A stretch of 64,000 nt of DNA from Methanolobus zinderi. GTDB taxonomy: Archaea; Halobacteriota; Methanosarcinia; Methanosarcinales; Methanosarcinaceae. Made by a program: the position numbers and the translations under genes. The stretch is from contig NZ_CP058215.1 of assembly GCF_013388255.1 (NCBI RefSeq), positions 310,001-374,000 of the forward strand, given 5' to 3'. Under the pieces are notes generated by a model. The model saw nothing but the letters and a program-made list of their open reading frames with translations, made no database searches and had not been told where the DNA came from. The first letter of the stretch is position 1. Each line of letters starts with the position of its first letter. Below are positions 1 to 64,000 of this stretch, piece by piece.

Positions 1-719
1 ATGGCGGTGAACCCTTGCTCTATGATGGTCTTGAGAATCTTATTAGTTATGTGGACCAATCAAAGGCGATTCCCGGCCTTTTCACATCAGGTGTGGGTCT
101 GACGCCCGAGCGTGCATCAAGCCTGAAAGCGTCGGGTCTTTCCATGCTCAGCATCAGCCTTGACAGTGCGAACGAAGCGGGTCATGATTTCATGCGCGGC
201 AGGCCGGGCGTGTTCAATGAGGCCACAGCCGCAATAAAGAACGGTCTTGATGCCGGACTGCTGGTTGGCATTTACGTTGTCCTCTCTCCGCGCAATATCA
301 ATGAGCTGGATGATTTCTATGAACTTGCAAAAGACCTGGGCGTACATGAGCTGTCCTTTTACGAGATAGTTCCCACCGGCAGGTGGCAGGGTCACGAAAA
401 GGAAGTCCTGTTTGCTGAAGACCTGAAAAAGTTCGATGATTTCGTGGAACGTACATCCTGTGCCGAGGGACCGCGTGTGTTCCCGATACCCCAGATCATC
501 AGGAAAATGGGATGCTTTGCAGGCCGCAAATGGCTCCATGTGACTCCCGAAGGAGATGTCCTTCCCTGTGCATGCATGCCAAAACCCTATGGCAACATCC
601 ATGGTGAAACTCTGGAATCCATCTGGAAGAAGATATACAAGGATCCTGTTTTCAACTCAGGTCCGTGTCTTATGCGTGACAGCGAGTTCAGAAAGGTCCA
701 TCTCGGACTTGAAAAGTGA
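1..719 (+). CDS. Radical SAM/SPASM domain protein, 5' truncated by the window
   Basis: The frame is open from base 3 and reads GGEPLLYDG, a GGEP motif that binds the S-adenosylmethionine amino group, so the CxxxCxxC cluster site lies before the window. The following SxDS segment (SISLDSANEAGHDFMRGRPG) is typical of the radical SAM barrel. The C-terminus has the cysteine pattern of a SPASM domain that holds auxiliary iron-sulfur clusters: a Cys in KMGCFAG, then LPCAC, then GPC near residue 220. Such enzymes modify peptides or tetrapyrroles (heme d1/heme synthesis AhbC/AhbD, peptide maturases); I cannot tell which from this part. The TTG at 15 is only the first possible start inside the window and is not the true start. 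Confidence 0.85.
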   Translation, partial: GGEPLLYDGLENLISYVDQSKAIPGLFTSGVGLTPERASSLKASGLSMLSISLDSANEAGHDFMRGRPGVFNEATAAIKNGLDAGLLVGIYVVLSPRNINELDDFYELAKDLGVHELSFYEIVPTGRWQGHEKEVLFAEDLKKFDDFVERTSCAEGPRVFPIPQIIRKMGCFAGRKWLHVTPEGDVLPCACMPKPYGNIHGETLESIWKKIYKDPVFNSGPCLMRDSEFRKVHLGLEK

Positions 720-1154
720 TCCTTGCTGTGAATATTAAAGAACAACACTACCATCCGCCGCAGGCGGCACATTCCCTCGTTGCCGTACCAGTGACTATCG
801 CAGGATTTCAATAATAAACTGCCGACCTTGACTTTGCAGTTGATAGATTTTTACTAAGCAGTGTTTCTACAAAGAGACCTCTACATAAGTCCTGCGGAAA
901 AATATTCTAAAAGGCTGTCAGCGATTTCTTTCATCTTTTCGGGCTGTGTCGGCCTCGCCGGAATCCTCCGGATAATGTAAGTTATACATAATTTCTGACT
1001 ATGCAAGCTGACAGAAAGAACAACAGAAAAAATCCAGTAATCAAAAATCCTGACTTCAAAATTGAAATCCGAAGTATTTCTACAAAGTCGGTAAAATAGT
1101 AATTAATAAAAAACAGTTGAAAAAAGGGTGAATAAATCACCCGATCTATTTTGA
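720..1154. other. Gene-poor stretch with a small hairpin and a possible gene relict
   Basis: No convincing gene. A perfect 5-bp GC hairpin (CCGCC-GCA-GGCGG) lies at 755-767 and could end the upstream transcript. An 11-bp direct repeat TTTCTACAAAG occurs at 864-874 and 1077-1087. Between the copies the minus strand is open and reads coding-like residues (RPTQPEKMKEIADSLLEYF) up to a stop at 881-883, without a convincing start, so it may be the tail of a decayed gene or element. Confidence 0.4.
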
Positions 1155-2015
1155 TTATTTAAGGAAACCTGATCTCTGGAGAGCCATAAGGTTCTCTGTT
1201 GTAAGTTTGCCACCGGACTTGAACTTGTCGAAAATGTCCTCGGCATCCTTGCGAGCATCAGCTTTTGCAGCCTCTTTCCTGCCATCGACATCGCCTTTCT
1301 TGATCTTGCGGATCTCCTTATCGATGTCACGGATCTCCTTCTGAGCTGAAATGAAAAGCTTGTGCTGCTCGTCGGCGCTTTCCTGGAATTTTACAAATTC
1401 CTTGTGGGCAGCGTCGGAATCGGCACGGACTTTGTCCGCTTCCTTGAAAGTTGTGATCATCTTATCGTGATATTCCTGTGCCTGCTGGGCATACTCGGAA
1501 AGTACTTTGTGATGTTCTGAAGCCTCATCCCTTACCTTCTGGGCTTCGTTCAAAAGGTCCTTGAGTTCCTGATTGCTTTCAAGCTGTTCTTTCTTTGCAA
1601 CATAGAGTTTCTGAAGTTCAGTGATCTTGTTGACAAGTTCTCTTTCCTTGTTTGTCGTAAGAACTTCGGTCTGCTGTGTGAATTCCAGTCTGTCGATCTC
1701 TTTGCGTATGTCCTTGATAGAAGGGCCACCAAGATTGTTCACATTGCGGATCTGGTCTATCTGTGCAAAGATCTCGTTTGCCTTTGAGTTGACCTCATCA
1801 CGGAGTGTCTTGTATTCCTGTACCTTATCGTTGTTCTCGTCACGGAGCTTCTTGTAATCCTGTGCTTCGTTGATAAGGTCTTTGGTCTTCTTATTAAGTT
1901 CGTTACGCTTTGCAGCCAGAGAGCTTGCTTCTGCGTTGAGTTCGTTTCTCTTAGTCTTGTATTCTTCAGACTGCTTTTTAAGTTCAGTCTTCTTTTCGTT
2001 CAATTCTTTCAACAT
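1155..2015 (-). CDS. Archaeal coiled-coil protein (COG1340 type)
   Basis: 286 residues that are almost all Lys, Glu, Asp, Gln and Leu in heptad-like spacing, predicted as one long coiled coil with no enzyme motif. This matches the uncharacterised archaeal coiled-coil family COG1340. The frame is open 16 codons further upstream, but GGGAGGAT lies about 10 nt before the ATG at 2015, so I use that start. It follows serB on the same strand; the 5' part of the longer frame would nearly touch serB, and the two genes are probably one transcript. A structural or scaffold role is only inferred from composition. Confidence 0.75.
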   Translation of the reverse strand: MLKELNEKKTELKKQSEEYKTKRNELNAEASSLAAKRNELNKKTKDLINEAQDYKKLRDENNDKVQEYKTLRDEVNSKANEIFAQIDQIRNVNNLGGPSIKDIRKEIDRLEFTQQTEVLTTNKERELVNKITELQKLYVAKKEQLESNQELKDLLNEAQKVRDEASEHHKVLSEYAQQAQEYHDKMITTFKEADKVRADSDAAHKEFVKFQESADEQHKLFISAQKEIRDIDKEIRKIKKGDVDGRKEAAKADARKDAEDIFDKFKSGGKLTTENLMALQRSGFLK

Positions 2016-2084
2016 TTCCTTTTTATCCTCCCGATCCAGCAAAAGAGCTGGCATTTCATGCATTCCTAATGCACGATTCTGGCT

Positions 2085-2750
2085 TTACGGGTCCAGTGAC
2101 TGGATCACTGGTATGACTGCTTCAAGATTCTTTTCTGTAATTACAACGTCTGCGTGCTCATGTAATATAGGTTTCGAATTAAAGGCTATGGCATATCTTG
2201 CTCTCTTGAAGATGCAGATATCATTTGCCCCGTCACCAATTACGATACACTCTTCAGGTTCTATTCCGTATTCACCGGATATCTCTTCCAGGACGAGTTC
2301 CTTAGAACCTTCTCCTGTCAGAGGTCCCGTGACCTCCCCTGTAATATGGTCGTTGTTTATCAGAAGTTCATTGGATACCACATGGTCCATGCCAAGTGCT
2401 TCACCCACACGGTCTGCCGCAAGTGTGAAACCTCCGGATATCATGGCTGTCCTGTATCCACGGGATTTTAAGTATTTGATCAGTTCCTTAGCGCCAGGCA
2501 TAAAAGGCATCCTGTCCAGTGCTTCGTGTGCCTTTTCAATAGTCAGACCTTCAAGCAGACGCACTCTTTCGGTAAGAGCCTCAGAATAGTCGAGTTTTCC
2601 ATGCATAGCCTGCTCGGTTATGGCGGCTACCTTATCTCCTACTCCTGCAGCTTCCGCAAGTTCGTCAATGGTCTCAGCATCTATAAGAGTGCTGTCCATA
2701 TCAAAAACTACTAACTTGATCCTCGCTTCAGAATTGTCAGTATTACTCAC
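2085..2750 (-). CDS. serB: Phosphoserine phosphatase SerB
   Basis: 221-residue HAD-superfamily phosphatase that removes phosphate from O-phosphoserine, the last step of serine synthesis, in the cytoplasm. Motif I is DMDSTLIDAE near residue 17 (nucleophile and acid/base Asp), motif II is the Ser in MISGG, and motif IV is GDGANDI, all as in SerB. Start is GTG at 2750. It is followed by the coiled-coil gene on the same strand. Phosphoserine is also the substrate of SepS (11060-12679) in this organism, so SerB competes for the precursor of Cys-tRNA. Confidence 0.93.
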   Translation of the reverse strand: MSNTDNSEARIKLVVFDMDSTLIDAETIDELAEAAGVGDKVAAITEQAMHGKLDYSEALTERVRLLEGLTIEKAHEALDRMPFMPGAKELIKYLKSRGYRTAMISGGFTLAADRVGEALGMDHVVSNELLINNDHITGEVTGPLTGEGSKELVLEEISGEYGIEPEECIVIGDGANDICIFKRARYAIAFNSKPILHEHADVVITEKNLEAVIPVIQSLDP

Positions 2751-2906
2751 TTGATCAAACCTAGATTTTAAATCCCGTCATGAAACAGTATTTAAGTGCC
2801 GAGATTGATGTGAAATAAGTCACATTGCTTTTAAGGTTTTCGGACAGATACTTTCAAACTAAGCCCTTTTTTTAAGCGCCTATTAAAAAAGATTGTCTAT
2901 GATTTG

Positions 2907-2934
2907 TTTTTATATCTGTAATTATTATATATTG
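2907..2934 (+). promoter_or_regulatory. Probable promoter of the stressosome operon
   Basis: Two TATA-like boxes, TTTTTATATC (2907-2916) and TTATTATATATTG (2922-2934), lie 60-85 nt before the first gene of the operon. Transcription would start around 2940-2960, giving a short leader that contains the AGGAGG ribosome site just upstream of 2994. Confidence 0.45.
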
Positions 2935-2993
2935 TGAAATATTATTATCTTGAATTGTGCTGTTCAATGACGTTTCTAACTAGGAGGCTTTAG

Positions 2994-3794
2994 ATGGTTA
3001 ACGAAAAACTAAGTTCCGATAATCTGAAAAATGTGGATATTGCAAAGGATGTACTCGATCAGCTTCCATGTATGGTAATGGCCGTTGATCTTGATTTTAA
3101 TATACTGTTCTTAAACGACACCGGGTGCGAATGGATGGGGGACGATTTTGAAAATGTCGAGGGTAAGAAGTGTTATGACCTGGTGAAGTCAGCCCATTGC
3201 AGAACCGATAACTGTCGCATCAAGCAGGCAATGAATAATGACAGGAAGTATGTATGGAGAAATGAGATCACAACCGGTGGTAAGACCTTCCCGATCGAAT
3301 ACACTGCGGCACCTCTGAAAGACAAGGACGGTAATATTGTGGGCGGAGTCGAGTACGTCATTGATATTTCCGAGAGGGTGGAGATCGAGAAAGAAGTTCA
3401 GGAACACAGCCGGACTATCATGGAGCTTTCCACTCCGGTTATCAAACTCTGGGACGGTATTGTCATACTTCCTCTTGTAGGGGTGATCGACACCATGCGT
3501 GCCCAGCAGATCATTGAGAATCTCCTGTCATCCATAGTTGAGAACGAAGCCACCGTGGCGATACTCGATGTGACCGGTGTTCCGATGATCGACACAAGCG
3601 TTGCACAGCATATTCTCAAGACTGTCAGTGCGGGCAAGATGCTTGGAGCTGAAATAATCATAACCGGTTTCAGTCCCAATGTTGCCCAGACTCTTGTAAC
3701 CCTCGGGGTTGACCTGAGCGATATTATCACCTGTGGCTCGTTAAAAGATGGTGTATCAAAAGCCTTCACGCTTGTGGGAAGAAAACTTGTGTAA
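2994..3794 (+). CDS. RsbR-like stressosome sensor (PAS + STAS)
   Basis: 266 residues. An N-terminal PAS domain (about 20-130) is followed by a short helix and a STAS domain (about 145-266). In bacterial stressosomes RsbR proteins carry a variable sensor in front of a STAS domain that packs with RsbS and holds RsbT. The STAS part has Thr201 in MIDTSVAQ and Thr224 in IIITGFSP, which by motif match the two phosphorylated threonines of Bacillus RsbRA. The PAS domain has Cys60, Cys69 and Cys74 in a pattern seen in several methanogen PAS domains and might bind a metal or sense redox; that is inference. AGGAGG precedes the ATG. First gene of a six-gene operon. Confidence 0.85.
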   Translation: MVNEKLSSDNLKNVDIAKDVLDQLPCMVMAVDLDFNILFLNDTGCEWMGDDFENVEGKKCYDLVKSAHCRTDNCRIKQAMNNDRKYVWRNEITTGGKTFPIEYTAAPLKDKDGNIVGGVEYVIDISERVEIEKEVQEHSRTIMELSTPVIKLWDGIVILPLVGVIDTMRAQQIIENLLSSIVENEATVAILDVTGVPMIDTSVAQHILKTVSAGKMLGAEIIITGFSPNVAQTLVTLGVDLSDIITCGSLKDGVSKAFTLVGRKLV

Positions 3795-3808
3795 GCAGAG
3801 GTGATTAT

Positions 3809-4174
3809 GTGGAAATTCCAATACTGAAATTGAAAAATATTCTTCTCACCTCGATACAGAGTGATATGAACGATGATGACGCACTGAAATACCAGTCCGA
3901 TGTCATGTCAACTCTGGAGAAAAGCGGTGCTAAAGGCCTTATCATAGACATCACGGCAATGGATATCATGGACTCTTTCATGGCCCGCGTCATCAATGAG
4001 ACCGCAAGAATGGCACGCCTTATGGGTGCAAGGGTCGTCCTCTGTGGCATGCAACCAATGGTTGCGCTGACACTGGTTGAAATGGGGCGTGAGCTGATCG
4101 GTGTGGATACCGCACTGAATCTTGACAAAGGTTTTGACAAACTGATAAAAATGATCAACGAAGGGGTTGATTGA
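3809..4174 (+). CDS. RsbS-like STAS protein
   Basis: 121-residue single STAS domain, the length of the stressosome scaffold RsbS. The phosphorylation loop reads MDIMDSFMAR, with Ser56 at the place of the Ser that RsbT phosphorylates in Bacillus RsbS. The segment VVLCGMQPMVALTL has Cys where RsbR has the second Thr, as expected for RsbS rather than RsbR. Start is GTG at 3809 with GAGGTGA about 5 nt before it, 14 nt after the RsbR-like gene. The next gene overlaps its 3' end by 8 bases, so translation is probably coupled. Confidence 0.85.
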   Translation: MEIPILKLKNILLTSIQSDMNDDDALKYQSDVMSTLEKSGAKGLIIDITAMDIMDSFMARVINETARMARLMGARVVLCGMQPMVALTLVEMGRELIGVDTALNLDKGFDKLIKMINEGVD

Positions 4175-4577
4175 GATAAGTGAGACTAGTATTGATCTTC
4201 GGAATGAAGATGACATCCTCATAGCCAGGCAGACTGCAAGGAAAGAAATGGCTGACATAGGCTTTGGTTCTGCTGATCAGACACGTATGGCCACAGCGAT
4301 CTCCGAGCTGACAAGAAATGTGATCAAATATGCGGGAGAAGGTGTATGTCATATTGTTACGGGAGCTTCTTCTTCAGAGATACACATTAAAGTAGAGATC
4401 GAGGATTACGGGCCGGGCATTGTTGATGTGGACAAGGCTATGGAAGATGGCTATACAACTGGTGGCGGATTGGGTGCAGGCCTTCCCGGTGCAAAGAGGC
4501 TTGTTAATGATTTTCAGATAGAGTCGCAACCCGGATTGACAAAGATAAATCTGGAAATGAGTCGTCCCAATGTCTGA
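4167..4577 (+). CDS. RsbT-like serine/threonine kinase (HATPase_c)
   Basis: 136-residue GHKL-type kinase. The N box is SELTRNVIKYA (Asn51), the G1 box is DYGPGI and the second glycine-rich part is GGGLGAGLPGAKRL, the exact layout of RsbT. RsbT phosphorylates RsbS and RsbR in the stressosome and, once released, switches on a partner through that partner's N-terminal domain. Start is TTG at 4167, overlapping the RsbS-like gene by 8 bases. Position after R and S gives the canonical R-S-T order. Confidence 0.87.
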   Translation: MIEISETSIDLRNEDDILIARQTARKEMADIGFGSADQTRMATAISELTRNVIKYAGEGVCHIVTGASSSEIHIKVEIEDYGPGIVDVDKAMEDGYTTGGGLGAGLPGAKRLVNDFQIESQPGLTKINLEMSRPNV

Positions 4578-5013
4578 TATCCCTGCTTCCGGGTCTGCCG
4601 GAGAAAATCTTGAGGCAAGAGTGGAGGTAACAAGGATCGCTCACGTGGCAAATGTTCAGACCAAAGTGCGGGCAATCACAAGGATACTTGGTTTTCCTGA
4701 ACTGTACATATTCAGGGCGGCAATTTCAGCATCCGAACTTGCCTCAAATCTTGTGTATCACACTACAGCAGGTGGTACCATAAGTATCAGGGGGATCAGG
4801 AAAAAGGGATGCATCGGGATTGAGATCATTTCAGACGACTCGGGTCCGGGGATAAAGGATGTGAATATGGCTTTGCAGGATGGCTATTCAACGGGACCGG
4901 GCCTTGGATCTGGTCTTCCTGCTGTTGAAAGGTTGATGGATGAACTGGAAATTCTGGTAACAGACGATTTCAAAACATGTATTAGAAGCAGGTTGTGGTA
5001 TTTTTGCGAATAG
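4570..5013 (+). CDS. Second RsbT/RsbW-like HATPase kinase
   Basis: 147 residues, again a small GHKL ATPase: N box ISASELASNLVYH, G1 box DDSGPGI, and GPGLGSGLPAVERL. It is a diverged partner of the gene before it and overlaps it by 8 bases. Bacterial RST-type operons may carry extra RsbT/RsbW-like kinases, so it may phosphorylate one of the STAS proteins or act as an anti-regulator; which one cannot be read from sequence. Compared with the preceding kinase it has a longer N-terminus and ends in an unusual CIRSRLWYFCE tail, which I judged real and not a frameshift because it fits the last strand of the fold. Confidence 0.8.
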   Translation: MSDIPASGSAGENLEARVEVTRIAHVANVQTKVRAITRILGFPELYIFRAAISASELASNLVYHTTAGGTISIRGIRKKGCIGIEIISDDSGPGIKDVNMALQDGYSTGPGLGSGLPAVERLMDELEILVTDDFKTCIRSRLWYFCE

Positions 5014-5576
5014 CAATGGAATCACGTTCGTTCAATGGAGACGTACATTGTGGGGACCAGTGTGACTGGTGGCTTGAAGATAATATTCTGACCCTATGTA
5101 TGATCGACGGACTGGGTCATGGAAAACATGCAGAAGAAGCTGCAAAAGCGGCTCTGGGTTATGTGTCCTCCCATCTCGGCGAATCTCTGGATACTCTCTT
5201 CTCGGGATGTGACAGGGCTATAAAACAAACAAGAGGTGTTGCCATGGGTATTGTCCGTGTGGACCTGAATGAGTATAACCTTGAGTACGGAGGTATCGGG
5301 AACACTCGTGCTATGATCTACGGGGAAAACGGATCTCACTTTTCTTCAAGCTGGGGTATCGTGGGAGGCGGTTTCAGGCATTTGCATATCGAAAGAACAC
5401 AGTTATCCCCTGATAATCTCCTTCTCATGTGGACAGATGGTATACCTGAAAGTCTCAAAATTTCGGGATATGATAGGTATCTGCTTCAGGATGAACAGGA
5501 ACTGGCCAGAGCAATACTCGGAGATCATGGTCGTATGACAGATGATGCGACTATACTTGTGTATATGACAGGGTGA
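4995..5576 (+). CDS. RsbX-like PP2C/SpoIIE-type phosphatase
   Basis: 193-residue phosphatase of the SpoIIE/PP2C family, the size of RsbX with no sensor domain. Metal-binding acidic residues are seen in HCGDQCDWW, MIDGLGHGKHA, MWTDGIPE and MTDDATILV. RsbX removes phosphates from RsbS and RsbR and resets the stressosome. I keep the GTG at 4995, although it overlaps the previous gene by 19 bases, because the first strand (LRIAMES) is needed to align with the family; ATG 5016 would cut it off. The stop overlaps the next start by 4 bases. Confidence 0.83.
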   Translation: MVFLRIAMESRSFNGDVHCGDQCDWWLEDNILTLCMIDGLGHGKHAEEAAKAALGYVSSHLGESLDTLFSGCDRAIKQTRGVAMGIVRVDLNEYNLEYGGIGNTRAMIYGENGSHFSSSWGIVGGGFRHLHIERTQLSPDNLLLMWTDGIPESLKISGYDRYLLQDEQELARAILGDHGRMTDDATILVYMTG

Positions 5577-6598
5577 TGGATATTACAAAAACGGAATTCA
5601 ATGACAGGTATTATGAGATTTTAAAGGGTTATGTCGAGACCCATGAAGAAATATATCTTATGAGATCTGAAGATCTGGGTTATGAACTGGTAAAATTCAA
5701 CATTCCTCCGGAAGATATCATCGAGTTGCATGAAACCGCAGTTTCAAGATTGACCGCCGAACTTGCTCCCAAAAGAATGATAGAGTCAGTAGGTTTTCTT
5801 TCAACACCTCTGGTAGAAGTGATGATGGCATATGGACTTGCCTTCAGGCAATGGATCGAGGACCTGGAAAAGAGCAAGCAGGAACTTATGGTATATGCAG
5901 AGGAACTGCAGCACTCAAACCAGTTAAAAGAACTGTTTGCAGATATCCTACGCCATGATCTGTTAAACCCTGCATCTCTGATCAACGGCTTTGTCGGCAT
6001 TTTGCTTGAACTGGAGGACGATGAAAAGAAGAGGTCCTTGCTTTCCAATATTGAAAAAAGTAATATTAACCTGATCAATATTATTGAACAGGCAGCAGAA
6101 TTCGCCAAACTGGATTCAGTGACCGGACTGGATTTTTCAGAGCATGATCTCGGAGTGATCCTCACTAATATTGTAGATGAGTTCATACCGGAATTCGAAA
6201 AAAGAGAAATGACCATATCTCTGGAAACAGAAGGCAGCTATCCTGTATTGGTACACCCTACGATAAAACAGGTCTTTGCAAATCTTGTATCCAATGCGAT
6301 CAAGTACAGCCCCGAGGGAAGCCATGTGGGAATTTCCATTTCCGATTCAGATGATCAATGGAAGGCATGTGTAAAGGACCAGGGAAGTGGCATTCCCGAG
6401 GAGGACCGTGAACTTATCTTTACACGTTTTTCAAGGCTGGATAAAGCTAAAAAGGGAAGTATCAAGGGTACAGGCCTTGGTCTTGCAATTGTTCATAAGA
6501 TCGTAACTCTTCACAACGGCAGTGTCGGTGTGGATAGTAATTTTCCTGAAGAGGGCAGCACCTTCTGGGTCAGGCTCGATAAAGCTCAGGCAAATTAA
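5573..6598 (+). CDS. Histidine kinase with an RsbU N-terminal domain
   Basis: 341 residues. Residues 1-95 resemble the RsbT-binding N-terminal domain of Bacillus RsbU: compare IPPEDIIELH here with IPPEEIISIH, and VEVMMAYGLAF with IEVMIGYGMAY (recalled sequence). A coiled linker leads into HisKA with the H box ILRHDLLNP (His128), then a HATPase domain with NLVSNAIKYSPEG, DQGSGIPEED and KGTGLGLAIVHKI. There is no PP2C domain and no membrane segment, so it is a soluble kinase. It overlaps the phosphatase gene by 4 bases and closes the operon. The likely meaning is that released RsbT binds this N-terminus and controls autophosphorylation; no response regulator is next to it. Confidence 0.87.
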   Translation: MMDITKTEFNDRYYEILKGYVETHEEIYLMRSEDLGYELVKFNIPPEDIIELHETAVSRLTAELAPKRMIESVGFLSTPLVEVMMAYGLAFRQWIEDLEKSKQELMVYAEELQHSNQLKELFADILRHDLLNPASLINGFVGILLELEDDEKKRSLLSNIEKSNINLINIIEQAAEFAKLDSVTGLDFSEHDLGVILTNIVDEFIPEFEKREMTISLETEGSYPVLVHPTIKQVFANLVSNAIKYSPEGSHVGISISDSDDQWKACVKDQGSGIPEEDRELIFTRFSRLDKAKKGSIKGTGLGLAIVHKIVTLHNGSVGVDSNFPEEGSTFWVRLDKAQAN

Positions 6599-6666
6599 TT
6601 GAAAAATTTCCTGCTTTGTCCTGTATCCGCTAATCCTGAATACAGGGACCTGTATTATTCCAAAAG

Positions 6667-6675
6667 TAATATATG
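6667..6675 (+). promoter_or_regulatory. TATA box of mtd
   Basis: TAATATATG centred 37 nt before the mtd ATG puts the transcript start near 6697, leaving only about 10 nt of leader and no full ribosome site (only GTGAT at 6698-6702). Confidence 0.5.
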
Positions 6676-6707
6676 CTACTCCGAACATTGCACTACTGTG
6701 ATTTTAC

Positions 6708-7529
6708 ATGGCAAAGATTGGATTCATTAAATTAGGTAACCTTGGTATGAGCCAGGTTATTGATCTGGTACAGGACGAAATCGCAGCAAGAGAAGGAATC
6801 ACTGTTCGTGTTTTCGGAACCGGTCCAAAAATGGGCAAGGATGAGGCAGCTGCAACAGAGGAGCTTAAAAAATTCGATGCTGACTTCTACGTTATGATCA
6901 GTCCGAACTCAAGCGCACCAGGCCCGACCGCAGCACGCGAACTCTACAAGGACGTTCCATGCATCGTGATCTCAGACGGTCCTACCAAGAAGGACGACCG
7001 TGCAGCCCTTGAGGAAGCAGGATTCGGTTACATTATCATGACCGTTGACCCGCTTATCGGTGCAAAGACAGAATTCCTCGACCCAGTAGAGATGGCATCA
7101 TTCAACTCAGATGCAATGAAGGTCCTTTCAACCTGCGGTGTTGTAAGGCTCATTCAGGAAGAACTCGACAAGGTCGCAGCAATGGCAGACGAAGGTAAGG
7201 AACTTGAACTTCCACACATCCTCGCAAAGCCAGAGAAGTGCATCGAGAGAGCAGGATTCAACAACCCATACGCAAAGGCAAAGGGTCTTGCAGCACTCCA
7301 CATGGCCGACATGGTCGCAAAGATCAACTTCCCTGCATGCTTCATGATGAAGGAGATCGAGCAGGTCGCACTCACAACTGCAGCAGGTCACGAGATGATG
7401 CGCGCAGCAGCACAGATGGCAATCGAGGCAAGGGAAATCGAGAAGGCAAACGACAGTGTCTTCAGGCAGCCACACTCCAAGAAGGGCAAGCTGCTGACAA
7501 AGACAACCCTCTACGAGAAGCCACAGTAA
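6708..7529 (+). CDS. mtd: F420-dependent methylene-H4MPT dehydrogenase
   Basis: 273-residue enzyme that interconverts methylene- and methenyl-tetrahydromethanopterin (here the sarcinapterin form) using coenzyme F420, a central cytoplasmic step of methanogenesis. The N-terminus KIGFIKLGNLGMSQ and the block FGTGPKMGKDE are hallmarks of Mtd, and the length agrees with the family. In methylotrophic growth it runs in the oxidative direction to give reduced F420. It is a single-gene transcript with its own TATA box and a strong terminator. The codon use is clearly more biased (many GCA, CTC, AAG, GAG) than in neighbours, as expected for a highly expressed gene. Confidence 0.97.
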   Translation: MAKIGFIKLGNLGMSQVIDLVQDEIAAREGITVRVFGTGPKMGKDEAAATEELKKFDADFYVMISPNSSAPGPTAARELYKDVPCIVISDGPTKKDDRAALEEAGFGYIIMTVDPLIGAKTEFLDPVEMASFNSDAMKVLSTCGVVRLIQEELDKVAAMADEGKELELPHILAKPEKCIERAGFNNPYAKAKGLAALHMADMVAKINFPACFMMKEIEQVALTTAAGHEMMRAAAQMAIEAREIEKANDSVFRQPHSKKGKLLTKTTLYEKPQ

Positions 7530-7560
7530 AGTACCACCAGGTACTTTTCTTTACTTTTTT
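7528..7560 (+). terminator. Terminator of mtd
   Basis: An 8-bp hairpin AAAGTACC-ACCA-GGTACTTT (7528-7547) starts at the mtd stop codon and runs into the T-rich tract TTTTCTTTACTTTTTT. Confidence 0.75.
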
Positions 7561-7749
7561 ATGGATGCATTAACAGTCCTGATAATTGCAGTTGTAGTTT
7601 TTACCGTATTTGTTCTATTGACTGCCTATGCTCTTAAAATGGCTGTTCTCATGGGCAGAGAGGCCCGATCAAGAACGAATTCCGTGAATAACAAATCACG
7701 ATCTGAGCAAGAAAACTCTGATGAGGATGATCCTTTTTCTTCTAAGTAG
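7561..7749 (+). CDS. Small single-span membrane protein
   Basis: 62 residues: one hydrophobic helix (about 4-28, LTVLIIAVVVFTVFVLLTAY) and a charged tail rich in Ser, Asp and Glu (SEQENSDEDDPFSS). Not recognised. The ATG sits directly after the T-run of the mtd terminator and has no ribosome site, so it would depend on read-through from mtd or a leaderless start. The membrane span and clean frame argue that it is real; the function is unknown. Confidence 0.5.
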   Translation: MDALTVLIIAVVVFTVFVLLTAYALKMAVLMGREARSRTNSVNNKSRSEQENSDEDDPFSSK

Positions 7750-7848
7750 CCCATCAGAAGCTAGGAAAATAGTTTAAAAGGATTCCAGTGAGCCTGCATC
7801 AAACAATGCATAGCTCTACTGAAAACGCTATTATTGAAAATGATCTGT

Positions 7849-8442
7849 TTATTTAGGTTCTTCCTTTGCCCTTGGCATTGCAATGATCTCCCTGACCTGA
7901 ATGCCGAAGAAATCGAATGAGTGTGCGGGTCTCAGTACCACAGAAACGTCAGCTCCCCAGCGTGTTCCGCCTATTGCAATTATCTCTGTGTCCTTTGATA
8001 CCGGAATGTGTCCTGAGTCCGCTGCCATTATAGCACTTTCGATGGCAACCTTGAAACCTTTGCCAAACACGGCGCGCAGGGTGTCAGAGATCACATCTAT
8101 GCGACTGGCACCACCAATGCGCTTTGATATGGCACGCTCCACACCAGAGAACATATGTGACTGGGTTGTCATTACAACTCCAAGCTCGTTGAGCTTCTTA
8201 AGTTTCTCCTCATCAACTTCCCACTTGCCGCTCTCTTTCAGGCCGTACTGGTGTGTGATGGCAATGATCTTCACATCCTGGTCCCTGAAGGCTTCAGCAG
8301 CCTTTAAGGCTGTCTCTCCGCTTGTGCTGGCCAGTACCACATATTTGATACCAAGCTCAGCAGCTCTTTCTGCAGATAGTTTTAGAAGCTCTTCTGTGTT
8401 CTCGGGTCCTACATCATCAAAATATGTTATTGATTTCTCCAT
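7849..8442 (-). CDS. Pyruvate kinase C-terminal-like protein (COG1751 type)
   Basis: 197 residues resembling the alpha/beta regulatory domain of pyruvate kinase standing alone, an archaeal family of unknown role. Visible parts: YVVLASTSGETALKAAEAF (the domain's first strand and helix), IIAITHQYG, and the C-terminal strand RWGADVSVVLRPAHS. The family is common in methanogens. It has no link to a pyruvate kinase gene here. A sensory or ligand-binding role is possible but not shown. Confidence 0.78.
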   Translation of the reverse strand: MEKSITYFDDVGPENTEELLKLSAERAAELGIKYVVLASTSGETALKAAEAFRDQDVKIIAITHQYGLKESGKWEVDEEKLKKLNELGVVMTTQSHMFSGVERAISKRIGGASRIDVISDTLRAVFGKGFKVAIESAIMAADSGHIPVSKDTEIIAIGGTRWGADVSVVLRPAHSFDFFGIQVREIIAMPRAKEEPK

Positions 8443-8584
8443 CTTATCACCTTAAATTATGAACATATGATTGCTTTGTTTATCTGATATAAGTTATTTG
8501 TAAGTACAAACGATGCTCTTATCTATGTGGCAGATGTATATCTGTATCAGGGAGTTGACTTAGTTACTTTTGAAAGGTGATTTT

Positions 8585-9334
8585 GTGTCAGAAACAAATT
8601 ATGACGATAACGATGTAAAGATAATCACAAGTGAAATAAAGTCTGAGAACCCTGTTATTATAGAAGGCTTTCCGGGGATTGGGCTGGTTGGTAATATCGC
8701 AAGTCAGCAGATAATAGACGAGCTGGAGATGGAGTACATAGGTTCTATGGACTCACGACATTTCCCTCCGATAGCCGTTCTCTATGAAGGGCTTATCAAT
8801 ATGCCTGTAAGGATCTATGAAAGTGTTGAGAACAACATCATTATGGTGGTTTCCGACATTCCTGTAAATCCGGTAGTGGCATATGATATCAGCAGGGCCT
8901 TCCTTGACTGGGCTCAATCCATCAACGTCAAGGAGATAGTTTCCCTTGCGGGAATCGCTACCATGAGTGAGGATCACCAGGTTTTCGGTGCGGCGACAAA
9001 TGATGAGATGCTTGAGAAGATCAAGGATAAGGTGGAACTGTTCAAGATGGGAACAATATCCGGTATATCCGGAAGTATCATGTCCGAATGTCTTGTGCGT
9101 CACATATCTGCCATAAGTCTGCTTGGTTCGACCAGGAGCCAGAATCCTGACCCAAGGGCCGCGGCAGTCGTGATAGATGTGTTAAATGTTCTCTATGATC
9201 TTGATGTAGATACCGAAAGTCTGATAGAGCAGGCTGAGAAGATCGAGATAGAGATGCAAAGGCTTGCCGAGGATATCAGGACAAGCGAACAGCAGCCACC
9301 AGGTCCGAGAAAGGAATTCCCGATGTATGGGTGA
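8585..9334 (+). CDS. Proteasome assembly chaperone-like protein PbaB (PAC2 family)
   Basis: 249 residues of the PAC2/COG2047 family. The N-terminal block VIIEGFPGIGLVGNIA and the motif DSRHFPPIAVLYEG are typical of archaeal PbaB, an ATP-independent chaperone that helps assemble proteasome-related particles. The C-terminus is a helical, charged tail. The longest frame starts with TTG 8570, but AAAGGTGA lies 4 nt before GTG 8585, so I use that start. The DUF473 gene begins at its stop codon and the pair is probably co-translated. Confidence 0.8.
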   Translation: MSETNYDDNDVKIITSEIKSENPVIIEGFPGIGLVGNIASQQIIDELEMEYIGSMDSRHFPPIAVLYEGLINMPVRIYESVENNIIMVVSDIPVNPVVAYDISRAFLDWAQSINVKEIVSLAGIATMSEDHQVFGAATNDEMLEKIKDKVELFKMGTISGISGSIMSECLVRHISAISLLGSTRSQNPDPRAAAVVIDVLNVLYDLDVDTESLIEQAEKIEIEMQRLAEDIRTSEQQPPGPRKEFPMYG

Positions 9335-9339
9335 TAACA

Positions 9340-9729
9340 ATGGAATACGTTGCATTAACCGGTTTATCTGAACGTGTAATTGCAGAGCTCAAACAGAACC
9401 GATTGCTTACCATTGAGATCCGAAGCCCGCATAATTTCTTTGCGGCAATGGATCTTAAGGTGGGTGAATTCCTCTTCCTCACACGTACCAGTGCTGATGA
9501 TCTCACAGGCGGTACGACCGGTATAGTGGCAAGGTTGCTCAAACATCAGGTGGTTACCCAGAGGGTCATGCAAAGCGGCGATATGTACTATGAGGAACGT
9601 GAGATGACAACTCTGAGGCTGCAACTGGATCCCAGGTGCATAGCACGTATACGCAAGGTGCTGAGCAATAAGATCGGCGCGGTCTCAAAGGTCGATGCCG
9701 AGGAAATTCCTCTGTACAATGCACAGTAA
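9340..9729 (+). CDS. DUF473 family protein
   Basis: 129 residues matching the methanogen family DUF473, of unknown function. Seen: MEYVALTGLSERVIAELK at the N-terminus, then a beta-rich body (FLFLTRTSADDLTGGTTG) that looks like a small-barrel nucleic-acid-binding fold, though this is inference. Two starts are possible: GTG 9331, overlapping the PbaB-like gene by 4 bases, and ATG 9340, which has GGGTGAT 4 nt before it and is preferred. Its constant pairing with a chaperone gene is a hint about function worth testing. Confidence 0.75.
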   Translation: MEYVALTGLSERVIAELKQNRLLTIEIRSPHNFFAAMDLKVGEFLFLTRTSADDLTGGTTGIVARLLKHQVVTQRVMQSGDMYYEEREMTTLRLQLDPRCIARIRKVLSNKIGAVSKVDAEEIPLYNAQ

Positions 9730-9739
9730 AGTAGATCTA

Positions 9740-10369
9740 TCAATCAAATGTCTCAGGGCTTTTCTCAAGCCCCTCTTCTATTTTTTCTATTATTTTGCCA
9801 CTTATGCCAAGTGGGATCTCCGTATCTCTGTAATGGCTGTGTTTTCTGGATCCTTTGCAGCCAAAGGATAAGCCAAGTCCCTCGGTCAGAGGTCGTGTAG
9901 TACAATCCCCGCATATGGATGCTGCACCGATGCTACTGATATCAGGTGCTCTCCCGAAATGGTATGCATATGCCTGTATGATTCGCATCGCTTTTTCAGG
10001 TCTGAGGTATAGTACAAGCACATCAGGGATACTTTCACTTGAAGACAAAGGCTCGATTCGTATCGATCTGTAGTTCTTCCTGATACTGGGAAGCGATTCC
10101 ACAGCCTTTCCTGCGGTTTCCTGATCCCTGTATCTTCCTGATCTCAAATAGTAGTCTGCAGGGCTTTTAGACGTTCTCCCAAGTACATAATCCCCTGCAC
10201 TGCATCGCTGGTCTTTCATATGAAATGATTCTCCGTATCTGGCCTTATGTACAAGCTCGCAGTACAGTTGATCGGAAGAGTCTCCCTTTTCATTTTCAAA
10301 GGTAATGCAGACCGGTCCGCCCTCATCCATAAGTGACACTATATTTGGTATTTCAAGCGTTTTTTTCAT
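9740..10369 (-). CDS. DUF169 family protein
   Basis: 209 residues of the DUF169/COG2043 family found in methanogens and anaerobic bacteria. The body has several Cys (CSAGDYVLG, ICGDCTTRP, LSFGCKGSR), fitting the family, and a metal or cluster has been suspected but not proven. Its start overlaps the endonuclease V stop by 4 bases (ATGA), so it is the third gene of the sepS-nfi-DUF169 operon. The function is unknown. Confidence 0.8.
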   Translation of the reverse strand: MKKTLEIPNIVSLMDEGGPVCITFENEKGDSSDQLYCELVHKARYGESFHMKDQRCSAGDYVLGRTSKSPADYYLRSGRYRDQETAGKAVESLPSIRKNYRSIRIEPLSSSESIPDVLVLYLRPEKAMRIIQAYAYHFGRAPDISSIGAASICGDCTTRPLTEGLGLSFGCKGSRKHSHYRDTEIPLGISGKIIEKIEEGLEKSPETFD

Positions 10370-11067
10370 TCAGGATTCTCCGTTTTTCGTTTAAGTTCCT
10401 CTCTGATCTCTCCCGCATGGTTGTGTGCAAGCCTGGTGGGCTCCGGAAGCTTGTATCCTTTAAGGCAATGTTGTACCACTTCAAGACTACTGTCCATGGA
10501 TGCCTTGTTCCCGGGAGCTATGATTATCGGATTGCTTCTCTTATTGGATTTCAGCACCCAGCCGATCTGCTCCCCGTCTTCCATAAGCTTATGATGCTCT
10601 CCCGGAACCGTGGGCATTTCAGCATGACCGCAGAGTATCTTTTTGGAAACTCCGATAGTCGGGACATCCATAACTGCACCGAAATAAGCCGCCATGCCGG
10701 CTCTGATGGGGTGGTTGATGCCACAGGAATCAAATATTGTAATGTCCGGAAGTCTGGATGCCTTTAAAAAAGCAGAGACAATACCACAACCTTCCCTGAA
10801 GTTCAGGTATGTGGGTATGTAGGGAAGTCCGACTTCCCTTACAACATGTCTTTTTTCGATAACTTCCATGCTTTCGTAGTCGAGAACTATCATTGCACAG
10901 ATGATCCTGTTGTCAAGGTACGAACAGTCCATACCTGCAACAGTCTCGATCTTATCAAAGCCGTCTTCCAGTTTTATCTTTTTGACAGCTTCGTGTTGTA
11001 TTTCCCTTAGTTCTTTCAGACTTCGTTTTTGCGGATCGAACCACTCACGCAGTCTGTCCTTATTCAA
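10366..11067 (-). CDS. nfi: Endonuclease V (deoxyinosine-specific)
   Basis: 233 residues. Endonuclease V cuts DNA near deoxyinosine. The metal-binding residues are present: Asp47 (GMDCSY), Glu92 (YLNFREG), Asp113 (IFDSCG) and Asp192 (NKASMDSS); the wedge Tyr83 (LPYIP) and HPIRAG, PTIGVSKKIL and KGYKLPEPTRLAH blocks also fit. The usual DGHG stretch after the third acid is DSCG here, an unusual change beside the active site. It starts 8 bases inside the 3' end of sepS and overlaps DUF169 by 4 bases, so a repair enzyme is translated together with a tRNA synthetase. Confidence 0.9.
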   Translation of the reverse strand: MNKDRLREWFDPQKRSLKELREIQHEAVKKIKLEDGFDKIETVAGMDCSYLDNRIICAMIVLDYESMEVIEKRHVVREVGLPYIPTYLNFREGCGIVSAFLKASRLPDITIFDSCGINHPIRAGMAAYFGAVMDVPTIGVSKKILCGHAEMPTVPGEHHKLMEDGEQIGWVLKSNKRSNPIIIAPGNKASMDSSLEVVQHCLKGYKLPEPTRLAHNHAGEIREELKRKTENPE

Positions 11068-12679
11068 TCGTTGCCCTCACTGTTGTAAAGACCGGTCCAC
11101 GGATATCGATCTTCTTCTTCTTGCCGGTGATGTAACGGTTTGCAAGAGGTTCCAGGCATATGTTGATCTCGGACGGGACCTTGACAATACGCACCCTTGT
11201 CTCAACCTCACTCTCGCCGTTTGCAACAGCTTCCTCTATGTCCCTGGCAGCCTTTGATGCAAAGGAATCAAGGAAACGCACACCTGTTCTGGCGGAGTGG
11301 TTCTCCATAGCCTTTTTCCATTTCTTGTTATCGGGTACGCCAAGGATGTCATTCTCGAACACAACGACTTCGTTGAATACTGCAGGTCCGCAGAGTTTGG
11401 TGTTCTCTTCGGGTTCGATAACACTGACCTTAACTGTTTTCTCCCCGACCTTACCTTCCCAGGCTGTGAACTCACAGGGACTTGGTGTGGAGCCGTTCTC
11501 CTCACACGTGGCAACGATGGCTTCAGCTATGTCCATACCTGCTGCGGTGTCGGGCACGTCTTCCACATAGATCATCTTTGCAAGCTCATCATCCGACATA
11601 TTCCACTCGGTATATTGTGCGATCTGTGGATATATCAGTGAACGGATATCAGTTGCATTGTACAGTATCATAGCAAGCCTCTCGACTCCAAGTCCGAGAT
11701 TCATAACGGGACAGGATATGCCATACTGTGCAAGGGCTGTGGGTGAATATATTCCAAAGGTCGCGATTTCCACCCAGCCGTCGGAGTACTTTGTCTTGGA
11801 ACCCACAAGTTGCGGGTGATATGCGAATACCTCGATTTGTGTATCAGGCACGTAGTACTTGCTGCGTTTCTCATCCGGCCTGAACATGAACTTCTCGAAA
11901 CCAAACTGTGATAATAAACTCTGGGCCACAGCCTTTCCATGATCCACTGTCACATCCTCATCCATGATCACACAGGATGCGGAGTAATATGTCATCAGAC
12001 GTGCAGCATCCTCTTCCTGTTCTCTCCTGAAACAGCGATCAATGGAGAAAAGGTTGAACGGAGGTCTTGAACGCTCCTGAAGTGATGAGAGGCTGATGAA
12101 CCATCCCGAGGTCATATGGCTTCTGAGTGTCCTTTTTGTGGATTGTGGTACCAGTTCCTTGAATTCAGGGAATACCTGGTCGATCATTTCAACCACAAGT
12201 GCGTCGGATACATTGATCGCAGAGGAGATTTCCGGGATAAGGTCGTCTCCTTCCACATCCCCTTTCTTGTAGGAGTGCAGTATCTTCCTGATGACCTCGA
12301 TATCCTCGTCACTGACGTCCCCGAGAATACATTTTATATCACTTATGCACTCATCGGAGATACCGACATTAGGACGCGGCAGGCCGGCAAGGTAATAACA
12401 CCTGTCAAGGACTGCAAGGGCCTCATGCCCGAACTGCTTGTGGACTTCCCTCTCATCTACTATGAGGGGATTCATCATCTCTTCAAAGCCCATGCGCAAA
12501 TAGGCCTGGCGCAGCCTTGAGATCGTCTCGTATATGGGATGTGGCTTTCCGTAGTTGAGGGAAAGGTGAGGGTACTGTTCGTTCAGTCCTGTTTTTTTAA
12601 CGAACTCTTTTCCCGCATTCCATGTACTGTCAAAATCTTCACTGGCTTTTTTCTTAATTTCCTCAGGATCGAATCTCAT
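11060..12679 (-). CDS. sepS: O-phosphoseryl-tRNA(Cys) synthetase
   Basis: 539-residue class II aminoacyl-tRNA synthetase that charges tRNA-Cys with O-phosphoserine; SepCysS later converts it to Cys-tRNA. It occurs mainly in methanogens. Class II motif 2 is FSIDRCFRREQEEDAAR (about 215-231) and motif 3 is VMNLGLGVERLAMI (about 325); MTSGWFISL and TYYSASCVI line the phosphoserine pocket in known structures. The C-terminal region resembles the tRNA-binding end of SepRS. It heads an operon with nfi and DUF169. No SepCysS gene is in the window. Confidence 0.95.
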   Translation of the reverse strand: MRFDPEEIKKKASEDFDSTWNAGKEFVKKTGLNEQYPHLSLNYGKPHPIYETISRLRQAYLRMGFEEMMNPLIVDEREVHKQFGHEALAVLDRCYYLAGLPRPNVGISDECISDIKCILGDVSDEDIEVIRKILHSYKKGDVEGDDLIPEISSAINVSDALVVEMIDQVFPEFKELVPQSTKRTLRSHMTSGWFISLSSLQERSRPPFNLFSIDRCFRREQEEDAARLMTYYSASCVIMDEDVTVDHGKAVAQSLLSQFGFEKFMFRPDEKRSKYYVPDTQIEVFAYHPQLVGSKTKYSDGWVEIATFGIYSPTALAQYGISCPVMNLGLGVERLAMILYNATDIRSLIYPQIAQYTEWNMSDDELAKMIYVEDVPDTAAGMDIAEAIVATCEENGSTPSPCEFTAWEGKVGEKTVKVSVIEPEENTKLCGPAVFNEVVVFENDILGVPDNKKWKKAMENHSARTGVRFLDSFASKAARDIEEAVANGESEVETRVRIVKVPSEINICLEPLANRYITGKKKKIDIRGPVFTTVRATIE

Positions 12680-12719
12680 AAACAGTCCTCTTAAAGTAAA
12701 CTAACTATGATACGGAAAA

Positions 12720-13355
12720 CTAATCTATTTTTCTCTCGAACTCCCTCATGGCATTTTCCAGCTTAAGCTGTCTGATGGCTGTTGACACATCCCCGCGTGT
12801 ACGTTCGAGTATCGCACGTGTGGTATCGGTCTTGTGTCTTAGGCCACGCGTCATGGCATCAGGGAAATCGAACATCATAAGTGCCGAGTAAATATCTTCC
12901 ATAATGTCAAGAAATTCCTCAGCTTCGGAAGCTTGCTCCTTTCTTATAAGGTCAAGTATATGTCTTCTGAGCTCTCCATTCACATCTCCAAGACCACTAA
13001 GGTAGGCAGTATATTCTACTTCAAGTTCTTCTGGTCCGGGAATTGTTTCTGTCCGGGGACCCGTTTTGAGTAATTTCAAGACAATGGAACATTCCACAAA
13101 TTCCTGCTGGGCATGTTCCACAAAACCTGAATTGTATACATCAGGGTGTCCCTGAAGCAGGGAATTCAGTCTTTTAAGCGAGTGGCTGGATTCTTCAAGG
13201 AGTGAGGCTGCCCTGTCAAACTTTCCCTTATGGATGCTTGACATTGCTTTTCTGCAGTTGCGCACAACCTCACGGGATGTTGTCAGGCTTTGCTCACGTG
13301 CAGCATCCTTTTCCTCTAGTTTAGCCCGAATCCTGTCTGAAATATCGATGATCAT
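12720..13355 (-). CDS. Archaeal translin family protein
   Basis: 211 residues, nearly all alpha-helical, of the translin family (COG2178). Translins bind single-stranded RNA/DNA as octamers and, with TRAX-like partners, degrade small RNAs or tRNA fragments; archaeal members are structurally close. Seen: a helical N-terminus, SREVVRNCRKAMSSIHKGKF, QEFVECSIVL, and the terminal helix RQLKLENAMREFERKID. The longest frame begins 33 codons earlier, but AAGGGGAA sits just before ATG 13355 and that start gives the family length. Confidence 0.82.
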   Translation of the reverse strand: MIIDISDRIRAKLEEKDAAREQSLTTSREVVRNCRKAMSSIHKGKFDRAASLLEESSHSLKRLNSLLQGHPDVYNSGFVEHAQQEFVECSIVLKLLKTGPRTETIPGPEELEVEYTAYLSGLGDVNGELRRHILDLIRKEQASEAEEFLDIMEDIYSALMMFDFPDAMTRGLRHKTDTTRAILERTRGDVSTAIRQLKLENAMREFERKID

Positions 13356-13489
13356 GTTTCCCCTTACGTTATTACAGCTGCAGAATACCATTTGCAGCCT
13401 GCTCCCTTTTCGGGAAAAAAAGATTCTTGCAGTCTTAAAACGACTGCATGTCATAAAAATATCAGTTTCAAAAGTATGAAGTATTTATC

Positions 13490-13756
13490 TTATTCATCAA
13501 CAGGTATGGTCTCAAGCTGGCTGGCTACATCCCATATGAGTGTCCTGGTGTGAACGGGAATGTTCGGATCATTGCTTATATCTTCAAGCACTGATATGCT
13601 GGATGAAGTTCTCAGGAACAGTGGTTCGTCTTCTTTGCTTAATGTTTCCAGAACTTCGTTTGCAGAACGTCTGATGTTCCTTGGAACAGAATTGTCGTTT
13701 GCTATGTACTCCAATTTCTGCCTGCATTCTTCAATGACTTGCGCATAATCTGACAT
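13490..13756 (-). CDS. UPF0147 family protein
   Basis: 88 residues of the archaeal family UPF0147 (COG1698), a helical bundle of HEAT-like character with unknown function. Seen: [20 protein letters not shown] followed by a second similar unit [20 protein letters not shown], so the protein is an internal duplication of the block N-D-x-x-[IV]-P-x-x-x-R. Typical full length. Upstream AAGGTGAT supports the ATG at 13756. Confidence 0.85.
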
Positions 13757-13874
13757 ATGATCACCTTGATAATTTTAGAACGAAAATAAGGGTTACCTCA
13801 GTTATCCCTAAATAGTTACGTTCTATAAAAAGACTTTCATTGGTATATATTTTGCGTACCCAGGAGGGAACTCA

Positions 13875-14405
13875 ATGACAAATACGAATGATGATATGGT
13901 AAAAAAGATTTCCAGAATGCTGGAGATTGGTGGCACTATGCTTGCGCAGCATTGTGATGTTTGCGGAGCGCCGATGTTCAGGTACCAGGGTAAGATCATG
14001 TGCCCTGTCTGTGATAGCGTAGCCGACCCGCGCGCAAAGATGCAGCAAAAGATGGAAAATGAAGCCATTCCTGTTAATGAGGCCGCCCCTGTAACCGCAG
14101 AAGTTTCTTCTGCAGGATCCGAGATGGATGGAATCAGGGTTCAGGCTACGATGGAAGATACTGTGAAAACGAATGTTCAACCACAGAGAACAGAACCAAA
14201 GATAACAGAAAAAGAGTCCGACGAATATTCTGCCGGCAAATCAGTTTCGCCTTCGGCAACAGAACTTGAGTCTCTGCTAATGCAAAAGATGATTTCACTT
14301 GCAAATTCCATGAATTCGGAGGATGATGTAAGAAAAGTCTCGGATCAGATGGATATGATCGAGAGATGTCTCTCAATAATTGACAAAATGAAAAAGACTC
14401 TTTGA
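13875..14405 (+). CDS. Sjogren/scleroderma autoantigen 1-type zinc finger protein
   Basis: 176 residues with an N-terminal zinc ribbon: HCDVCGAPMF and MCPVCDS give CxxC-x(n)-CxxC around residues 28-48, preceded by the helix KKISRMLEIGGTMLAQ. This is the archaeal SSSCA1/p27 family (COG1645). The middle is low-complexity and acidic, and a C-terminal amphipathic helix (residues 130-176) could bind a partner. AGGAGGGA stands before the ATG. It is convergent with hef. The function in archaea is unknown. Confidence 0.8.
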   Translation: MTNTNDDMVKKISRMLEIGGTMLAQHCDVCGAPMFRYQGKIMCPVCDSVADPRAKMQQKMENEAIPVNEAAPVTAEVSSAGSEMDGIRVQATMEDTVKTNVQPQRTEPKITEKESDEYSAGKSVSPSATELESLLMQKMISLANSMNSEDDVRKVSDQMDMIERCLSIIDKMKKTL

Positions 14406-14444
14406 AGCAAGAAGGGTGTTAAAAGTATGCGGATAACAATCCTG

Positions 14445-16736
14445 TTATCCCGTGTACTCCCTGCTTACGATCTCTCTAATTTTATTTGCAGTCTTTGGTC
14501 CGATGTTCTTCACTTTCAGGAGTTCATCGTAGTCTGCCCTGATTACATTCTCCACGCTTCCGAAATGCTTCAGGAGACTTTTTGCAGCACCGGGGCCTAT
14601 ATCGGAAATTGATGAAATGATATACTCCTGTTGTTCCGGCAACATGGGAGCAGCTTTTTTACCGTGCAGGCTGACCTCTCTTTTTTCTTCTGTCTGCTCT
14701 CTTTTTGCTATCTGCTTTATCAGGCTGGCAGTATCTTCCGCATCCCTTGTATACAGGACAGCCACTCCGAAATCAAGGGCTATGGAGGACAGTGCACCGT
14801 GTATTGCGGAAGGGTCTATCCTCCTGCTTGTGAACAGATTATCTCCCTCAAGTATAAGTACCGGCTTTTCGTATGTCCTGCTCAGGTTTGCTATCTGTTC
14901 GAAGAGCTTATGTTCGACAAGTGAGCCTGTAAAGTCCTCAGTGCTCTTCCTTTCCACAGCTACCCGGTCGCTCAGGATATAATCCCCTACTTCCAGTGTC
15001 TGAAGTGTAATATCCACACCCGCCTTATCTAGCGATCTGGCAACCGAGCTTTTCACTTCCCTCTGGTCCACTATGACCTTAGTTTTATCTCCATCAAAAT
15101 CTGCCAGCTTTACCTGGTCTTTGTCATTGATATCATCAAGGGTTCTCTGGTACTCTCCGCTTTCCCGGGCAGGCATGGTCTTCTGGAGTGCCTGCATATT
15201 GCTCTGCATTTTTTTCTCTTTGGCAAGACTACTCCAGTAGTATCCCTCGTCCCTCGTTCCCTTTGTTACAAGTACCACCACACGCCCTTCATGCTTTCTT
15301 CCGGTCCTGCCCTTTCTCTGGATGCTGCGTATCTCAGAGGGAACCGGTTCATAGAAAAGCACAAGGTCGGTTGACGGGATGTCCAGTCCTTCCTCTGCAA
15401 CTGATGTTGCCACAAGGGTGTTGTATTCCCCTGCCTTGAACATATCAATGATCTCTACCTGCTGTTTCTGCGTGAGACCCTTATCCTTATACTTGGATGC
15501 CTGTCCTACAAAACGTATGGGTCTTATCCCTTCTACCTCTGACAGGGCGTTTGTTATCATCTCTGCGGTATCACGGTAGTTTGCAAACACAATTACCCTT
15601 GATTCCGGTTTATTGTTGAGCTGTTCAAGGACTATCTGCTTTACGCGCTCCATTTTCGGATGCTCGCAGTCGCAGTCTTTGAGGCGGTGGACAACCTGCC
15701 TGATGTAAAGATCCTCTGCCAGACGTTTTGATGCCTTGCTTCCTTTTTTGCTACCTGCTTCATTGTCTAGCCTCTCCATATACATGCGTAAGGCACCAAG
15801 TCCCTGGGTCTCGGTGACCTCCACAGCATGGCTTAGCTTGAGAATCTCGGCAAGAATGGATATGGCAGTATATACCGATGGTTCCGGCATACCTCTGAGC
15901 TCCCCCTGCAGTCTCTGCTGCAGCATAAGCAGGTCCTTCTTGGAAACATATCTTTTATTGTAAATGGGATAGCCTGCATCCGTGAGTCTCTTGTACCTGT
16001 CCTCGAGCACCTTCTCCAGCAGGCTCTTTATCTCCTTCATCTCTGCCGGAAGATCGATACGCTTCCATTCGATGTCTTTCTTCTGAATATAAGGCGCCAC
16101 GTCCCTGTCCGTTTCAGTCTTGACGGCAACAGATTCAATTCGGAGTACTTCACAGACCTCCGCTACTTTTTCATCGGAGCTGCCGGGACTTGCCGTAATT
16201 CCCAGACAGAGTGGGTCCTTTGAGATATCAAAATATTTCTCCGCGATATATGTATAGGCGTAGTTCCCGGTAGCACGATGTGCCTCATCAAAAGTTATAT
16301 GGGTTACATCTTTGAGATCGATGCGTTTTGTGAGGACATCGTTCTCGATTACCTGGGGGGTGGAAACGATCACCCGTCCGCTTTTCCATAAATCTTCCCT
16401 TTGTGAGGGGCTGATGCTGCCCGTAAAGGTGAGTACTTCCTCTTCGGGTATGTTCAGTACCTTGCGGAAAAAAGATGCGTGTTGCTCAACGAGTGGTTTT
16501 GTGGGCGAAAGTACCAGCACTTTCCCGCCTGCTTTTTCCAGGCGTGATGCAATGACAAGAAGAGCTACTATGGTCTTCCCGAGTCCTGTGGGAAGAACTA
16601 CTAAAGTGGATGCTGCAAGGGCCTTACCGGCCAGGTCAAGCTGGTAAAGCCTCTGCTCCACAGTGTCAGCTTTGATCAGTGGATGTCTGATATATTCCGG
16701 CATGTTTTCAAGCCTAAAGTTTGTCGGTCTATACAA
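14445..16736 (-). CDS. hef: Hef: fork-structure helicase-nuclease
   Basis: 763 residues joining an SF2 helicase and an XPF/ERCC4 nuclease. Helicase: PTGLGKT (49-55), DEAH in FDEAHRATG, the Hef-type insert after domain 1, and QRKGRTGRKHEGR (motif VI). Nuclease: DQREVKSSVAR, VGDYILSDRVAVERKST (the GDxnERKx3D site), then tandem helix-hairpin-helix (ISDIGPGAAKSLL and VKNIGPKTANKI). Hef processes stalled forks and branched DNA and is the archaeal relative of FANCM/XPF. Full family length, with both activities apparently intact. Confidence 0.95.
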   Translation of the reverse strand: MYRPTNFRLENMPEYIRHPLIKADTVEQRLYQLDLAGKALAASTLVVLPTGLGKTIVALLVIASRLEKAGGKVLVLSPTKPLVEQHASFFRKVLNIPEEEVLTFTGSISPSQREDLWKSGRVIVSTPQVIENDVLTKRIDLKDVTHITFDEAHRATGNYAYTYIAEKYFDISKDPLCLGITASPGSSDEKVAEVCEVLRIESVAVKTETDRDVAPYIQKKDIEWKRIDLPAEMKEIKSLLEKVLEDRYKRLTDAGYPIYNKRYVSKKDLLMLQQRLQGELRGMPEPSVYTAISILAEILKLSHAVEVTETQGLGALRMYMERLDNEAGSKKGSKASKRLAEDLYIRQVVHRLKDCDCEHPKMERVKQIVLEQLNNKPESRVIVFANYRDTAEMITNALSEVEGIRPIRFVGQASKYKDKGLTQKQQVEIIDMFKAGEYNTLVATSVAEEGLDIPSTDLVLFYEPVPSEIRSIQRKGRTGRKHEGRVVVLVTKGTRDEGYYWSSLAKEKKMQSNMQALQKTMPARESGEYQRTLDDINDKDQVKLADFDGDKTKVIVDQREVKSSVARSLDKAGVDITLQTLEVGDYILSDRVAVERKSTEDFTGSLVEHKLFEQIANLSRTYEKPVLILEGDNLFTSRRIDPSAIHGALSSIALDFGVAVLYTRDAEDTASLIKQIAKREQTEEKREVSLHGKKAAPMLPEQQEYIISSISDIGPGAAKSLLKHFGSVENVIRADYDELLKVKNIGPKTANKIREIVSREYTG

Positions 16737-16776
16737 TCTTTAAGCTTTTAAATATGTGGCAAGCAGGGTGAAAGTA

Positions 16777-18522
16777 TTAGAGTGCAACTCCTGCACTCTC
16801 AAAGTCCCTGTTCTTATACATGAGCTCATACAGCACTTCCTCTATACCATCTACGGACGTGCGCACCTGTTTCATGCTGTCACGCTCACGTATGGTCACT
16901 GTATTGTCTTCCAGTGTATCATAGTCGATAGTAATGGAGTACGGTGTACCGATCTCATCGTTTCTTCTGTAGCGGCGCCCTATGGTGCCTGAATCATCAT
17001 ATGAGACAAGAAGTCCCTGTTCCCTTATCTTGCTCTCTATATTTCTTGCAGGCTCGATGAGCTCTTTTCTGGTCAGGAGAGGAAGCACTGCAACCTGGAC
17101 AGGTGCGGTCTCGTTCCTGAATCTCATGACTATTCTGGATTCTTCCTCCTCATCTTCCTTTGCAGGTACCGCTTCCTCATCAAATGCATGCTCCAGGACA
17201 GTGTAGAATATCCTGTCTATACCAAAGGATGGCTCCACCACATGAGGTACGATGTTCTCTCCGCTGACCTTTACCGTCTCTTCTGCAAACTGGACAGCAT
17301 CTTCTGGAACAGTGACCTCCTCGGAATCGATCTTGACCTTGATCTCTCCTTTTTCCAGTTCCTCCCTTGATAGTTCCTTAAGGGCTTCTGCGACCATCTT
17401 TGCCTTGCCCTTGAAGAGCGGGCCAAGTTTTCCCATGTTGGGCTTGACCACAAACTGAGTGACCATCTTCGGTTCGGAGTATTCTCGGTAAATAGAGAGC
17501 TCGGTCTTGCTGACAGATGCATGTGCGCGGAGATCATAGTCCGTCCTGTCGGCAATTCCGACAACTTCCACCCAGCCGAACCTGCTGGTGCTGACCTCGG
17601 CATCCCAGCAGTCCATGGCGTAGTGTGCCATCTCGTCCTTCTTGTGCTGCCTGAATCTGAGCATCTCAGGAGCAACACCCACACGCTGCAGGAAGAGGTT
17701 TGTAAGTCCGATCTGGTATGCGAGGAACTCATGGGCTATGATGCCCTTCTCCAGTGCCTCGGCTATTGTCATCTTCTCGATTTCCCCTTTTTCCTGTGCA
17801 GCATCCGAATACAGGTTCAGGACCGTGTCGGCAAACCTTCCTATGTTCGGATGGCTCTTGTTCTCTGGATCGATGAAGATCTCAGCTTCTGCCTGTGTGA
17901 ACTCCCTGAGCCTGATGACACCCTGTCTCGGGGAGATCTCGTTACGGTAAGACTTTCCTATCTGGGTGGCACCGAATGGCAGCTTTTCACGGTAGAAACG
18001 TGCCAGTCTCAAAAAGTCCACGAACATTCCCTGTGCGGTCTCGGGACGCATGTATCCCTGCCTGCCGGATCCTGGTCCTATCTGTGTCTTGAACATTAGG
18101 TTGAACTCGTATGTATCACCAAGGTCACCTTCACATTCGGGACATTTCACCTGGTTCTCACTGATGATCCTGTCAAGTTCCTCGTTGCTGAGTGCATCGG
18201 CAACAGGAACCAGTTTGTCTATCAGGTGGTCTGCCCTGAAAGCCTCGCCACATGCCTTACATTCACACAAAGGGTCTGAGAAGCCGCCAACATGTCCGGA
18301 TGCCACGAACACGTTCTCGATCCCTACCGTAGGGGTCTCGATCTCCATGAAACCTTCTTGGATAACGAATAGCTCTCTCCAGATCTGCTCTATCCTGCGT
18401 TTTAGTGTGCTTCCCAGAGGTCCGTAGTCGTAAAACCCTGCTGTTCCTCCGTAGAGTTCGAATGAGTTCCATAAAAAGCCCCGGCGTTTGGCCAGTTCTA
18501 TAACCTGTTCGTATTTATCCAT
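16777..18522 (-). CDS. glyS: Glycyl-tRNA synthetase (alpha2 type)
   Basis: 581-residue class II synthetase that attaches glycine to tRNA-Gly. Seen: N-terminal FLWNSFELYGGTAGFYDYGP, RPETAQGMFVDF, motif 2 with GKSYRNEISPRQGVIRLREF, motif 3 with EPSFGIDRIFY, and a C-terminal anticodon-binding domain (VAVLPLLTRKELI to the end). A zinc-binding group is visible: CECKACGEAF and KCPECEGD. This is the archaeal/eukaryotic homodimer type, at full length, transcribed alone. Confidence 0.95.
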   Translation of the reverse strand: MDKYEQVIELAKRRGFLWNSFELYGGTAGFYDYGPLGSTLKRRIEQIWRELFVIQEGFMEIETPTVGIENVFVASGHVGGFSDPLCECKACGEAFRADHLIDKLVPVADALSNEELDRIISENQVKCPECEGDLGDTYEFNLMFKTQIGPGSGRQGYMRPETAQGMFVDFLRLARFYREKLPFGATQIGKSYRNEISPRQGVIRLREFTQAEAEIFIDPENKSHPNIGRFADTVLNLYSDAAQEKGEIEKMTIAEALEKGIIAHEFLAYQIGLTNLFLQRVGVAPEMLRFRQHKKDEMAHYAMDCWDAEVSTSRFGWVEVVGIADRTDYDLRAHASVSKTELSIYREYSEPKMVTQFVVKPNMGKLGPLFKGKAKMVAEALKELSREELEKGEIKVKIDSEEVTVPEDAVQFAEETVKVSGENIVPHVVEPSFGIDRIFYTVLEHAFDEEAVPAKEDEEEESRIVMRFRNETAPVQVAVLPLLTRKELIEPARNIESKIREQGLLVSYDDSGTIGRRYRRNDEIGTPYSITIDYDTLEDNTVTIRERDSMKQVRTSVDGIEEVLYELMYKNRDFESAGVAL

Positions 18523-18702
18523 AAGATGTCCTCGTCATAATGTGTCTGTAATTAGATTGATAGAACATCGACATTTCCATCGGATTTAATAGTAACGCGA
18601 CTTATTTCAGACAATGCATGTATGTGTTTTCAATTTTCATGTACAAACTTTGGTACATGCTGTGCATAATCCCTATATAGGTGATCATATCTTCTTCACT
18701 TT
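18523..18702. other. Upstream part of a 448-base gene-free stretch
   Basis: The space between glyS and the aldolase gene is 448 bases with no credible frame. On the plus strand it holds a TATA box at 18673-18680 (CTATATAG within CCCTATATAGG) and the structured RNA candidate listed next. The minus strand beside 18522 must contain the glyS promoter; I could not settle on one box. Confidence 0.4.
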
Positions 18703-18810
18703 GAGCAAGGTCAGCTAAGCAATCATATTTCATATCGTACCACCACTTTATATGATTCAATTGGTCATTTCAACACTTGACCTTGCTTTTCTTTTCATTT
18801 CATCATCTTT
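18703..18810 (+). ncRNA. Candidate small structured RNA with ACCACCAC loop
   Basis: A 10-bp outer stem (AGCAAGGTCA 18704-18713 with TGACCTTGCT 18778-18787) encloses an 8-bp inner stem (AATCATAT 18721-18728 with ATATGATT 18750-18757). The inner loop contains ACCACCAC, also the core of the first loop of the RNAs at 22485 and 27905. A TATA box at 18673-18680 lies about 26 nt before the outer stem, which puts the transcript start right at it, and a T-rich tract follows (TTTTCTTTTCATTTCATC). No reading frame covers it. Promoter, stems and tract together support a small RNA gene; expression is not shown. Confidence 0.5.
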
Positions 18811-18970
18811 TCTGCTAGAGCAATTAATTTATCTCTGATCTTTTTCTGTAAAAACGTATTAAGAACCGCAATTGTACGGGAAGAGCCCCTTACTTCCAGT
18901 GGAAAAAAGAAACCAGCTCACTGTTCTTCTATTTTATATGATAATTATGTTAAAAAGAAATACTGGAATC

Positions 18971-19762
18971 TTAAGATTCCATAGCTTCATCCGGTGTAAG
19001 CCCTTTATGGACTATCATGGATATGCGGGATACAAGCTTTATGGGGTCATCTGACTGGAAGACATTTCTTCCGATAGCGACTCCTTTTCCTCCTGCCTGC
19101 AGGGAATCATGGATCATCTCAAGCAGATCATTCTCGGTTTCCATTCTCGGGCCACCTGCTATGACCACAGGGACAGGACATCCCTGAACGACTTCTTTGA
19201 ATGAGTCAATATCGCCCGTATAATTGGTTTTGACAATGTCAGCACCAAGTTCCGCTCCGATCCTGGCAGCGTGCTTGACATATTCCACATCGTGCTCGGA
19301 TGTTACTTTAGGACCTCTTGGATACATCATTGCAAGAAGTGGCATTCCCCATTCGTCACATTTGCTTGCGATGTGCCCAAGATCATGGAGCATCTTTGCC
19401 TCGTCATCCGCACCAACGTTTATGTGTACGGAAACAGCGTCGGCTCCGACCTTGATTGCTTCTTCCACCGTTGTCGCAAGCACCTTGTGGTTGGGATCCG
19501 GTCCCAGTGATGTGGAGGCTGAAAGGTGGATAATAAGTCCGACGTCCCTTCCGTACCCTCTGTGTCCGTACTTGGGAAGTCCCATATGTCCCAGAACGGC
19601 GTTTGCTCCCCCCTCTGCAACCTTGTTCACGGTTGAAGGCATATCTATTAAACCTTTGATAGGACCTGCTCCGACTCCATGGTCCATTGGGATTATTATC
19701 GCATTACCGGTATTACGATCGAATATTCTTTCGATCCTGACAGATTTGCCAATTTCGCTCAT
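18971..19762 (-). CDS. Class I aldolase paralogue of ADTH synthase
   Basis: 263-residue TIM barrel of the archaeal FbaB/AroA' family. The Schiff-base Lys is in [10 protein letters not shown], the catalytic Tyr in AMMYPRG, and the phosphate site in [11 protein letters not shown] and [10 protein letters not shown]. The family includes 2-amino-3,7-dideoxy-threo-hept-6-ulosonate synthase (aromatic pathway) and a fructose-bisphosphate aldolase/transaldolase that makes its precursor 6-deoxy-5-ketofructose-1-phosphate in Methanocaldococcus. The aroA' gene in the shikimate operon (40135-40932) is the better synthase candidate, so this one may supply the precursor or act in sugar metabolism. Standalone gene. 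Confidence 0.8.
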
Positions 19763-19814
19763 GCATCTCTCATAGGCTTGATTCTACATAATTTTTACGT
19801 AGACCAGATCATGG

Positions 19815-20321
19815 TTACAGGTTTTCATTCTGGTATCTGCCGCAGTATCCTTCACTGACCTCCCGGAGGAGATTGTAGAATACCAGCTGCAATAGTCTTG
19901 CATTTTGCCTGACCCTGAATCCATTGGGATTATGTACAACCAGCATTGATTCGCTTCTTCCTCTGTAGCCGGAATCCCACACTGCCGATTCCACAGTAAC
20001 TCCGCATCTGAGAAGACTTGATCTTGGTCTCGCAATGGCAGCCAGGTCCAGGGGAATATTTACCACCTCATTGAAAGTGATTTTATATGTTCCCGGTTTC
20101 AGGAAAGCCCAGCCTTCAGCATTGAATTCTATACTTTCGCTTTCAGGTATATGTCTCTGGGTATTGTCAAAATCCACTGCTCCGGTGCCTTTTAATGCTT
20201 CGATGCCCTTGAGCGTTAGCTCAAAGCTGTTGGGCTGCAATTGTGTTTCGGTGTCTATAGTATTCTCAACAAGTGGCGGTTCACTGTTGATCCTGTCCTT
20301 TAGTTCGTCTCTGGATAGCAT
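19815..20321 (-). CDS. dut: Archaeal dUTPase (dCTP deaminase family)
   Basis: 168 residues of the archaeal dUTPase subfamily within the dCTP deaminase/dUTPase fold. It hydrolyses dUTP to dUMP, which keeps uracil out of DNA and feeds dTMP synthesis. Seen: LQPNSFELTL near residue 28, RPRSSLLRCGVTVESAVWD (phosphate-binding RSS and the uracil pocket) and the GYRGRSESMLVV strand. The longest frame starts 22 codons upstream at 20387 but adds a Leu/Asn/Arg-rich tail unlike the family; MLSRDELKDRI from 20321 is the usual N-terminus. Confidence 0.85.
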   Translation of the reverse strand: MLSRDELKDRINSEPPLVENTIDTETQLQPNSFELTLKGIEALKGTGAVDFDNTQRHIPESESIEFNAEGWAFLKPGTYKITFNEVVNIPLDLAAIARPRSSLLRCGVTVESAVWDSGYRGRSESMLVVHNPNGFRVRQNARLLQLVFYNLLREVSEGYCGRYQNENL

Positions 20322-20520
20322 GATTAGCTTAGTTCTGAACAATAAGATATTATTATTGCGGCAAAGTCGGCAGAGTATGATCTTCAATCTAAAAAAATAA
20401 AGTGTCCTGTGGCTTTTTTAATACTGTTTTTATATGCTTTTTAAGCTGATTAAAAATGTATTTAAGCTTTGCAGGTGATGTTCTATACGAACCTAGAAGG
20501 GGTATAATGGGGAACTTCCT

Positions 20521-20679
20521 ATGTATAAGGTCATAAACGCAAAATTAGCATCCGGTATGGATGGCGGTAAAGTTTACAAAAGCGATCTTGAGGGCATTGG
20601 CGGGAGAATAAGACTTATTTTCGAACTATGCAACCTGGTTGATCCCACACAGGATACCTATGCAATGAAGGTAGAATAA
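20521..20679 (+). CDS. Small hypothetical protein upstream of the Rieske oxidoreductase
   Basis: 52 residues starting MYKVINAKLASGMDGGKVY; not recognised. GGGGA about 8 nt before the ATG is a plausible ribosome site. The product is soluble, slightly basic and has one Cys. It ends 14 bases before the FAD/Rieske gene, and the two are likely co-transcribed. The tight spacing and own ribosome site make it a likely real gene despite its size. Confidence 0.55.
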   Translation: MYKVINAKLASGMDGGKVYKSDLEGIGGRIRLIFELCNLVDPTQDTYAMKVE

Positions 20680-20693
20680 AAAGGCGGGTCCTT

Positions 20694-22256
20694 ATGAACA
20701 CAGGCCGGAGTACTGATTACACTCCGCAGGGCAAAGCTGAAGCATACTGGATATCCTCTACACCAGAGTCCGACTATCCGTCTCCTTCGGAAAATGCCGA
20801 AGTCGATGTGGCGATAATCGGTGGCGGGATAGTCGGTGTTACTTCTGCATTACTGCTGAAACAGGCAGGTTTATCCGTAGCCCTTATCGAGGCAGGTCGT
20901 ATACTGCACGGAGTGAGTGGACAGACTACTGCAAAGGTCACCTCTCAGCATCATCTGATCTATGACCATCTGATCTCCCATTACGGAGAAGATCAGGCCA
21001 GAAAGTATGCAGAATCGAATCAGGCAGCCATAGAAAAAATGGCTTCACTGATCAATGAACACAATATTGATTGCGATTTTATGTACAAGCCTGCTTACGT
21101 TTATGCAGGCTCCATGAGCTCGGTGGAAAAGATTCACAAAGAGGTGGATGCAGCTAAAAAGCTGGGACTTCCCGCATCCTTTGATGATAATCCTCCGCTT
21201 CCGTTCGGCACATACGGAGCTGTCCGTTTCGATAGACAGGCACAGTTCCATCCGCGTAAATACCTGTGTGCACTGGCACGCATGATCCCTGGAGACGGAA
21301 GCCATATCTTTGAGAATCAGCAGGTACGTGAAATGGAAGGTGACGGACCTGTAAAAGTAAGTACCCACGAAGGCATCACGGTAACTGCAAAGGATGTGAT
21401 ACAGGCCACACATTTCCCTGTATTTGACAAACCCGGCATATTCTTCTCAAGGCTCTACCAGTCCCGTTCCTATGTACTGGGAGTGCGCATAGGCGAACCC
21501 TTCCCTGAAGGTATGTTCATCAATGCGGAAAAACCTGCACATTCTTTACGTTCGCAGCCGACAGATGCTGGTGAACTGGTACTTGTGGCCGGGGAGGAGC
21601 ACAGGACAGGCGAGGCTAAAAACTCGCTCGATCATTATAGAAGGCTGGAGGAATGGGCACGCTCCATCTTCCCTGTAAAATCCGTCGATTATCACTGGTC
21701 CACACAGGATGTCATGCCTGTGGATCACGTACCCTATATCGGAAGGATCACATCGGGAAGCAAACATTCCTATATGGCAACCGGTTTCCAGAAATGGGGT
21801 ATGACCACAGGCACGGTGGCGGCAATGATCATCAGTGATATGATCCTCGGGAATGAGAATCCCTGGGCAAAGGTATACAGTCCGTCACGTTTCAAGCCGG
21901 TGGAATCTGCAAAAGATATTTTCTTGCAGACAGTTGAATCCACGAAGGGGCTTGTGGGTGCAAGGATACTACCACTTCATGAGGATGTTTCGAATCTGGC
22001 TCCAGGTACTGGTGCAGTTGTAAAGGTTGAGGGTGAAAGGGTTGCTGCCTATCGTGACGATAACGGTGATCTCCATACACTGGACCCTGCCTGCAGTCAC
22101 ATGGGATGCTTCGTTTCCTGGAACAATGCGGAAAAGACATGGGATTGTCCGTGTCACGGTTCAAGGTTCAATATCAAGGGAGAAGTGGTCCATAACCCTG
22201 CCGTGCACAACCTCTCTAAAAAGAAGGTAAATGAAAACAAGAGTGACCACGAGTGA
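20694..22256 (+). CDS. FAD-dependent oxidoreductase with C-terminal Rieske domain
   Basis: 520 residues. The N-terminal DAO-type FAD domain has the dinucleotide motif VAIIGGGIVGVTSALLLKQAG near residue 38 and a C-terminal FAD part around KHSYMATGFQKWGMTTG. Residues about 415-520 form a Rieske [2Fe-2S] domain with CSHMGC and CPCHGS (Cys and His ligands of CxH...CxxH). Homologues with this fusion occur in Bacillus (YhfW-like) and other bacteria. The substrate is unknown; the fusion passes electrons between FAD and a Rieske centre in one soluble protein. This is unusual for a strict anaerobe and a bacterial origin by transfer is plausible. Confidence 0.88.
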   Translation: MNTGRSTDYTPQGKAEAYWISSTPESDYPSPSENAEVDVAIIGGGIVGVTSALLLKQAGLSVALIEAGRILHGVSGQTTAKVTSQHHLIYDHLISHYGEDQARKYAESNQAAIEKMASLINEHNIDCDFMYKPAYVYAGSMSSVEKIHKEVDAAKKLGLPASFDDNPPLPFGTYGAVRFDRQAQFHPRKYLCALARMIPGDGSHIFENQQVREMEGDGPVKVSTHEGITVTAKDVIQATHFPVFDKPGIFFSRLYQSRSYVLGVRIGEPFPEGMFINAEKPAHSLRSQPTDAGELVLVAGEEHRTGEAKNSLDHYRRLEEWARSIFPVKSVDYHWSTQDVMPVDHVPYIGRITSGSKHSYMATGFQKWGMTTGTVAAMIISDMILGNENPWAKVYSPSRFKPVESAKDIFLQTVESTKGLVGARILPLHEDVSNLAPGTGAVVKVEGERVAAYRDDNGDLHTLDPACSHMGCFVSWNNAEKTWDCPCHGSRFNIKGEVVHNPAVHNLSKKKVNENKSDHE

Positions 22257-22283
22257 TGAGCAGGGCGAAAGATAGTTGTTCCG

Positions 22284-22318
22284 TATGTTTCATGGAACTT
22301 TGAAACTTTTTCTTTTTT
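22284..22318 (+). terminator. Terminator after the Rieske oxidoreductase
   Basis: A short hairpin GTTTCA (22287-22292) with TGAAAC (22301-22306) leads into a T-run (CTTTTTCTTTTTT). Confidence 0.6.
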
Positions 22319-22445
22319 AATCCATCCTGTTATTCAGGATCATTATTTGTTTAACAATTTCTGATCTATACAACTGTCTGTCATCAGGATATGTCAGATC
22401 GTCTTATTTTATCAGTTTTATGAATTTCAGTCGTAAAAGAGATTA

Positions 22446-22455
22446 TTTTTTATAG
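22446..22455 (+). promoter_or_regulatory. TATA box of structured RNA copy A
   Basis: TTTTTTATAG; the same TTTTATAG core stands at 27876-27883 before copy B. The distance from the box to the first stem is 37-39 nt here and 35-37 nt in copy B. Confidence 0.55.
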
Positions 22456-22484
22456 TAAGTCTGCTTTTGAAGTATCCATATTAG

Positions 22485-22654
22485 TGTTATAGGTGGAGGC
22501 ATCCGATTAACCACCACGCTTTAAGATGCCTCCATCCTTATGGTTCCGAGATGTCCCCACATCTCTTCAACCCCCACTTTACTTAACTTTACTCCACTCC
22601 AACACTTTGCGAGCGACCCCTGCTCGCAATGAATAATTAGTTATTTTTTTATTT
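22485..22654 (+). ncRNA. Structured RNA family, copy A
   Basis: Three hairpins in a row: P1 GGAGGCATC (22495-22503) with GATGCCTCC (22525-22533), loop holding AACCACCACGCTTTAA; P2 GAGATGT-CCCC-ACATCTC (22548-22565); a single-stranded ACTCCACTCC (22591-22600); P3 TTGCGAGC with GCTCGCAA (22607-22629), C-rich loop; then a T-run at 22641-22654. Copies B and C at 27905-28150 keep the order and loops while the stems change on both sides, so the RNA structure is under selection. A TATA box lies 40 nt upstream. The loops and the ACTCCACTCC segment are C-rich and could pair with G-rich ribosome sites. Confidence 0.7.
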
Positions 22655-23202
22655 AACCTAACCCTTTCTTAATCTAAAGAGTAAGATTATCTTTTGTTTG
22701 CAGGCTAATATTATCTTACAATTTAATTTCAGCCAAGCACTCAAAATATATGGATGATATAACATTATTTTATCAATCAAATTTCATATTATTTCGGCAA
22801 CCAGGTCCCCGGTAAAGTATGGAATTTCTTTGACCTTCTCAGTTCTGGGATACAACTACCTGATATGAGACTATATTCGCCCTCATTCTATGCCGCCTTC
22901 ACATGTAATTTTTCTGATTTTTCTTATTTTGGCTGAGGATTGTTCGCTTTTTTTGACGTGTGGGACGATGGTATATTTTTGTAACATGGACTTGATTTTT
23001 AGTATTGTTAGCCATTATAATTACATTAATGTGTGTGCCATTTAGTATTGTAAACAAAACAACTTATATACATTAGAGTATTATGTAATGATGCTGTGGG
23101 TTTGGAGTTAGCATCCCGGGATGATTCCATTACTTACCGGATGACCGTGGATGGTTCTCTTATCTTCACCATGCAAATAGGTTAGCTAAAGGAGTGATAT
23201 GT
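22655..23202. other. AT-rich gene-free stretch
   Basis: About 550 bases without a credible gene. A TATA-like CTTATATACATT around 23061 could start the transcript of the small gene at 23203 with a leader of about 110 nt. Apart from AT-rich, repeat-like runs I see no structure. Confidence 0.5.
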
Positions 23203-23406
23203 ATGAGAAGCACAGATCTCGTAAAATATGGTAACAGGCCTGAACTTTTGTTTCGTGTGACCACTGATGGACAGACATACCAGAAGGAAGTATCTTTCGT
23301 TTTCCCAAGGTATATGAGTGCCGACCTTCCGCGATACAAAGAAGATTATGAGGTGGAGGAGGAGCCGACTCAAAAAGATATGAAATGTAATTTCGTTTTT
23401 GAATAG
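23203..23406 (+). CDS. Hypothetical small protein
   Basis: 67 residues starting MRSTDLVKYGNRPELLFR; not recognised. AAAGGAGTGA stands 8 nt before the ATG, a strong ribosome site, so I use 23203 over GTG 23194. The sequence is beta-prone in the middle (EVSFVF) with an acidic block (EDYEVEEEP) and one Cys near the C-terminus. It has no signal peptide or membrane segment and no close operon partner. Confidence 0.6.
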   Translation: MRSTDLVKYGNRPELLFRVTTDGQTYQKEVSFVFPRYMSADLPRYKEDYEVEEEPTQKDMKCNFVFE

Positions 23407-23555
23407 GCAGATACAATTTCTGCTCTTCTATTTTTTAAACAGGCGTATTCGGTTTTTGGGTTATGGGAACTCCAATATGCTGTATCTGCTTTCACGCGGA
23501 ATAAATACATATGTAAAAAGCAGCATAGAATGAGTGTGGACAAAGGGGGTATTAA

Positions 23556-23918
23556 ATGTCCGAACATGAAGAACTTGAACATGAAGAATTACTGGATAAG
23601 ATGAGTGGTAAATTGGGTTTTACTCCACAGATACTTGAAACGCTGGGAGAGCTAGATTCCGCATTTTTGAAAAAATACAATCTCTGCAATCACAGGTTGC
23701 TCTCAGATGGTGCCCTGCCTGCTAAAACAAAGATACTGATGGCACTTGCGGTAGTTGCATCCAAGCAGTGTGAGAGATGTGCTGTGGTTCAGATGAAAAG
23801 TGCGCTCAAGAACGGTGCCACTAAGGAAGAGATCATGGAAACCATGGACGTCATCTTCATAACTTCGGGAGCACCTGCAGTGGCTGCCTGCCGCGATGCA
23901 TTGAAACAACTGAAGTGA
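23556..23918 (+). CDS. Carboxymuconolactone decarboxylase family protein (AhpD-like)
   Basis: 120 residues of the CMD/AhpD helical family. The redox pair CERC (in [20 protein letters not shown], about residue 72) and the helix MALAVVA fit peroxidase-associated AhpD-like proteins. Usual roles are disulfide reduction in peroxide defence, but many archaeal members are uncharacterised. A GGGGGT-type ribosome site precedes the ATG. No peroxiredoxin gene adjoins. Confidence 0.82.
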
Positions 23919-24047
23919 GAATCCGGGAGTTCAAACCTTTTGCATGATTTTGTACAATGGAGCTTAAAGCAGTCCACAGTATGATATATTCAGGATTAGC
24001 TTGCATGACAATTTTTATGGTTCGAGGGGTGTTTACAAATTACTCTG

Positions 24048-24056
24048 TTTATATAC
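24048..24056 (+). promoter_or_regulatory. TATA box of the pyrophosphatase gene
   Basis: TTTATATAC lies about 40 nt before GTG 24093, placing transcription near 24078. This argues against any start further upstream. Confidence 0.55.
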
Positions 24057-24092
24057 AAAGAGGCCGGTGTTCCGGAGCGTCAGGTTGAAAGT

Positions 24093-24566
24093 GTGATCAT
24101 TGAGATTCCCAAGGGGAGTCGTAACAAATACGAGTATGATAAGGAAAAGAAAATGGTGAAATTTGAGAGGATGCTTTTTTCCTCAATGATGTATCCCTGT
24201 GAGTATGGTTTTTTCCCTGACACCCTTGCACTCGACGGAGATCCTCTTGACGCTCTTGTACTGACCTGGGAGCCTACCTTTCCGGGATGTCTTATAGATG
24301 TGCATCCTGTTGCATTGTTCGATATGGAGGATGATAAGGGAAGGGATGAAAAGATACTCTGTGTCCCGGAAACGGATCCCTTATGGAACTATATAGAAAC
24401 ACTTGAGCAGGTCCCTCCTCATCTGTTAAAGGAGATTACCCACTTTTTTGAAACTTACAAGAATCTGGAGAACAAACAAGTGCAGATCTTCGGCTGGCAG
24501 GGCCTTGAAGAAGCTGTCAGTATACTAACAGAAGCAAAATCAAGGTATGCCGAACAAAGCGAATGA
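24093..24566 (+). CDS. ppa: Family I inorganic pyrophosphatase
   Basis: 157 residues. Splits pyrophosphate into two phosphates, pulling biosynthetic reactions forward in the cytoplasm. Signature residues: IEIPKGSRNKYEYDKE at the N-terminus, YGFFPDTLALDGDPLDALVL (the D-x-D-P-x-D metal site), and ETYKNLE (Lys/Tyr in the active site). Bacterial and archaeal family I enzymes usually have 15-20 more N-terminal residues, but no ATG, GTG or TTG lies in frame upstream within the open stretch and the promoter fits a start at GTG 24093. The enzyme is therefore slightly short at the N-terminus. Confidence 0.9.
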   Translation: MIIEIPKGSRNKYEYDKEKKMVKFERMLFSSMMYPCEYGFFPDTLALDGDPLDALVLTWEPTFPGCLIDVHPVALFDMEDDKGRDEKILCVPETDPLWNYIETLEQVPPHLLKEITHFFETYKNLENKQVQIFGWQGLEEAVSILTEAKSRYAEQSE

Positions 24567-24645
24567 TGCTTTTTTCTTTTTCAATAAATCGATTCTCTTT
24601 CAATTGGAAAATCTATCTGCATGTCACAAATATTGTTTCTAGTGA

Positions 24646-24656
24646 TTATTTATACA
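24646..24656 (+). promoter_or_regulatory. TATA box implying a leaderless cupin transcript
   Basis: TTATTTATACA is centred about 25 nt before ATG 24677, the normal archaeal distance to a transcript start, so the mRNA would begin at or next to the start codon. No ribosome site is present, which fits. Confidence 0.6.
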
Positions 24657-24676
24657 ATCGATTTGTAGTTCTTTGT

Positions 24677-25075
24677 ATGAAAGGATTTTCTACTGATATC
24701 GAAAAAGCCACATTGGAGAATAGTAACTTCCGTAAGGTTCTCTATACCTCAAAGCACAGCCAGCTTGTACTTATGAGCCTCAAGCCCGGGGAAGAGATCG
24801 GAATGGAGGTACATGAGGAGAATGACCAGTTCTTCCGTTTTGAAAGCGGAAAGGGAAAATGTATAATCGACGGTAACGAGTACGAGGTCGGTGACGGTGT
24901 AGCAGTGGTAGTACCGGCAGGTGCAGATCACAATGTAATCAATACATCAGACTCGGAGGAACTGAAACTCTATACGATCTATTCACCTGCACATCATAAG
25001 GATGGGATCGTACGCGCCACCAAGGAAGAAGCAGAAGCCAACGAAGCCGAGTTTGACGGGACAACTACGGAATAA
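24677..25075 (+). CDS. Cupin-domain protein
   Basis: 132-residue single cupin barrel. Motif 1 is LKPGEEIGMEVHEENDQFFRFESGKG (only one His, His residue in MEVHEEND, with Glu near by) and motif 2 is PAGADHNVIN. The fold usually binds a metal, and these residues could hold one. The reaction is unknown. The longest frame starts at 24563 but the extra 38 residues are unlike a cupin and the TATA box falls inside them, so ATG 24677 is the start. Confidence 0.82.
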   Translation: MKGFSTDIEKATLENSNFRKVLYTSKHSQLVLMSLKPGEEIGMEVHEENDQFFRFESGKGKCIIDGNEYEVGDGVAVVVPAGADHNVINTSDSEELKLYTIYSPAHHKDGIVRATKEEAEANEAEFDGTTTE

Positions 25076-25215
25076 GTCTTCGACTTGAGTGGATTAATCA
25101 TTTAAATTGAATTTTTCGAAGAATCAGGATTTTTTATTCTTCTTGCTCCTTTTTCATAGTTAATTAGATTTTAAAAATTGTATGAGAATCTAAAGTTAGT
25201 GGCCACATCAGCACA

Positions 25216-25255
25216 TTAAAAATACAGGGAGATATGTCAGAAATCCATCTCCCTG
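25216..25255 (-). terminator. Terminator of the surface protein gene
   Basis: A 9-bp stem CAGGGAGAT with ATCTCCCTG (25225-25255) followed on the minus strand by ATTTTTAA, 20 bases after the stop. Confidence 0.7.
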
Positions 25256-25274
25256 AAAATCTGTGTTCTCTGGC

Positions 25275-27638
25275 TTATGAATTTGTCTCTTCAGTGGTAT
25301 TGTCAATTTCGACGTTCTCCTCCTCCTCCTCATTACTGTTATCCTCTACGGTAGTATCCTCTCCATTAGTATTGTCTTCTTCAGCAATACTTTCCTCATC
25401 GTTACTGCCATTCTCGTTTGTGGTACTGTCCTCTTCAGGGACACCATTCTCTTCGGCGTCGTTCTCATCCTCAGCGTTATCTTCTGCAGGAATATCATTC
25501 GTTTCTGTAGAATCCACTTCAGACGAAGCATTATCAATGGTCTGCTCATCTTCTGTGGTATCATTGCTCACGACACCGTTTTCCGCGGAAACATTTTCTG
25601 CCGTTACATTTGTGCCATTAGAAGCGTTTCCACCGGTTACGATAGCAGAAGTACTAACCATCTCTGTCTGAGCCGTATCATACACTGGCCGGGTCTGATT
25701 GCTGTATGCTGAACCTGTGTTGATGATGATCGTTCCGACATCGCTGCTCTTTACGACATAGTATATCGTCAATGGACATTCTTCCCCCGGTTGCAGCAGT
25801 GGACAGCTTGTACTGTTTCCTGTCAGATCATCCTCAACAACTACGTTTGTCAGGTTTGTAGTACCTGTATTTGTAGCCGTGATATTGTATGTCAGCGTAT
25901 CATTGGCCGTTATATTGCCCGATGAATCTTCATCCGCATTAGAGACAAGTTGCTTGTCTATACTCATCTCCGGTACAGGTACGTATACTTCCTCTGTGTC
26001 GTTCACAGGCTGAGTCTGGTTACTGTAGGCTGTTCCTGTATTGCTTATGTTTGTTCCGATATCACTCAACCGGACGACATACTCTGTGCTCAGTGTGCAC
26101 TCCTCTCCGGGTTGCAAGAAAGGACAGCTTTTGTTGTCTCCTGTCAGATCGTCTTCAACAGTTACATTCGTCAGATTTGCAGTACCGTTGTTGGTTGCAG
26201 TTATGTTGTATGTCAGTGTGTCATTGACACTTACATCATTTGACCCGTCCTCGTCTGCGTTCGATATTAACATTTTCTCAATTATCATTTCCTGCATGGG
26301 TACGGTTACATTCTCGGTATCATTCACCTGCCTGGTCTGATCGCTATTAGCTGTACCCATATTGCTTATGTTCGTTCCCAGATCAGTAACGTTTACGATG
26401 TACTCTGTGGTAAGCACACATTCCTTTCCCGGCTGCAGCAGCTCACAGCTTTTGTTCTGCCCTGTAAGATTGTCTTCCACAAACACGTTTGTCAGGTCCG
26501 TATTGCCGGTATTTGTGGCAGTTATATTGTATGTCAGCGTATCATTGACACTCGCATCTGCCGATTCGTCCTCATCCGCATTTGATACAAATGTCTTGTT
26601 CACTTCAATTGCCGCTGTGCCGTCTGTCTGGCCGTTACCGGAAGCACCATTACCACCGTTGCTGCCATTGCCACCCAATGTCAGCATATAGATGTCCCAG
26701 TTATTATTGCGGTCATCCTGCCATGCTATCATGTTCTTATAGATCGTGCAATTCATCTGGTCGGATCCGTTCTCTGTGACCTGGAATTCTTGCTGTGAGG
26801 AATTATCATAGAGGTAGATATCCCAGTTATCACTGCGGTTGTCCATCCATACCACATAATCACCGTAAATTGCAGGTGATCCTTTCATGGATTCATTCAT
26901 CGTTATCCGGGATTCGCTCATCGTGGAAATATTATACAGATAAACCTGGGTGCTGTTATTTGCATCATCGAGCCATACTACCGTGTCCTTGTAAATTGCA
27001 GGACTTGTCTGGTTTGATATGTTCGTACTTATCTGTGTCTCGTTCCGGGATGTCAAATTGTACATGAAAATATCCCAGTTGCCGGTACGGTTGTCCTCCC
27101 AGACTACGGTATTGTTGTAGATGTCGGGATTTGTCTGGTTTGACATGTTCATAGTTATCTGCGTCTCGTTCTGAGATGTCAGATTGTACATGAAAATATC
27201 CCAATTGCCGTTCCTGTCGTCTTCCCAGACTACGGTATTATTGTAAATTTCAGGATTTGTCTGGTTTGACATGTTCATGGTTATCTGAGTCTCATTCTGA
27301 GATGTCAGATTATACATGAAGATGTCCTGATTAGATGTTCGGTTGTCTTCCCAGACTACGGTATTGTTGTAGATAGCCGGATAAAGTTGTCCGGATTCAT
27401 TTGTGGTAATTTGTATTCTCTCATCCTGAGAAACGTTGTACATGTAGATATCCCAGTTCCCGTTGCGTTCGTCCATCCAGACTACTTTTTCATCATGGGT
27501 ATCGGGGAATATCTGACTGGACTCGTTTGTAGTTATCTGCGTCTCGGTTCCTTCAACCATCTGCGCAGATGCGTTGCTTGCTACCGCTAACAACATAGCA
27601 ACTACAAAACATACCAGTATGCTTTGTCTAACTTTCAA
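25275..27638 (-). CDS. Secreted repeat-built surface protein (beta-propeller + DUF11-like repeats)
   Basis: 787 residues. A signal peptide (SILVCFVVAMLLAVASNASA, about 6-25) precedes seven repeats of about 42 residues (34-325) with the pattern Q-I-T-x-N-x-S...VVW-x-D-x-R...WDIYMYN, predicted as a seven-bladed beta-propeller of TolB/PD40 type. A Gly/Asn linker leads to three near-identical repeats of about 106 residues (346-664), each with SNADED, NDTLTYNITATN, LTNV.VEDDLTG and a Cys pair, typical DUF11-like stalk domains. The tail (about 665-787) is acidic and Thr/Asn/Glu-rich. No PGF-CTERM or membrane anchor is visible, and Asn-x-Ser/Thr glycosylation sites are very frequent. Likely an S-layer-associated or cell-contact protein. 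Confidence 0.85.
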   Translation of the reverse strand: MKVRQSILVCFVVAMLLAVASNASAQMVEGTETQITTNESSQIFPDTHDEKVVWMDERNGNWDIYMYNVSQDERIQITTNESGQLYPAIYNNTVVWEDNRTSNQDIFMYNLTSQNETQITMNMSNQTNPEIYNNTVVWEDDRNGNWDIFMYNLTSQNETQITMNMSNQTNPDIYNNTVVWEDNRTGNWDIFMYNLTSRNETQISTNISNQTSPAIYKDTVVWLDDANNSTQVYLYNISTMSESRITMNESMKGSPAIYGDYVVWMDNRSDNWDIYLYDNSSQQEFQVTENGSDQMNCTIYKNMIAWQDDRNNNWDIYMLTLGGNGSNGGNGASGNGQTDGTAAIEVNKTFVSNADEDESADASVNDTLTYNITATNTGNTDLTNVFVEDNLTGQNKSCELLQPGKECVLTTEYIVNVTDLGTNISNMGTANSDQTRQVNDTENVTVPMQEMIIEKMLISNADEDGSNDVSVNDTLTYNITATNNGTANLTNVTVEDDLTGDNKSCPFLQPGEECTLSTEYVVRLSDIGTNISNTGTAYSNQTQPVNDTEEVYVPVPEMSIDKQLVSNADEDSSGNITANDTLTYNITATNTGTTNLTNVVVEDDLTGNSTSCPLLQPGEECPLTIYYVVKSSDVGTIIINTGSAYSNQTRPVYDTAQTEMVSTSAIVTGGNASNGTNVTAENVSAENGVVSNDTTEDEQTIDNASSEVDSTETNDIPAEDNAEDENDAEENGVPEEDSTTNENGSNDEESIAEEDNTNGEDTTVEDNSNEEEEENVEIDNTTEETNS
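25647..26603 (-). repeat. Three tandem DUF11-like repeats (about 106 residues each)
   Basis: Direct DNA-level similarity between three units of roughly 318 bases in the surface gene. Units differ at few positions in the core blocks SNADED and NDTLTYNITATN, so recombination may change the number of repeats. Confidence 0.75.
26660..27539 (-). repeat. Seven 42-residue beta-propeller repeats
   Basis: Units of about 126 bases. The second to fourth units are almost identical (NNTVVWEDNRT...DIFMYNLTS), the outer ones are more diverged, suggesting recent duplication in the centre. Confidence 0.8.
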
Positions 27639-27875
27639 TATGTAGACCTCCCTATGTACAATCCTACCCTGAAGGGCCTGATTGTTGCTTTAAAAAAGAT
27701 TTTTTGCGCTCTTATTATTTTGGAAGCAAAGTTTTTCTGGATACTGATTTTTTAAAAGATGCTATCAAAAATCACTACTAAGTTTAAATCCGGCATATCC
27801 ATCCGGGATATTTTCTGTGGAAATGTGTAACAAAATGTCCTGAAAAGGAAAACCAAATTCAATGATAGGAACGAC

Positions 27876-27883
27876 TTTTATAG
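27876..27883 (+). promoter_or_regulatory. TATA box of structured RNA copies B and C
   Basis: TTTTATAG, matching the core of the box before copy A, lies 37 nt before the first stem of copy B. Copy C has no box of its own in the same place and is likely on the same transcript. Confidence 0.5.
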
Positions 27884-27904
27884 CAGAAGAACAATTTTGG
27901 AACT

Positions 27905-28025
27905 ATAGGAATAATAGGATGAGGTACCCGACAAACCACCACGCTTTAAGGTGCCTCTTTCCTTACGTGTTCGAGATGTCCCCACATCTCATAAACTCCA
28001 CTCCCCAACCCGTTTATGGTTGAGT
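27905..28025 (+). ncRNA. Structured RNA family, copy B
   Basis: P1 GAGGTACC (27921-27928) pairs with GGTGCCTC (27950-27957) around a loop with AACCACCACGCTTTAA; P2 GAGATGT-CCCC-ACATCTC (27973-27990) is identical to copy A; ACTCCACTCC is at 27995-28004; P3 CAACC (28006-28010) pairs with GGTTG (28018-28022). P1 and P3 differ from copy A on both strands yet still pair, the mark of a conserved RNA structure. It is directly followed by copy C. Confidence 0.68.
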
Positions 28026-28150
28026 AGGAAAGAAGAGGTACCTATGCCCATTTAAGGTACCTCTCCTTTGCTTGTCTGGGATATCCCCCAATATCTCCCT
28101 TTTAACTCCACTCCTGGAATTAGCAAGCATCCCAGTGCTTGCAACCTATA
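28026..28150 (+). ncRNA. Structured RNA family, copy C
   Basis: P1 GAGGTACC (28035-28042) with GGTACCTC (28056-28063); P2 GGGATAT (28078-28084) with ATATCTC (28091-28097) and a CCCCCA loop; ACTCCACTCC at 28105-28114; P3 GCAAGCA (28123-28129) with TGCTTGC (28136-28142), loop TCCCAG. Against copy B, P2 changes G-C to A-T at one pair and A-U to G-U at another and still pairs. The first loop lacks the ACCACCAC core and reads TATGCCCATTTAA. Confidence 0.65.
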
Positions 28151-28410
28151 CTTAGTGCTATTTACATATAACCAAAACGGATTATAATACTGTAACGCTA
28201 CTATCTTTTGTTCACTAGTAATGTTTTAACGCCGTTAAAATTTAAACCGGATTTTATTTTAGAACTATCGACTATTACACTGATTTCATTATGGTCGGTA
28301 CTGTCCTTTTTTCAGAAATATGGTGTACTTTTTTGGATTAATAGTATACTTCAGGGAACTGCATATTTCGGGACTAAAATATCAAAGCTTCCAGAGTAAA
28401 AGCAGGATGA
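28151..28410. other. Gene-free stretch before the tRNA fragment
   Basis: About 260 bases, AT-rich. A frame at 28208-28399 has no ribosome site, no family match and poor codon use, so I do not call a gene. Confidence 0.5.
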
Positions 28411-28451
28411 TGGGTCCGGGAGATTCGAACGCCCGACCTCTGCCGTGTGAA
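28411..28451 (-). repeat. tRNA-Val 3'-half fragment, probable attachment-site scar
   Basis: These 41 bases match the 3' half of the tRNA-Val at 28904-28980 (39 of 42 columns, same orientation), from the anticodon loop to the discriminator base. The match stops sharply inside the anticodon loop, and CCA is not kept (TCA). Such a displaced 3' half is the expected trace of an element that integrated at a tRNA gene. The DNA between the copies (28452-28903) is only about 450 bases and carries one small gene. Confidence 0.65.
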
Positions 28452-28539
28452 TATTTCAGCAACAAGCAACGTGATTGCACCAGCAAACGCCACGATTATA
28501 AATAATCGGATAAATAATGTATGAAGGGAGGTTATTGTA

Positions 28540-28713
28540 ATGTCTTTATTAATCTATACTACAATCTCAATAGTAGGAATATTCATCACTGGTTTAGGAT
28601 TAGCTGCCCAAAAAACTAGTTTCAATATAGTGGGACTATTAGTTTTATTTCTGGGAACACTCTTAGCATTATTAGCGGCATTTATAGAGCCTCTATTTCC
28701 AGGAATGCTTTAA
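28540..28713 (+). CDS. Small two-span membrane protein inside the tRNA-Val scar
   Basis: 57 residues (starts MSLLIYTTISIVG), with two hydrophobic helices (about 2-22 and 31-50) and a short C-terminus. GGGAGGTT stands 7-8 nt before ATG 28540. Not recognised. It lies between the tRNA-Val fragment and the full tRNA-Val, so it may be cargo left from an integrated element. The A/T-rich codons (TTA, ATA) differ from the GC-richer neighbours and fit a foreign origin. Confidence 0.6.
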   Translation: MSLLIYTTISIVGIFITGLGLAAQKTSFNIVGLLVLFLGTLLALLAAFIEPLFPGML

Positions 28714-28903
28714 GATTTTATCCATATTTACATAAATGGAAGGTATAATCTAATGGTCCTGTCATAGGATACAATTGAACTAATAAGAGCACTACAGCGA
28801 GTAATTATTAATCATCTGACATGCGCCGTTTGAAGTCTGGATTGCTATTGATTTCAACAGTTAGTATGCATCATAGCCCAACATCAGCAGAAGATAATGA
28901 AAA

Positions 28904-28980
28904 TGGTGGGCCCGGGGAGATTCGAACACCCGACCTCTGCCGTGTGAAGGCAACGTCATGACCAGCTAGACCACGAGCCT
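28904..28980 (-). tRNA. tRNA-Val (anticodon CAC)
   Basis: Reads GTGGTCTAG in the D arm, anticodon stem TTGCC with GGCAG around loop TTCACAC (anticodon CAC), T loop TTCGAAT, and an encoded CCA. The acceptor stem pairs at positions 2-7, but position 1-72 is A-C and the T stem has one T-T mismatch (52-62), so it is imperfect. It stands at the boundary of the integration scar. It is either the working gene with unusual pairs or one damaged by repeated recombination. Confidence 0.75.
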
Positions 28981-29039
28981 GCATACAGAAATAAATGCAT
29001 ATGCAAGGCTATAAAAGTATCGCAAAATAGTTTTCTGAC

Positions 29040-29237
29040 TTACTTCGATCTTGATTTTACCAGTGCATATGTCAGCAGTGAAACTATGATAGCACTGCCA
29101 AAAACTGATATCAGAGCAGTTGTTGGTGGTAAGTATTTATAAGCAGTGACTGCAATGAGCGTTCCTGTTACAAATGCGATTGGTATCAGCACTGAGTTTT
29201 TGATCAGAGTTTTCTGGTCCACGTCGAGTGATGTCAT
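29040..29237 (-). CDS. Small membrane protein, two spans
   Basis: 65 residues with two helices (about 14-31 and 38-57) separated by LPPTT and a basic tail KSRSK. Not recognised. It lies next to the YqaA-like gene on the same strand, but about 115 bases apart with a TATA-like stretch between, so they may be separately expressed. Confidence 0.5.
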   Translation of the reverse strand: MTSLDVDQKTLIKNSVLIPIAFVTGTLIAVTAYKYLPPTTALISVFGSAIIVSLLTYALVKSRSK

Positions 29238-29351
29238 TATGAATTCAGCCCAAATTTCTTACTATGATTATATATAATTATATTAATACTGGTGTGCAGA
29301 TATATATACTTATCCAAAATCAGTTACACTTTATCGCACTTTTGGATACAT

Positions 29352-29804
29352 TCATAAATTCAGGGCCAGATATGAAACGGCAAAGTAGCGTAGAAACTTT
29401 CCAATGAACACATAGATGGAAAAAATTCTGAAATCAAGCTTCAGCATTCCTCCTGAAGCTGTTATGGCATCTCCTACTAATGGAAGCCATGTGAACAGTA
29501 GCAGGAAAGGGCCGTACTTATCAAACCAGCTATCGGCTTTTCTTAGCTGTTTTTCAGATATTGAAAAATATTTCTCAATAATATCGCTGCGTCCCTTAAA
29601 GCCAATATAATAGGTGGTGCATGAGCCCAGATAGTTTCCTATGGTGGAAACCATCACAACCGCAAAAAAATTAAATCCCGATCTGATAAGCACAACAACA
29701 AGGGTTTCAGATCCCAGGGGAAGAACGGTCGACGCCAGAAAACTTGTCACAAAAAGACTCAGGTATGCATATTCTGACAGGTTCATCAATAGGTTATCCA
29801 GCAT
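29352..29804 (-). CDS. YqaA-like DedA/VTT family membrane protein
   Basis: 150-residue integral membrane protein with four or so spans of the YqaA branch of the DedA/VTT family. Seen: LPLGSETLVVVLIRSG, GNYLGSCTTYYIG and KADSWFDKYGPFLLLFTWLPLVGDA, where the Gly-rich F-x-W-x-P-x-V-G-D segment is a family hallmark. These proteins are linked to membrane homeostasis and lipid scrambling in relatives; the exact role is open. Confidence 0.8.
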   Translation of the reverse strand: MLDNLLMNLSEYAYLSLFVTSFLASTVLPLGSETLVVVLIRSGFNFFAVVMVSTIGNYLGSCTTYYIGFKGRSDIIEKYFSISEKQLRKADSWFDKYGPFLLLFTWLPLVGDAITASGGMLKLDFRIFSIYVFIGKFLRYFAVSYLALNL

Positions 29805-30020
29805 CAGTCCGGTATTATTTTAAGGATATTAAGATATTTGCATTCTGGATTGCTGACGGACAGACTTATATAAAAAATCACTATTCCTATTTTATCATAT
29901 TATTGTAAAAGCAAATGATCAGTCAAAAGCAAATTTATTATATAATTTCACTATTATGAATATAGTAACAATTGCTTTTGTAAATAAGCTTCTTTATAAA
30001 AATGGAATTGGTTCTTTTAA

Positions 30021-31541
30021 ATGATTGAACAGTACAGGCCCAGGACCCTGATTGTAGACGATGACCCTATCAATGTCCAGTTAATGGAAGCCCAACTGGT
30101 CAGTAAATATGATATTTTTGAGGCTTTCAGTGGTGAAGAGGCACTTGATATCCTAAGCAGGAAAAAACCTGATCTTATCATTCTTGATGTTATGATGCCT
30201 GGCATAAACGGTTATGAAGTATGCAGGCGCATAAAATCATCTGAAGAAACCAGTTTTATTCCGGTTATAATCGTCACAGCCCTGTCTTCAAGAGATGACA
30301 GGCTGGAAGGTATAGAAGCAGGAGCAGATGATTTCCTCACAAAGCCCATTGACAGGGTCGAACTGCTCACCCGCTCGAAAAATCTCCTGGAGAGTAAAAA
30401 ACTGCATGACAGACTGGTATCTTCCGAGCAGAAATTCAGGACACTTTTTGAAAACTCGGTGGATGCTATCATTCTATTTACCCGGGAAGGCGCTGTTCTG
30501 GAAGCAAATGCTGCAGCCTGCAGTATGCTGGGCTATGAACATGAAGCGCTTCTCGGTATGTCCAGGGAAGATCTGGTTGCACCCGAATACCGGGGAAAAT
30601 GCATGGAAAATACCGCCTCAGTTCTGGAAAATGGACAGGCAACATTCGAAGCCCTCTATGTAAAAAAGGATGGTTCCAGAGTTCCTGTGGAAATGAGTGT
30701 AAACCTTATAGATTACGGTGGCATACCGGCTTTCCTGAACAACGGACGTGACATAAGCGAACGCAAAAAAGCAGAGGAAGCTATCAGTAAATACACAGAG
30801 GATCTCTCAAAGGCAAATCAGGCCTTAAAGTCACTGGACCGGATGAAGGATGAGTTCGTGTCCAATCTCAGCCATGAGCTAAAGACTCCGCTGATATCCA
30901 TCAAAGGTTACAGTGAACTTGTGCACGATGAGGTGCTTGGTCCGTTAAATGATAAGCAGAAAAATGCCATGCAGACCGTACTCGATAAATACGATCATCT
31001 GAGTTTCCTTCTGGACTCGCTTATTTATATGAGTATAGCCAAGTCCGGAAAAGTCAACTACAGGTTCGATCCTGTAAGGATCGAGGACAGTCTCAAAAGA
31101 ATTGCTGAATACTTTTCTTTCAAGGCCGGAGAAAAGCAGATAACGATCTCCACTTCCTTTGAGGATAATCTGCCACTTGTGATGGGTGATGTGGAGTACC
31201 TCCCGTATCTTTTCAGGTCCCTTGTGGATAATGCCATAAAATTCAGTCCCGAGGGTGGCACTGTGCTTATTACAGCTTTCCGGGAAGACGGACACGTGCA
31301 CGCCACGATAAAAGATAGTGGTATAGGCATACCGAAAACCGAATTCTCAAACGTTTTCAAGCGATTTTACCAGGTCGACAGCTCGATGGCAAGGAAATAC
31401 GGTGGCAGCGGACTTGGCCTCTACGTAAGTAAAATGATCACAGAGGTCCATTCCGGTGAGATCTGGATCGAGAGTCAGGAAGGTTTCGGGACTACAGTGC
31501 ATATTAGATTCCCGGCCTATTCTCCTTCACCCGGAAGATAG
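30021..31541 (+). CDS. Hybrid response regulator-PAS-histidine kinase
   Basis: 506 residues, no membrane span. Residues 8-125 form a receiver domain with the phospho-Asp56 in LDVMMPG and the conserved Lys in FLTKPID; residues about 135-250 form a PAS domain (ILFTREGAVLEANAAACSML); residues about 275-500 form HisKA and HATPase (LSHELKTPLISIKGYSEL, NAIKFSPEGG, IKDSGIGIP, GGSGLGLYVSKM). The receiver in front of the kinase means it is likely controlled by another kinase, possibly the RsbU-domain kinase at 5573, though that is a guess. It is followed by nth but with its own promoter. Confidence 0.88.
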   Translation: MIEQYRPRTLIVDDDPINVQLMEAQLVSKYDIFEAFSGEEALDILSRKKPDLIILDVMMPGINGYEVCRRIKSSEETSFIPVIIVTALSSRDDRLEGIEAGADDFLTKPIDRVELLTRSKNLLESKKLHDRLVSSEQKFRTLFENSVDAIILFTREGAVLEANAAACSMLGYEHEALLGMSREDLVAPEYRGKCMENTASVLENGQATFEALYVKKDGSRVPVEMSVNLIDYGGIPAFLNNGRDISERKKAEEAISKYTEDLSKANQALKSLDRMKDEFVSNLSHELKTPLISIKGYSELVHDEVLGPLNDKQKNAMQTVLDKYDHLSFLLDSLIYMSIAKSGKVNYRFDPVRIEDSLKRIAEYFSFKAGEKQITISTSFEDNLPLVMGDVEYLPYLFRSLVDNAIKFSPEGGTVLITAFREDGHVHATIKDSGIGIPKTEFSNVFKRFYQVDSSMARKYGGSGLGLYVSKMITEVHSGEIWIESQEGFGTTVHIRFPAYSPSPGR

Positions 31542-31621
31542 GAAGCTGTTTTTGTTGATCGTGGGCAGGTGTTATGCATTCCGGAGGATTGTACACTATC
31601 CGATGCTCACATGGAAAACAG

Positions 31622-31628
31622 TTTATAA
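31622..31628 (+). promoter_or_regulatory. TATA box implying a leaderless nth transcript
   Basis: TTTATAA centred 27 nt before ATG 31652 with no ribosome site between, so the transcript should start at or near the start codon. Confidence 0.55.
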
Positions 31629-31651
31629 CTTGCTACTCTATCAACTTTCAG

Positions 31652-32263
31652 ATGTATGTGGAAGAAGTGATCTCCCGTCTCAAAGAACTGTATCCTAATG
31701 GCTATTTTCATGTGAATCGGGACCCGTTCTATCTTCTGATATCCACGGTCCTGTCCCAGCGTACACGCGATGATGTGACAATCCCGACAACGCAGAAGCT
31801 TTTCAGCGTATTTCCTACGGTTGAGGAAATGGCAGAAGCTGATGTGGATGAGATACAGGAGCTGATAAGGAACGTGGGCTTCTACAGGGTGAAAGCACAG
31901 CGAATCATTGACATTTCCCGGATCATCCTGCAGGACTATGGTGGTATTGTTCCGGACACAATGAACGAGTTGCTCAAGCTTCCGGGAGTCGGAAGAAAGA
32001 CTGCAAACTGCGTGCTTGGGTACGGATTCGAGCAGGACGTCATAGCAGTGGATACCCATGTTCACAGGATATCCAACAGGATGGGGCTGGTGGATACATC
32101 TGACCCGGATGAGACTGAAAAGGAGCTTGAGAAGGTAGTTCCCAGGGATGAGTGGAAGAATATCAACGGTCTGATGGTGCTGTTCGGGCAGAACGTTTGC
32201 AGGCCTGTGGGTCCCAAATGTGACGAGTGCATAATGGATGATATCTGCCCTAAGATGATCTGA
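31652..32263 (+). CDS. nth: Endonuclease III
   Basis: 203 residues of the HhH-GPD DNA glycosylase/AP lyase family; removes oxidised pyrimidines. The helix-hairpin-helix is LPGVGRKTANCVLG with catalytic Lys in GRKTAN and catalytic Asp in VDTHVHRISNRMGL. The C-terminus has the [4Fe-4S] motif C-x6-C-x2-C-x5-C (CRPVGPKCDECIMDDIC), intact. The longest frame starts at 31574, but the added 26 residues are not family-like, and the TATA box supports 31652. Confidence 0.92.
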   Translation: MYVEEVISRLKELYPNGYFHVNRDPFYLLISTVLSQRTRDDVTIPTTQKLFSVFPTVEEMAEADVDEIQELIRNVGFYRVKAQRIIDISRIILQDYGGIVPDTMNELLKLPGVGRKTANCVLGYGFEQDVIAVDTHVHRISNRMGLVDTSDPDETEKELEKVVPRDEWKNINGLMVLFGQNVCRPVGPKCDECIMDDICPKMI

Positions 32264-32331
32264 TATACAAAATGCATCAATCAGAAGGTAAATATGGTAT
32301 CTTACAAGTAAGATATGTAAGTGATAATTCC

Positions 32332-32595
32332 ATGACATTGTTAGAGATCAAAAGTATATCTGTCTCCAAAAAGGGGCAGATAACCCTTCCAAGTGCATTT
32401 AGGGAACTCAACATGAAAGAAGATGAAAAAGCAGCAATTCTGGTATTTCATGACCACATTGAGATAAGGCCTATGTCTGCACTTGAGGAAAAACTTGGCT
32501 GTGCAATAGCATCCCAGAAGGCTCTCGCTGAATCGTGGGACTCGCCGGAAGATGACGCTGCCTGGGAATATCTGAATGAGGAACTGGAAGAGTAA
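32332..32595 (+). CDS. AbrB/MazE-type antitoxin
   Basis: 87 residues. The N-terminal swapped-hairpin DNA-binding domain reads ISVSKKGQITLPSAFRELN (about 8-26), and the C-terminus is acidic (SPEDDAAWEYLNEELEE), as in MazE-like antitoxins that neutralise a toxin with the acidic tail. The ATG at 32332 was chosen over 32272 because it gives the family length. The gene ends 4 bases before the MazF-like gene. Confidence 0.75.
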   Translation: MTLLEIKSISVSKKGQITLPSAFRELNMKEDEKAAILVFHDHIEIRPMSALEEKLGCAIASQKALAESWDSPEDDAAWEYLNEELEE

Positions 32596-32599
32596 GAAT

Positions 32600-32926
32600 A
32601 TGCCACGGAAAGGAGATATTGTAATAATCAATTTTCCGTTTACAAACGGTAGTTCCAGCAAACTAAGGCCTGCACTTGCACTCACTGATCAGATAAGAAG
32701 TGATATTGTCCTGTGTCAGATAACATCAAAGCAATCCAATGATTCCTTTGCAATCTGTTTGACAAATACCGATCTTTCCAGCGGTGCTATTCGCCATACG
32801 AGCTGGATTAGGATCAACAAGATCTTCACAATGGATTCAGGGGATGTTCGTAAAGTCATCGGATCAATCGACAGTTCTAAACGATCAGAAGTTCAGGATA
32901 AGCTAAATGATTTGTTTGGCAGATAA
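32600..32926 (+). CDS. MazF/PemK-type toxin
   Basis: 108 residues. The fold of the MazF/PemK ribonuclease toxins is supported by KGDIVIINFPFTNGSSSKLRPALAL (strand with conserved Arg and Pro), a middle strand SDIVLCQITSK, and TSWIRINKIFTMD. Toxins of this family cut mRNA or tRNA in the absence of antitoxin. Start ATG 32600 follows the antitoxin stop by 4 bases. Complete length; the conserved Ser/Thr after QIT is present. Confidence 0.78.
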   Translation: MPRKGDIVIINFPFTNGSSSKLRPALALTDQIRSDIVLCQITSKQSNDSFAICLTNTDLSSGAIRHTSWIRINKIFTMDSGDVRKVIGSIDSSKRSEVQDKLNDLFGR

Positions 32927-33220
32927 TGTCGCTAAACTCAATAATACTTTTAAATTTCACGTAGAAAATCTGCATTTTGAGTTAAAAAATGTGATGGACA
33001 CAACAACTGATATCTGTCCGAAGATAATGTCCTGATTTTGAAACTAAAAATGAGAGTTTCAACAAACTATTTATTGATATATATTATATAAAGCACAAAA
33101 TCTCGTGTCCATGCCGTAACTATAATATAAAAAGGACTGGTTTTGCACGAGAAAAGGTAGATCGTATTTGCAGATCAGAATCACTAAGAGGCAGATCCTG
33201 ATAAATCACTACCTGATAAA
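32927..33220. other. Gene-free AT-rich leader region before fae-hps
   Basis: About 340 bases between the MazF gene and fae-hps with several TATA-like boxes (TGATATATATTATATAAAG, TATAATATAAAAAGG) but no gene. Several boxes suggest more than one promoter or an unmarked small RNA; I see no stem to support the latter. Confidence 0.4.
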
Positions 33221-33230
33221 CTTATAAATC
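33221..33230 (+). promoter_or_regulatory. TATA box of fae-hps
   Basis: CTTATAAATC about 48 nt before ATG 33274 predicts a start near 33248 and a leader of some 26 nt with GAGTGA as a weak ribosome site. Confidence 0.55.
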
Positions 33231-33273
33231 GAATTGACGAGTTAATATTCATCAGTATATACGAGTGAAAATC

Positions 33274-34452
33274 ATGTTATTAGTCGGAGAAGCATTAATC
33301 GGCGAGAACCCAGAACTCGCACACGTTGACCTTATGATCGGAAACAAAGACGGTCCTGTGGGTCAGGCATTCGCAAACGGACTGACACAACTTTCAGCAG
33401 GCCACACACCTCTGCTTTCAGTTATCCGTCCGAACCTTCCTGCAAAACCTGCAACACTTATCGTGCCAAAGGTCACAGTAAAGAACATGGATCAGGCAGG
33501 TCAGATTTTCGGTCCTGCACAGGCAGCTGTGGCAAAGGCAGTTGCAGATGCCCTTGAAGAGGGAGCATTCGGTGACATGGATGTTGAGGACCTTGTGGTT
33601 GTTGCAAGTGTTTTCATCCACCCTGAAGCAAAAGACTACAACAGGATATACAGGTACAACTACGGAGCTACGAAACTGGCAGTAAAGCGCGCAGTGGACG
33701 GCTTCCCGGATGTAGACACAGTACTCAAGGAGAAGGACAGAATGGGTCACGCAATCATGGGATTCAAGGTATCCAGACTCTGGAACCCGCCATACCTGCA
33801 GGTTGCACTTGACAATCCGAATCTTCCTGTCATTCAGGAAATCGTCAGCCAGATCCCAAAGAGCGACCACGTTATCCTTGAAGCAGGTACACCTCTTATC
33901 AAGCGCTATGGTGTTGACGTTGTCACAAAGCTCAGAGAGATTCGTCCTGACGCATTCATAGTTGCTGACCTTAAGACCCTGGATACAGGAAACCTTGAGG
34001 CACGTATGGTAGCAGATGCAACCGCTGATGCAATTGTGGTTTCTGCACTTGCACCAGTAGCAACCCTTAACAAGGCGATCGAGGAAGCACACAAGACAGG
34101 AATCTATGCTATAATGGACACCCTCAACTGTGATGATCCTGTGGCCGTACTCAAGCAGCTCGACGTACTTCCGGATGTTGTAGAACTCCACCGTGGAATC
34201 GACATCGAGGAAACAGAACACGCATGGGGCAACATCGACGAGATCAAGGCTCTCTCACCAAAACTCCTGGTGGCAGTGGCCGGCGGTGTCCGTATCAACA
34301 CAATGCCACAGGCACTTAAAGCAGGTGCAGATGTCCTTGTAGTCGGAAGAGCGATCACCAACGCAAAGGATGTAAGGCAGGTCGCAGAAAAATTCATTGA
34401 AGGTCTTAACAACCCTGAGATCGACCAGTTCAGAGTTATGACCGACTTCTAA
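33274..34452 (+). CDS. fae-hps: Bifunctional formaldehyde-activating enzyme / 3-hexulose-6-phosphate synthase
   Basis: 392 residues. The N-terminal half (1-160) is Fae, with [19 protein letters not shown] and the catalytic His (AHVD) that condenses formaldehyde with tetrahydromethanopterin; the C-terminal half (165-390) is Hps, with [20 protein letters not shown] (DxKxxD) and AGGVRIN of the orotidine-decarboxylase-type barrel. Hps in reverse makes ribulose-5-phosphate for nucleotides, and Fae removes the released formaldehyde. This fusion is widespread in methanogens without a full oxidative pentose pathway. Start GTG 33265 is possible, ATG 33274 is preferred. Highly expressed codon use. Confidence 0.95.
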
Positions 34453-34454
34453 GC

Positions 34455-34490
34455 GTGTGGAATTTCCACACTCTTTTCTTCTTTTTAATT
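34455..34490 (+). terminator. Terminator of fae-hps
   Basis: A 7-bp hairpin GTGTGGA (34455-34461) with TCCACAC (34465-34471) directly after the stop, then CTCTTTTCTTCTTTTT. Confidence 0.75.
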
Positions 34491-34559
34491 ATTATTTTCG
34501 ATTTCATCTAAAGATGCAGATGTAATTTCCATCACCAAAATTAAAAAAGTAGCTAGATT

Positions 34560-34823
34560 TTAGCAGTTTTCAGCTTCGATCTCGCTAAGGCTAATTTCTC
34601 CTGCAGCAAGCGGATGAACACGCAGAGTAGAATCATGAAAACGAGTCATAACTTTGTCTATTCGCCTTGAGGTTTCAGGCGTATAATATGCTTCTCCGCA
34701 TTCTTCGCAGATAAAAGCATCAACATCCCTGATTGAAAGCACGGTTCCACCTATTTTTACAACAAATTCATGCTTACCTTTAATTAACCTGCCTTTACAG
34801 AAACTGCATTTATCAGGAATCAT
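34560..34823 (-). CDS. YgiT-type zinc-finger protein (antitoxin-like)
   Basis: 87 residues with two CxxC pairs in the N-terminal half, KCSFCKG and ICEECGEAYY, a zinc ribbon like that of YgiT/MqsA proteins, and a C-terminal helix. In MqsRA-like systems this part holds the toxin-binding domain and a helix-turn-helix would follow; here the HTH is absent, so it is the short single-domain form. Its ATG overlaps the stop of the upstream DUF4258 gene by 4 bases (34820-34823), so it is the second gene of the pair. Confidence 0.75.
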   Translation of the reverse strand: MIPDKCSFCKGRLIKGKHEFVVKIGGTVLSIRDVDAFICEECGEAYYTPETSRRIDKVMTRFHDSTLRVHPLAAGEISLSEIEAENC

Positions 34824-35137
34824 TTGTCATCAACCCTTATTTTGTTTTCAATCCATTTATCTTTTGCCGGGTAATAAACGGTTATTATTCTCGCATGATC
34901 AGTACAATCTGCTACTACCACATGAAATGCCTCATTATTAACAAAACCCAGAAGAAGAACAGAAGGACATGGCCTATCATCGGGATATTCTTCAATGATG
35001 CTTGAATTGTTCACAGCTTTGATCAGTTCATCTGTTGTGACATTTCTCTGGAACATCCTTGTCCTTGCATGATCTGAAACAATGAACTTGTCCTGTATGA
35101 TCATATCTTGTATATGTTTTAGGTCCGATTTTCCCAT
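34820..35137 (-). CDS. DUF4258 protein (toxin-like partner)
   Basis: 105 residues of the DUF4258 family: DHARTRMFQRNVTTDELIKAV with a His and two Arg, then IIEEYPDD and FHVVVAD, a small fold related to RelE/BrnT-type toxins. DUF4258 genes commonly stand before a YgiT-type zinc-finger gene, as here, and the pairs are thought to be toxin-antitoxin systems. The ATG at 35137 has GAGG 8 nt before it; 35185 is a longer alternative. Confidence 0.75.
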   Translation of the reverse strand: MGKSDLKHIQDMIIQDKFIVSDHARTRMFQRNVTTDELIKAVNNSSIIEEYPDDRPCPSVLLLGFVNNEAFHVVVADCTDHARIITVYYPAKDKWIENKIRVDDK

Positions 35138-35417
35138 GAAACATCCTCGGATGGATAAGATAATGTCGTTATTATCCATACACAATAGTAATATTTATAG
35201 GCTTGTACATCAACAATAAATAAAAAATAGCTCTAAATATATTAAACTGTTAAGGTGTCCAGAATAATCACTCTACAGGTGGCACTACACAAAAAAAGAG
35301 AAGTGCGGAAATCAGAATTACTTGCACAATATTGAGAAGCCTGATCTTTCGTTTCCACAGTTACCTTTATACTTCTTCTCACCTTAATACTGTTAAATTC
35401 GTACTGGAGAGATTTAA

Positions 35418-36086
35418 TTGAGTTCTACACTAATTGTCCTGAACCTTAAGACTTATCTTGAAGGAACAGGCGAAGGCGCCGTAAAAGTTGCACAGGCATG
35501 TAAGGAAGTTGCAGATGACTGCGGAATAGAGATCGGTGTTGCACCCCAGTTCTGCGACATCTACAGGGTAGCATCACAGGTCGACCTGCCGGTTTACTCG
35601 CAGAGTCTTGACCCCGTAGGAGCAGGCAGCTTTACAGGACATGCATTCGTCCAGTCAATTAAAGATGCAGGCGCAGTCGGAACCCTCATTAACCACTCCG
35701 AATGCCGTCTTACACTTGCAAACATTGATGCATCCATCACAACAGCAAAGGATGCAGGACTCAAAACAATAGTCTGCACCAACAACGTTGCAACTTCAGC
35801 CGCAGCAGCAGCACTCGGCCCGGATTACGTTGCAGTCGAACCACCAGAGCTTATCGGCTCTGGCATCCCGGTATCAAAAGCAGACCCTGAGGTCGTCACA
35901 GGTTCAGTAGAAGCGGTCAAGAGGATCGACCCCGCAGTTCAGGTTCTATGCGGTGCGGGTATCTCAAAAGGTGAGGACCTTGCAGCAGCTCTTGAACTTG
36001 GTTCAGTTGGCGTTTTGCTGGCATCAGGTATTGTAAAGGCCGCTGATCCAAAGGCTGCGCTTGAAGACCTTGTGAGTAAGGTCTGA
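35418..36086 (+). CDS. tpiA: Triosephosphate isomerase
   Basis: 222 residues, the short archaeal form of TIM. Interconverts glyceraldehyde-3-phosphate and dihydroxyacetone phosphate. Catalytic Lys is in VLNLKTYLEG, the His in LINHSECRL, and the catalytic Glu with loop 6 in YVAVEPPELIGSGIP; GAGISKGED is the phosphate site. Start is TTG 35418 with GGAGAG before it, rare but clear because no other start fits the N-terminal strand. It is divergent from its upstream neighbour and convergent with tyrA. Confidence 0.94.
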   Translation: MSSTLIVLNLKTYLEGTGEGAVKVAQACKEVADDCGIEIGVAPQFCDIYRVASQVDLPVYSQSLDPVGAGSFTGHAFVQSIKDAGAVGTLINHSECRLTLANIDASITTAKDAGLKTIVCTNNVATSAAAAALGPDYVAVEPPELIGSGIPVSKADPEVVTGSVEAVKRIDPAVQVLCGAGISKGEDLAAALELGSVGVLLASGIVKAADPKAALEDLVSKV

Positions 36087-36096
36087 TTATTCTTTT

Positions 36097-37422
36097 TTAA
36101 TTTGATTGTCCACGAATAGTGCAACCTATGCCTGTCAGCTGCCTTTCTATTTCATGATGCACTTTTTCCGGCTCAATATCGCCCATTATCATTACACGGT
36201 ATGTCACACTAAGGCGTTCAGTTCCCTCGATTCCATCATACCTGTCAATGATCTCAACAGAAACGATATCCTCATTACAGGAAATAAGTTCCATGATAAT
36301 TTTCTCATCCGCTTCCTCAGGTATCAGCACAGATATGTCTCTTAAATGATGTTCGAGATTATCCAGCTTCCATTGATGCATTTCCTCTTCATTCAACAGG
36401 CGGATGTTCTCTATCTTAAGAGGTATCATCTTGCTCCCACTATCCAGCACAACGGTTCTGGGTGTAACCTTATCGACGAAACCGGTGTGCACGATTCCCG
36501 AATAGATGTGCCTGACTCCAATTTCCTGTCCAATGGAATCAAGCAGCCTGTCAAACTCTGCAATCTTTGAGTTAATGAGCTTGTCCGAGCGGCGCAGTGC
36601 AGATGCGGTATCTCCGAAATGTACTGCTGCCTCCTTCATTTTAGCAGTGAAGGCTTCGACGTCCTTTTTCCTGACAATGGATGACATCTCACTGCACTGC
36701 TGCATGAAAGCGTCGTGCACCCTGGGCACTTCCGGGTTCTCCATCTGGATGTATGCGTAGAGGTATGGGTTCTGCCCAATTATCCTGCCAACGAAATCAA
36801 GCATGATGTCGTAGACCGGACTCATGAATCTCCTTGACTCGTTCACGCTGAAATCAAGGCTGTCAAAGGTCGTGCCGATGGTGATGTAAGCAAAGTGTGT
36901 CAGTCCCTGCACAACGGAAACGAATCTGTCGTGCTCAGCAGGGCTTATCACCTCGATGTGTGCTCCGTTGTCCTCGAAAAGTGAGTGCATCACAGGGAAC
37001 CATTTCTCACATCGACCGTTTATTGGTGTTAAAATGAATATCTGGCCATGTAAACTAGGAATGGATGGTCCGAACATAGGGTGGGTACCGAGTATCTCCA
37101 CATCCTCAGGAGCGTACTTCTTCATGGCCTCAGTGGGTCCGACCTTAAGGGATGTGAAATCCATCAAGAGGCTTCCACTCTTCATTTTAGGTGCGGTTTC
37201 ACTGATTACCTTCTCGGTGATGTTGATGGGTACAGTTACGATCACGATGTCGCTGGTGCTTATTGCAGCATCAAGGTCATGGGCAAACTCAACTCCCATT
37301 CGCTCTGCTACCTCAACTTTCCCGCTGCTGCCCCAGACAACCACTTCGTAACCGTGGTTCCTGAAAAAAGGGGTGAACCACTGTCCCATTTCACCGGTAC
37401 CGCCTATGATAAGGACTTTCAA
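36097..37422 (-). CDS. tyrA: Prephenate dehydrogenase (TyrA)
   Basis: 441 residues. The N-terminal Rossmann domain has IIGGTGEMGQWFTPFF; the central helical domain (about 180-300) has the prephenate-binding LTHFAYITIG; the last 80 residues look like an ACT-like ferredoxin fold that could sense tyrosine (inference). Converts prephenate to 4-hydroxyphenylpyruvate for tyrosine. It is the last gene of the minus-strand aroA'-aroB'-aroD-aroE-tyrA operon, 2 bases after aroE. Confidence 0.9.
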   Translation of the reverse strand: MKVLIIGGTGEMGQWFTPFFRNHGYEVVVWGSSGKVEVAERMGVEFAHDLDAAISTSDIVIVTVPINITEKVISETAPKMKSGSLLMDFTSLKVGPTEAMKKYAPEDVEILGTHPMFGPSIPSLHGQIFILTPINGRCEKWFPVMHSLFEDNGAHIEVISPAEHDRFVSVVQGLTHFAYITIGTTFDSLDFSVNESRRFMSPVYDIMLDFVGRIIGQNPYLYAYIQMENPEVPRVHDAFMQQCSEMSSIVRKKDVEAFTAKMKEAAVHFGDTASALRRSDKLINSKIAEFDRLLDSIGQEIGVRHIYSGIVHTGFVDKVTPRTVVLDSGSKMIPLKIENIRLLNEEEMHQWKLDNLEHHLRDISVLIPEEADEKIIMELISCNEDIVSVEIIDRYDGIEGTERLSVTYRVMIMGDIEPEKVHHEIERQLTGIGCTIRGQSN

Positions 37423-37424
37423 AT

Positions 37425-38240
37425 TCAGAGGCCCTCCAATACTGCTTTTTTCATGACGTTAATCGGAGGCTCCACGCCGGTCCATATTTTGAATGCTTCT
37501 GCACCCTGGTAGATGAGCATCATTTCTCCTGTGACAGCTTTAGCTCCTGCTTTTTTAGCTTCCTTCAAAAGCCTGGTTTCCAGGGGGTTGTAAACTATAT
37601 CGAATACGGTGAGGTCAGGATGCATGTCCTCTGCTGTTGCAATCGTTCCCTCGGTATTGGGGTGCATCCCAAGAGTGGTGCAGTTGATGAGTATGTCGCT
37701 TTCAGCTATCAGTTCCTTAATGCTTTCAAGTCCGCATCCTCTGGCACTGCCAACTGCTGCGACCTCAGATGCAAGATTGATTGCCTTTTGTTCCGTCCTG
37801 TTGGCAATGATGATGTCCGCCCCGTCTTTTGCGAACTGGAATGCTATTGCCCGGGATGCACCGCCTGCGCCTACTATCAGCACGTTTGACCCCTTGATCG
37901 TAACATCCTTTTCCTCAAGTGTACGCTTTGCTCCAAGGCCGTCGGTGTTGTACCCTTTCATGCCGTCCTTGAAATCCACTGTATTGATCGCACCAATGCC
38001 AGCAGCGAGCGAGTCGGCTTCAACGATCTTGAGTGCTTCCTGTTTCAACGGGACGGTGAGGTTCACACCACCAAAGCCCATGGCTCTGGCTCCGAGAAGT
38101 GCATCTTTCAGGTTCTCGGGACTGACTCTGAAAGCATGATAAATGCAATCCATGTCAAGTTCCCTGAATGCTGCATTATGCATGTCAGGGGACTTTGAGT
38201 GTGCTACAGGGTCACCGAATACGCCGAAAACCGTTCTCAA
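37425..38240 (-). CDS. aroE: Shikimate dehydrogenase
   Basis: 271 residues. Reduces 3-dehydroshikimate to shikimate with NADPH. Substrate site AHSKSPDMHNAAF at the N-terminus (the Ser pair and the following residues), catalytic Lys in VTVPLKQ and Asp in NTDGLG, and NADP fold VLIVGAGGASRAI with the AANRTE-like IIANRTEQKA. Overlaps aroD by 4 bases and tyrA follows after 2. Confidence 0.94.
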   Translation of the reverse strand: MRTVFGVFGDPVAHSKSPDMHNAAFRELDMDCIYHAFRVSPENLKDALLGARAMGFGGVNLTVPLKQEALKIVEADSLAAGIGAINTVDFKDGMKGYNTDGLGAKRTLEEKDVTIKGSNVLIVGAGGASRAIAFQFAKDGADIIIANRTEQKAINLASEVAAVGSARGCGLESIKELIAESDILINCTTLGMHPNTEGTIATAEDMHPDLTVFDIVYNPLETRLLKEAKKAGAKAVTGEMMLIYQGAEAFKIWTGVEPPINVMKKAVLEGL

Positions 38241-38941
38241 AAGAGTATCTCCAGGGCTGATTTGAGTTCGTGTATCTTAATCTGTCCGGGTGCAACGGCT
38301 TGTGCTATCGCTCCGTATGTGAGGCGTGAACCGTAGCAAGGGGCAACTATGCGGCTGTGCTTGCCGACCTCTCCCATTGCGATGGTGCACACCGGCTTTT
38401 CCATGTCTGCAGTTGCCTGCAGCACATCCAGTACATCCTGCTTTGATTTTGCCATAACTGCAAGTTTTGCAATATCGCCACCTGCTTCATGTGCACTTTT
38501 GAGTATCTTCTTCATTTCCTCAACAGTTGGAGTCTCATTGAAGTCATGGGCGGAAACAATAACAGTCACTTCTGCTGCTTTTGCCGCTTCAATGACCTTA
38601 TTTCGCTGGTCTGCACCCGCGCTGAGCTCTATATCGACCGCTTCCACAAAGGGAAGTATGTCAATCAGAAATGCAATTCTTTCATCCTCGCTACCTTCCC
38701 ATTTGCCACCATCAGCTTGTAATCGATTGGTTGCAATACATGGAAGACTTGTGTTCACTTTTATCCTTTCAATGGTCTTCTTAGCCTCATCAAGATCTGA
38801 AAAATTGAGAAGATCTAGCCTCAGTTCAAGCACGTTGGCACCCAGCCACTTTGCTGCCTTTGCATTCTCTGCCGGGTCGTCGTCTATCACTGCAACAATT
38901 GCAGGTCGTTTGTCAAGGTCGAAGTTGCCTATCTTAACCAT
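38237..38941 (-). CDS. aroD: 3-dehydroquinate dehydratase, type I
   Basis: 234-residue type I dehydroquinase, with the Schiff-base Lys in IAKLAVMAKSKQDVLD and His in VSAHDFNETPTV. Turns 3-dehydroquinate into 3-dehydroshikimate. GTG 38962 overlaps the aroB' stop by 4 bases, but GGGGTG 8 nt before ATG 38941 points to the latter as start. Overlaps aroE by 4 bases. Confidence 0.92.
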   Translation of the reverse strand: MVKIGNFDLDKRPAIVAVIDDDPAENAKAAKWLGANVLELRLDLLNFSDLDEAKKTIERIKVNTSLPCIATNRLQADGGKWEGSEDERIAFLIDILPFVEAVDIELSAGADQRNKVIEAAKAAEVTVIVSAHDFNETPTVEEMKKILKSAHEAGGDIAKLAVMAKSKQDVLDVLQATADMEKPVCTIAMGEVGKHSRIVAPCYGSRLTYGAIAQAVAPGQIKIHELKSALEILF

Positions 38942-38958
38942 CAGCAACACCCCGGTGT

Positions 38959-40101
38959 TCACTTCTCGATTATGGTCTCTTCGATCTTCATTCCGAAGTG
39001 GCGGCCGATATCCTCTGAGTGGACCAGTATCTCATCGCCAACCTTGAGGTCGGTGACCGCTATGGGTTCCTTGTCCTTTGTAACGAGCTTGATAGTTTCT
39101 GCATTCTGCAGGATGTTCTTGATGATCTTGCCGTTGAGGTCTGCTTCTACGAGAATGAGCGGTCTTCTTTCAATCTTCACGCGACCGACCACACCGGTTC
39201 TCTGCTTCCCTTCACCGTCTACTATTGTGACCTCGTCACCTGCCTTTAGCTCGGAAAGGTAGCGTGTCTTTTCTCCAACCTTGATGTATGCGTGTACAGC
39301 ACCTGCATTCACCCTGAATGGACGGGATGCCACATACGGGCTTTCCTCGGATTCCGAATGCACAAGGAACATGCCGTTTGCCTGTGAGCCCACAAGCATT
39401 CCCTCGCCTCTTACCATGAGGTTGCATGTGTCCACACAGACCCTGTCGCCCATGCCGATGGATTCGACTCTTGTAACAACGGCAGTCTGGATCGGAAGTG
39501 TCTGGATGCCTGCATTCTCCACAATTTCTGCTGTCTTTTTGATCTGGCTCAGGTCCTTTGTGTCAAGCAGTACACCATCTGTACCATGTTCCATTGTCTC
39601 GAAGGCAAGCTTTGCTTCCTCAGAGGTTTTGACTCCTGACATGAGCCTGACATCCTTTTTCTGCAGTCCTGCGATCAGGTTCTCAAGAGGAATTACCTGC
39701 CAGTCAGTGCCTATGGTTATCAGATAATCACAAACGTTTCCCATTTCCGCTGCAAAGTTCTCGTAATCCTTGTTCTGGATGACAACATATCCTGCAACCT
39801 TTAGTCCTCTCTCTTTCAGGCGCAGGGCAGTGGTAACGTCAAGAGAACCGCCATAGTCAGGTGGCAGTGGTTTTGTTCCGTCGCCTTCTCCCCCTTTGCC
39901 TACTACTATTATGTCTGCTCCTTCTATCTGATTCGTGGCAAAGGCTGCGACTTTTACGTTTCCAAGCTCCTTTACCTTCTCAACATCCGCAGCATCGACC
40001 AGTATGGCATCCACGCCGGATTCCATTCCGGTGGTAACCACAGCCTTGCGTTCATCCCAACTGCCTTCATCGGCTTTGATCCAGATTATCTTATCATTCA
40101 T
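38959..40101 (-). CDS. aroB': 3-dehydroquinate synthase II (AroB')
   Basis: 380 residues of the archaeal dehydroquinate synthase II, which oxidatively deaminates ADTH to 3-dehydroquinate with NAD and replaces bacterial AroB. Family landmarks: N-terminal IIWIKADEGSWDERK, VGKGGEGDGTKPLPPDY, VVTRVESIGMGDRVCVDTC, and NAGAVHAYIKVGEKTRYLSEL. It starts 34 bases after aroA' and belongs to the same transcript. Full family length. Confidence 0.94.
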   Translation of the reverse strand: MNDKIIWIKADEGSWDERKAVVTTGMESGVDAILVDAADVEKVKELGNVKVAAFATNQIEGADIIVVGKGGEGDGTKPLPPDYGGSLDVTTALRLKERGLKVAGYVVIQNKDYENFAAEMGNVCDYLITIGTDWQVIPLENLIAGLQKKDVRLMSGVKTSEEAKLAFETMEHGTDGVLLDTKDLSQIKKTAEIVENAGIQTLPIQTAVVTRVESIGMGDRVCVDTCNLMVRGEGMLVGSQANGMFLVHSESEESPYVASRPFRVNAGAVHAYIKVGEKTRYLSELKAGDEVTIVDGEGKQRTGVVGRVKIERRPLILVEADLNGKIIKNILQNAETIKLVTKDKEPIAVTDLKVGDEILVHSEDIGRHFGMKIEETIIEK

Positions 40102-40134
40102 ATAAGCACGTCCGCAAGCACTGACCCTCTGATT

Positions 40135-40932
40135 TCATTTCAGGATTTCCAGTGCTTCTTCAACTGAAGTTTTATGGTGCACTATCTCCGTTATGGCTTT
40201 TGTAATTTTTGTAGGGTTGTCGTGCTGGAACACATTTCTTCCGATGGCAACACCCCTGGCACCGGCTTCGATGGCACCCTCGATCATTTCAAGGAACTCT
40301 TCATCAGTGTTTGTCTTCGGTCCTCCTGCAATGACCACGGGTACAGGGCAACCCAGAACCACATCTTTGAAAGAATCAACATCTCCGGTGTAGTTGGTTT
40401 TAATGACATCCGCACCAAGTTCGGCACCCACTCTTGCAGCATGAGCCACAAGTTCAGGGTCATGCGGATTGCTAATGTCTTTTCCACGGGGGTACATCAT
40501 GGCAAGAAGTGGCATTCCCCAGTAGTTGCAGTCCCTTGCAACATTTCCGAGCTTCTGAAGCTGGTCCGCTTCTGTCTCTGATCCCACGTTCACATGTATG
40601 GACACGGCGTCAGCACCCATTTTCATAACCTCTTCAACAGTGCAGACCTGGACTTTATTGTTAGGGTCGGGTCCCAGGGATGTGGAGGCACTCATGTGGA
40701 CAATCAGCCCTATATCATGTCCATATCCTCTGTGTCCGTGATTGACCATCCCTTTCTGCATGAGGATAGCATCAGCACCGCCTTCAGCTACCCTGTTGAT
40801 AGAATCAGCTATGTCAATCAGCCCTTTTATGGGTCCGTCGGACATACCGTGGTCCATGGGTATGATCACCATGTTCCTGCTGTCCCTGTGCATTATCCTT
40901 TCGATGCGTATCTTTTTTCCGATTTCAGTCAT
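40135..40932 (-). CDS. aroA': 2-amino-3,7-dideoxy-D-threo-hept-6-ulosonate synthase (AroA')
   Basis: 265-residue TIM barrel, first enzyme of the archaeal shikimate route, joining aspartate semialdehyde with a deoxyketofructose phosphate. Schiff-base Lys in [10 protein letters not shown], catalytic Tyr in MMYPRGK. The upstream frame adds 17 residues at 40983, but GAGG 9 nt before ATG 40932 and family length favour the shorter start. It is the first gene of the aromatic operon. Compared with its paralogue at 18971, the match is high over the full length. Confidence 0.9.
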
Positions 40933-41108
40933 ATATTCATGGCCTCTTTCTGCATTATATTGATAAGAATACATGGGCATCAATGTACTAAAATGTACAT
41001 CAATGTATTTATGTTTTCTTTGCTACTATGTCACATAGTAGCACGATTTATTATTTAAAGGTTTTTGTGTTGATAGCAGAAACGTGTATTCAAAAAGAGG
41101 AATTAAGA

Positions 41109-42476
41109 TTACATATCTTTGAGGAATTCACCAATATGTATCCCGTCAGAATCTATGTTGTACTCGACAAGGCGTTTTTCATGATTGCTGCCGTGCATTT
41201 TGAGAATATAGAGAGCTTTTTTAATCTCATCATCTATCTCCAGGTTCCGAAGGAGTATAAGATTGTCAACAAACGACGAAACGGGTATTTCGGATACCAG
41301 AAGGTCGCTTCCAGGGGCCATATTGCCGCCTATCAGCACGGATGTGATATCCAGGGCTTTGAACAATCTGATAAGATTTGAAAGGTGTTCCCGCTTTTCA
41401 GCACAAACCCCGAAAGCATTTTCAAATCCTGATATGTCATCAATTACCACCCTTTTTGCACCGATGGTCTCGATGTGTTCTTTAAGTTTAATGGCATGTT
41501 TGCACGGATTGATCTCCGATGGAGCCATATGGAATATTCTGACAAGGTCTTTATCTTCCAGCTCTTTCAGATCATAACCCAGGTTTTCGGCATAGTATCG
41601 GATCTCTTCAGGTGTCTCTTCAAAACTGCTTATAATTCCTGGCTCACCTTTCATTGCACCGTCAAGAATGAACTGCAAACCAAAGATGGTCCGGCCGGTA
41701 CCGGTATTACCCGCAAGCAATGTGGATGACTGCCTGAACAGACCTCCTCCCATCAGCTTTTCCAGTTTGTCTATTCCAAAACCAATCCTTTCCGAATTCC
41801 AGTCGGGTCTGGAAAAAGGAATCTCTATTCTGGGGTAAATGCTTACACCTGAGGATGATGCTTCAAAGAAATGCTCTCCATTAAGGTAGCTCAGGCCACT
41901 GAACTTTATAACCCTCAGACGCCGGTCGGTATTTACACGTCCGATCTTCTGGGAGAGATATATCACACCATCAACAATATCGGTTATAACCGATCTGCAC
42001 ATCTCCTGCGTACTCATTGTCCCGGTCAGGTATACGATGGCATTCCAGTCGTTCATTGCCGAGTTCAGTGAATACATGAATCTCCTTCTTTCTGCTTCGG
42101 GAAATCCGAAACCTATGGGAGTTACAGGATCGATAAGAATTCTGTCAGGATTCAGGGATGCAACTGCATTTCCGAGGTCTACCAGCATGGTCAGGGGGTC
42201 CCTTTCCACCGAACTGATATTGTATGTGCGGATATTCAGACTTTCTTCATAGAAGTCATACTGGGACAGTGTCTCACGGATGGATGCTTCTGATTTGGTT
42301 GTGGGGCATACATACAGTACCTTTTCCCCTTCCTTTGATGCATAGCACAGGCTCTGGATTCCAAGTGTCGTTCTTCCGGTGCCGGGGTTGCCTGCTATGA
42401 GCACTGTTGAGGTTGTGGGAATTCCGCCCCCCAGTATTTCATCCAGGCCGGGCATACCTGTAGATTTTATATCCAA
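41109..42476 (-). CDS. KaiC-like double RecA-domain protein with altered P-loops
   Basis: 455 residues, two tandem KaiC/RadA-like domains. Both Walker A motifs lack the invariant Lys: GNPGTGRT (Arg35) and GNTGTGRT (Arg262). The first is encoded by AGA, the second by CGG, so both changes are real and independent. Domain 1 has PTTKSEAS where KaiC has its two catalytic Glu; domain 2 keeps FEE (Glu286, Glu287) and Walker B-like DRILID / RVVIDD. KaiC-family proteins in archaea act in signalling and motility; with Arg at both P-loops, normal ATP turnover is doubtful, so a binding or regulatory role seems likelier. Transcribed alone. Confidence 0.85.
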   Translation of the reverse strand: MDIKSTGMPGLDEILGGGIPTTSTVLIAGNPGTGRTTLGIQSLCYASKEGEKVLYVCPTTKSEASIRETLSQYDFYEESLNIRTYNISSVERDPLTMLVDLGNAVASLNPDRILIDPVTPIGFGFPEAERRRFMYSLNSAMNDWNAIVYLTGTMSTQEMCRSVITDIVDGVIYLSQKIGRVNTDRRLRVIKFSGLSYLNGEHFFEASSSGVSIYPRIEIPFSRPDWNSERIGFGIDKLEKLMGGGLFRQSSTLLAGNTGTGRTIFGLQFILDGAMKGEPGIISSFEETPEEIRYYAENLGYDLKELEDKDLVRIFHMAPSEINPCKHAIKLKEHIETIGAKRVVIDDISGFENAFGVCAEKREHLSNLIRLFKALDITSVLIGGNMAPGSDLLVSEIPVSSFVDNLILLRNLEIDDEIKKALYILKMHGSNHEKRLVEYNIDSDGIHIGEFLKDM

Positions 42477-42677
42477 TACAACTCCTCGATCATAATACGG
42501 TAACTGAAAAGATTATATTTATCTTTATATTAAATTTCCTCTCCCTGATGTAGTTTACATTTTGATTTTACTTAACACTATTTATTTTAGTGGTCACAGG
42601 ATATGAAACTGTCTTATAGTGTGAAATACTATAGCAGAACAATACTATCTATAATAGCACTACATAAGGATAAGCAC

Positions 42678-43247
42678 ATGAGAGAATTAAAGATTCTTGT
42701 TATCAATAACTATGGGCAGTTCTGCCACCTTATCCACCGTTCAGTAAGGGATCTGGACATGGATACTAAGATTGTTCCAAACACGACACCCATTGAGGAA
42801 ATCCTTGACGAGGAACCCGACGGGCTGATACTCAGCGGGGGTCCTACAATGGAAAGGTCCGGAATGTGTTCCGAATATCTTGAGAGCATTGACAAGCCTG
42901 TACTCGGTATCTGCCTAGGTCACCAGCTAATAGCAAAGACCTTTGGTGGAGAGGTTGGTCCGGGTGCTTCCGGCGGATATGCGGCAATCAAGATTGAAAT
43001 CGTGGATGAAGATGAGCTTCTGAAAGGACTTGGTCCCACAATGTCTGTCTGGGCATCACATGCGGATGAGGTAGCGAGTCTGCCCGAAGATTTCATACAG
43101 CTTGCAAGGTCGGATATCTGTGAGTATGAGGCAATGAGGCATGTGGAAAGGCCGATCTTTGGTGTGCAGTGGCATCCAGAAGTCGCACATACGGAAAAAG
43201 GAGAAAAATTACTGGAAAATTTCCTTGAGATATGTGAGACTTATTAA
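42678..43247 (+). CDS. guaAA: GMP synthetase glutamine amidotransferase subunit
   Basis: 189-residue class I glutamine amidotransferase; makes ammonia from glutamine for GMP synthesis. Nucleophile Cys in [11 protein letters not shown] and the His-Glu pair in [12 protein letters not shown] are intact, as is the oxyanion region [12 protein letters not shown]. Start ATG 42678 with AAGGAT before it removes 25 residues of the longer frame. In archaea GMP synthetase is split; the ATP-pyrophosphatase partner is guaAB at 62110-63024, about 19 kb away. Confidence 0.93.
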
Positions 43248-43251
43248 GTCT
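43235..43251 (+). terminator. Hairpin at the end of guaAA
   Basis: A near-perfect palindrome GAGACTTATTAAGTCTC covers the guaAA stop codon and may stop or stabilise its transcript. Confidence 0.45.
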
Positions 43252-43261
43252 CGCATTCTGT

Positions 43262-43287
43262 TATGTGAGAACTACTGATCTCACATA
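43262..43287. terminator. Bidirectional hairpin between guaAA and srp54
   Basis: A 9-bp stem TATGTGAGA (43262-43270) with TCTCACATA (43279-43287) overlaps the srp54 stop codon. Two convergent genes meet here, so it can serve both strands. Confidence 0.5.
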
Positions 43288-44600
43288 CCCATTTTCTTCA
43301 TCATTTTTTGCATATTGAACTTACCACCACGGAATCCTTTCATAGCGGTCTGCATCATCTTGTGATACTTGAGAAGCTCTCTTACATCATCACCGGTACA
43401 TCCGGAGCCCATTGCAATCCTCTTGATGCGTGAGCTACCGATAAGTCTCGGATTTAGCATCTCTTCCTCTGTCATTGAATCCATGAGAACCCTGTAGCGC
43501 TGGAGCTTGTCCCCGGTAACCTGATAAGCGTCCTCGGGTATTTTCGCACCCATTCCACCCAGGGGCAGCATCTGCATTATCTGCTTCATGGGTCCCATCT
43601 TATTGAGGCTTTCAAGCTGCTTGTACATATCCTTGAGGGTGAAGCGTCCGGTCATCATGGACTGGACATCGAGTTCCTCATCTCCGAGGGCTTCTTCTGC
43701 CTTTTCTATCAGGCTTTTGATATCACCCATTCCCAGAAGCCTGGAAATGAACCTGTCCGGCTCGAAGCGTTCAAGATCGTTTGGTGTCTCTCCGACACCG
43801 ATGAAAGCTATGGATGAGTTTGTCTCGGATACTGCGGAAAGCGCACCACCACCCTTTGCCGTACCGTCCAGTTTGGTGATGACCACGCCTGATATGCCCA
43901 CTGACTCATTGAAGGCGCGGGCCTGTTCGCTTGCCTGCTGTCCGATAGCACCATCAAGTACCAGCAATTTGTAGTCAGGCTTTGCAACGGCATGTATGTT
44001 CTCCATCTCGACGATCAGATCGCTTTCAAGGGAGTGACGTCCGGCTGTATCCACCACGATAACATCGTATTTCTGGACCTCTTTGAGACCCCTCTCAACG
44101 ATTCCTACTGCGTCGGGGTTACCTTCTTCTCCATAGAACGCAACGTTGAGTTTGTCACAGAGTGTCTTTAGCTGCTGATAGGCACCGGGACGGAATGTGT
44201 CGGCACAGATCACCGCAGGTTTGAGACCTTTTCTCTGGAAATAGCGGGCAAGCTTGGCAGAGGTTGTTGTCTTACCACTACCCTGCAAACCTATCATCAT
44301 TATTGTCTGGGGCTTTAGGGGAACATCGGTACTTTCGCCGATGATGTTAATAAGTTCCTGATAGACTATCCTGATCACATGTTCCCTGGGACTCATCCCG
44401 GAGGGAACCTCTTCCTTAAGGGCACGCTCTTTGATGTGCTTTGACATCTCCATGACCAGTTTTACATTAACATCGGACTGGAGCAAAGCTCTCTGGATAT
44501 CCTTGACTACCTCGTTCACAGTGCGTTCATCGATACGTCCGGATTTTACCAGTTTCTTAAGGGCATCCTGCAAGGAATTTCCTAATTTATCCATTACCAT
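43281..44600 (-). CDS. srp54: Signal recognition particle GTPase SRP54
   Basis: 439 residues. N domain (helical), G domain with [18 protein letters not shown] (P-loop), DTAGRHSLE and [10 protein letters not shown], then a Met-rich M domain (about 300-439: [37 protein letters not shown]) that binds SRP RNA and signal peptides. It targets membrane and secreted proteins co-translationally. Two starts are possible, ATG 44600 or ATG 44594. SRP RNA is not in the window. Confidence 0.96.
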
Positions 44601-44692
44601 TTAAGGATCGTCCTGTTATCTTTCTATTTTAATAAATGGGGAGTTCGTATTTAATATTGTTGTAAAACTCTTACGCATGCCTGTAACAGTTA

Positions 44693-45526
44693 TCAGGCTA
44701 TAAGCAAGACGGCGATCATCACGGAAAATACGCCAAACCACTGTCTTCCGGTCAGGTGCTCTTTCAGGAGTATCCACGCAAGAAGCACCGTTACAGCGGG
44801 ATATAGTGACGTAAGAACAGCTGCTACATCAAGCCTTCCTGCCTGAGCTGCAAGGGCATAGAACAGATTTCCTCCCGTATCTAATATGCCTGCAAGTATC
44901 ATTAGCGGAAGATGTGTGATGGTAGGCAGTTCTGTCTTTCTCAGGTATAAGGCTGCGAGGAAGTACATTGCAAGGGATGCAACCCTTGCTCCCACAAGGG
45001 GCCAGAGGATGGCATCTCCCTGTATCCTGTCAATGAAGATCATAAAAAAGCCAAAACCCAGGCCTGCAAGCAAAGGAAGCTTCAGCCCATCCATCTTTAT
45101 TCTTGATGTATCTCCTTCCCTTGAAATGAACCAGACACCAATGAACGCGAAGATAAAACCCAGCATCTGGGTACCTGCAGGCAGTCCTTCTATTGTTATA
45201 CCAAAAGCAACGGGGACCAGAGCACTGGATACTGCTGTTACGGGTGCGACAACTCCCATTTTTGAGACCGACAGGGCATGATACAGTGCAAGCAGCCCGA
45301 TGCCTCCGGAAATACCTCCCAGAGCTCCCCACAGCATGTCCTGTGTGGATGGTATGTTCTCTCCGATGAGCAACGCAGAAAATGCTAGCAATATAGCTCC
45401 TACGATCTGGGATACGATCACAACCGCAAGTACGCCTGTGCGCTTTGTAGCAACTCCTCCGCTGAAATCGCCTGCACCCCATGATACTGCAGCTCCGAGT
45501 CCGAATACAACGGTAGAAAGTTCCAT
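44693..45526 (-). CDS. EamA/DMT-family transporter
   Basis: 277 residues, about ten predicted membrane helices in two EamA repeats, with the repeated pattern seen in the drug/metabolite transporter superfamily (helix 1 FGLGAAVSWGAGDFSGGVA; second repeat from LLAGLGFGFFMIF). The substrate is unknown; relatives export amino acids, nucleobases or sugars. N-terminal GDFSGGVATK is a glycine-rich loop. No operon partner except tRNA-iMet upstream on the same strand. Confidence 0.8.
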   Translation of the reverse strand: MELSTVVFGLGAAVSWGAGDFSGGVATKRTGVLAVVIVSQIVGAILLAFSALLIGENIPSTQDMLWGALGGISGGIGLLALYHALSVSKMGVVAPVTAVSSALVPVAFGITIEGLPAGTQMLGFIFAFIGVWFISREGDTSRIKMDGLKLPLLAGLGFGFFMIFIDRIQGDAILWPLVGARVASLAMYFLAALYLRKTELPTITHLPLMILAGILDTGGNLFYALAAQAGRLDVAAVLTSLYPAVTVLLAWILLKEHLTGRQWFGVFSVMIAVLLIA

Positions 45527-45589
45527 CTGTTACGTTATCCTGTTTTATTTAGATGAAGAAAAAGTCTTTCTGTAAAAAAAGTATCCCAG

Positions 45590-45664
45590 TAGCGGGGGAT
45601 GGATTCGAACCATCGGTCTACGGGTTATGAGCCCGTCGGGATCTCCTGGCTACCCCACCCCGCT
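45590..45664 (-). tRNA. Initiator tRNA-Met (anticodon CAT)
   Basis: Acceptor AGCGGGG with CCCCGCT, D arm GGGTAGCCAGG, anticodon stem ACGGG with CCCGT and three G-C pairs, loop CTCATAA, T arm GGTTCGAATCC. The A1-U72 pair and the run of three G-C pairs in the anticodon stem are the archaeal initiator marks. CCA is not encoded. Confidence 0.93.
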
Positions 45665-45806
45665 TCTTTTTGTCTGGGAGGGTACTTCCCTACAACAATA
45701 TCATTGCAGATAAAGTTTGCGTATGAAGACATCCAAAACCAAAAGATATATGCTTTGTCTGTGTAAATTATGTCCGTATTTTACTGTTCATATCAGAGGG
45801 ACAAAA

Positions 45807-46505
45807 ATGGCATTACCTGATAAATTCAAATGTGTTGTTACAAACTGGGACTACATCTATGATCTCTGCAGAGAGGTCTCAGATCAGATAAAACGCTCCG
45901 GTTACGAACCGGATATGATAATCGCCCTTGCAAGGGGTGGATGGTTTGCAGGTCGTGTGATGTGTGACTTCTTGGGACTTGATGACCTTACCAGCCTGAA
46001 GATCGAGCACTATGTAGGCACGGCACTTGCAGGCGATGAACCAAAGATCAAGTATCCGCTGGCTGACAATGCAGTTGAGGGAAAGAACATACTCATCGTT
46101 GACGATATCACAGATACCGGTAAGAGCCTGACGCATTCGATCGAGTATGTGAAGGAGCAGGGACCAAAGGAAATAAGAACCGCTACCCTGCAGTATCTTG
46201 ACTCTTCAGAACATGATCCAGATTATTGTGGTGAGCGTCTTGAAGAATGGGCATGGGTAGTTTTCCCGTGGAACTTTATCGAAGACATGACCGACCTGAT
46301 CTCAACTCTGATGACAAAAGAGGACAGGGAGATGTGGGATATTCCTTCTATCAGGCACGGGCTTTACATGTATCACTCACTTGATTCCTTCGCGTTCGAG
46401 ATCGCCCAGCCCGGCAGGCTTCCCGAGATCATGGCTGAGATGAACCGCAGGGGAATTGTTAAATCAGTGTCTGAAGATGGAAATCAGTACTGGAAACTTG
46501 ACTGA
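45807..46505 (+). CDS. Purine phosphoribosyltransferase-like protein
   Basis: 232 residues. The type I PRPP-binding motif is NILIVDDITDTGKS (about residue 95) and a basic/aromatic hood region WDYIYDLCREVSDQI precedes it; the C-terminus adds a helical winged-helix-like domain (RLPEIMAEMNRRGIVKSV) that may bind nucleic acid or a partner. Family COG2236, with hypoxanthine/xanthine salvage as the usual suggestion. GAGGG before ATG 45807 sets the start; the frame upstream (from 45717) is rich in Cys/Lys and not family-like. Next to a nucleoside phosphorylase, consistent with salvage. Confidence 0.85.
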   Translation: MALPDKFKCVVTNWDYIYDLCREVSDQIKRSGYEPDMIIALARGGWFAGRVMCDFLGLDDLTSLKIEHYVGTALAGDEPKIKYPLADNAVEGKNILIVDDITDTGKSLTHSIEYVKEQGPKEIRTATLQYLDSSEHDPDYCGERLEEWAWVVFPWNFIEDMTDLISTLMTKEDREMWDIPSIRHGLYMYHSLDSFAFEIAQPGRLPEIMAEMNRRGIVKSVSEDGNQYWKLD

Positions 46506-46548
46506 TCCAACTTCATGATATAAATCTACCAATTTTAAGAGGAATCAG

Positions 46549-47412
46549 ATGAATAACGAAAAAGCTGATATTGCAATTATTGGCGGAAGCGGCATATATG
46601 ACGGAAATATGCTGGACAGGGTACGAGAAATAGATATCGATACACCATTTGGGAAACCCTCGGATTCCATTACAATAGGTGAGCACGGGGAAAGGACCAT
46701 ATGCTTTTTGCCAAGGCATGGCAAAGGTCACAGGATATCTCCATCGGAGCTGAATTCCAGGGCAAATATCTTCGCTCTGAAAAAACTCGGTGTCAAACGC
46801 ATCATTGCGGTATCTGCTGTGGGAAGTCTTAAGGAAGAGCTTGCGCCTCTGGATATTGTCATTCCTGACCAGATATATGACCGTACAAGATCAAGACCGA
46901 GTACTTTCTTTGAGGATGGCATTGTCACACATATCGGGTTTGCGGATCCTTTCTGTCCCGAAATGTCGGATGCTATTACAGAGATTGCAGATTCCAAAGG
47001 TTACAGTGTCAATAAGGGCGGGACGTATGTATGCATGGAGGGTCCCCAGTTCTCAACACGTGCGGAATCCCGGGTTTACAAAGCTCTTGGTTTTGATATC
47101 ATAGGTATGACCGCGATCCCCGAAGCAAAACTTGCCAGAGAGGCCGAGATATGCTATTCCATGATCGCCACGGTAACTGACTATGATGTATGGCATGAGG
47201 AAGATGTCAGCATCGAGACCGTTATTGCGAATGCGATGAAGAATGAGGAAGCTGTGAAAGCTATTCTCATGGACGCACTTGACAGGATAAGCCTTGAGCA
47301 GAATTGTATATGTAAGAACGCTCTGGCAGGTGCCATAACCACAGCTCCTGAGATGATATCCCATGAAACAAGGAGAAGGCTTGAACCTCTGATAGGTAAA
47401 TACCTTGAATGA
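46549..47412 (+). CDS. MTA/6-oxopurine nucleoside phosphorylase
   Basis: 287-residue PNP-family enzyme that splits purine nucleosides with phosphate. GGSGIYDG (N-terminal strand), PRHGKGH, SAVGSLKEELAPLDIVIPDQ, and EGPQFSTRAESR are family blocks; MTAIPEAKLAREAEICYSM sits at the ribose/phosphate site. Methanogen homologues act on methylthioinosine or methylthioadenosine, releasing purine for salvage. Follows the phosphoribosyltransferase with 43 bases between; a likely operon. Confidence 0.87.
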   Translation: MNNEKADIAIIGGSGIYDGNMLDRVREIDIDTPFGKPSDSITIGEHGERTICFLPRHGKGHRISPSELNSRANIFALKKLGVKRIIAVSAVGSLKEELAPLDIVIPDQIYDRTRSRPSTFFEDGIVTHIGFADPFCPEMSDAITEIADSKGYSVNKGGTYVCMEGPQFSTRAESRVYKALGFDIIGMTAIPEAKLAREAEICYSMIATVTDYDVWHEEDVSIETVIANAMKNEEAVKAILMDALDRISLEQNCICKNALAGAITTAPEMISHETRRRLEPLIGKYLE

Positions 47413-47464
47413 AATTAATCAATTCCAGGGGTCATCGAACCACACTCGATTGAAACAAGCCTTT

Positions 47465-47491
47465 CAGGACGTTCCAACCGTCCTGATTTTA
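47465..47491 (+). terminator. Terminator of the nucleoside phosphorylase gene
   Basis: CAGGACG (47465-47471) pairs with CGTCCTG (47479-47485), followed by ATTTTA. Confidence 0.55.
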
Positions 47492-47571
47492 TAGCCTGCG
47501 TCCATATATTGAAATGTGGTTTTATCGCAAGAATTTTAATATATCATTATACTTATATAAATCGGTGAATC

Positions 47572-48030
47572 ATGCCTCACAAATGTACAAGATGTGAATC
47601 TGTTTTCGAAGACGGCGCTTCGGTCATACTTAGCGGTTGCCCTAATTGTGGCTGGAACAAATTCCTCTACGTCAAGGATGAAGAACCTGAAAGTGAAGAG
47701 AAGGATATCAGTGAGGATGAGAAAAAGGAAGAACATCATATAATTGATGAAAGTCATGAACACGAGTCCGGGGAGAAGATCATCCGTGAGATCGATGATA
47801 TAATCGGGCATGAGGATAAAAAGCAAAGTGTTACCACCGAGGATGGAGAGCGGGTTGAGTCCGTGCGTATTCTTGGCCCCGGATCATACGAGCTAAATCT
47901 TGATTCTCTTCTTGACCGCAAGGAAATTGTCATGGCAATAAAAGAAGACGGTGCCTATGCACTTCATCTGCCATCGGTTTTCAAAAAGGATAAGGATAAA
48001 GATAAGGAAAAGAGTAAGGACAGGAAATAA
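47572..48030 (+). CDS. OapC/ArvC-type zinc-ribbon protein
   Basis: 152 residues. A zinc ribbon at the N-terminus has HKCTRCESVF (CxxC) and GCPNCGWNKFLY (CxxC), then an acidic, low-complexity linker (about 40-95) and a small beta domain (RILGPGSYELNLDSLLDRKEIVMAI). This is the archaeal family COG3364/DUF2072; relatives in Thermococcales are called OapC. The C-terminus is Lys/Asp-rich. The function is unproven. Confidence 0.78.
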   Translation: MPHKCTRCESVFEDGASVILSGCPNCGWNKFLYVKDEEPESEEKDISEDEKKEEHHIIDESHEHESGEKIIREIDDIIGHEDKKQSVTTEDGERVESVRILGPGSYELNLDSLLDRKEIVMAIKEDGAYALHLPSVFKKDKDKDKEKSKDRK

Positions 48031-48055
48031 TAATTCCTGATAGGGGGATCAGTTG

Positions 48056-48823
48056 ATGGGTGGGGATTATGAAAAGCGTTTCTGGGAGGTAGACGTATTC
48101 CGCGGTCTTGCGATCATCTTCATGGTGATCTATCACGTTTTCTTTGATCTGGAATATATGGGCATATACGAGTCAGGTGTACGCTCCGGATTAATGCTGT
48201 TCATAGGAAGAAGTTCAGCCATAACCTTCATTTTCCTTGTAGGTCTTTCCCTGACCCTCAGTTATTCACGGGCAAGACATGTCTATGGAAATGAAAAGAA
48301 CCTCTTTCCCAAATACCTGAAAAGGGGTATTGTCATATTTTCCTGGGGACTTGTCATAACACTTGTCACGGGCTTGTTTCTGGAAAGGGGTATGATAGTT
48401 TTCGGAATACTGCATTTCATCGGGGTTTCAATAATTATTGCCTATCCGTTCCTGAAATATCGTTTTGCACCTGTTTTTGCTGCGTTTGTCATACTGATGA
48501 TGGGCTTTCTCACCCATGCCGCATATGTTGATTTTCCATGGCTGCTCTGGATCGGCATCAAACCCGTCGGCTTCTATACATTTGATTACTTCCCCCTGAT
48601 TCCCTGGTTCGGCTTTGTCCTGCTGGGTGTTTTCACAGGTAACAACCTGTATCTGGGATATCGCCGGCAATTCAAGATACGCAACATCGAGAACGATCCT
48701 CTGATCCGTGTGCTTGATTATCTCGGAAGGAAATCGCTTTTTATCTACATAATCCACCAACCCATAATCATAGGATTGCTGGTGGCTTTTGGATATGCTG
48801 ATCTGAATTACGTGGGATTCTGA
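48056..48823 (+). CDS. DUF1624/heparan-alpha-glucosaminide acetyltransferase-like membrane protein
   Basis: About 256 residues with seven to eight membrane helices of the YeiB/DUF1624 acyltransferase-like family. The first helix is preceded by FWEVDVFRGLAIIFMVIYHVFFD (conserved Asp, Arg and His), and the last by IHQPIIIGLL. Related human HGSNAT transfers acetyl groups across a membrane; methanogen function is unknown. TTG 48053 and ATG 48056 are adjacent starts; ATG is preferred with GGGGGAT before it. It follows the zinc-ribbon gene by 25 bases. Confidence 0.78.
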   Translation: MGGDYEKRFWEVDVFRGLAIIFMVIYHVFFDLEYMGIYESGVRSGLMLFIGRSSAITFIFLVGLSLTLSYSRARHVYGNEKNLFPKYLKRGIVIFSWGLVITLVTGLFLERGMIVFGILHFIGVSIIIAYPFLKYRFAPVFAAFVILMMGFLTHAAYVDFPWLLWIGIKPVGFYTFDYFPLIPWFGFVLLGVFTGNNLYLGYRRQFKIRNIENDPLIRVLDYLGRKSLFIYIIHQPIIIGLLVAFGYADLNYVGF

Positions 48824-48838
48824 AGTATTTCTCTGAAC

Positions 48839-49690
48839 TTACTTTGTGAATGTGCCTTCACTGTATTCCTCAAATGCCCGTCTGGCTTCCTCTTCGGTAT
48901 TCATGACAACCGAACCCATCCATGCTATCGGTTCGCTCAGTGGCTTGCCCACCATAAGCAGGACCCTTGCATTTTCCTCTTCAGCCTTTATCTCCACCCA
49001 GTAATCATGTTCGAATATGGCCAGACTTCCGCTGTCTGCAACAGGTCCGAGTTCCGGGTGCATTCTGGCTTTTCCCTCGAGGACATATGCCAGTACTGTA
49101 TATTCCTTCTCTGTATAATGCCTGAAAGAGCCGTTGGCAGGAATTCGCAAATCCATATATTCGATTTCTGTGGTAATGTTCTCCACGGGACCGTGCATGC
49201 CCTCCGCATCCCCGCATATCACTTTTATGAATGTTCCGTTTGCGGTGTGAGCTCCGGGTATCTGCTCACTTTTTATTCCTCTGTATCTTGGCTCTGTCAT
49301 CTTATGGGATGCAGGCAGGTTAACCCATAGCTGCAATCCCCAGAGCTCTCCGTTCTCATCCCCCTCCGGCATCTCCTGGTGTACTATTCCGCTGCCTGCA
49401 GTCATCCACTGCACATCGCCGGGACCGATCACTCCTTCATTTCCCTGATTGTCACTGTGTGTGACCTTTCCGGCCAGCATATAGGTGATTGTATCGATAC
49501 CTCTGTGCGGGTGGTACGGGAAGCCTGCTTTATATTCCTCCGGGTTGTCCGAATGGAATTCATCAAGCATCAGAAAAGGATCTGTCTCACTTGCCTGATG
49601 ATGGCTGAAAGCTCTTCTCAGATGTACGCCTGCACCTTCGGTTACAGCTACGCTTTTAATTATTCTGCTGACTGTTCTGGTATTTTCCAT
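48839..49690 (-). CDS. Pirin family protein
   Basis: 283-residue bicupin. N-terminal cupin has the metal site GFPYHPHRGIDTITYMLAG and GIVHQEMP (three His, one Glu); the C-terminal cupin is shorter and lacks a full site (residues about 150-260). Pirins bind Fe(II) and some have quercetinase activity; roles in prokaryotes are diverse. Full length; the site is intact. Transcribed alone. Confidence 0.88.
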   Translation of the reverse strand: MENTRTVSRIIKSVAVTEGAGVHLRRAFSHHQASETDPFLMLDEFHSDNPEEYKAGFPYHPHRGIDTITYMLAGKVTHSDNQGNEGVIGPGDVQWMTAGSGIVHQEMPEGDENGELWGLQLWVNLPASHKMTEPRYRGIKSEQIPGAHTANGTFIKVICGDAEGMHGPVENITTEIEYMDLRIPANGSFRHYTEKEYTVLAYVLEGKARMHPELGPVADSGSLAIFEHDYWVEIKAEEENARVLLMVGKPLSEPIAWMGSVVMNTEEEARRAFEEYSEGTFTK

Positions 49691-49730
49691 TAATCCCCAC
49701 TCCCTTAATTGACCTTTATCTAATCTATGT

Positions 49731-50927
49731 TCACTTATCCGTTAAAACATCCTGCTGTAAACTTTCAAAAATAATAGCATTCTCACGGATCTTTGCTTCA
49801 GCTTCCGAGAAATCCATTTCCTTGCATTCATTGTAGAATGTCACGAACCTTGCAAGCCACATAACTCTCAATGCATCGATAAGGGAAATATCATATGTTT
49901 TTGAGTATTCCTCATAGATATACCAGACAATACGTGACCACTGTTCTGCATCCAGTTGTTCCTTTCCTTCAAGGAAACCATGAAGATGGTGCATCACATC
50001 TGCTGGCAGGAGGGTGGTGTAAATGTCCGAGTATTCTTCATAACGCTTGGAGACTGTCTCGAGCATCTTGTCCTTGTTCACATTTACCGGAAGGGGTATC
50101 GGACCATAGTATTCCGACACTTCAACACCATCGGTTATGATAGGCTTGCTGTTCTTATCCTCATAATATACAGCAAGGTCAAACATGGTTTTTACCACCT
50201 GCCTGAACATGGGTATCAGGGATGATTCAGGGTCTGCGTACTTTGTAGTTGATTCATGCAGTTTCAGACCAAGCATTGCCTCTCTTATCCTCAGCCTTTC
50301 GGCGGAAGCCACTGTGGTGATGAATATGTCTATTCCGAAATCCGATGGGAAAAGCGGATGATCTCTTAATATCTCCATGAGTTTTTTGGATATACAGAAC
50401 TCTCCGCCTATTGGCTGCCTGATATCACTGCCGTAGTAGGCTCTTGTGAAAGGATAGGCAAGGTTATTGGTGATCACGCCGTCGAACTTGTCCCTCACGT
50501 AAAAAGGTACTACCAGATCCGTTCTTCCGTACAGTACCGGCCTGACCATTTCCTGTATCCATTCTGCTTTGATTGAGAGCAGATCTCCATCTACAAAAGC
50601 TACTGCCTTTGAGTTCAGCTTATGCGCGATCTCCATCACGGTCCGTATGCCGTCACCTTTTCCGGGGACTCCCATCTGCTCTACAACTATCTTCTTTACC
50701 GGGGATATGTCGAACATATCCGCGATCTCTGCAGTCCTGTCTGTTGAAAAACCGTCCGATACGACTATCAGTGTATTATAGGGGGAAAGGTATTGCAGTA
50801 CTCCCTCACGTACCACATTCATCACGTGCAGGATGGTGGGTTCTACATTCTTGGTGAGTATTCCCACGACAACATCTACTTCCTCGATATCTTCAAGTCT
50901 GTCTCCGATACTTTTTTTGAGTTCCAT
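49731..50927 (-). CDS. Retaining glycosyltransferase of the mannosylglycerate/glucosyl-phosphoglycerate synthase type
   Basis: 398 residues, cytoplasmic, GT-A fold. Motifs: NTLIVVSDGFSTDRTAEIADM, VPGKGDGIRTVMEI, AFVDGDLLSIKAEW (D-x-D nucleotide-sugar site), QPIGGEFCIS, SDFGIDIFITTV. This arrangement matches mannosylglycerate synthase (GT78) and related glucosyl-3-phosphoglycerate synthases (GT81), which make compatible solutes in salt- or heat-stressed archaea. The sugar and acceptor cannot be decided by eye. No phosphatase partner gene is next to it. Confidence 0.7.
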   Translation of the reverse strand: MELKKSIGDRLEDIEEVDVVVGILTKNVEPTILHVMNVVREGVLQYLSPYNTLIVVSDGFSTDRTAEIADMFDISPVKKIVVEQMGVPGKGDGIRTVMEIAHKLNSKAVAFVDGDLLSIKAEWIQEMVRPVLYGRTDLVVPFYVRDKFDGVITNNLAYPFTRAYYGSDIRQPIGGEFCISKKLMEILRDHPLFPSDFGIDIFITTVASAERLRIREAMLGLKLHESTTKYADPESSLIPMFRQVVKTMFDLAVYYEDKNSKPIITDGVEVSEYYGPIPLPVNVNKDKMLETVSKRYEEYSDIYTTLLPADVMHHLHGFLEGKEQLDAEQWSRIVWYIYEEYSKTYDISLIDALRVMWLARFVTFYNECKEMDFSEAEAKIRENAIIFESLQQDVLTDK

Positions 50928-51059
50928 TCGATTACCACTTTATCTCGGTTATGCAATAGTTGGCAGTATATTTGGATGATATTTAAAAGAAACCTTTAAA
51001 AACATCTATATAAATTAGATCAGTGGCATCGGAACGCTGCAGGATGAAAAATCACTTTC

Positions 51060-52148
51060 TCAGAAAAAGTCATTGAGCAAAGTCTGCCTTTCATCTATCT
51101 TCTCAAGTTTGGTGACGCCCACTCCGAGTAACCTGAACCTGCCCTTCCCGATAAACTCATCCATCAGTCCCAGTGCAGTTCTGATAATGGCCTGCTTGTC
51201 AGTGCTCGCTGCCTGCAGTGTCTTTGCCCTGGTGTATGTCCTGAAATCCTCGAAGCGAACTTTTATTGTCACTGTCCTGAAACGGAATCTCTTCCTGGAA
51301 AGCGATTCATGTACTTTGTCCGTAAGCTCGAAAAAAACATTGCGTATTGCAGCCGGGTCGAAGATGTCCTCCTCAAATGTATCTTCAGTACTTATGGATT
51401 TGACCTCTTCTCTTTCCCTGACCTCGCGCAGGTCTATGCCGTTTGCAAGCTGGTGCATCACAACCCCTGATTTTCCAAAACGTGCAACAAGCAGCTGCAC
51501 ATCCATGCTGGCAAGATCACCCACTGTCTCTGTATCCATATCTTCAAGAATCAGGCGTGTCTTTTTACCGATTCCGGGGATCTTTGAGACCGGAAGCGGG
51601 AAGAGAAAACTTTCAACATCCTCCGGTCTTATGACCGTGAGTCCGTCGGGTTTGTCAAAGTCCGAGGCTATCTTGGCCAGGATCTTGTTGGGTGCCACGC
51701 CTATGGAGCAGGTCAGTCCCTGTTTGCGTAAGACCTCATCTTTGATCTTGCGTGCAAGCAGGGTTGCGGACTCGTAATCGTCTATGCCATTACCCACGTC
51801 AAGGTAGGCTTCGTCAACACTCACCTGCTGGAACCTGTCTGCAAAGATACGGATCAGATCCATTATGTTCTCTGAAACTTCCTTGTAGAGTTTCATATTC
51901 ACAGGAAGGTAGACTGCATCCGGGCATAGTTTGTATGCTCTGGATATGGGCATTGCCGAATGTATCCCGAATTCCCTTGCCTCGTAGGAACATGTACTGA
52001 CAACGCCTCTCCCCTTACCTTCCTTGGGATCCGAGCCAACGACCACGGGAAGACCCTTGAGCTCGGGTCTCTCCCTGACCTCTACAGATGAATAGAAGCT
52101 GTCCATATCCACGTGCAGTGTGATTCTGTTCCTGGCTGGATTACTCAT
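51060..52148 (-). CDS. dinB: Y-family DNA polymerase IV
   Basis: 362 residues; translesion polymerase. Catalytic acids in HVDMDSFYSSVE and VSVDEAYLD, helix-hairpin-helix in ISKIPGIGKKTRLILEDM, little-finger domain (about 240-345). The last eight residues QTLLNDFF form a PIP box (Q-x-x-L-x-x-F-F) for binding the PCNA clamp, so the polymerase is joined to the sliding clamp. All key residues are present. Confidence 0.95.
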   Translation of the reverse strand: MSNPARNRITLHVDMDSFYSSVEVRERPELKGLPVVVGSDPKEGKGRGVVSTCSYEAREFGIHSAMPISRAYKLCPDAVYLPVNMKLYKEVSENIMDLIRIFADRFQQVSVDEAYLDVGNGIDDYESATLLARKIKDEVLRKQGLTCSIGVAPNKILAKIASDFDKPDGLTVIRPEDVESFLFPLPVSKIPGIGKKTRLILEDMDTETVGDLASMDVQLLVARFGKSGVVMHQLANGIDLREVREREEVKSISTEDTFEEDIFDPAAIRNVFFELTDKVHESLSRKRFRFRTVTIKVRFEDFRTYTRAKTLQAASTDKQAIIRTALGLMDEFIGKGRFRLLGVGVTKLEKIDERQTLLNDFF

Positions 52149-52276
52149 TCCAGTTGTTTTATATAATAAGTTCTTTATCTAAATTATGGACTACTGTCTC
52201 AAATGTATCATATTCTCTGATCTAAGGGAATACTGAAATAATATGGTGTCCTAGAATCTAAGGTTCAGGTGTAGAA

Positions 52277-52564
52277 ATGTATGTTTATATCGCGCTGCTG
52301 GCTTATTTTGTCATCCTCTTCCTGACGTTGCGTGATATCCGAATATTCCGGCGTACGGGTATTGTTTCCTATCGCAAGGGCGCACAGAGGGGAATTATCG
52401 CATCCACAGTAGTACTTCTCGGGGTTCTGATCACTCCCAGGAATCCTGAATTCGGGCTTCTTGTTGTATTCATCGGACTTTTCCTGAATCGCAAGGGTAT
52501 CAGGGAGAAGGTCTTTAATGAAGCAGGTACTGTCGACCGCCTGCTGGGTAAGACCGATATCTGA
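52277..52564 (+). CDS. Small membrane protein, three spans
   Basis: 95 residues with three hydrophobic stretches (about 3-18, 42-56, 59-71) and a basic loop (RIFRRTGIVSYRKGAQRG). Not recognised. AGGTGTAG just before the ATG is a weak ribosome site. The function is unknown. Confidence 0.6.
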   Translation: MYVYIALLAYFVILFLTLRDIRIFRRTGIVSYRKGAQRGIIASTVVLLGVLITPRNPEFGLLVVFIGLFLNRKGIREKVFNEAGTVDRLLGKTDI

Positions 52565-52702
52565 AGTACATAACTTTCACCCGGCTGCAATCCAAAAGGT
52601 ATAAATGTAAGGGTATTTATTATTAGGCGATACGTACTTACTTAGTATCATAAAATTAACAGTTCAGTTTACAGTTTCATCATATACTAATGGAGAATTT
52701 AC

Positions 52703-52897
52703 ATGGGAAATATTAGACAGACCAACATCAAGAACATTGCATTACGTTTAGTTGACAACTACGGTAACACTTTTACGACAGATTTTGACACAAACAAGCA
52801 TCTTGTAACAAAGTACACAACAATCGAAAGCAAGGTTATCAGAAACCGTGTTGCAGGCTATGTTACAAGAAAGATGACTCACAAGCCTAAAGAGTAA
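52703..52897 (+). CDS. rps17e: 30S ribosomal protein S17e
   Basis: 64 residues of the archaeal/eukaryal small-subunit protein eS17: [18 protein letters not shown] at the N-terminus, [20 protein letters not shown] basic helix, and the tail RKMTHKPKE. Cytoplasmic ribosome component. Twenty bases before dapA; this rps17e-dapA-dapB order is common in methanogens. Confidence 0.95.
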
Positions 52898-52917
52898 CCT
52901 TTGAGGGGGACGATCCC

Positions 52918-53790
52918 ATGTTCGAAGGAGTTCTACCAGCGCTTGTAACCCCGTTTTCTAAGAATAATACCATCGATTCCGAGAATTTCAGGAATATTGT
53001 CTCTTTAGTGGAAGAAGGTGGAGTTTCAGGTATAGTTGCATGCGGTACGACCGGTGAATCAGCTACCCTTTCAATGGCCGAGCACAAGGAACTGATCGAC
53101 ATTGCCATGGACTGCTCCAGCGTTCCGGTGGTGGCAGGTACAGGATCCAACAACACTGTAGAGGCAGTAGAACTTACCAAACACGCAGCCGATGTGGGTG
53201 CAGACGGGGCTCTGGTCATATCTCCATATTACAATAAGTCCAATACCGCCGGCCTGCTCGCTCATTTTAAGACTATAGCAGAAGAAGCGGATATTCCTAT
53301 CATACTATATAATGTACCATCACGTACAGGACAGGACCTATCAGTTGAAGTGATCGCAGAACTTGCAACCGTGGATAACATAGTTGCTGTCAAGGAAGCA
53401 AGCGGTAGCGTGGAAAAGATATCCCGTATACTTGAGATGACTGCCGATGAGGACTTCGGGGTACTTTCGGGAGAAGACGCCTTGACATTCCCTGCCGTTG
53501 CCCTTGGAGGAAGCGGTGTTGTATCAGTTGTCGCAAACATCGTTCCTGAGATGATGGTAAACCTTGTGGAAGCCACAAAGAAGGGAGATCTGGAAACTGC
53601 AAGAAAGTTACACTTCAAGATGGCACCTCTTATGAGGGCTCTTTTCTCGGAGACAAACCCGATACCTGTTAAGCGTGCCATGGAACTCATGGGACTTGTG
53701 AACGGCAATCTCAGACTTCCGCTCGCACCTCTGAGCGAGGAGAACGATAAGGTCCTCCAGGATGCTCTTCGTGGACTGGGGTGCATATAA
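52918..53790 (+). CDS. dapA: 4-hydroxy-tetrahydrodipicolinate synthase
   Basis: 290-residue TIM barrel that condenses aspartate semialdehyde with pyruvate. Schiff-base Lys in VAVKEASGSVEKI (about 160), Tyr/Thr proton relay in LYNVPSRTG and ACGTTGESATL, with the family length. The first enzyme of lysine (and cell-wall DAP-like) synthesis. Followed directly by dapB with no gap (53790/53791). Confidence 0.95.
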   Translation: MFEGVLPALVTPFSKNNTIDSENFRNIVSLVEEGGVSGIVACGTTGESATLSMAEHKELIDIAMDCSSVPVVAGTGSNNTVEAVELTKHAADVGADGALVISPYYNKSNTAGLLAHFKTIAEEADIPIILYNVPSRTGQDLSVEVIAELATVDNIVAVKEASGSVEKISRILEMTADEDFGVLSGEDALTFPAVALGGSGVVSVVANIVPEMMVNLVEATKKGDLETARKLHFKMAPLMRALFSETNPIPVKRAMELMGLVNGNLRLPLAPLSEENDKVLQDALRGLGCI

Positions 53791-54582
53791 ATGATCAACG
53801 TAGCTGTAACCGGTGCATCCGGAAAGATGGGTCGGCGTATAATCTCCAATGTTCTCAGATCCGAGGAAACTCAATTATCTGCGGCATTCGATCTGATGAA
53901 TGTCGGCAGTGATGCCGGAGAAGTTGCACAGCTTGGAAACCTTGGTGTGGCAATCTCATCCGTTGAGGATATGGAATCGGTACTGAAGTCTTCCAATACT
54001 GATGTTCTTATCGATTTTACCATTGCGGACGCAACTGCTGTCAATGCCCCGCGTGTGGCATCAAGCGGAGTGAACCTGGTGATAGGTACTACCGGTCTGA
54101 CAGATGAGCAGAAAGCCACGATCGAAGATTCCATCAGGCAGAACAATGTCGCAGGGATCATATCACCCAACTATGCAGTGGGTGTGAATGTTTTCTTTGG
54201 AATACTCAAGGAAGCTGCGAAGTATCTCGGAGATACGGATATAGAAGTGATCGAGGCACATCATAACCAGAAAAAGGATGCTCCAAGTGGTACTGCTATC
54301 AGGGCTGCGGATGTTATCAGTGAAGCCCTCGGTGGCAAGGACTATGTTCATGGTCGTCAGGGACTGGCTCCCAGAGGCAAGGAGATCGGGATCCATGCCG
54401 TACGCGGAGGGGATATAGTAGGTGACCATACAGTACTCTTTGCAGGTGATGGCGAGAGAATCGAGATCAAGCACCAGGCTCATTCAAGACAGGCCTTTGC
54501 TGGCGGTGCGGTCAAAGCCGCGATATGGATTGCAAAGGCAAAGCCAGGTGTTTATACAATGGCTGATATCCTGGGATTATAA
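53791..54582 (+). CDS. dapB: 4-hydroxy-tetrahydrodipicolinate reductase
   Basis: 263 residues. Rossmann motif VAVTGASGKMGRRI for NAD(P)H, then the substrate site EAHHNQKKDAPSGTA with the conserved His pair and Lys, and the GDHTVLFAGDGERIE block. Reduces the DapA product for lysine synthesis by the archaeal route. The next steps are not in the window. Confidence 0.95.
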   Translation: MINVAVTGASGKMGRRIISNVLRSEETQLSAAFDLMNVGSDAGEVAQLGNLGVAISSVEDMESVLKSSNTDVLIDFTIADATAVNAPRVASSGVNLVIGTTGLTDEQKATIEDSIRQNNVAGIISPNYAVGVNVFFGILKEAAKYLGDTDIEVIEAHHNQKKDAPSGTAIRAADVISEALGGKDYVHGRQGLAPRGKEIGIHAVRGGDIVGDHTVLFAGDGERIEIKHQAHSRQAFAGGAVKAAIWIAKAKPGVYTMADILGL

Positions 54583-54600
54583 ATCCCATTCTTTTCTAAT
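54572..54600 (+). terminator. Terminator of dapB
   Basis: TGGGAT-TATAA-ATCCCA (54572-54588) overlaps the stop codon and is followed by TTCTTTTCTAATTTTT. Confidence 0.65.
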
Positions 54601-54734
54601 TTTTAACTCAAAATTTGCACAATTTGCTTGTTTTGTGAACAAATGTGGCGCAGATATCTCTGTCTACGTTCACAGATTCAGAGGTTTTTGGCTTATTTAT
54701 AGCCGGGTATATTATATATTTATCTATATATATT

Positions 54735-54815
54735 ATATGTTATAGCAACAGAACTTTCCGCCGGGTTGCTATGTCGTCTATACCTCCAAAACCTTTCTTT
54801 TTTCTTTTTATTTTT
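54735..54815 (+). ncRNA. Candidate small RNA with a CCTCC segment
   Basis: An 8-bp stem ATAGCAAC (54742-54749) with GTTGCTAT (54765-54772) and a 15-nt loop is followed by unpaired TACCTCC (54781-54787) and a T-rich tract (54794-54815). A TATA-rich stretch lies at 54709-54738, about 25 nt upstream of the stem. CCTCC is complementary to the ribosome-binding GGAGG. No reading frame fits. It is separated from dapB by that gene's own terminator, so it would be a separate transcript. Expression is not shown. Confidence 0.4.
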
Positions 54816-54821
54816 AAAGGC

Positions 54822-55289
54822 TCAGAGCAAATGCTTAGCGATATTCTCTGAAATGACTCTTCCGCAATAAGTGCAGCGAAGCTTTGGCATGTCATCATCC
54901 ACTGTGACATTGAATTTGGATGTTATGGGTTCGTTACTGTTCGAAATACAGTTGGGATTGATACATCTGATCACACCTTCCATAAATTCGGGGATGTGGA
55001 CTTTCTTTTTTTGGGAAACATTAAAATTGCGTATGATGTTTATTGTCGCATTGGGCGCGATAAGTGCTATCCTGTCAACTTCTGTGACCTTCAGCTCCCG
55101 GTTCTCTATCTTTACAACATCCTTTTTCCCGTGTTCTCCTGGTGAATTCAGGAGGATGCTCACAACTCCTTCGCTTGCATCAGGCAATCCGAGTATCTTG
55201 ATCACATTCAGGGCCTGGCCTGCCGTAATATGGTCTATGACCGTACCGTTTTTGATCCTGCGTACCCTGAGCTCTTTTTCCTCTCCCAT
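54822..55289 (-). CDS. pyrI: Aspartate carbamoyltransferase regulatory chain
   Basis: 155 residues. N-terminal allosteric domain (RRIKNGTVIDHITAGQAL) binds nucleotides; the C-terminal zinc domain has INPNCIS and LRCTYCGRVI with four Cys ligands. It forms the holoenzyme with PyrB and gives CTP feedback control of pyrimidine synthesis. The ATG at 55289 overlaps the pyrB stop (TAATG arrangement), which indicates translation coupling. Confidence 0.94.
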   Translation of the reverse strand: MGEEKELRVRRIKNGTVIDHITAGQALNVIKILGLPDASEGVVSILLNSPGEHGKKDVVKIENRELKVTEVDRIALIAPNATINIIRNFNVSQKKKVHIPEFMEGVIRCINPNCISNSNEPITSKFNVTVDDDMPKLRCTYCGRVISENIAKHLL

Positions 55290-56221
55290 TATTCGATCGC
55301 CCCCAGTACAAGTGCAACAAGTGCCATACGTACCGGCACGCCATAGAATGCCTGTTTGAAGTAACATGCATGTACCGTATCGTCAACATCCGGGTGTATC
55401 TCATTGACCCTCGGGAGCGGATGCATTATCCGCAGCTCCTGCTTTGCATCTTTTAACAGGTCGGTTGTGATCTTCAGCCTGTTGGCAACCTTCTGATATT
55501 CCGCAGGATCGGGGAATCTTTCTTTCTGTATACGGGTCATGTAGAGCACATCAACCTCACCGATGGCCTCTTCTATGGATTCGACCTCTGTAACCTTTGC
55601 GCCCCTGTTCTCAAGATCGTTTATTATCTCCTCGGGCATCCTGAGTTCCGGAGGCGATATCATGGTTATCTGTGCTCCATAAAGCGAGAGTGCGTAACAG
55701 AGTGAGTGCACTGTCCTTCCGTATTTAAGATCACCTGCAAGCGCTATCTTCAGACCGTCAAGATGGCTTTGCCTTTTGATCGTATACAGGTCAAGGAGGG
55801 TCTGGGTCGGGTGGTGTCCCGCACCGTCTCCTGCATTTAGTATGGGTACCGTGGAAAACTCCGATGCGAGGAATGCCGCCCCTTCTCTCGGGTGTCTGAG
55901 TACAATGGCATCAGCATAACTGTCAACAACCCTGATGGTATCTGCAAGTGTTTCTCCCTTTGCGATTGAGCTGGCATCAACAGAGCCAAGATTGAGCACG
56001 TCACCTCCGAGTCGGTACATTGCGGTTTCGAAGGACATGCGTGTGCGGGTGCTTGGTTCAAAAAAAAGGACTGCCAGGACCTTGCCACTGAGAAGGTCGG
56101 ATTTTTGTTTTCCAAGTGCTATCGGTTCCATCTTCTCAGCGGTCTCAAGTATATGATCGATCATATCCTTTGAGAAAGATGTCATTGAAATGATATGGTG
56201 GTCCTTGAATATCATCGACAA
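55289..56221 (-). CDS. pyrB: Aspartate carbamoyltransferase catalytic chain
   Basis: 310 residues. Carbamoyl phosphate site FFEPSTRTRMSFE, and aspartate site ALAGDLKYGRTVHSL and HPLPRVNEI; domains intact. Catalyses the first committed step of pyrimidine synthesis with PyrI. The pair has no visible attenuator or upstream regulator. Confidence 0.96.
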   Translation of the reverse strand: MSMIFKDHHIISMTSFSKDMIDHILETAEKMEPIALGKQKSDLLSGKVLAVLFFEPSTRTRMSFETAMYRLGGDVLNLGSVDASSIAKGETLADTIRVVDSYADAIVLRHPREGAAFLASEFSTVPILNAGDGAGHHPTQTLLDLYTIKRQSHLDGLKIALAGDLKYGRTVHSLCYALSLYGAQITMISPPELRMPEEIINDLENRGAKVTEVESIEEAIGEVDVLYMTRIQKERFPDPAEYQKVANRLKITTDLLKDAKQELRIMHPLPRVNEIHPDVDDTVHACYFKQAFYGVPVRMALVALVLGAIE

Positions 56222-56279
56222 CTAAAGGAATTCCATCAGATATATGTTTACTGATATAATCTGTCCAGAATTAAAATTG

Positions 56280-56720
56280 TTATTTTTTTGAATCGAGTAT
56301 CTTAATAAGCCGGTCCCACTCTTCTGTTTTAACGTCACAGGTATGTTTTGTCTGAGCTCTTGCTTTCCTTTTAGAAGGCACGGTAAGTTCCTGCAGATCC
56401 ATGATAGCACGCATCAGGCCGGCGGTTTCATTGAAGATCTCCTTTGCTTCCCTGTAGGTAATATCTCCTTCCTCCAGGTATCTTTCGCATTCCTTCTCTT
56501 TCTCATTTAGCATGTCAAGGAATGTCTGTATATTTTCAAGGTCTTCTGAAGTGTATTTTCTCTTGTTGACTATTTCCCAGACTACTTCATGCAGGTTGAC
56601 TTCTTTCCCGTCAAGTTTTACTTTGCTGGGAATCTGTTCCCCTACCCAGAAAAGCCGCCGGTGAAGACTGTTAAGTAAACGGTTCCTCTCGGGGTCTGTA
56701 ATCTCACACTCTTCAGCCAT
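56280..56720 (-). CDS. Helical protein, DUF5788-like
   Basis: 146 residues, strongly helical (NSLHRRLFWVGEQIP, EIVNKRKYTSEDLENIQTF, YREAKEIFNETAGLMRAIMDL), charged, no membrane span. It resembles the archaeal family DUF5788 of unknown function, which I recognise with moderate confidence. Sixty bases upstream of pyrB on the same strand, so it may share a transcript. Confidence 0.6.
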   Translation of the reverse strand: MAEECEITDPERNRLLNSLHRRLFWVGEQIPSKVKLDGKEVNLHEVVWEIVNKRKYTSEDLENIQTFLDMLNEKEKECERYLEEGDITYREAKEIFNETAGLMRAIMDLQELTVPSKRKARAQTKHTCDVKTEEWDRLIKILDSKK

Positions 56721-56825
56721 TTCCTTCTTAGTAGAGTTGAGCTATATAGTATTAAGATTTTATCCAGATTAAATTTATAGGCTCTAAAGTATTTAGTAAT
56801 AAAGAAAATAAATGAAGGTGATCAG

Positions 56826-58106
56826 ATCAAACCCATAATTCAGGTTGCCCTGGACCTGCTGGAAACGGACCGTGCCATTAGCATCGGGCAGGAGGCCCTG
56901 GAAGGCGGTGCCGACTGGATAGAGGCAGGTACACCCCTTATCAAAAGCGAAGGGATGGATGCCATCAGAAGTCTCAGGGAAGCATTTTCCGGAAATATCA
57001 TCGTTGCTGACATGAAAATAGCGGATACCGGTTCCATGGAAGTTGAAATGGCTGCAAAGGCCGGTGCTGATATTATAGTTATACTGGGAAGTGCGGATGA
57101 CTCCACCGTGCTTGAGGCTGTCAGGGCTGCAAAGAAGTACGGTTCCAGAATCATGGCTGACCTGATATCGGTGAATGAGCCGGTCACACGCTCAAAGGAA
57201 CTGGAAGAGCTTGGTGTCGATATCATCAATGTGCATGCAGGTATAGACCAGCAGATGACCGGACAGGATTCTCTTTCCATCATGAAGAAAGTTGTCAGGG
57301 AAGTTAATATACAGGTTGCTGTTGCCGGAGGGCTCGATGCGGATTCCTGCGCAGTGGCAGTGCAGGAAGGTGCGGATATAGTTGTGGTCGGAGGCAATAT
57401 AGTGCGCTCCGCTGACGTCACTGCTTCCTCGAAAGCAATAAGGGAGGCTGTGGATTCACCTTCGGTTAGAGCTTATTCCAAAAAATCCATTGACGAAGAG
57501 ATCCGTTCTATCCTTGGATCAGTTTCAACTCCCAATATATCGGATGCAATGCATCGCAAGGGTGCCATGCAGGATATATTTCCCATGCTTGCCGGAAAGA
57601 GGATGATCGGCAAGGCGGTAACAGTCCAGACCTTTAAGGGAGACTGGGCCAAGGCTGTGGAAGCCATAGACGAAGCAGGTCCGGGAGATGTTATTGTTAT
57701 CTATAACGGTAGCAGGCATGTGGCTCCCTGGGGCGGCCTTGCAACTCAGAGCTGCCTGAACAAGGGTATTGCAGGAGTGGTAATAGACGGAGCGGTCAGG
57801 GACATAGACGATATACGTACATTGGATCTGCCGGTCTTTGCCACGTGTCACGTACCCAATGCAGGGGAACCCAAGGGTTTCGGTGAGATCAATGCGGAGA
57901 TCGTCTGCGGTAATCAGACGGTAAAACCAGGTGACTATATTGTAGGGGATGACAACGGTGTGGTAGTCATACCAAAGGAGCATGCATACGAGATCGCAAG
58001 GCGTGCGAAAGAAGTCGAGAAGACCGAGCAGCGACTCTTCGAAGAGATCCGCAGGGGAGCAACCCTGTCGGAAGTAATGAAACTTAAAAAATGGGAGAAA
58101 CACTGA
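56826..58106 (+). CDS. Hexulose-6-phosphate synthase fused to RraA-like protein, apparent AUC start
   Basis: 426 residues. Hps domain (1-205): [23 protein letters not shown] (DxKxxD) and [10 protein letters not shown]. RraA-like domain (about 215-400): [28 protein letters not shown], a fold used by aldolases and an RNase E inhibitor. Methanogens use this fusion for pentose supply. No ATG, GTG or TTG stands in frame before the first TIM strand; the open frame runs to ATC 56826, which has AAGGTGATC 3-5 nt before it. An AUC start is the best reading, ATG 56955 would lose the first beta-strand and active-site Asp. Confidence 0.8.
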
Positions 58107-58868
58107 ATGATCGAATTATTAAAAGTACTTGCATGCATGCCCTTTTTACTATATGCCTGCTATGCGGACATAAAGACACGCAGGGTTGCCAACGAGGTAT
58201 GGGTTGTGATGTTCGGGGTAGGTTTTGTTTTCATAATGTACGACCTGATAACACTTGGCCTGCCATATCTTATCAGGAATATACTGACATTCGCCTTCAT
58301 CTTCACATTCGTATACATTCTTTTTCAGCTCGGAGCCTTCGGAGGTGCCGACGCCAAGGTACTCATGGTCATATCCCTGATCATCCCCACATTCCCGGAT
58401 ATTGTGATTAACGGAACCCAACTCCCGATCAACGGAGTTCCTCCACTCGGTGTTTTCGCTTTCAGTGTATTCGGCAATTCGGTGATTCTCACTGTGATTG
58501 TGCCAATTGGCCTGTTCATCTACAATCTGTTGCACAACCCCCTGAAAGAGAACCTGAAAAGACCCCTCTACATGCTGATAGGCTACAGGACTCCGGTATC
58601 CAGTCTGGAACAGGGCCATATCCGCATGATCGAGTCCTACAACGAGACCAAAGAAGGTGTGAGTTTTGGCTTCACCAGATCTGGTACCGAGCTGACCACA
58701 AACGTGATTGCAGAACTCAAGGCTTATCTGAGGAATGGCAAGATAAACGACAGTGTCTGGGTCACACCAGGACTTCCCTTCATGATCCCGATAACCGCGG
58801 GATTCATTACTGCTGTTGTTTTCGGTGATCTGATCTTCTATCTTACCCTGCAGTTCATGATGATGTGA
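58107..58868 (+). CDS. Prepilin/preflagellin peptidase (A24 family)
   Basis: 253-residue membrane aspartic protease with about six spans that cuts type IV prepilin or archaellin leaders. The two catalytic Asp are in ACYADIKTRR (Asp21) and GAFGGADAKVLMV (G-x-G-x-D type, Asp of GGAD). An additional hydrophilic insert (about 150-220) faces one side. It starts 1 base after the Hps-RraA stop. No pilin or archaellin gene is adjacent. Confidence 0.87.
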   Translation: MIELLKVLACMPFLLYACYADIKTRRVANEVWVVMFGVGFVFIMYDLITLGLPYLIRNILTFAFIFTFVYILFQLGAFGGADAKVLMVISLIIPTFPDIVINGTQLPINGVPPLGVFAFSVFGNSVILTVIVPIGLFIYNLLHNPLKENLKRPLYMLIGYRTPVSSLEQGHIRMIESYNETKEGVSFGFTRSGTELTTNVIAELKAYLRNGKINDSVWVTPGLPFMIPITAGFITAVVFGDLIFYLTLQFMMM

Positions 58869-58874
58869 ACTGCT

Positions 58875-58903
58875 TTTTGTTTTGTTTTGTTTTGTTTTGT
58901 TTT
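58875..58903. repeat. Short tandem repeat (TTTTG)5
   Basis: Five perfect TTTTG units plus TTTT directly after the peptidase gene. May serve as a T-rich transcription end and is prone to slippage. Confidence 0.8.
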
Positions 58904-59068
58904 ACTTCATGATGTCTTTTTTAGTTAGAAAAGCAGCCACAATCTATTAATAATAAAAATTCTAGTAATCCTGATATACAAATTTACAATGATGTGTGCA
59001 GATTTGGGGTCTGGAAAATTTTACAGAAAAACCTGCAACCGCATGTAAAGCAATCTTGAGGGACATCA

Positions 59069-59536
59069 GTGAAAACAGACACAAAGTCAAGGATAATCAC
59101 AGTTTCTATTATCACATTTATAATAACTCTGGCAGTTGCTGCTGCGATAATTACGGATATGGGAGTGCAAAAAGATCTGACTTATACTGACGGAGAACTT
59201 CAGGAACTCTACTATGAGTATGGGATTACTGAGAATGACCTGAAGTTCGCAAAAGGTGAACTGCCAAATTATCTGAATGACACGGTCCTTGTCGGTAACA
59301 GGGTTATAGTTACAGAAGATGGCCTGCCCCCGGAAAATATGGAGCTAGGCGTGGATTACGATCTGGTTTTGAGCGAACGGGAAATGGAAGATATAATTGA
59401 GAATGCAAGAGTGGATTATATCAAAAAATACGGTGTTGACCCTGCTAATCCGAAAATAGATTCAGTATATGGCTATCTATTGCCAAAAGCAGAAGCTGGC
59501 CGGATAATGGAGTCTGCAAGCGATATGTCATATTAA
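59069..59536 (+). CDS. Membrane-anchored hypothetical protein
   Basis: 155 residues: a short basic start, one hydrophobic span (IITVSIITFIITLAVAAAII, about 9-28) and an acidic outer part rich in Tyr, Glu and Asp (ELQELYYEYGITENDLKFA). Not recognised. The start is GTG 59069 with GAGGGA before it. The orientation suggests the C-terminal part is outside the cell. Confidence 0.6.
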   Translation: MKTDTKSRIITVSIITFIITLAVAAAIITDMGVQKDLTYTDGELQELYYEYGITENDLKFAKGELPNYLNDTVLVGNRVIVTEDGLPPENMELGVDYDLVLSEREMEDIIENARVDYIKKYGVDPANPKIDSVYGYLLPKAEAGRIMESASDMSY

Positions 59537-59601
59537 CTCACACTTTTTTCATCATCTATTAATACCACCGCCAACAAACTATAAATCAGGAGGTGGGCTC
59601 C

Positions 59602-59730
59602 GTGGCAGATAAGATAAAGGGAAAGAAAGACCACAAAGATGAGGACGAGAAGGAAGCCAAAGTATCTCCTGTCAGACCGGGCGACTCCCGGCTACGCGGC
59701 AGAAGGCACCTGCTGGATACCTGCGAGTAG
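59602..59730 (+). CDS. Small charged protein with strong ribosome site
   Basis: 42 residues, start GTG 59602, stop TAG. Strong GGAGGTGG 7-8 nt before the start. Lys/Asp/Glu-rich first half (KGKKDHKDEDEKEAK) and Arg-rich second half (RPGDSRLRGRRH), no hydrophobic segment, likely disordered. Unknown. The ribosome site is much better than chance, which is why I call it. Confidence 0.5.
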   Translation: MADKIKGKKDHKDEDEKEAKVSPVRPGDSRLRGRRHLLDTCE

Positions 59731-59747
59731 ACAGGAATAAAGCTGCT

Positions 59748-61859
59748 TTACTCACTTCCGGCAAGTATCTCGGACCACACAGCTCTGATCTCATCTTCAG
59801 AATAATTCTCGTCGAGCTTGGCTTTTGTCAGAACTATAAGCTCTTTTTCAAGCCCGCTTATGGTTTCTAATATTTTTTCACGTTTTGTATCTGGATCAGA
59901 TGTGGATGTCTCTTTCTTTTCACAGGCCGGGATTTGCTGGTCCTCTTTTTCTGAGTTCGGGTTATCGTCGCTGAAACTGTTTTCACTGGCCGAAGCTTCT
60001 TCCTGTTCCTGGCAATAGTTGCTGATCTCCTTGAGGAAAGTATCACCATACTTTTTCAGCTTGTACTCCCCCACACCGGTGATCTTCAGCATCTCCTCCT
60101 TGCTGCCCGGCTTTTTTGATGCCATCTGTTTAAGGCTGGTATCCGCAAAGACAACATAAGGGGGCACGTCCTGTAGCTCTGCCATCTTTTTTCTCAGTTG
60201 TTTCAGCCTTGCAAACAGTCCATCATCCCTGTTTGCTGTCCATTTTATCTCGGAGACCGGAGCAGAACTAGTCCTGGTTTTTCCGGGGGGTGCCACAGCT
60301 TTATCAGGAACTATTCTTTCAGCAGGTTCCGGCTCTTCAAAATCGGTATCCTCAATGGTTGTTAGGGTGACCTTGCGTTTGCCATTCATAACCTCCATGC
60401 TGGCCTTATTGAGTTTCAGAAGCGGATATCGGGCTCCCTGGACCTTGATCAGTTCCTGCTGGATCATCTCCCTGGCAATTTCCATCCACCGGTCTTTCGT
60501 ATGGATATCACCGGCACCGTGTGATGCCAGTTTATTGTGCTTTTTATCCCGTATCTTCTTTGCATTGGATCCGCAGAGTACATCTATCACATGGTTCATG
60601 CCGTATCGCTGGTTCAGCTCGCTGATGCAGTTTATAAGGATCCGGGCTTCTTCGGTTCCGTCAACCTTCTTTCTTGGCTGAAGGCAGACATCACATCTGC
60701 CGCAGTCGTCCTCTTCAAGCACTTCTCCGAAATAGGCCAGAAGCACTTTTCTGCGGCATACGGTACTTTCACAGAAGGCCACCATGTCCTGCAACTGTTT
60801 CAGGGCGATGTCACGCTCTTCCTTTTTGCCCTTCTGCTTGATGAAATATTCTATTTTATACCTGTCTCCGCGGCTGAAAAAGAGGATACACTCGCATTCG
60901 AGTCCGTCACGTCCTCCTCTTCCTGTTTCCTGATAATAACCTTCGAGGTTTTTTGGCAGGTCGTGGTGGATGACAAAACGTACATTTGATTTATCTATTC
61001 CCATTCCAAAGGCGATGGTCGCCACAACGATCTCAACATCGTCCCTGATGAACATCTCCTGGTTCTTTTCACGCCGGGAATCGCTGAGTCCTGCATGATA
61101 GGGAAGGGCATTAAATCCGTCTCTTCTGAGCCTGGAAGCTATGGTGTCCACGTTCTTGCGGCTCTGGCAATAGATGATACCACTCTCGCCCCTGTGTTTC
61201 CTCAAGTATTTCAGGATCTGCTTATAGGTGTCCTTTTTTGGCCTTATTTTGTAGAGCAGGTTCTTACGATTGAAACTGGCAACATATGTCCCGCAGTCAC
61301 TGATTCCTAATTGCTTGATAGTATCCTCACGTACCTTGGGTGTGGCGGTAGCCGTCAGGGCTATAATAGGTACTCCGGAAAACTTTCTCTTGAGAAAACT
61401 GAGTTTGCGGTACTCCGGCCTGAAATCGTGTCCCCATTCGGATATGCAGTGGCTCTCATCTATTGCGAACAGGCTTACATTTGCCTTCTGTATCAGTGAT
61501 ATGGTATGGGACATTGTGAGCCTTTCAGGGGCCACATACAGGATTTTGATCTCGTTGTTCTCTATCTCCCTGTATATCCTCTTTGCCTCACTATGGCTGA
61601 GGGTACTGTTCAGGTAAGCGGCATTGATACCGCTAGCCTGCAGGCTGTCAACCTGGTCCTTCATCAGGGAGATGAGCGGAGAGACAACCACTGTCAACCC
61701 CTCCATGAGAAGAGCGGGTAACTGGTAGCACAGTGATTTTCCTCCTCCTGTTGGCATCAGTACAAAAGTGTCCCTGCCTTCCAGTACGTCCTTAATGATA
61801 TCTTCCTGAAGCGGACGAAAAGACGAATATCCAAAGTACTTCTGGAGAGTTCGATGCAT
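59748..61859 (-). CDS. recQ: ATP-dependent DNA helicase RecQ
   Basis: 703 residues. Helicase motifs MPTGGGKSLCYQ (I), DESHCISEWGHDFRPEYR (II with Asp-Glu-Ser-His), TATATPKVREDT (III), IAFGMGIDKSNVRFVIH (V) and QETGRGGRDG (VI). RecQ zinc-binding Cys are in ESTVCRRKVLL and DDCGRCDVC; an HRDC domain is at about 540-610, then a low-complexity acidic tail with a C-terminal helix. Unwinds branched DNA in recombination. RecQ is mainly bacterial; a transfer origin is likely. I use ATG 61859; the longer frame adds 20 unrelated residues. Confidence 0.93.
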   Translation of the reverse strand: MHRTLQKYFGYSSFRPLQEDIIKDVLEGRDTFVLMPTGGGKSLCYQLPALLMEGLTVVVSPLISLMKDQVDSLQASGINAAYLNSTLSHSEAKRIYREIENNEIKILYVAPERLTMSHTISLIQKANVSLFAIDESHCISEWGHDFRPEYRKLSFLKRKFSGVPIIALTATATPKVREDTIKQLGISDCGTYVASFNRKNLLYKIRPKKDTYKQILKYLRKHRGESGIIYCQSRKNVDTIASRLRRDGFNALPYHAGLSDSRREKNQEMFIRDDVEIVVATIAFGMGIDKSNVRFVIHHDLPKNLEGYYQETGRGGRDGLECECILFFSRGDRYKIEYFIKQKGKKEERDIALKQLQDMVAFCESTVCRRKVLLAYFGEVLEEDDCGRCDVCLQPRKKVDGTEEARILINCISELNQRYGMNHVIDVLCGSNAKKIRDKKHNKLASHGAGDIHTKDRWMEIAREMIQQELIKVQGARYPLLKLNKASMEVMNGKRKVTLTTIEDTDFEEPEPAERIVPDKAVAPPGKTRTSSAPVSEIKWTANRDDGLFARLKQLRKKMAELQDVPPYVVFADTSLKQMASKKPGSKEEMLKITGVGEYKLKKYGDTFLKEISNYCQEQEEASASENSFSDDNPNSEKEDQQIPACEKKETSTSDPDTKREKILETISGLEKELIVLTKAKLDENYSEDEIRAVWSEILAGSE

Positions 61860-62109
61860 CTTTTTACCGTAATCCTTTGTCCTGCCTATACGAACTCGCG
61901 ATATATAACATTCTGGCAAGCAGGGTGTAAGTAATATTTATGATACAGTGGATTTTTTATTTTCCTTTCCTGTAGTATTTCACGAAGGCGAGCATTAATA
62001 AATACGAACTTATATCTGAGGAGTAAATCTCATTTGAACGTATTTAAGATCAGTTTGAATTGATCTGATTTGAAAATCACTGAATAATCGTTTACCGGAG
62101 TTCGTATCC

Positions 62110-63024
62110 ATGGTAAAAGTAGATAAATTCATTCCAAAAGCTATAGAGAAGATAAGCCAGCAGGTCGAGGGCAAAGCTATCATAGCACTCTCGGGAGGTG
62201 TTGACAGTTCAGTCTGCGCGATCCTGGCACACCGTGCAATAGGAGACAGGCTCACACCGATCTATATAGACACAGGCCTGATGAGAAAGGGAGAGACCGA
62301 ACGGATAAAAGAGATCTTCTGTGACATGAACCTTCAGGTCATTGATGCAAAGGACCGCTTCCTCGGAGCCCTTGCAGGAATCGAGGATCCAGAGGAGAAA
62401 CGCAAGGCAGTGGGTGAGACCTTCATACGTGTCTTTGAAGAGGAAGCAAAGTTACTGGAAGCAGACTGCCTTATACAGGGAACCATCTATCCCGACAGGA
62501 TAGAGTCCGAAGGCGGCATAAAGTCACATCACAATGTGGGTGGTCTTCCTTCTGTGATCGATTTTAAGGCTATTGTGGAGCCGATAGAGGATCTCTACAA
62601 GGATGAGGTAAGGGAAGTGGCACGTGCCCTTGATCTTCCCCATGAGATCTCAGAGAGGATGCCTTTCCCGGGCCCGGGTCTGTCTGTCAGGATAGTCGGG
62701 CAGGTCACAGAAGAACTTGTTGAGATAGTAAGAGAGGCCAATGCCATCGTTGAGGAAGAACTTGTTGAGCGCTTCCACCCCTGGCAGACATTTGCCGCTA
62801 TTGTGGGCAAAGGCACCGGTGTTAAGGGTGATGTAAGGGTCCACGGATGGATAGTTGCGGTAAGGGCTGTCGGTTCAAGAGATGGTATGACCGCAGAGGC
62901 CATGGAATTGCCATGGGAAGTACTCAGCAGGATCGAATCACGTATCTCAGCCGCGCTTCCGACAGTTGCACGTGTGGTCTATGATCTTACTCCAAAACCC
63001 CCGGCGACAATAGAGTTCGAATAA
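62110..63024 (+). CDS. guaAB: GMP synthetase ATP-pyrophosphatase subunit
   Basis: 304 residues. PP-loop [27 protein letters not shown] (the XMP loop), [11 protein letters not shown] and KPPATIEFE at the C-terminus (dimer tail). Turns XMP into GMP with ammonia from GuaAA (42678-43247). The next gene begins at the base after its stop codon. Confidence 0.95.
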
Positions 63025-64000
63025 ATGTCACTCAATAAAGCAGTTCTTGAAATTAGGAACAGACAGAGGGTAAAACCCTCTGCTCCTGATAAGCCCTGTG
63101 CGGCATGGACAGGAGTAGACCTGGTAGATGGTCAAAAGATCGATACACTTACCATCATCTTCCGGACATCGGGATGCTGGTGGGGTAAGGCAGGAGGCTG
63201 TACCATGTGCGGCTATGTCTATGACAGCGCGCAGACTCCGCCCTCGGATACTGACCTCATAAAACAGCTCGAGAATGCCATGGAAAAAGCATCCGGTTTT
63301 GAGAACTTCATGGTCAAGATATTCACCTCGGGCAGCTTCCTTGACATACGGGAAATTCCGCTTCTTGTAAGGCACAGTATTCTATCAGCTCTGGAAAAGG
63401 ATGATAGGGTTAGCAAGGTACTGGCGGAAACCCGTCCGGAATTTGTCAGCGAGGAGGCAGTGAAGGATTGCCGTAAATATCTCGGTGGAAAAGCCTTTGA
63501 GGTGGCCATGGGTCTTGAAACAAGCTCGGACCTGATCCGCAGGGAATCTATCAATAAGGGTTTCAAATTCGATGATTTCGAAAGAGCTGCGGTGATTGCC
63601 AGGGAGAACGGTGCCACTGTTAAGACTTACCTGATGCTCAAACCTCTTTTCCTGTCCGAGAAACAGGCACTAGAGGATATTGTTAAGTCCGTAAGGGATG
63701 CAGCTCCTTTCAGTGACACTTTTTCGATAAACCTGTGTAACATCCAGAATGGTACCTATGTTGAGAGGCTCTGGCAGAAGGGACAGTACCGTCCTCCATG
63801 GCTGTGGAGTATAATCGAGATACTCAAAAGGACCAAGTCTGAGTTTCCTGATATGGTTATAAGCTCCGACCCTGTGGGTGCGGGCTCGAAAAGGGGTCCC
63901 CATAATTGTAAGCAGTGTAGCAGGGATGTAGCGGATCTGATCAGGCAGTTCTCGCTCTCACAGGATATTTCCCTTCTGGAAGTCCCTGACTGTGAGTGTA
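63025..64000 (+). CDS. Archaeosine-synthesis radical SAM protein RaSEA, 3' open
   Basis: Start ATG 63025, the base after the guaAB stop; open to the window end (about 325 codons seen). The cluster site is in SGCWWGKAGGCTMCGY, the layout of RaSEA, which with ArcS forms archaeosine (G+) at position 15 of archaeal tRNAs. Other blocks: FTSGSFLDIREIP, ETRPEFVSEE, AMGLETSSDLIRRESINKG, then the second Cys group HNCKQCSRD. ArcS is not in the window. Confidence 0.85.
   Translation, partial: MSLNKAVLEIRNRQRVKPSAPDKPCAAWTGVDLVDGQKIDTLTIIFRTSGCWWGKAGGCTMCGYVYDSAQTPPSDTDLIKQLENAMEKASGFENFMVKIFTSGSFLDIREIPLLVRHSILSALEKDDRVSKVLAETRPEFVSEEAVKDCRKYLGGKAFEVAMGLETSSDLIRRESINKGFKFDDFERAAVIARENGATVKTYLMLKPLFLSEKQALEDIVKSVRDAAPFSDTFSINLCNIQNGTYVERLWQKGQYRPPWLWSIIEILKRTKSEFPDMVISSDPVGAGSKRGPHNCKQCSRDVADLIRQFSLSQDISLLEVPDCEC

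Follow-up and report, generated by a model that had tools for sequence, protein, structure and literature searches.

In bacteria, the RsbR, RsbS, RsbT and RsbX proteins constitute the stressosome, which frees the kinase RsbT to act on the RsbU phosphatase and, through it, on sigma factor B (SigB). To our knowledge, stressosomes have been studied almost only through SigB, and sigma factors are absent from archaea. A different output is found in Moorella thermoacetica, where the MtR-MtS-MtT-MtX proteins accompany the RsbU_N-GGDEF protein MtG, a diguanylate cyclase. In Proteobacteria, RsbU_N proteins have been reported downstream of RSTX modules (PMC9237108), RsbU_N histidine kinases adjoining rsbT have already been published (PMC9237108, PMC12143880), and the RsbU_N histidine kinase NreB has been modelled (PMC12143880). 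The occurrence of RSTX in "even some archaeal species" is mentioned in one line (PMC9237108), and no description of a methanogen stressosome was found in the open-access literature.

The locus described here lies within a stretch of 64,000 nucleotides of Methanolobus zinderi DNA (the window). Like the Bacillus subtilis and Listeria stressosomes, it encodes relatives of R, S, T and X with conserved phosphorylation and active sites, and an RsbU_N docking domain on the output protein. However, the output of those systems is a PP2C phosphatase feeding SigB via RsbU-RsbV-RsbW, whereas that of the window is a histidine kinase, and the window further differs in its four-cysteine PAS RsbR, its extra kinase (T2) and its archaeal host. 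With the proteobacterial modules it shares an RsbT-docking domain on a histidine kinase within a stressosome operon, but those surveyed in PMC9237108 carry a globin RsbR and a single-domain RsbX, unlike the PAS RsbR and stand-alone T2 of the archaeon. The Moorella system likewise places RsbU_N on a non-phosphatase output, although a diguanylate cyclase rather than a histidine kinase, and the solved MtX structure is the closest to the RsbX of the window. What is new with respect to the open-access literature is the complete archaeal wiring proposed below, the identity of T2, the cysteine-bearing PAS domain and a clean presence/absence locus.

Gene content and core proteins

The original prediction described six genes on one strand, separated by a first gap of 14 bases and then overlapping by 4-19 bases, and the ORF coordinates agree, with a gap of 14 nt between the genes for RsbR and RsbS followed by overlaps of 8, 8, 19 and 4 nt. 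The identities that it assigned to them (R, S, T, a second kinase, X and a histidine kinase) are the same as those named by Pfam, with domain calls above the gathering thresholds, and by solved-structure searches. All six genes lie on the plus strand. They are bordered on the left by a serB-like HAD phosphatase gene (2085..2750, minus strand) and on the right by mtd, encoding methylene-tetrahydromethanopterin dehydrogenase (6708..7529, plus strand), both recognized from Pfam and the flanks of relatives and both outside the system.

The first gene (2994..3794) encodes an RsbR-like co-antagonist and sensor, comprising a PAS domain (PAS_4, E 2.3e-15; aa 21-129) and a STAS domain (E 1.7e-14; aa 152-240), the latter matching solved RsbR STAS chains with an E value of 1e-32. 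Residues T201 and T233 are the equivalents of the phospho-acceptors T171 and T205 of B. subtilis RsbRA; the T201 position is S or T among the aligned RsbR proteins, and the T233 equivalent is present. The PAS domain gave no match at 0.01 against solved structures (phmmer, PDB). It contains four cysteines (Cys45, 60, 69 and 74) arranged in a motif GC-W...C[YF]...C-x4-C, which is conserved in the RsbR of seven Methanolobus genomes, of three genomes of the Methanosarcinaceae genus g13 and of one bacterial locus (L054), and is absent from the other archaeal RsbRs examined. As a guess, these cysteines might serve a metal, cluster or redox role.

The second gene (3809..4174) encodes an RsbS-like antagonist with a single STAS domain (E 3.6e-11), whose nearest solved structures are RsbS proteins (2e-31) and whose S56, the equivalent of RsbS S59, is invariant in the 18 RsbS proteins aligned. 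The RsbT-like switch kinase (4167..4577; HATPase_c_2, E 2.6e-8) retains an intact Bergerat ATP site, with ATP-site residues invariant in the alignment, and the equivalents of RsbT R19, R23 and D92. phmmer found no match for it in the PDB at 1e-3. It groups with the RsbT of other operons in a tree of HATPase domains and is 45% identical to B. subtilis RsbT, the reference sequence used for the latter agreeing closely with the Bacillus loci in the alignment. The fifth gene (4995..5576) encodes an RsbX-like PP2C/SpoIIE phosphatase (SpoIIE, E 2.4e-6) that matches the solved chains of Moorella MtX (3zt9, 2e-18) and RsbX (3w40, 3e-11), and its metal-site residues D21, D38, D148 and D184 are invariant in the alignment.

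The gene features that identify a stressosome are found together here: an RsbR with sensor and STAS domains, a single-STAS RsbS and an RsbT kinase are jointly encoded in the order R-S-T, and the conserved phospho-acceptors and the PP2C metal site of RsbX are both present. Chance is excluded, as seven Methanolobus genomes share all six genes in identical order. Judged by what is seen in the sequence, namely which genes and domains are present, the residues at the active and phosphorylation sites, the absence of further recognizable partners elsewhere in the genome and conservation as a unit, the locus is a complete stressosome-type signalling unit in a methanogen and a well-conserved archaeal version of an already known system.

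The output kinase and its proposed control by RsbT

The last gene (5573..6598) encodes the output histidine kinase (HK) and probably starts at the ATG at 5576, one codon inside the listed ORF, in a TGATG overlap with the stop codon of the RsbX gene. Its product consists of an RsbU_N domain (aa 12-90; 5606..5842, plus strand) predicted to serve RsbT docking and dimerisation, a continuous helical linker, a HisKA domain with H128, and HATPase_c. The original prediction was staked on the N-terminus of this protein being the RsbT-binding domain of RsbU, an identity borne out by the Pfam profile (PF08673, E 1.4e-13) and by the match to solved N-domain chains of B. subtilis RsbU (E 2e-8). HisKA (1.5e-6) and HATPase_c (6.1e-29) were also recognized, the two-component kinase boxes are present, and H128, N241, D269 and the G-box glycines are invariant in 20 proteins. 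When the whole AlphaFold model of HK was used as a Foldseek query, the top 50 were histidine-kinase-type matches and included no RsbU, and the RsbU_N assignment therefore rests on sequence profiles.

In this model (mean pLDDT 85), three short helices precede a fourth helix, residues 66-147, which continues without a break from RsbU_N along the linker to become the HisKA helix carrying H128. This geometry has been put forward for the control of RsbU through its linker and, by extrapolation, for that of histidine kinases (PMC12143880). The residues of RsbU that contact RsbT are E24, Y28, I74, I78 and R91 (PMC12143880). Their equivalents in HK are E26 for E24 and the hydrophobic V81 and M85 for I74 and I78, while Y28 and R91 correspond to M30 and approximately L98, which means that the main salt bridge seen in B. 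subtilis is missing at this place; in the RsbT-like kinase, the equivalents of R19, R23 and D92 are retained. Since the contact residues are partly kept and partly lost, docking of RsbT on HK is plausible rather than proven.

Genome-wide searches identified a single RsbU_N domain, that of HK, exactly two STAS domains, both in the operon, and one SpoIIE-type phosphatase, also in the operon. HK is thus the only recognizable RsbU-type target of RsbT, and RsbX has no other recognized STAS substrate. The downstream part of a SigB pathway (RsbU phosphatase, RsbV, RsbW and SigB) was not found, as the genome holds no further STAS, SpoIIE-phosphatase or RsbU_N domain. Receiver domains gave 20 matches in the genome, none of them in a response regulator next to the operon.

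These data suggest, with a probability of roughly 70%, a stressosome with a two-component output, in which freed RsbT would switch the RsbU_N histidine kinase with no sigma factor involved. For the assembly of the complex, the release of RsbT, its binding to the kinase, the direction of kinase control, the pairing of T2 with X and the signal itself, we infer the following course. The PAS-STAS RsbR and the STAS protein RsbS would form a core holding RsbT at rest. A signal reaching the PAS domain, perhaps a redox or metal cue in view of the four conserved cysteines, would lead RsbT to phosphorylate T201 of RsbR and S56 of RsbS and to leave the core. Free RsbT would then dock on the four-helix RsbU_N domain of HK and order the helix running straight into the HisKA helix, thereby switching the histidine autokinase, and the phosphoryl group would pass to one of the roughly 20 receiver domains of the genome. 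Finally, RsbX and its partner T2 would dephosphorylate RsbS and RsbR and reset the core.

Alternatively, R-S-T-T2-X could be a stressosome for which HK is not the switch target, with RsbU_N as a passive dimerisation domain and RsbT acting by phosphorylation or on another protein. Two Methanolobus genomes (G060 and G062) carry an RsbU_N-kinase beside mtd and no detectable RsbS, and their loci hold no R, S, T or X remnants beyond tiny chance matches; the kinase can therefore persist without a stressosome, which counts against the RsbT-kinase wiring, as do the two interface residues that are not conserved. In Vibrio vulnificus, no interaction of RsbT with the downstream kinase was found, but that kinase lacks RsbU_N (PMC9237108). 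Conversely, the genome encodes no RsbU_N other than that of HK, the HK gene lies in the same cluster with overlapping gene ends, and RsbU_N outputs accompany R-S-T in many lineages. On balance, we regard a passive RsbU_N as unlikely and favour the control of HK by RsbT.

The second kinase and its relation to RsbX

The fourth gene (4570..5013) encodes T2, a HATPase kinase (HATPase_c_2, E 4.2e-8) with the SpoIIAB/RsbW fold (TM about 0.7 to SpoIIAB), whose ATP-site residues are intact and invariant in the alignment and whose identity to the RsbT-like kinase is about 29%. In a phylogeny of 146 HATPase domains, T2 clusters away from RsbT, among the HATPase domains that form part of RsbX fusions (46 rows, SH-aLRT 93), a placement that rejects its origin as a local duplicate of RsbT. 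Among 112 loci, which were picked by RsbS or RsbU_N similarity and contain a few duplicates, so that the counts are not natural frequencies, 41 have T2 in fusion with X, 18 (the window included) have it as a separate gene directly upstream of X, and 16 lack it. By tree and gene order, T2 corresponds to a HATPase domain that is usually part of an RsbX fusion and occurs here as a protein of its own. The second kinase is accordingly no oddity. Because most lineages carry this domain joined to X, the separate T2 and X proteins are predicted to bind each other. In GoM-Arc1 and Argoarchaeum the ATP lid of T2 is shortened in the alignment, hinting that binding may outweigh catalysis in those proteins.

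A functional analogue of the T2-X pair, by comparison of their parts, is SypE of Vibrio fischeri, a dual kinase/phosphatase acting on the STAS protein SypA (PMC8256260). As in SypE-SypA and RsbW/SpoIIAB, a HATPase Ser kinase would be coupled to a PP2C phosphatase on a STAS protein; unlike SypE, T2 and X are separate polypeptides, encoded in a stressosome operon with no sigma factor.

The intact ATP site and SpoIIAB/RsbW fold of T2, and the presence of two kinases in each operon, could also mean that T2 rather than RsbT partners HK, or that T2 and RsbT compete for RsbS and RsbU_N, as in a two-kinase switch. Such a role appears improbable, as it is the RsbT-like protein that resembles B. subtilis RsbT (45%, against about 29% between T2 and T) and groups with the RsbT of other operons, the operons of genus g13 keep the RsbU_N-kinase without T2, and the fusions point to X as the partner. 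RsbT is hence retained as the predicted partner of HK, with T2 acting alongside RsbX.

Distribution of the locus and its significance

Twenty-seven Methanolobus genomes were compared, of which 7/27 carry the full operon, 2/27 the kinase only and 18/27 an empty site. In every genome whose flanks were examined, the locus is bordered by serB and mtd; six genomes have the complete operon between these two genes, and in the seventh carrier (G048) it lies on a 7-kb contig ending before mtd. A contig of Methanolobus vulcani (L053) carries the operon. On a genus tree built from five flanking genes, presence or absence changed at least six times, and several sister pairs consist of a full and an empty species. 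Repeated loss and homologous-recombination exchange at a fixed site are both compatible with this pattern.

Such a scattered occurrence, with the site empty in most species and that many changes on the tree, could be taken to indicate a decaying recent import without function. This explanation seems very unlikely, however, given the six open frames with intact catalytic residues across seven species, the gene order kept at one locus and the GC content of the operon, which equals that of its flanks (0.453 vs 0.452-0.461). We thus retain the view of a functional signalling unit.

Within Methanosarcinaceae, the seven Methanolobus genomes have the six-gene order, and genus g13 of the same family has R-S-T-X-RsbU_N:HK, without T2. 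Of the 393 genomes of the archaeal phylum, 28 (19/136 genera) have RsbS-like proteins and 23 have RsbU_N. The combination of R-S-T with an RsbU_N output is seen repeatedly, in Methanosarcinaceae as well as in other archaea and in bacteria, the outputs being HK, GAF-HK, PAS-HK-REC or GAF; those of other archaea include RsbU_N joined to HK, to three GAF-HK, to PAS-HK-REC and to GAF alone.

In a tree of RsbS and RsbT, Methanolobus, g13, Aureimonas, Methylobacterium and two bacterial MAGs form one clade (support 99), most of whose bacterial members share the six-gene order. The R-S-T-T2-X-RsbU_N:HK order is found in Aureimonas sp. Leaf427, Methylobacterium bullatum and the MAGs CSMAG_1268 and GMC4 (L056, L089, L054 and L055), whose hosts, unlike that of the window, are bacteria; the kinases of L054, L056 and L089 are distant, with 21-26% identity to the window kinase. 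The arrangement is not a peculiarity of archaea, as Alphaproteobacteria and bacterial MAGs share both order and clade. A single clade of all archaeal stressosomes was rejected (AU test, p 2.9e-56), and a joint clade of Methanolobus and g13 was not (p 0.51). Archaeal stressosomes are, on this phylogenetic evidence, polyphyletic, and together with the bacterial members of the clade this implies more than one transfer of the module between domains.

A broader proposal, which we put forward tentatively and consider rather doubtful as a whole, is that the redox or metal state of a strict anaerobe is sensed by a stressosome with a four-cysteine PAS domain, which drives the kinase via RsbT docking, and that in bacteria and archaea alike a dedicated T2-X pair acts as a single bifunctional unit for the reset.

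If the RsbT-kinase wiring is true, a bacterial stress module would have been re-plumbed in organisms without sigma factors. The full, kinase-only and empty versions at one site provide a clean system for studying the control of a histidine kinase by a partner-switching hub, and the prediction that T2 is the likely partner of RsbX would extend to many bacteria.

Lid-shortened T2 and a split RsbT gene

The second HATPase kinase of the operon, T2, lacks approximately eight residues of the ATP lid in some uncultured archaea (GoM-Arc1, Argoarchaeum and genome G438), with shortened versions located at positions 7996-8352 of locus L043, 7795-8157 of L074 and 7797-8159 of L090. The shorter lid suggests that T2 may act as a non-catalytic adaptor in these archaea. 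The RsbT gene of one archaeal genome is made up of two short ORFs (L042, positions 7346-7858), possibly reflecting a frameshift or an assembly error.

Start codon and kinase-only loci

At loci L032, L034 and L035, coding similarity to the window kinase extends 5' past the first ATG/GTG/TTG, up to a nearby stop codon, so translation of the kinase in these species may begin at an atypical codon. In the Methanolobus genomes G060 and G062, where no RsbS-like protein was detected, the operon site upstream of mtd (L036 and L037, respectively) holds just an RsbU_N-histidine kinase, which is a remnant or else a kinase that works independently of a stressosome.

Outputs of operons with fused T2-RsbX

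Where bacterial operons encode T2 and RsbX as one fused protein, the histidine kinase downstream frequently begins with an RsbT-like HATPase domain of its own in place of RsbU_N (L078, L082, L084, L094, L104, L106, L124 and similar bacterial loci), possibly indicating a different output wiring.

Follow-up and report, generated by a model that had tools for sequence, protein, structure and literature searches.

The last gene of a six-gene operon in Methanolobus zinderi encodes a histidine kinase that begins with an RsbU-type docking domain, and through this protein an archaeal stressosome quite probably delivers its output, with RsbT docking on the RsbU_N domain as the trigger. Because RsbU_N is here joined to a histidine kinase, the predicted output is a phosphorelay in place of the phosphatase of RsbU. 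Coordinates below refer to the window, that is, the whole 64,000-nucleotide stretch of DNA analysed.

An RsbU_N domain is fused to a HisKA-type kinase

The kinase consists of RsbU_N, a helical linker, HisKA and HATPase_c, with the following features.

5573..6598, plus strand: RsbU_N-histidine kinase gene, open frame of 341 aa, sixth and final gene of the operon
Kinase residues 12-90: RsbU_N (PF08673), E 1.4e-13, 51.2 bits against a cut-off of 25.5 (Pfam)
Kinase residues 119-182: HisKA, E 1.5e-6 (Pfam)
Kinase residues 230-338: HATPase_c, E 6e-29 (Pfam)
Codon at 5954: phospho-acceptor His128, motif HDLLN

A preliminary description of this DNA had proposed an RsbU-type N-terminal domain followed by HisKA (His128) and HATPase with no phosphatase. 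Both parts are borne out: the RsbU N-terminal profile that it named as a check scored above its cut-off, and the Pfam scan of the 341 residues detected no PP2C/SpoIIE domain. When residues 1-120 were run against the PDB with phmmer, the only significant matches were the four Bacillus subtilis RsbU N-domain entries (2j6z, E 1.3e-8). The domain is the sole RsbU_N of the 2.70-Mb genome. In the catalytic half, the H box, N box, G1 box and G2 box of a HisKA-type kinase are all present, and H128, N241, D269-x-G-x-G (G271, G273) and G299/301/303 are invariant across 18 aligned kinase sequences.

A fold search with the whole kinase retrieved the kinase fold and was uninformative for RsbU_N. With the AlphaFold model of residues 1-115 (pLDDT 92), the top Foldseek rows were 1w53 and 2j6y (prob 0.97-0.99) at a weak E of 0.1, with TM 0.45-0.48/0.62-0.65 and an rmsd of about 6.4 Å. 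VIA-align gave the RsbU fold a Z of about 7 over 65-69 residues and scored several other helical folds higher. Given the weak Foldseek E value, the large rmsd and the preference of the second aligner for other helical folds, the RsbU_N assignment stands on sequence; the modelled fold agrees with it and would be no proof alone.

The start of the kinase is uncertain. Five Methanolobus loci (L018, L020, L021, L022 and L023) have no ATG, GTG or TTG before the conserved first helix. They share an ATT about 5 nt past a GGTGAT that resembles a strong Shine-Dalgarno sequence and overlaps the stop codon of rsbX, and an identical ATT lies at 5582 in the window (region 5570-5590). This ATT is a possible start codon of the Methanolobus kinase.

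The kinase gene closes a stressosome operon

Six genes that overlap or almost touch make up the operon; the five upstream of the kinase are as follows.

2994..3794, plus strand: rsbR-like, PAS sensor and STAS (PAS_4 2e-15, STAS 1.7e-14, Pfam)
3809..4174, plus strand: rsbS, single STAS (B. subtilis RsbS 6jhk 2.3e-31; Listeria RsbS 1.8e-30)
4167..4577, plus strand: rsbT, switch kinase of the GHKL type (HATPase_c, Pfam)
4570..5013, plus strand: W2, second RsbT-like GHKL ATPase (HATPase_c_2 4e-8, Pfam)
4995..5576, plus strand: rsbX-like PP2C/SpoIIE phosphatase (PDB 3zt9, a stressosome phosphatase from Moorella, 2.2e-18; RsbX 3w40 2.8e-11)

Homologues of RsbR, RsbS, RsbT and RsbX thus lie in one operon, as in rsbRSTX modules. 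The preliminary description had recognised the exchange of a phosphatase switch for a phosphorelay switch, which holds in that RsbU_N sits on a kinase, but it made no mention of the rsbR-rsbS-rsbT-(second GHKL)-rsbX genes.

The STAS half of RsbR matched the Vibrio and Listeria RsbR cryo-EM chains at 1e-32. The Listeria phosphosites are T175 and T209 of RsbR and S56 of RsbS (PMC12154155), to which correspond T167 (codon 3492) and T201 (codon 3594) of RsbR and S56 (codon 3974) of RsbS; the DSF/DSY serine of RsbS is conserved in 24/24 relatives. RsbT has the equivalents of R19, R23, D78 and D92, as mapped on a B. subtilis RsbT sequence whose residues 19, 23, 24 and 92 agree with PMC12143880. The ATP motifs of W2 appear intact by eye; the arginines with which RsbT would dock RsbU are not kept in it. 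PDB phmmer searches with RsbT and with W2 gave no matches. Together, these features indicate a stressosome module with known phosphosites and catalytic motifs kept, whose core assembly is putative.

Genome-wide, RsbR and RsbS were the only STAS proteins found, which argues that no RsbV-type relay acts downstream and that W2 probably acts on RsbR/RsbS or on RsbX. The rsbX and W2 frames overlap by 19 nt. A programmed frameshift fusing W2 and RsbX was considered and rejected, as relatives do not share the T5 run at about 5001 and the overlap alone is kept across the genus. Separately, the PAS domain of RsbR contains C60-x8-C69-x4-C74 in all Methanolobus copies but one, which is interrupted by an assembly gap, and the cysteines are arranged similarly in RsbR of Methanosarcina and of L039/L040; these cysteines (residues 60-74) might form a haem, metal or redox site.

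An alternative route from RsbT to the kinase would be Ser/Thr phosphorylation without RsbU_N docking. RsbT does look like an active GHKL kinase, and Heinz et al. offered this idea for kinases without RsbU_N, proposing it for Vibrio D1 because D1 lacks that domain (PMC9237108). The Vibrio vulnificus stressosome-linked kinase, which lacks RsbU_N, showed no RsbT binding in that study, a point that weighs against the docking mechanism favoured here. The Methanolobus kinase, by contrast, has RsbU_N, and we give the phosphorylation route only a very slim chance.

The predicted RsbT-RsbU_N interface is partly conserved and leads into a possible signalling helix

Docking of RsbT on RsbU_N orders the coiled-coil linker and thereby activates RsbU (eLife 2025, PMC12143880). 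The contacts involve RsbU E24, Y28, I74 and I78 and RsbT R19, R23 and N24, and the same docking mode has been proposed for RsbU_N-bearing kinases and cyclases (PMC12143880). In the 27/27 RsbTs mapped, R19 is invariant and position 23 is Arg or Lys; in the M. zinderi RsbT, N24 is K. On the other side, RsbU E24 corresponds to E26 of the kinase, which is invariant among archaeal RsbU_N sequences, and the remaining contacts change from Y28 to M30, I74 to V81 and I78 to M85. RsbU R91, a further known contact residue, aligns with E99, where the alignment is uncertain. The interface thus appears to be kept in part only, with hydrophobic contacts swapped for other hydrophobics.

That several contact residues differ from B. 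subtilis would suit a view of RsbU_N as only a dimerisation and helix-phasing module, with RsbT not being the input and the kinase controlled otherwise or constitutive. This view does not account for retention of the docking arginines and of E26 while the paralogue W2 does not keep residue 23 (R, L, T, K, Q, V or M at that position), and we consider it unlikely, also in light of the comparisons below.

In the AlphaFold model, a continuous helix spans residues 77-147, through the linker to His128. The spacing from Tyr87 to the phospho-His is 41 in the stressosome-linked Methanolobus kinases, L039/L040 and one Rhodospirillaceae kinase, and 34 in L038/L041/L042, Magnetovibrio and both orphan Methanolobus kinases described below. 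The two values differ by exactly one heptad (n=16 short-linker H-D/E-L-type RsbU_N kinases, archaeal and bacterial), a step that should be tolerable for a coiled-coil helix that transmits signals. The spacing is 38 in AHDFN-type kinases, and the long-linker kinase L077, with a spacing of 87, falls outside the heptad phase.

Two Methanolobus species retain the kinase without the stressosome

We compared 27 Methanolobus genomes, with M. halotolerans, M. vulcani and Methanolobus sp. UBA118 as named close relatives. RsbU_N is present in 9/27: seven have the full operon and two (G060 and G062) the kinase alone, while 18 have neither. The full operon sits between serB and mtd wherever the contig shows it (the G048 contig is short), and the orphan kinases occupy the same place. 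In the 18 operon-less genomes serB adjoins mtd with nothing of size between, except that the gap in G051 (L107) contains a fragment resembling the first ~35 codons of rsbR, the operon being otherwise gone. G060 has a short stretch like the end of rsbX. Both remnants point to loss of the operon by deletion.

This patchy distribution and the genome that retains only an rsbR fragment could be read as signs of a decaying, non-functional acquisition. The M. zinderi operon itself argues otherwise, with six of six frames open and catalytic motifs kept, and dN/dS in linked pairs, where estimable, is 0.06-0.24, well under 1. Decay is the least probable of the readings considered, slightly behind even RsbT phosphorylation.

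The kinases of G060 and G062 are intact. RsbT was not found in either genome, and the search for STAS proteins there gave none besides ~560-aa frames, which are transporter-sized. Among the sites on which all seven linked kinases agree, both orphans have diverged at 17/68 positions of RsbU_N and linker versus 8/131 of the kinase part (Fisher p 4e-4, with probably one loss event underlying both orphans). The changes include M30 and M85, the equivalents of contacts Y28 and I78. Between the two orphans, dN/dS of RsbU_N is about 0.06, a rough figure given the probable single event and a high dS of about 1.4. The docking module thus appears to have shifted upon RsbT loss and then to have stayed under selection. 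These kinases bear on the dimerisation-only view from both sides: an intact RsbU_N kinase retained without RsbT, RsbR or RsbS, under strong purifying selection, is what that view would predict, but the disproportionate alteration of RsbU_N and linker after RsbT loss is expected if RsbT had constrained both.

The module recurs across archaea and bacteria

RsbU_N occurs in 23/392 genomes sampled across the phylum. By eye, the archaeal domains sit on short kinases (L038-L042), on PAS- or GAF-bearing kinases (L014, L045 and L049), on another kinase (L050), and with GAF-like or PAS-like regions but no kinase in L043, L044, L047, L048 and L051; a kinase is therefore a common yet not the sole RsbU_N partner in archaea. 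Among bacteria, Nitrospiraceae, Poribacteria, Planctomycetales and Magnetovibrio share the order R-S-T-W2-X-RsbU_N protein. Dehalococcoidia have T-W2-X-RsbU_N, and one of their RsbU_N proteins terminates, by eye, in an HD-type domain. Recurrence of the rsbRSTX and RsbU_N gene order across unrelated phyla also argues against a role of RsbU_N in dimerisation only.

W2 separates rsbT from rsbX not only in Methanolobus but also in several phyla of bacteria (loci L077, L079, L080, L081, L083, L084 and L086), and is missing from the three Methanosarcina loci. In the RsbT tree, which is arbitrarily rooted and contains some long branches, Methanosarcinaceae group with the bacteria of W2 order, apart from other archaea and one Desulfobacteraceae (split 100/99). 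The tree suggests that archaea gained the module at least twice separately, the Methanosarcinaceae from bacteria.

Two loci deserve separate mention. On the archaeal contig of L038 (3260-6909), a stressosome-kinase operon is followed by cheR-, cheD-, cheC- and cheA-like genes (by eye), hinting at a link to taxis. In Methanophagales (L046/L078, G189), RsbU_N is followed by the beginning of an HRVKNN-type (HisKA_2-like) kinase; the frame stops early, at 199 aa, and no rsbRST genes were found nearby.

Candidate partner response regulators

No response regulator adjoins the M. zinderi kinase, and the genome has 20 receiver domains. Elsewhere, receivers neighbour RsbU_N kinases, upstream of rsbR in L039 and L040 and downstream of the kinase in L045. 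The receiver at 30021-30400, put forward earlier as a candidate cognate regulator, belongs to a receiver-PAS-kinase gene whose full-length orthologue was recovered from a single further genome (G048), while G052 and G041 gave partial matches. Since the orthologue was not recovered in the other six kinase-bearing genomes, it is not co-distributed with the kinase and we rejected it as a conserved partner. Of the receivers in the M. zinderi genome, the one most similar to that of L045 stands alone in its gene (G000:C1:2159539-2159910, 63% identity). It is present in 27/27 Methanolobus genomes and elsewhere, irrespective of the kinase, and this universality in the genus neither confirms nor excludes it. 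Neither of the two receivers examined (0/2) is specific to kinase-bearing species. The C1:2159539 receiver adjoins a gene with a receiver as its C-terminal half, which may be the KaiC-receiver fusion that PMC5847659 describes from this family.

A model for stressosome output through a histidine kinase

In the mechanism we propose, RsbR and RsbS would build a core that retains RsbT. A signal reaching the PAS domain of RsbR would lead RsbT to phosphorylate RsbR T167 and RsbS S56, and RsbT would then leave the core. Released RsbT would dock on the RsbU_N dimer of the kinase, with RsbT R19/R23 opposite RsbU_N E26. Docking might stiffen or re-register the unbroken helix from RsbU_N to His128, and the altered helix would change kinase or phosphatase activity toward a response regulator encoded elsewhere; RsbX would reset the core. 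We infer the docking, the phosphotransfer and the partner regulator; docking may turn the kinase either on or off. More tentatively, and at somewhat less than even confidence, the archaeal stressosome may drive the kinase through RsbT docking with no downstream sigma factor/STAS cascade and with W2 as a built-in modulator, the kinase having been freed in two Methanolobus species, where its docking module would serve another purpose under new selection.

Discussion

Modules of rsbRSTX type occur in some archaea (Heinz 2022, PMC9237108). According to the same paper, downstream modules include HisKA phosphorelays and some proteobacterial downstream proteins carry RsbU_N, and an RsbU_N histidine kinase in a stressosome operon has been modelled as 'NreB' (eLife 2025, PMC12143880). 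With RsbU_N kinases already published in proteobacterial stressosome operons, the kinase swap is not a new type of system; Methanolobus is a new archaeal case of a known one. As in the proteobacterial systems, the RsbU_N kinase is encoded directly after rsbRSTX. The Methanolobus module differs in its archaeal host, in having a PAS RsbR where theirs is a globin RsbR, in having no response regulator next to the kinase, and in an added GHKL gene between rsbT and rsbX, which the text drawn on from PMC9237108 and PMC12143880 does not name. In the portions of the stressosome literature searched, we found no assigned role for this second GHKL gene (W2).

Like B. subtilis RsbU, the kinase has an N-terminal RsbT-docking domain and a helical linker, but HisKA-HATPase takes the place of PP2C, and RsbV, RsbW and the sigma-B pathway are missing, with two STAS domains genome-wide. 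In Moorella thermoacetica MtG (RsbU_N-GAF-GGDEF; PMC12143880), RsbT/RsbU_N likewise drives another output enzyme, a diguanylate cyclase rather than a histidine kinase. The Vibrio vulnificus VvD1-VvD2 locus resembles that of Methanolobus in having a two-component system downstream of a stressosome; VvD1, unlike the Methanolobus kinase, has no detectable RsbU_N (PMC9237108). Stressosomes and STAS are not mentioned in the text of the 2018 census of archaeal two-component systems (PMC5847659), and our search of the open-access literature turned up no work on a stressosome in methanogens.

What is new is the pattern within Methanolobus (7 complete, 18 absent and 2 kinase-only), with changes concentrated in the RsbU_N and linker of the orphans. 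Two points merit attention, namely W2 and the kinases that persist where the stressosome is gone. Stressosome research centres on bacteria and sigma-B, and Methanolobus holds a whole module; to our knowledge, bacterial sigma factors are absent from archaea. Because the genome encodes just two STAS proteins, cross-talk should interfere little with tests of how RsbT is wired to the kinase. The genus, with its complete, kinase-only and empty states, offers a natural experiment on the constraint that RsbT binding imposes on RsbU_N.
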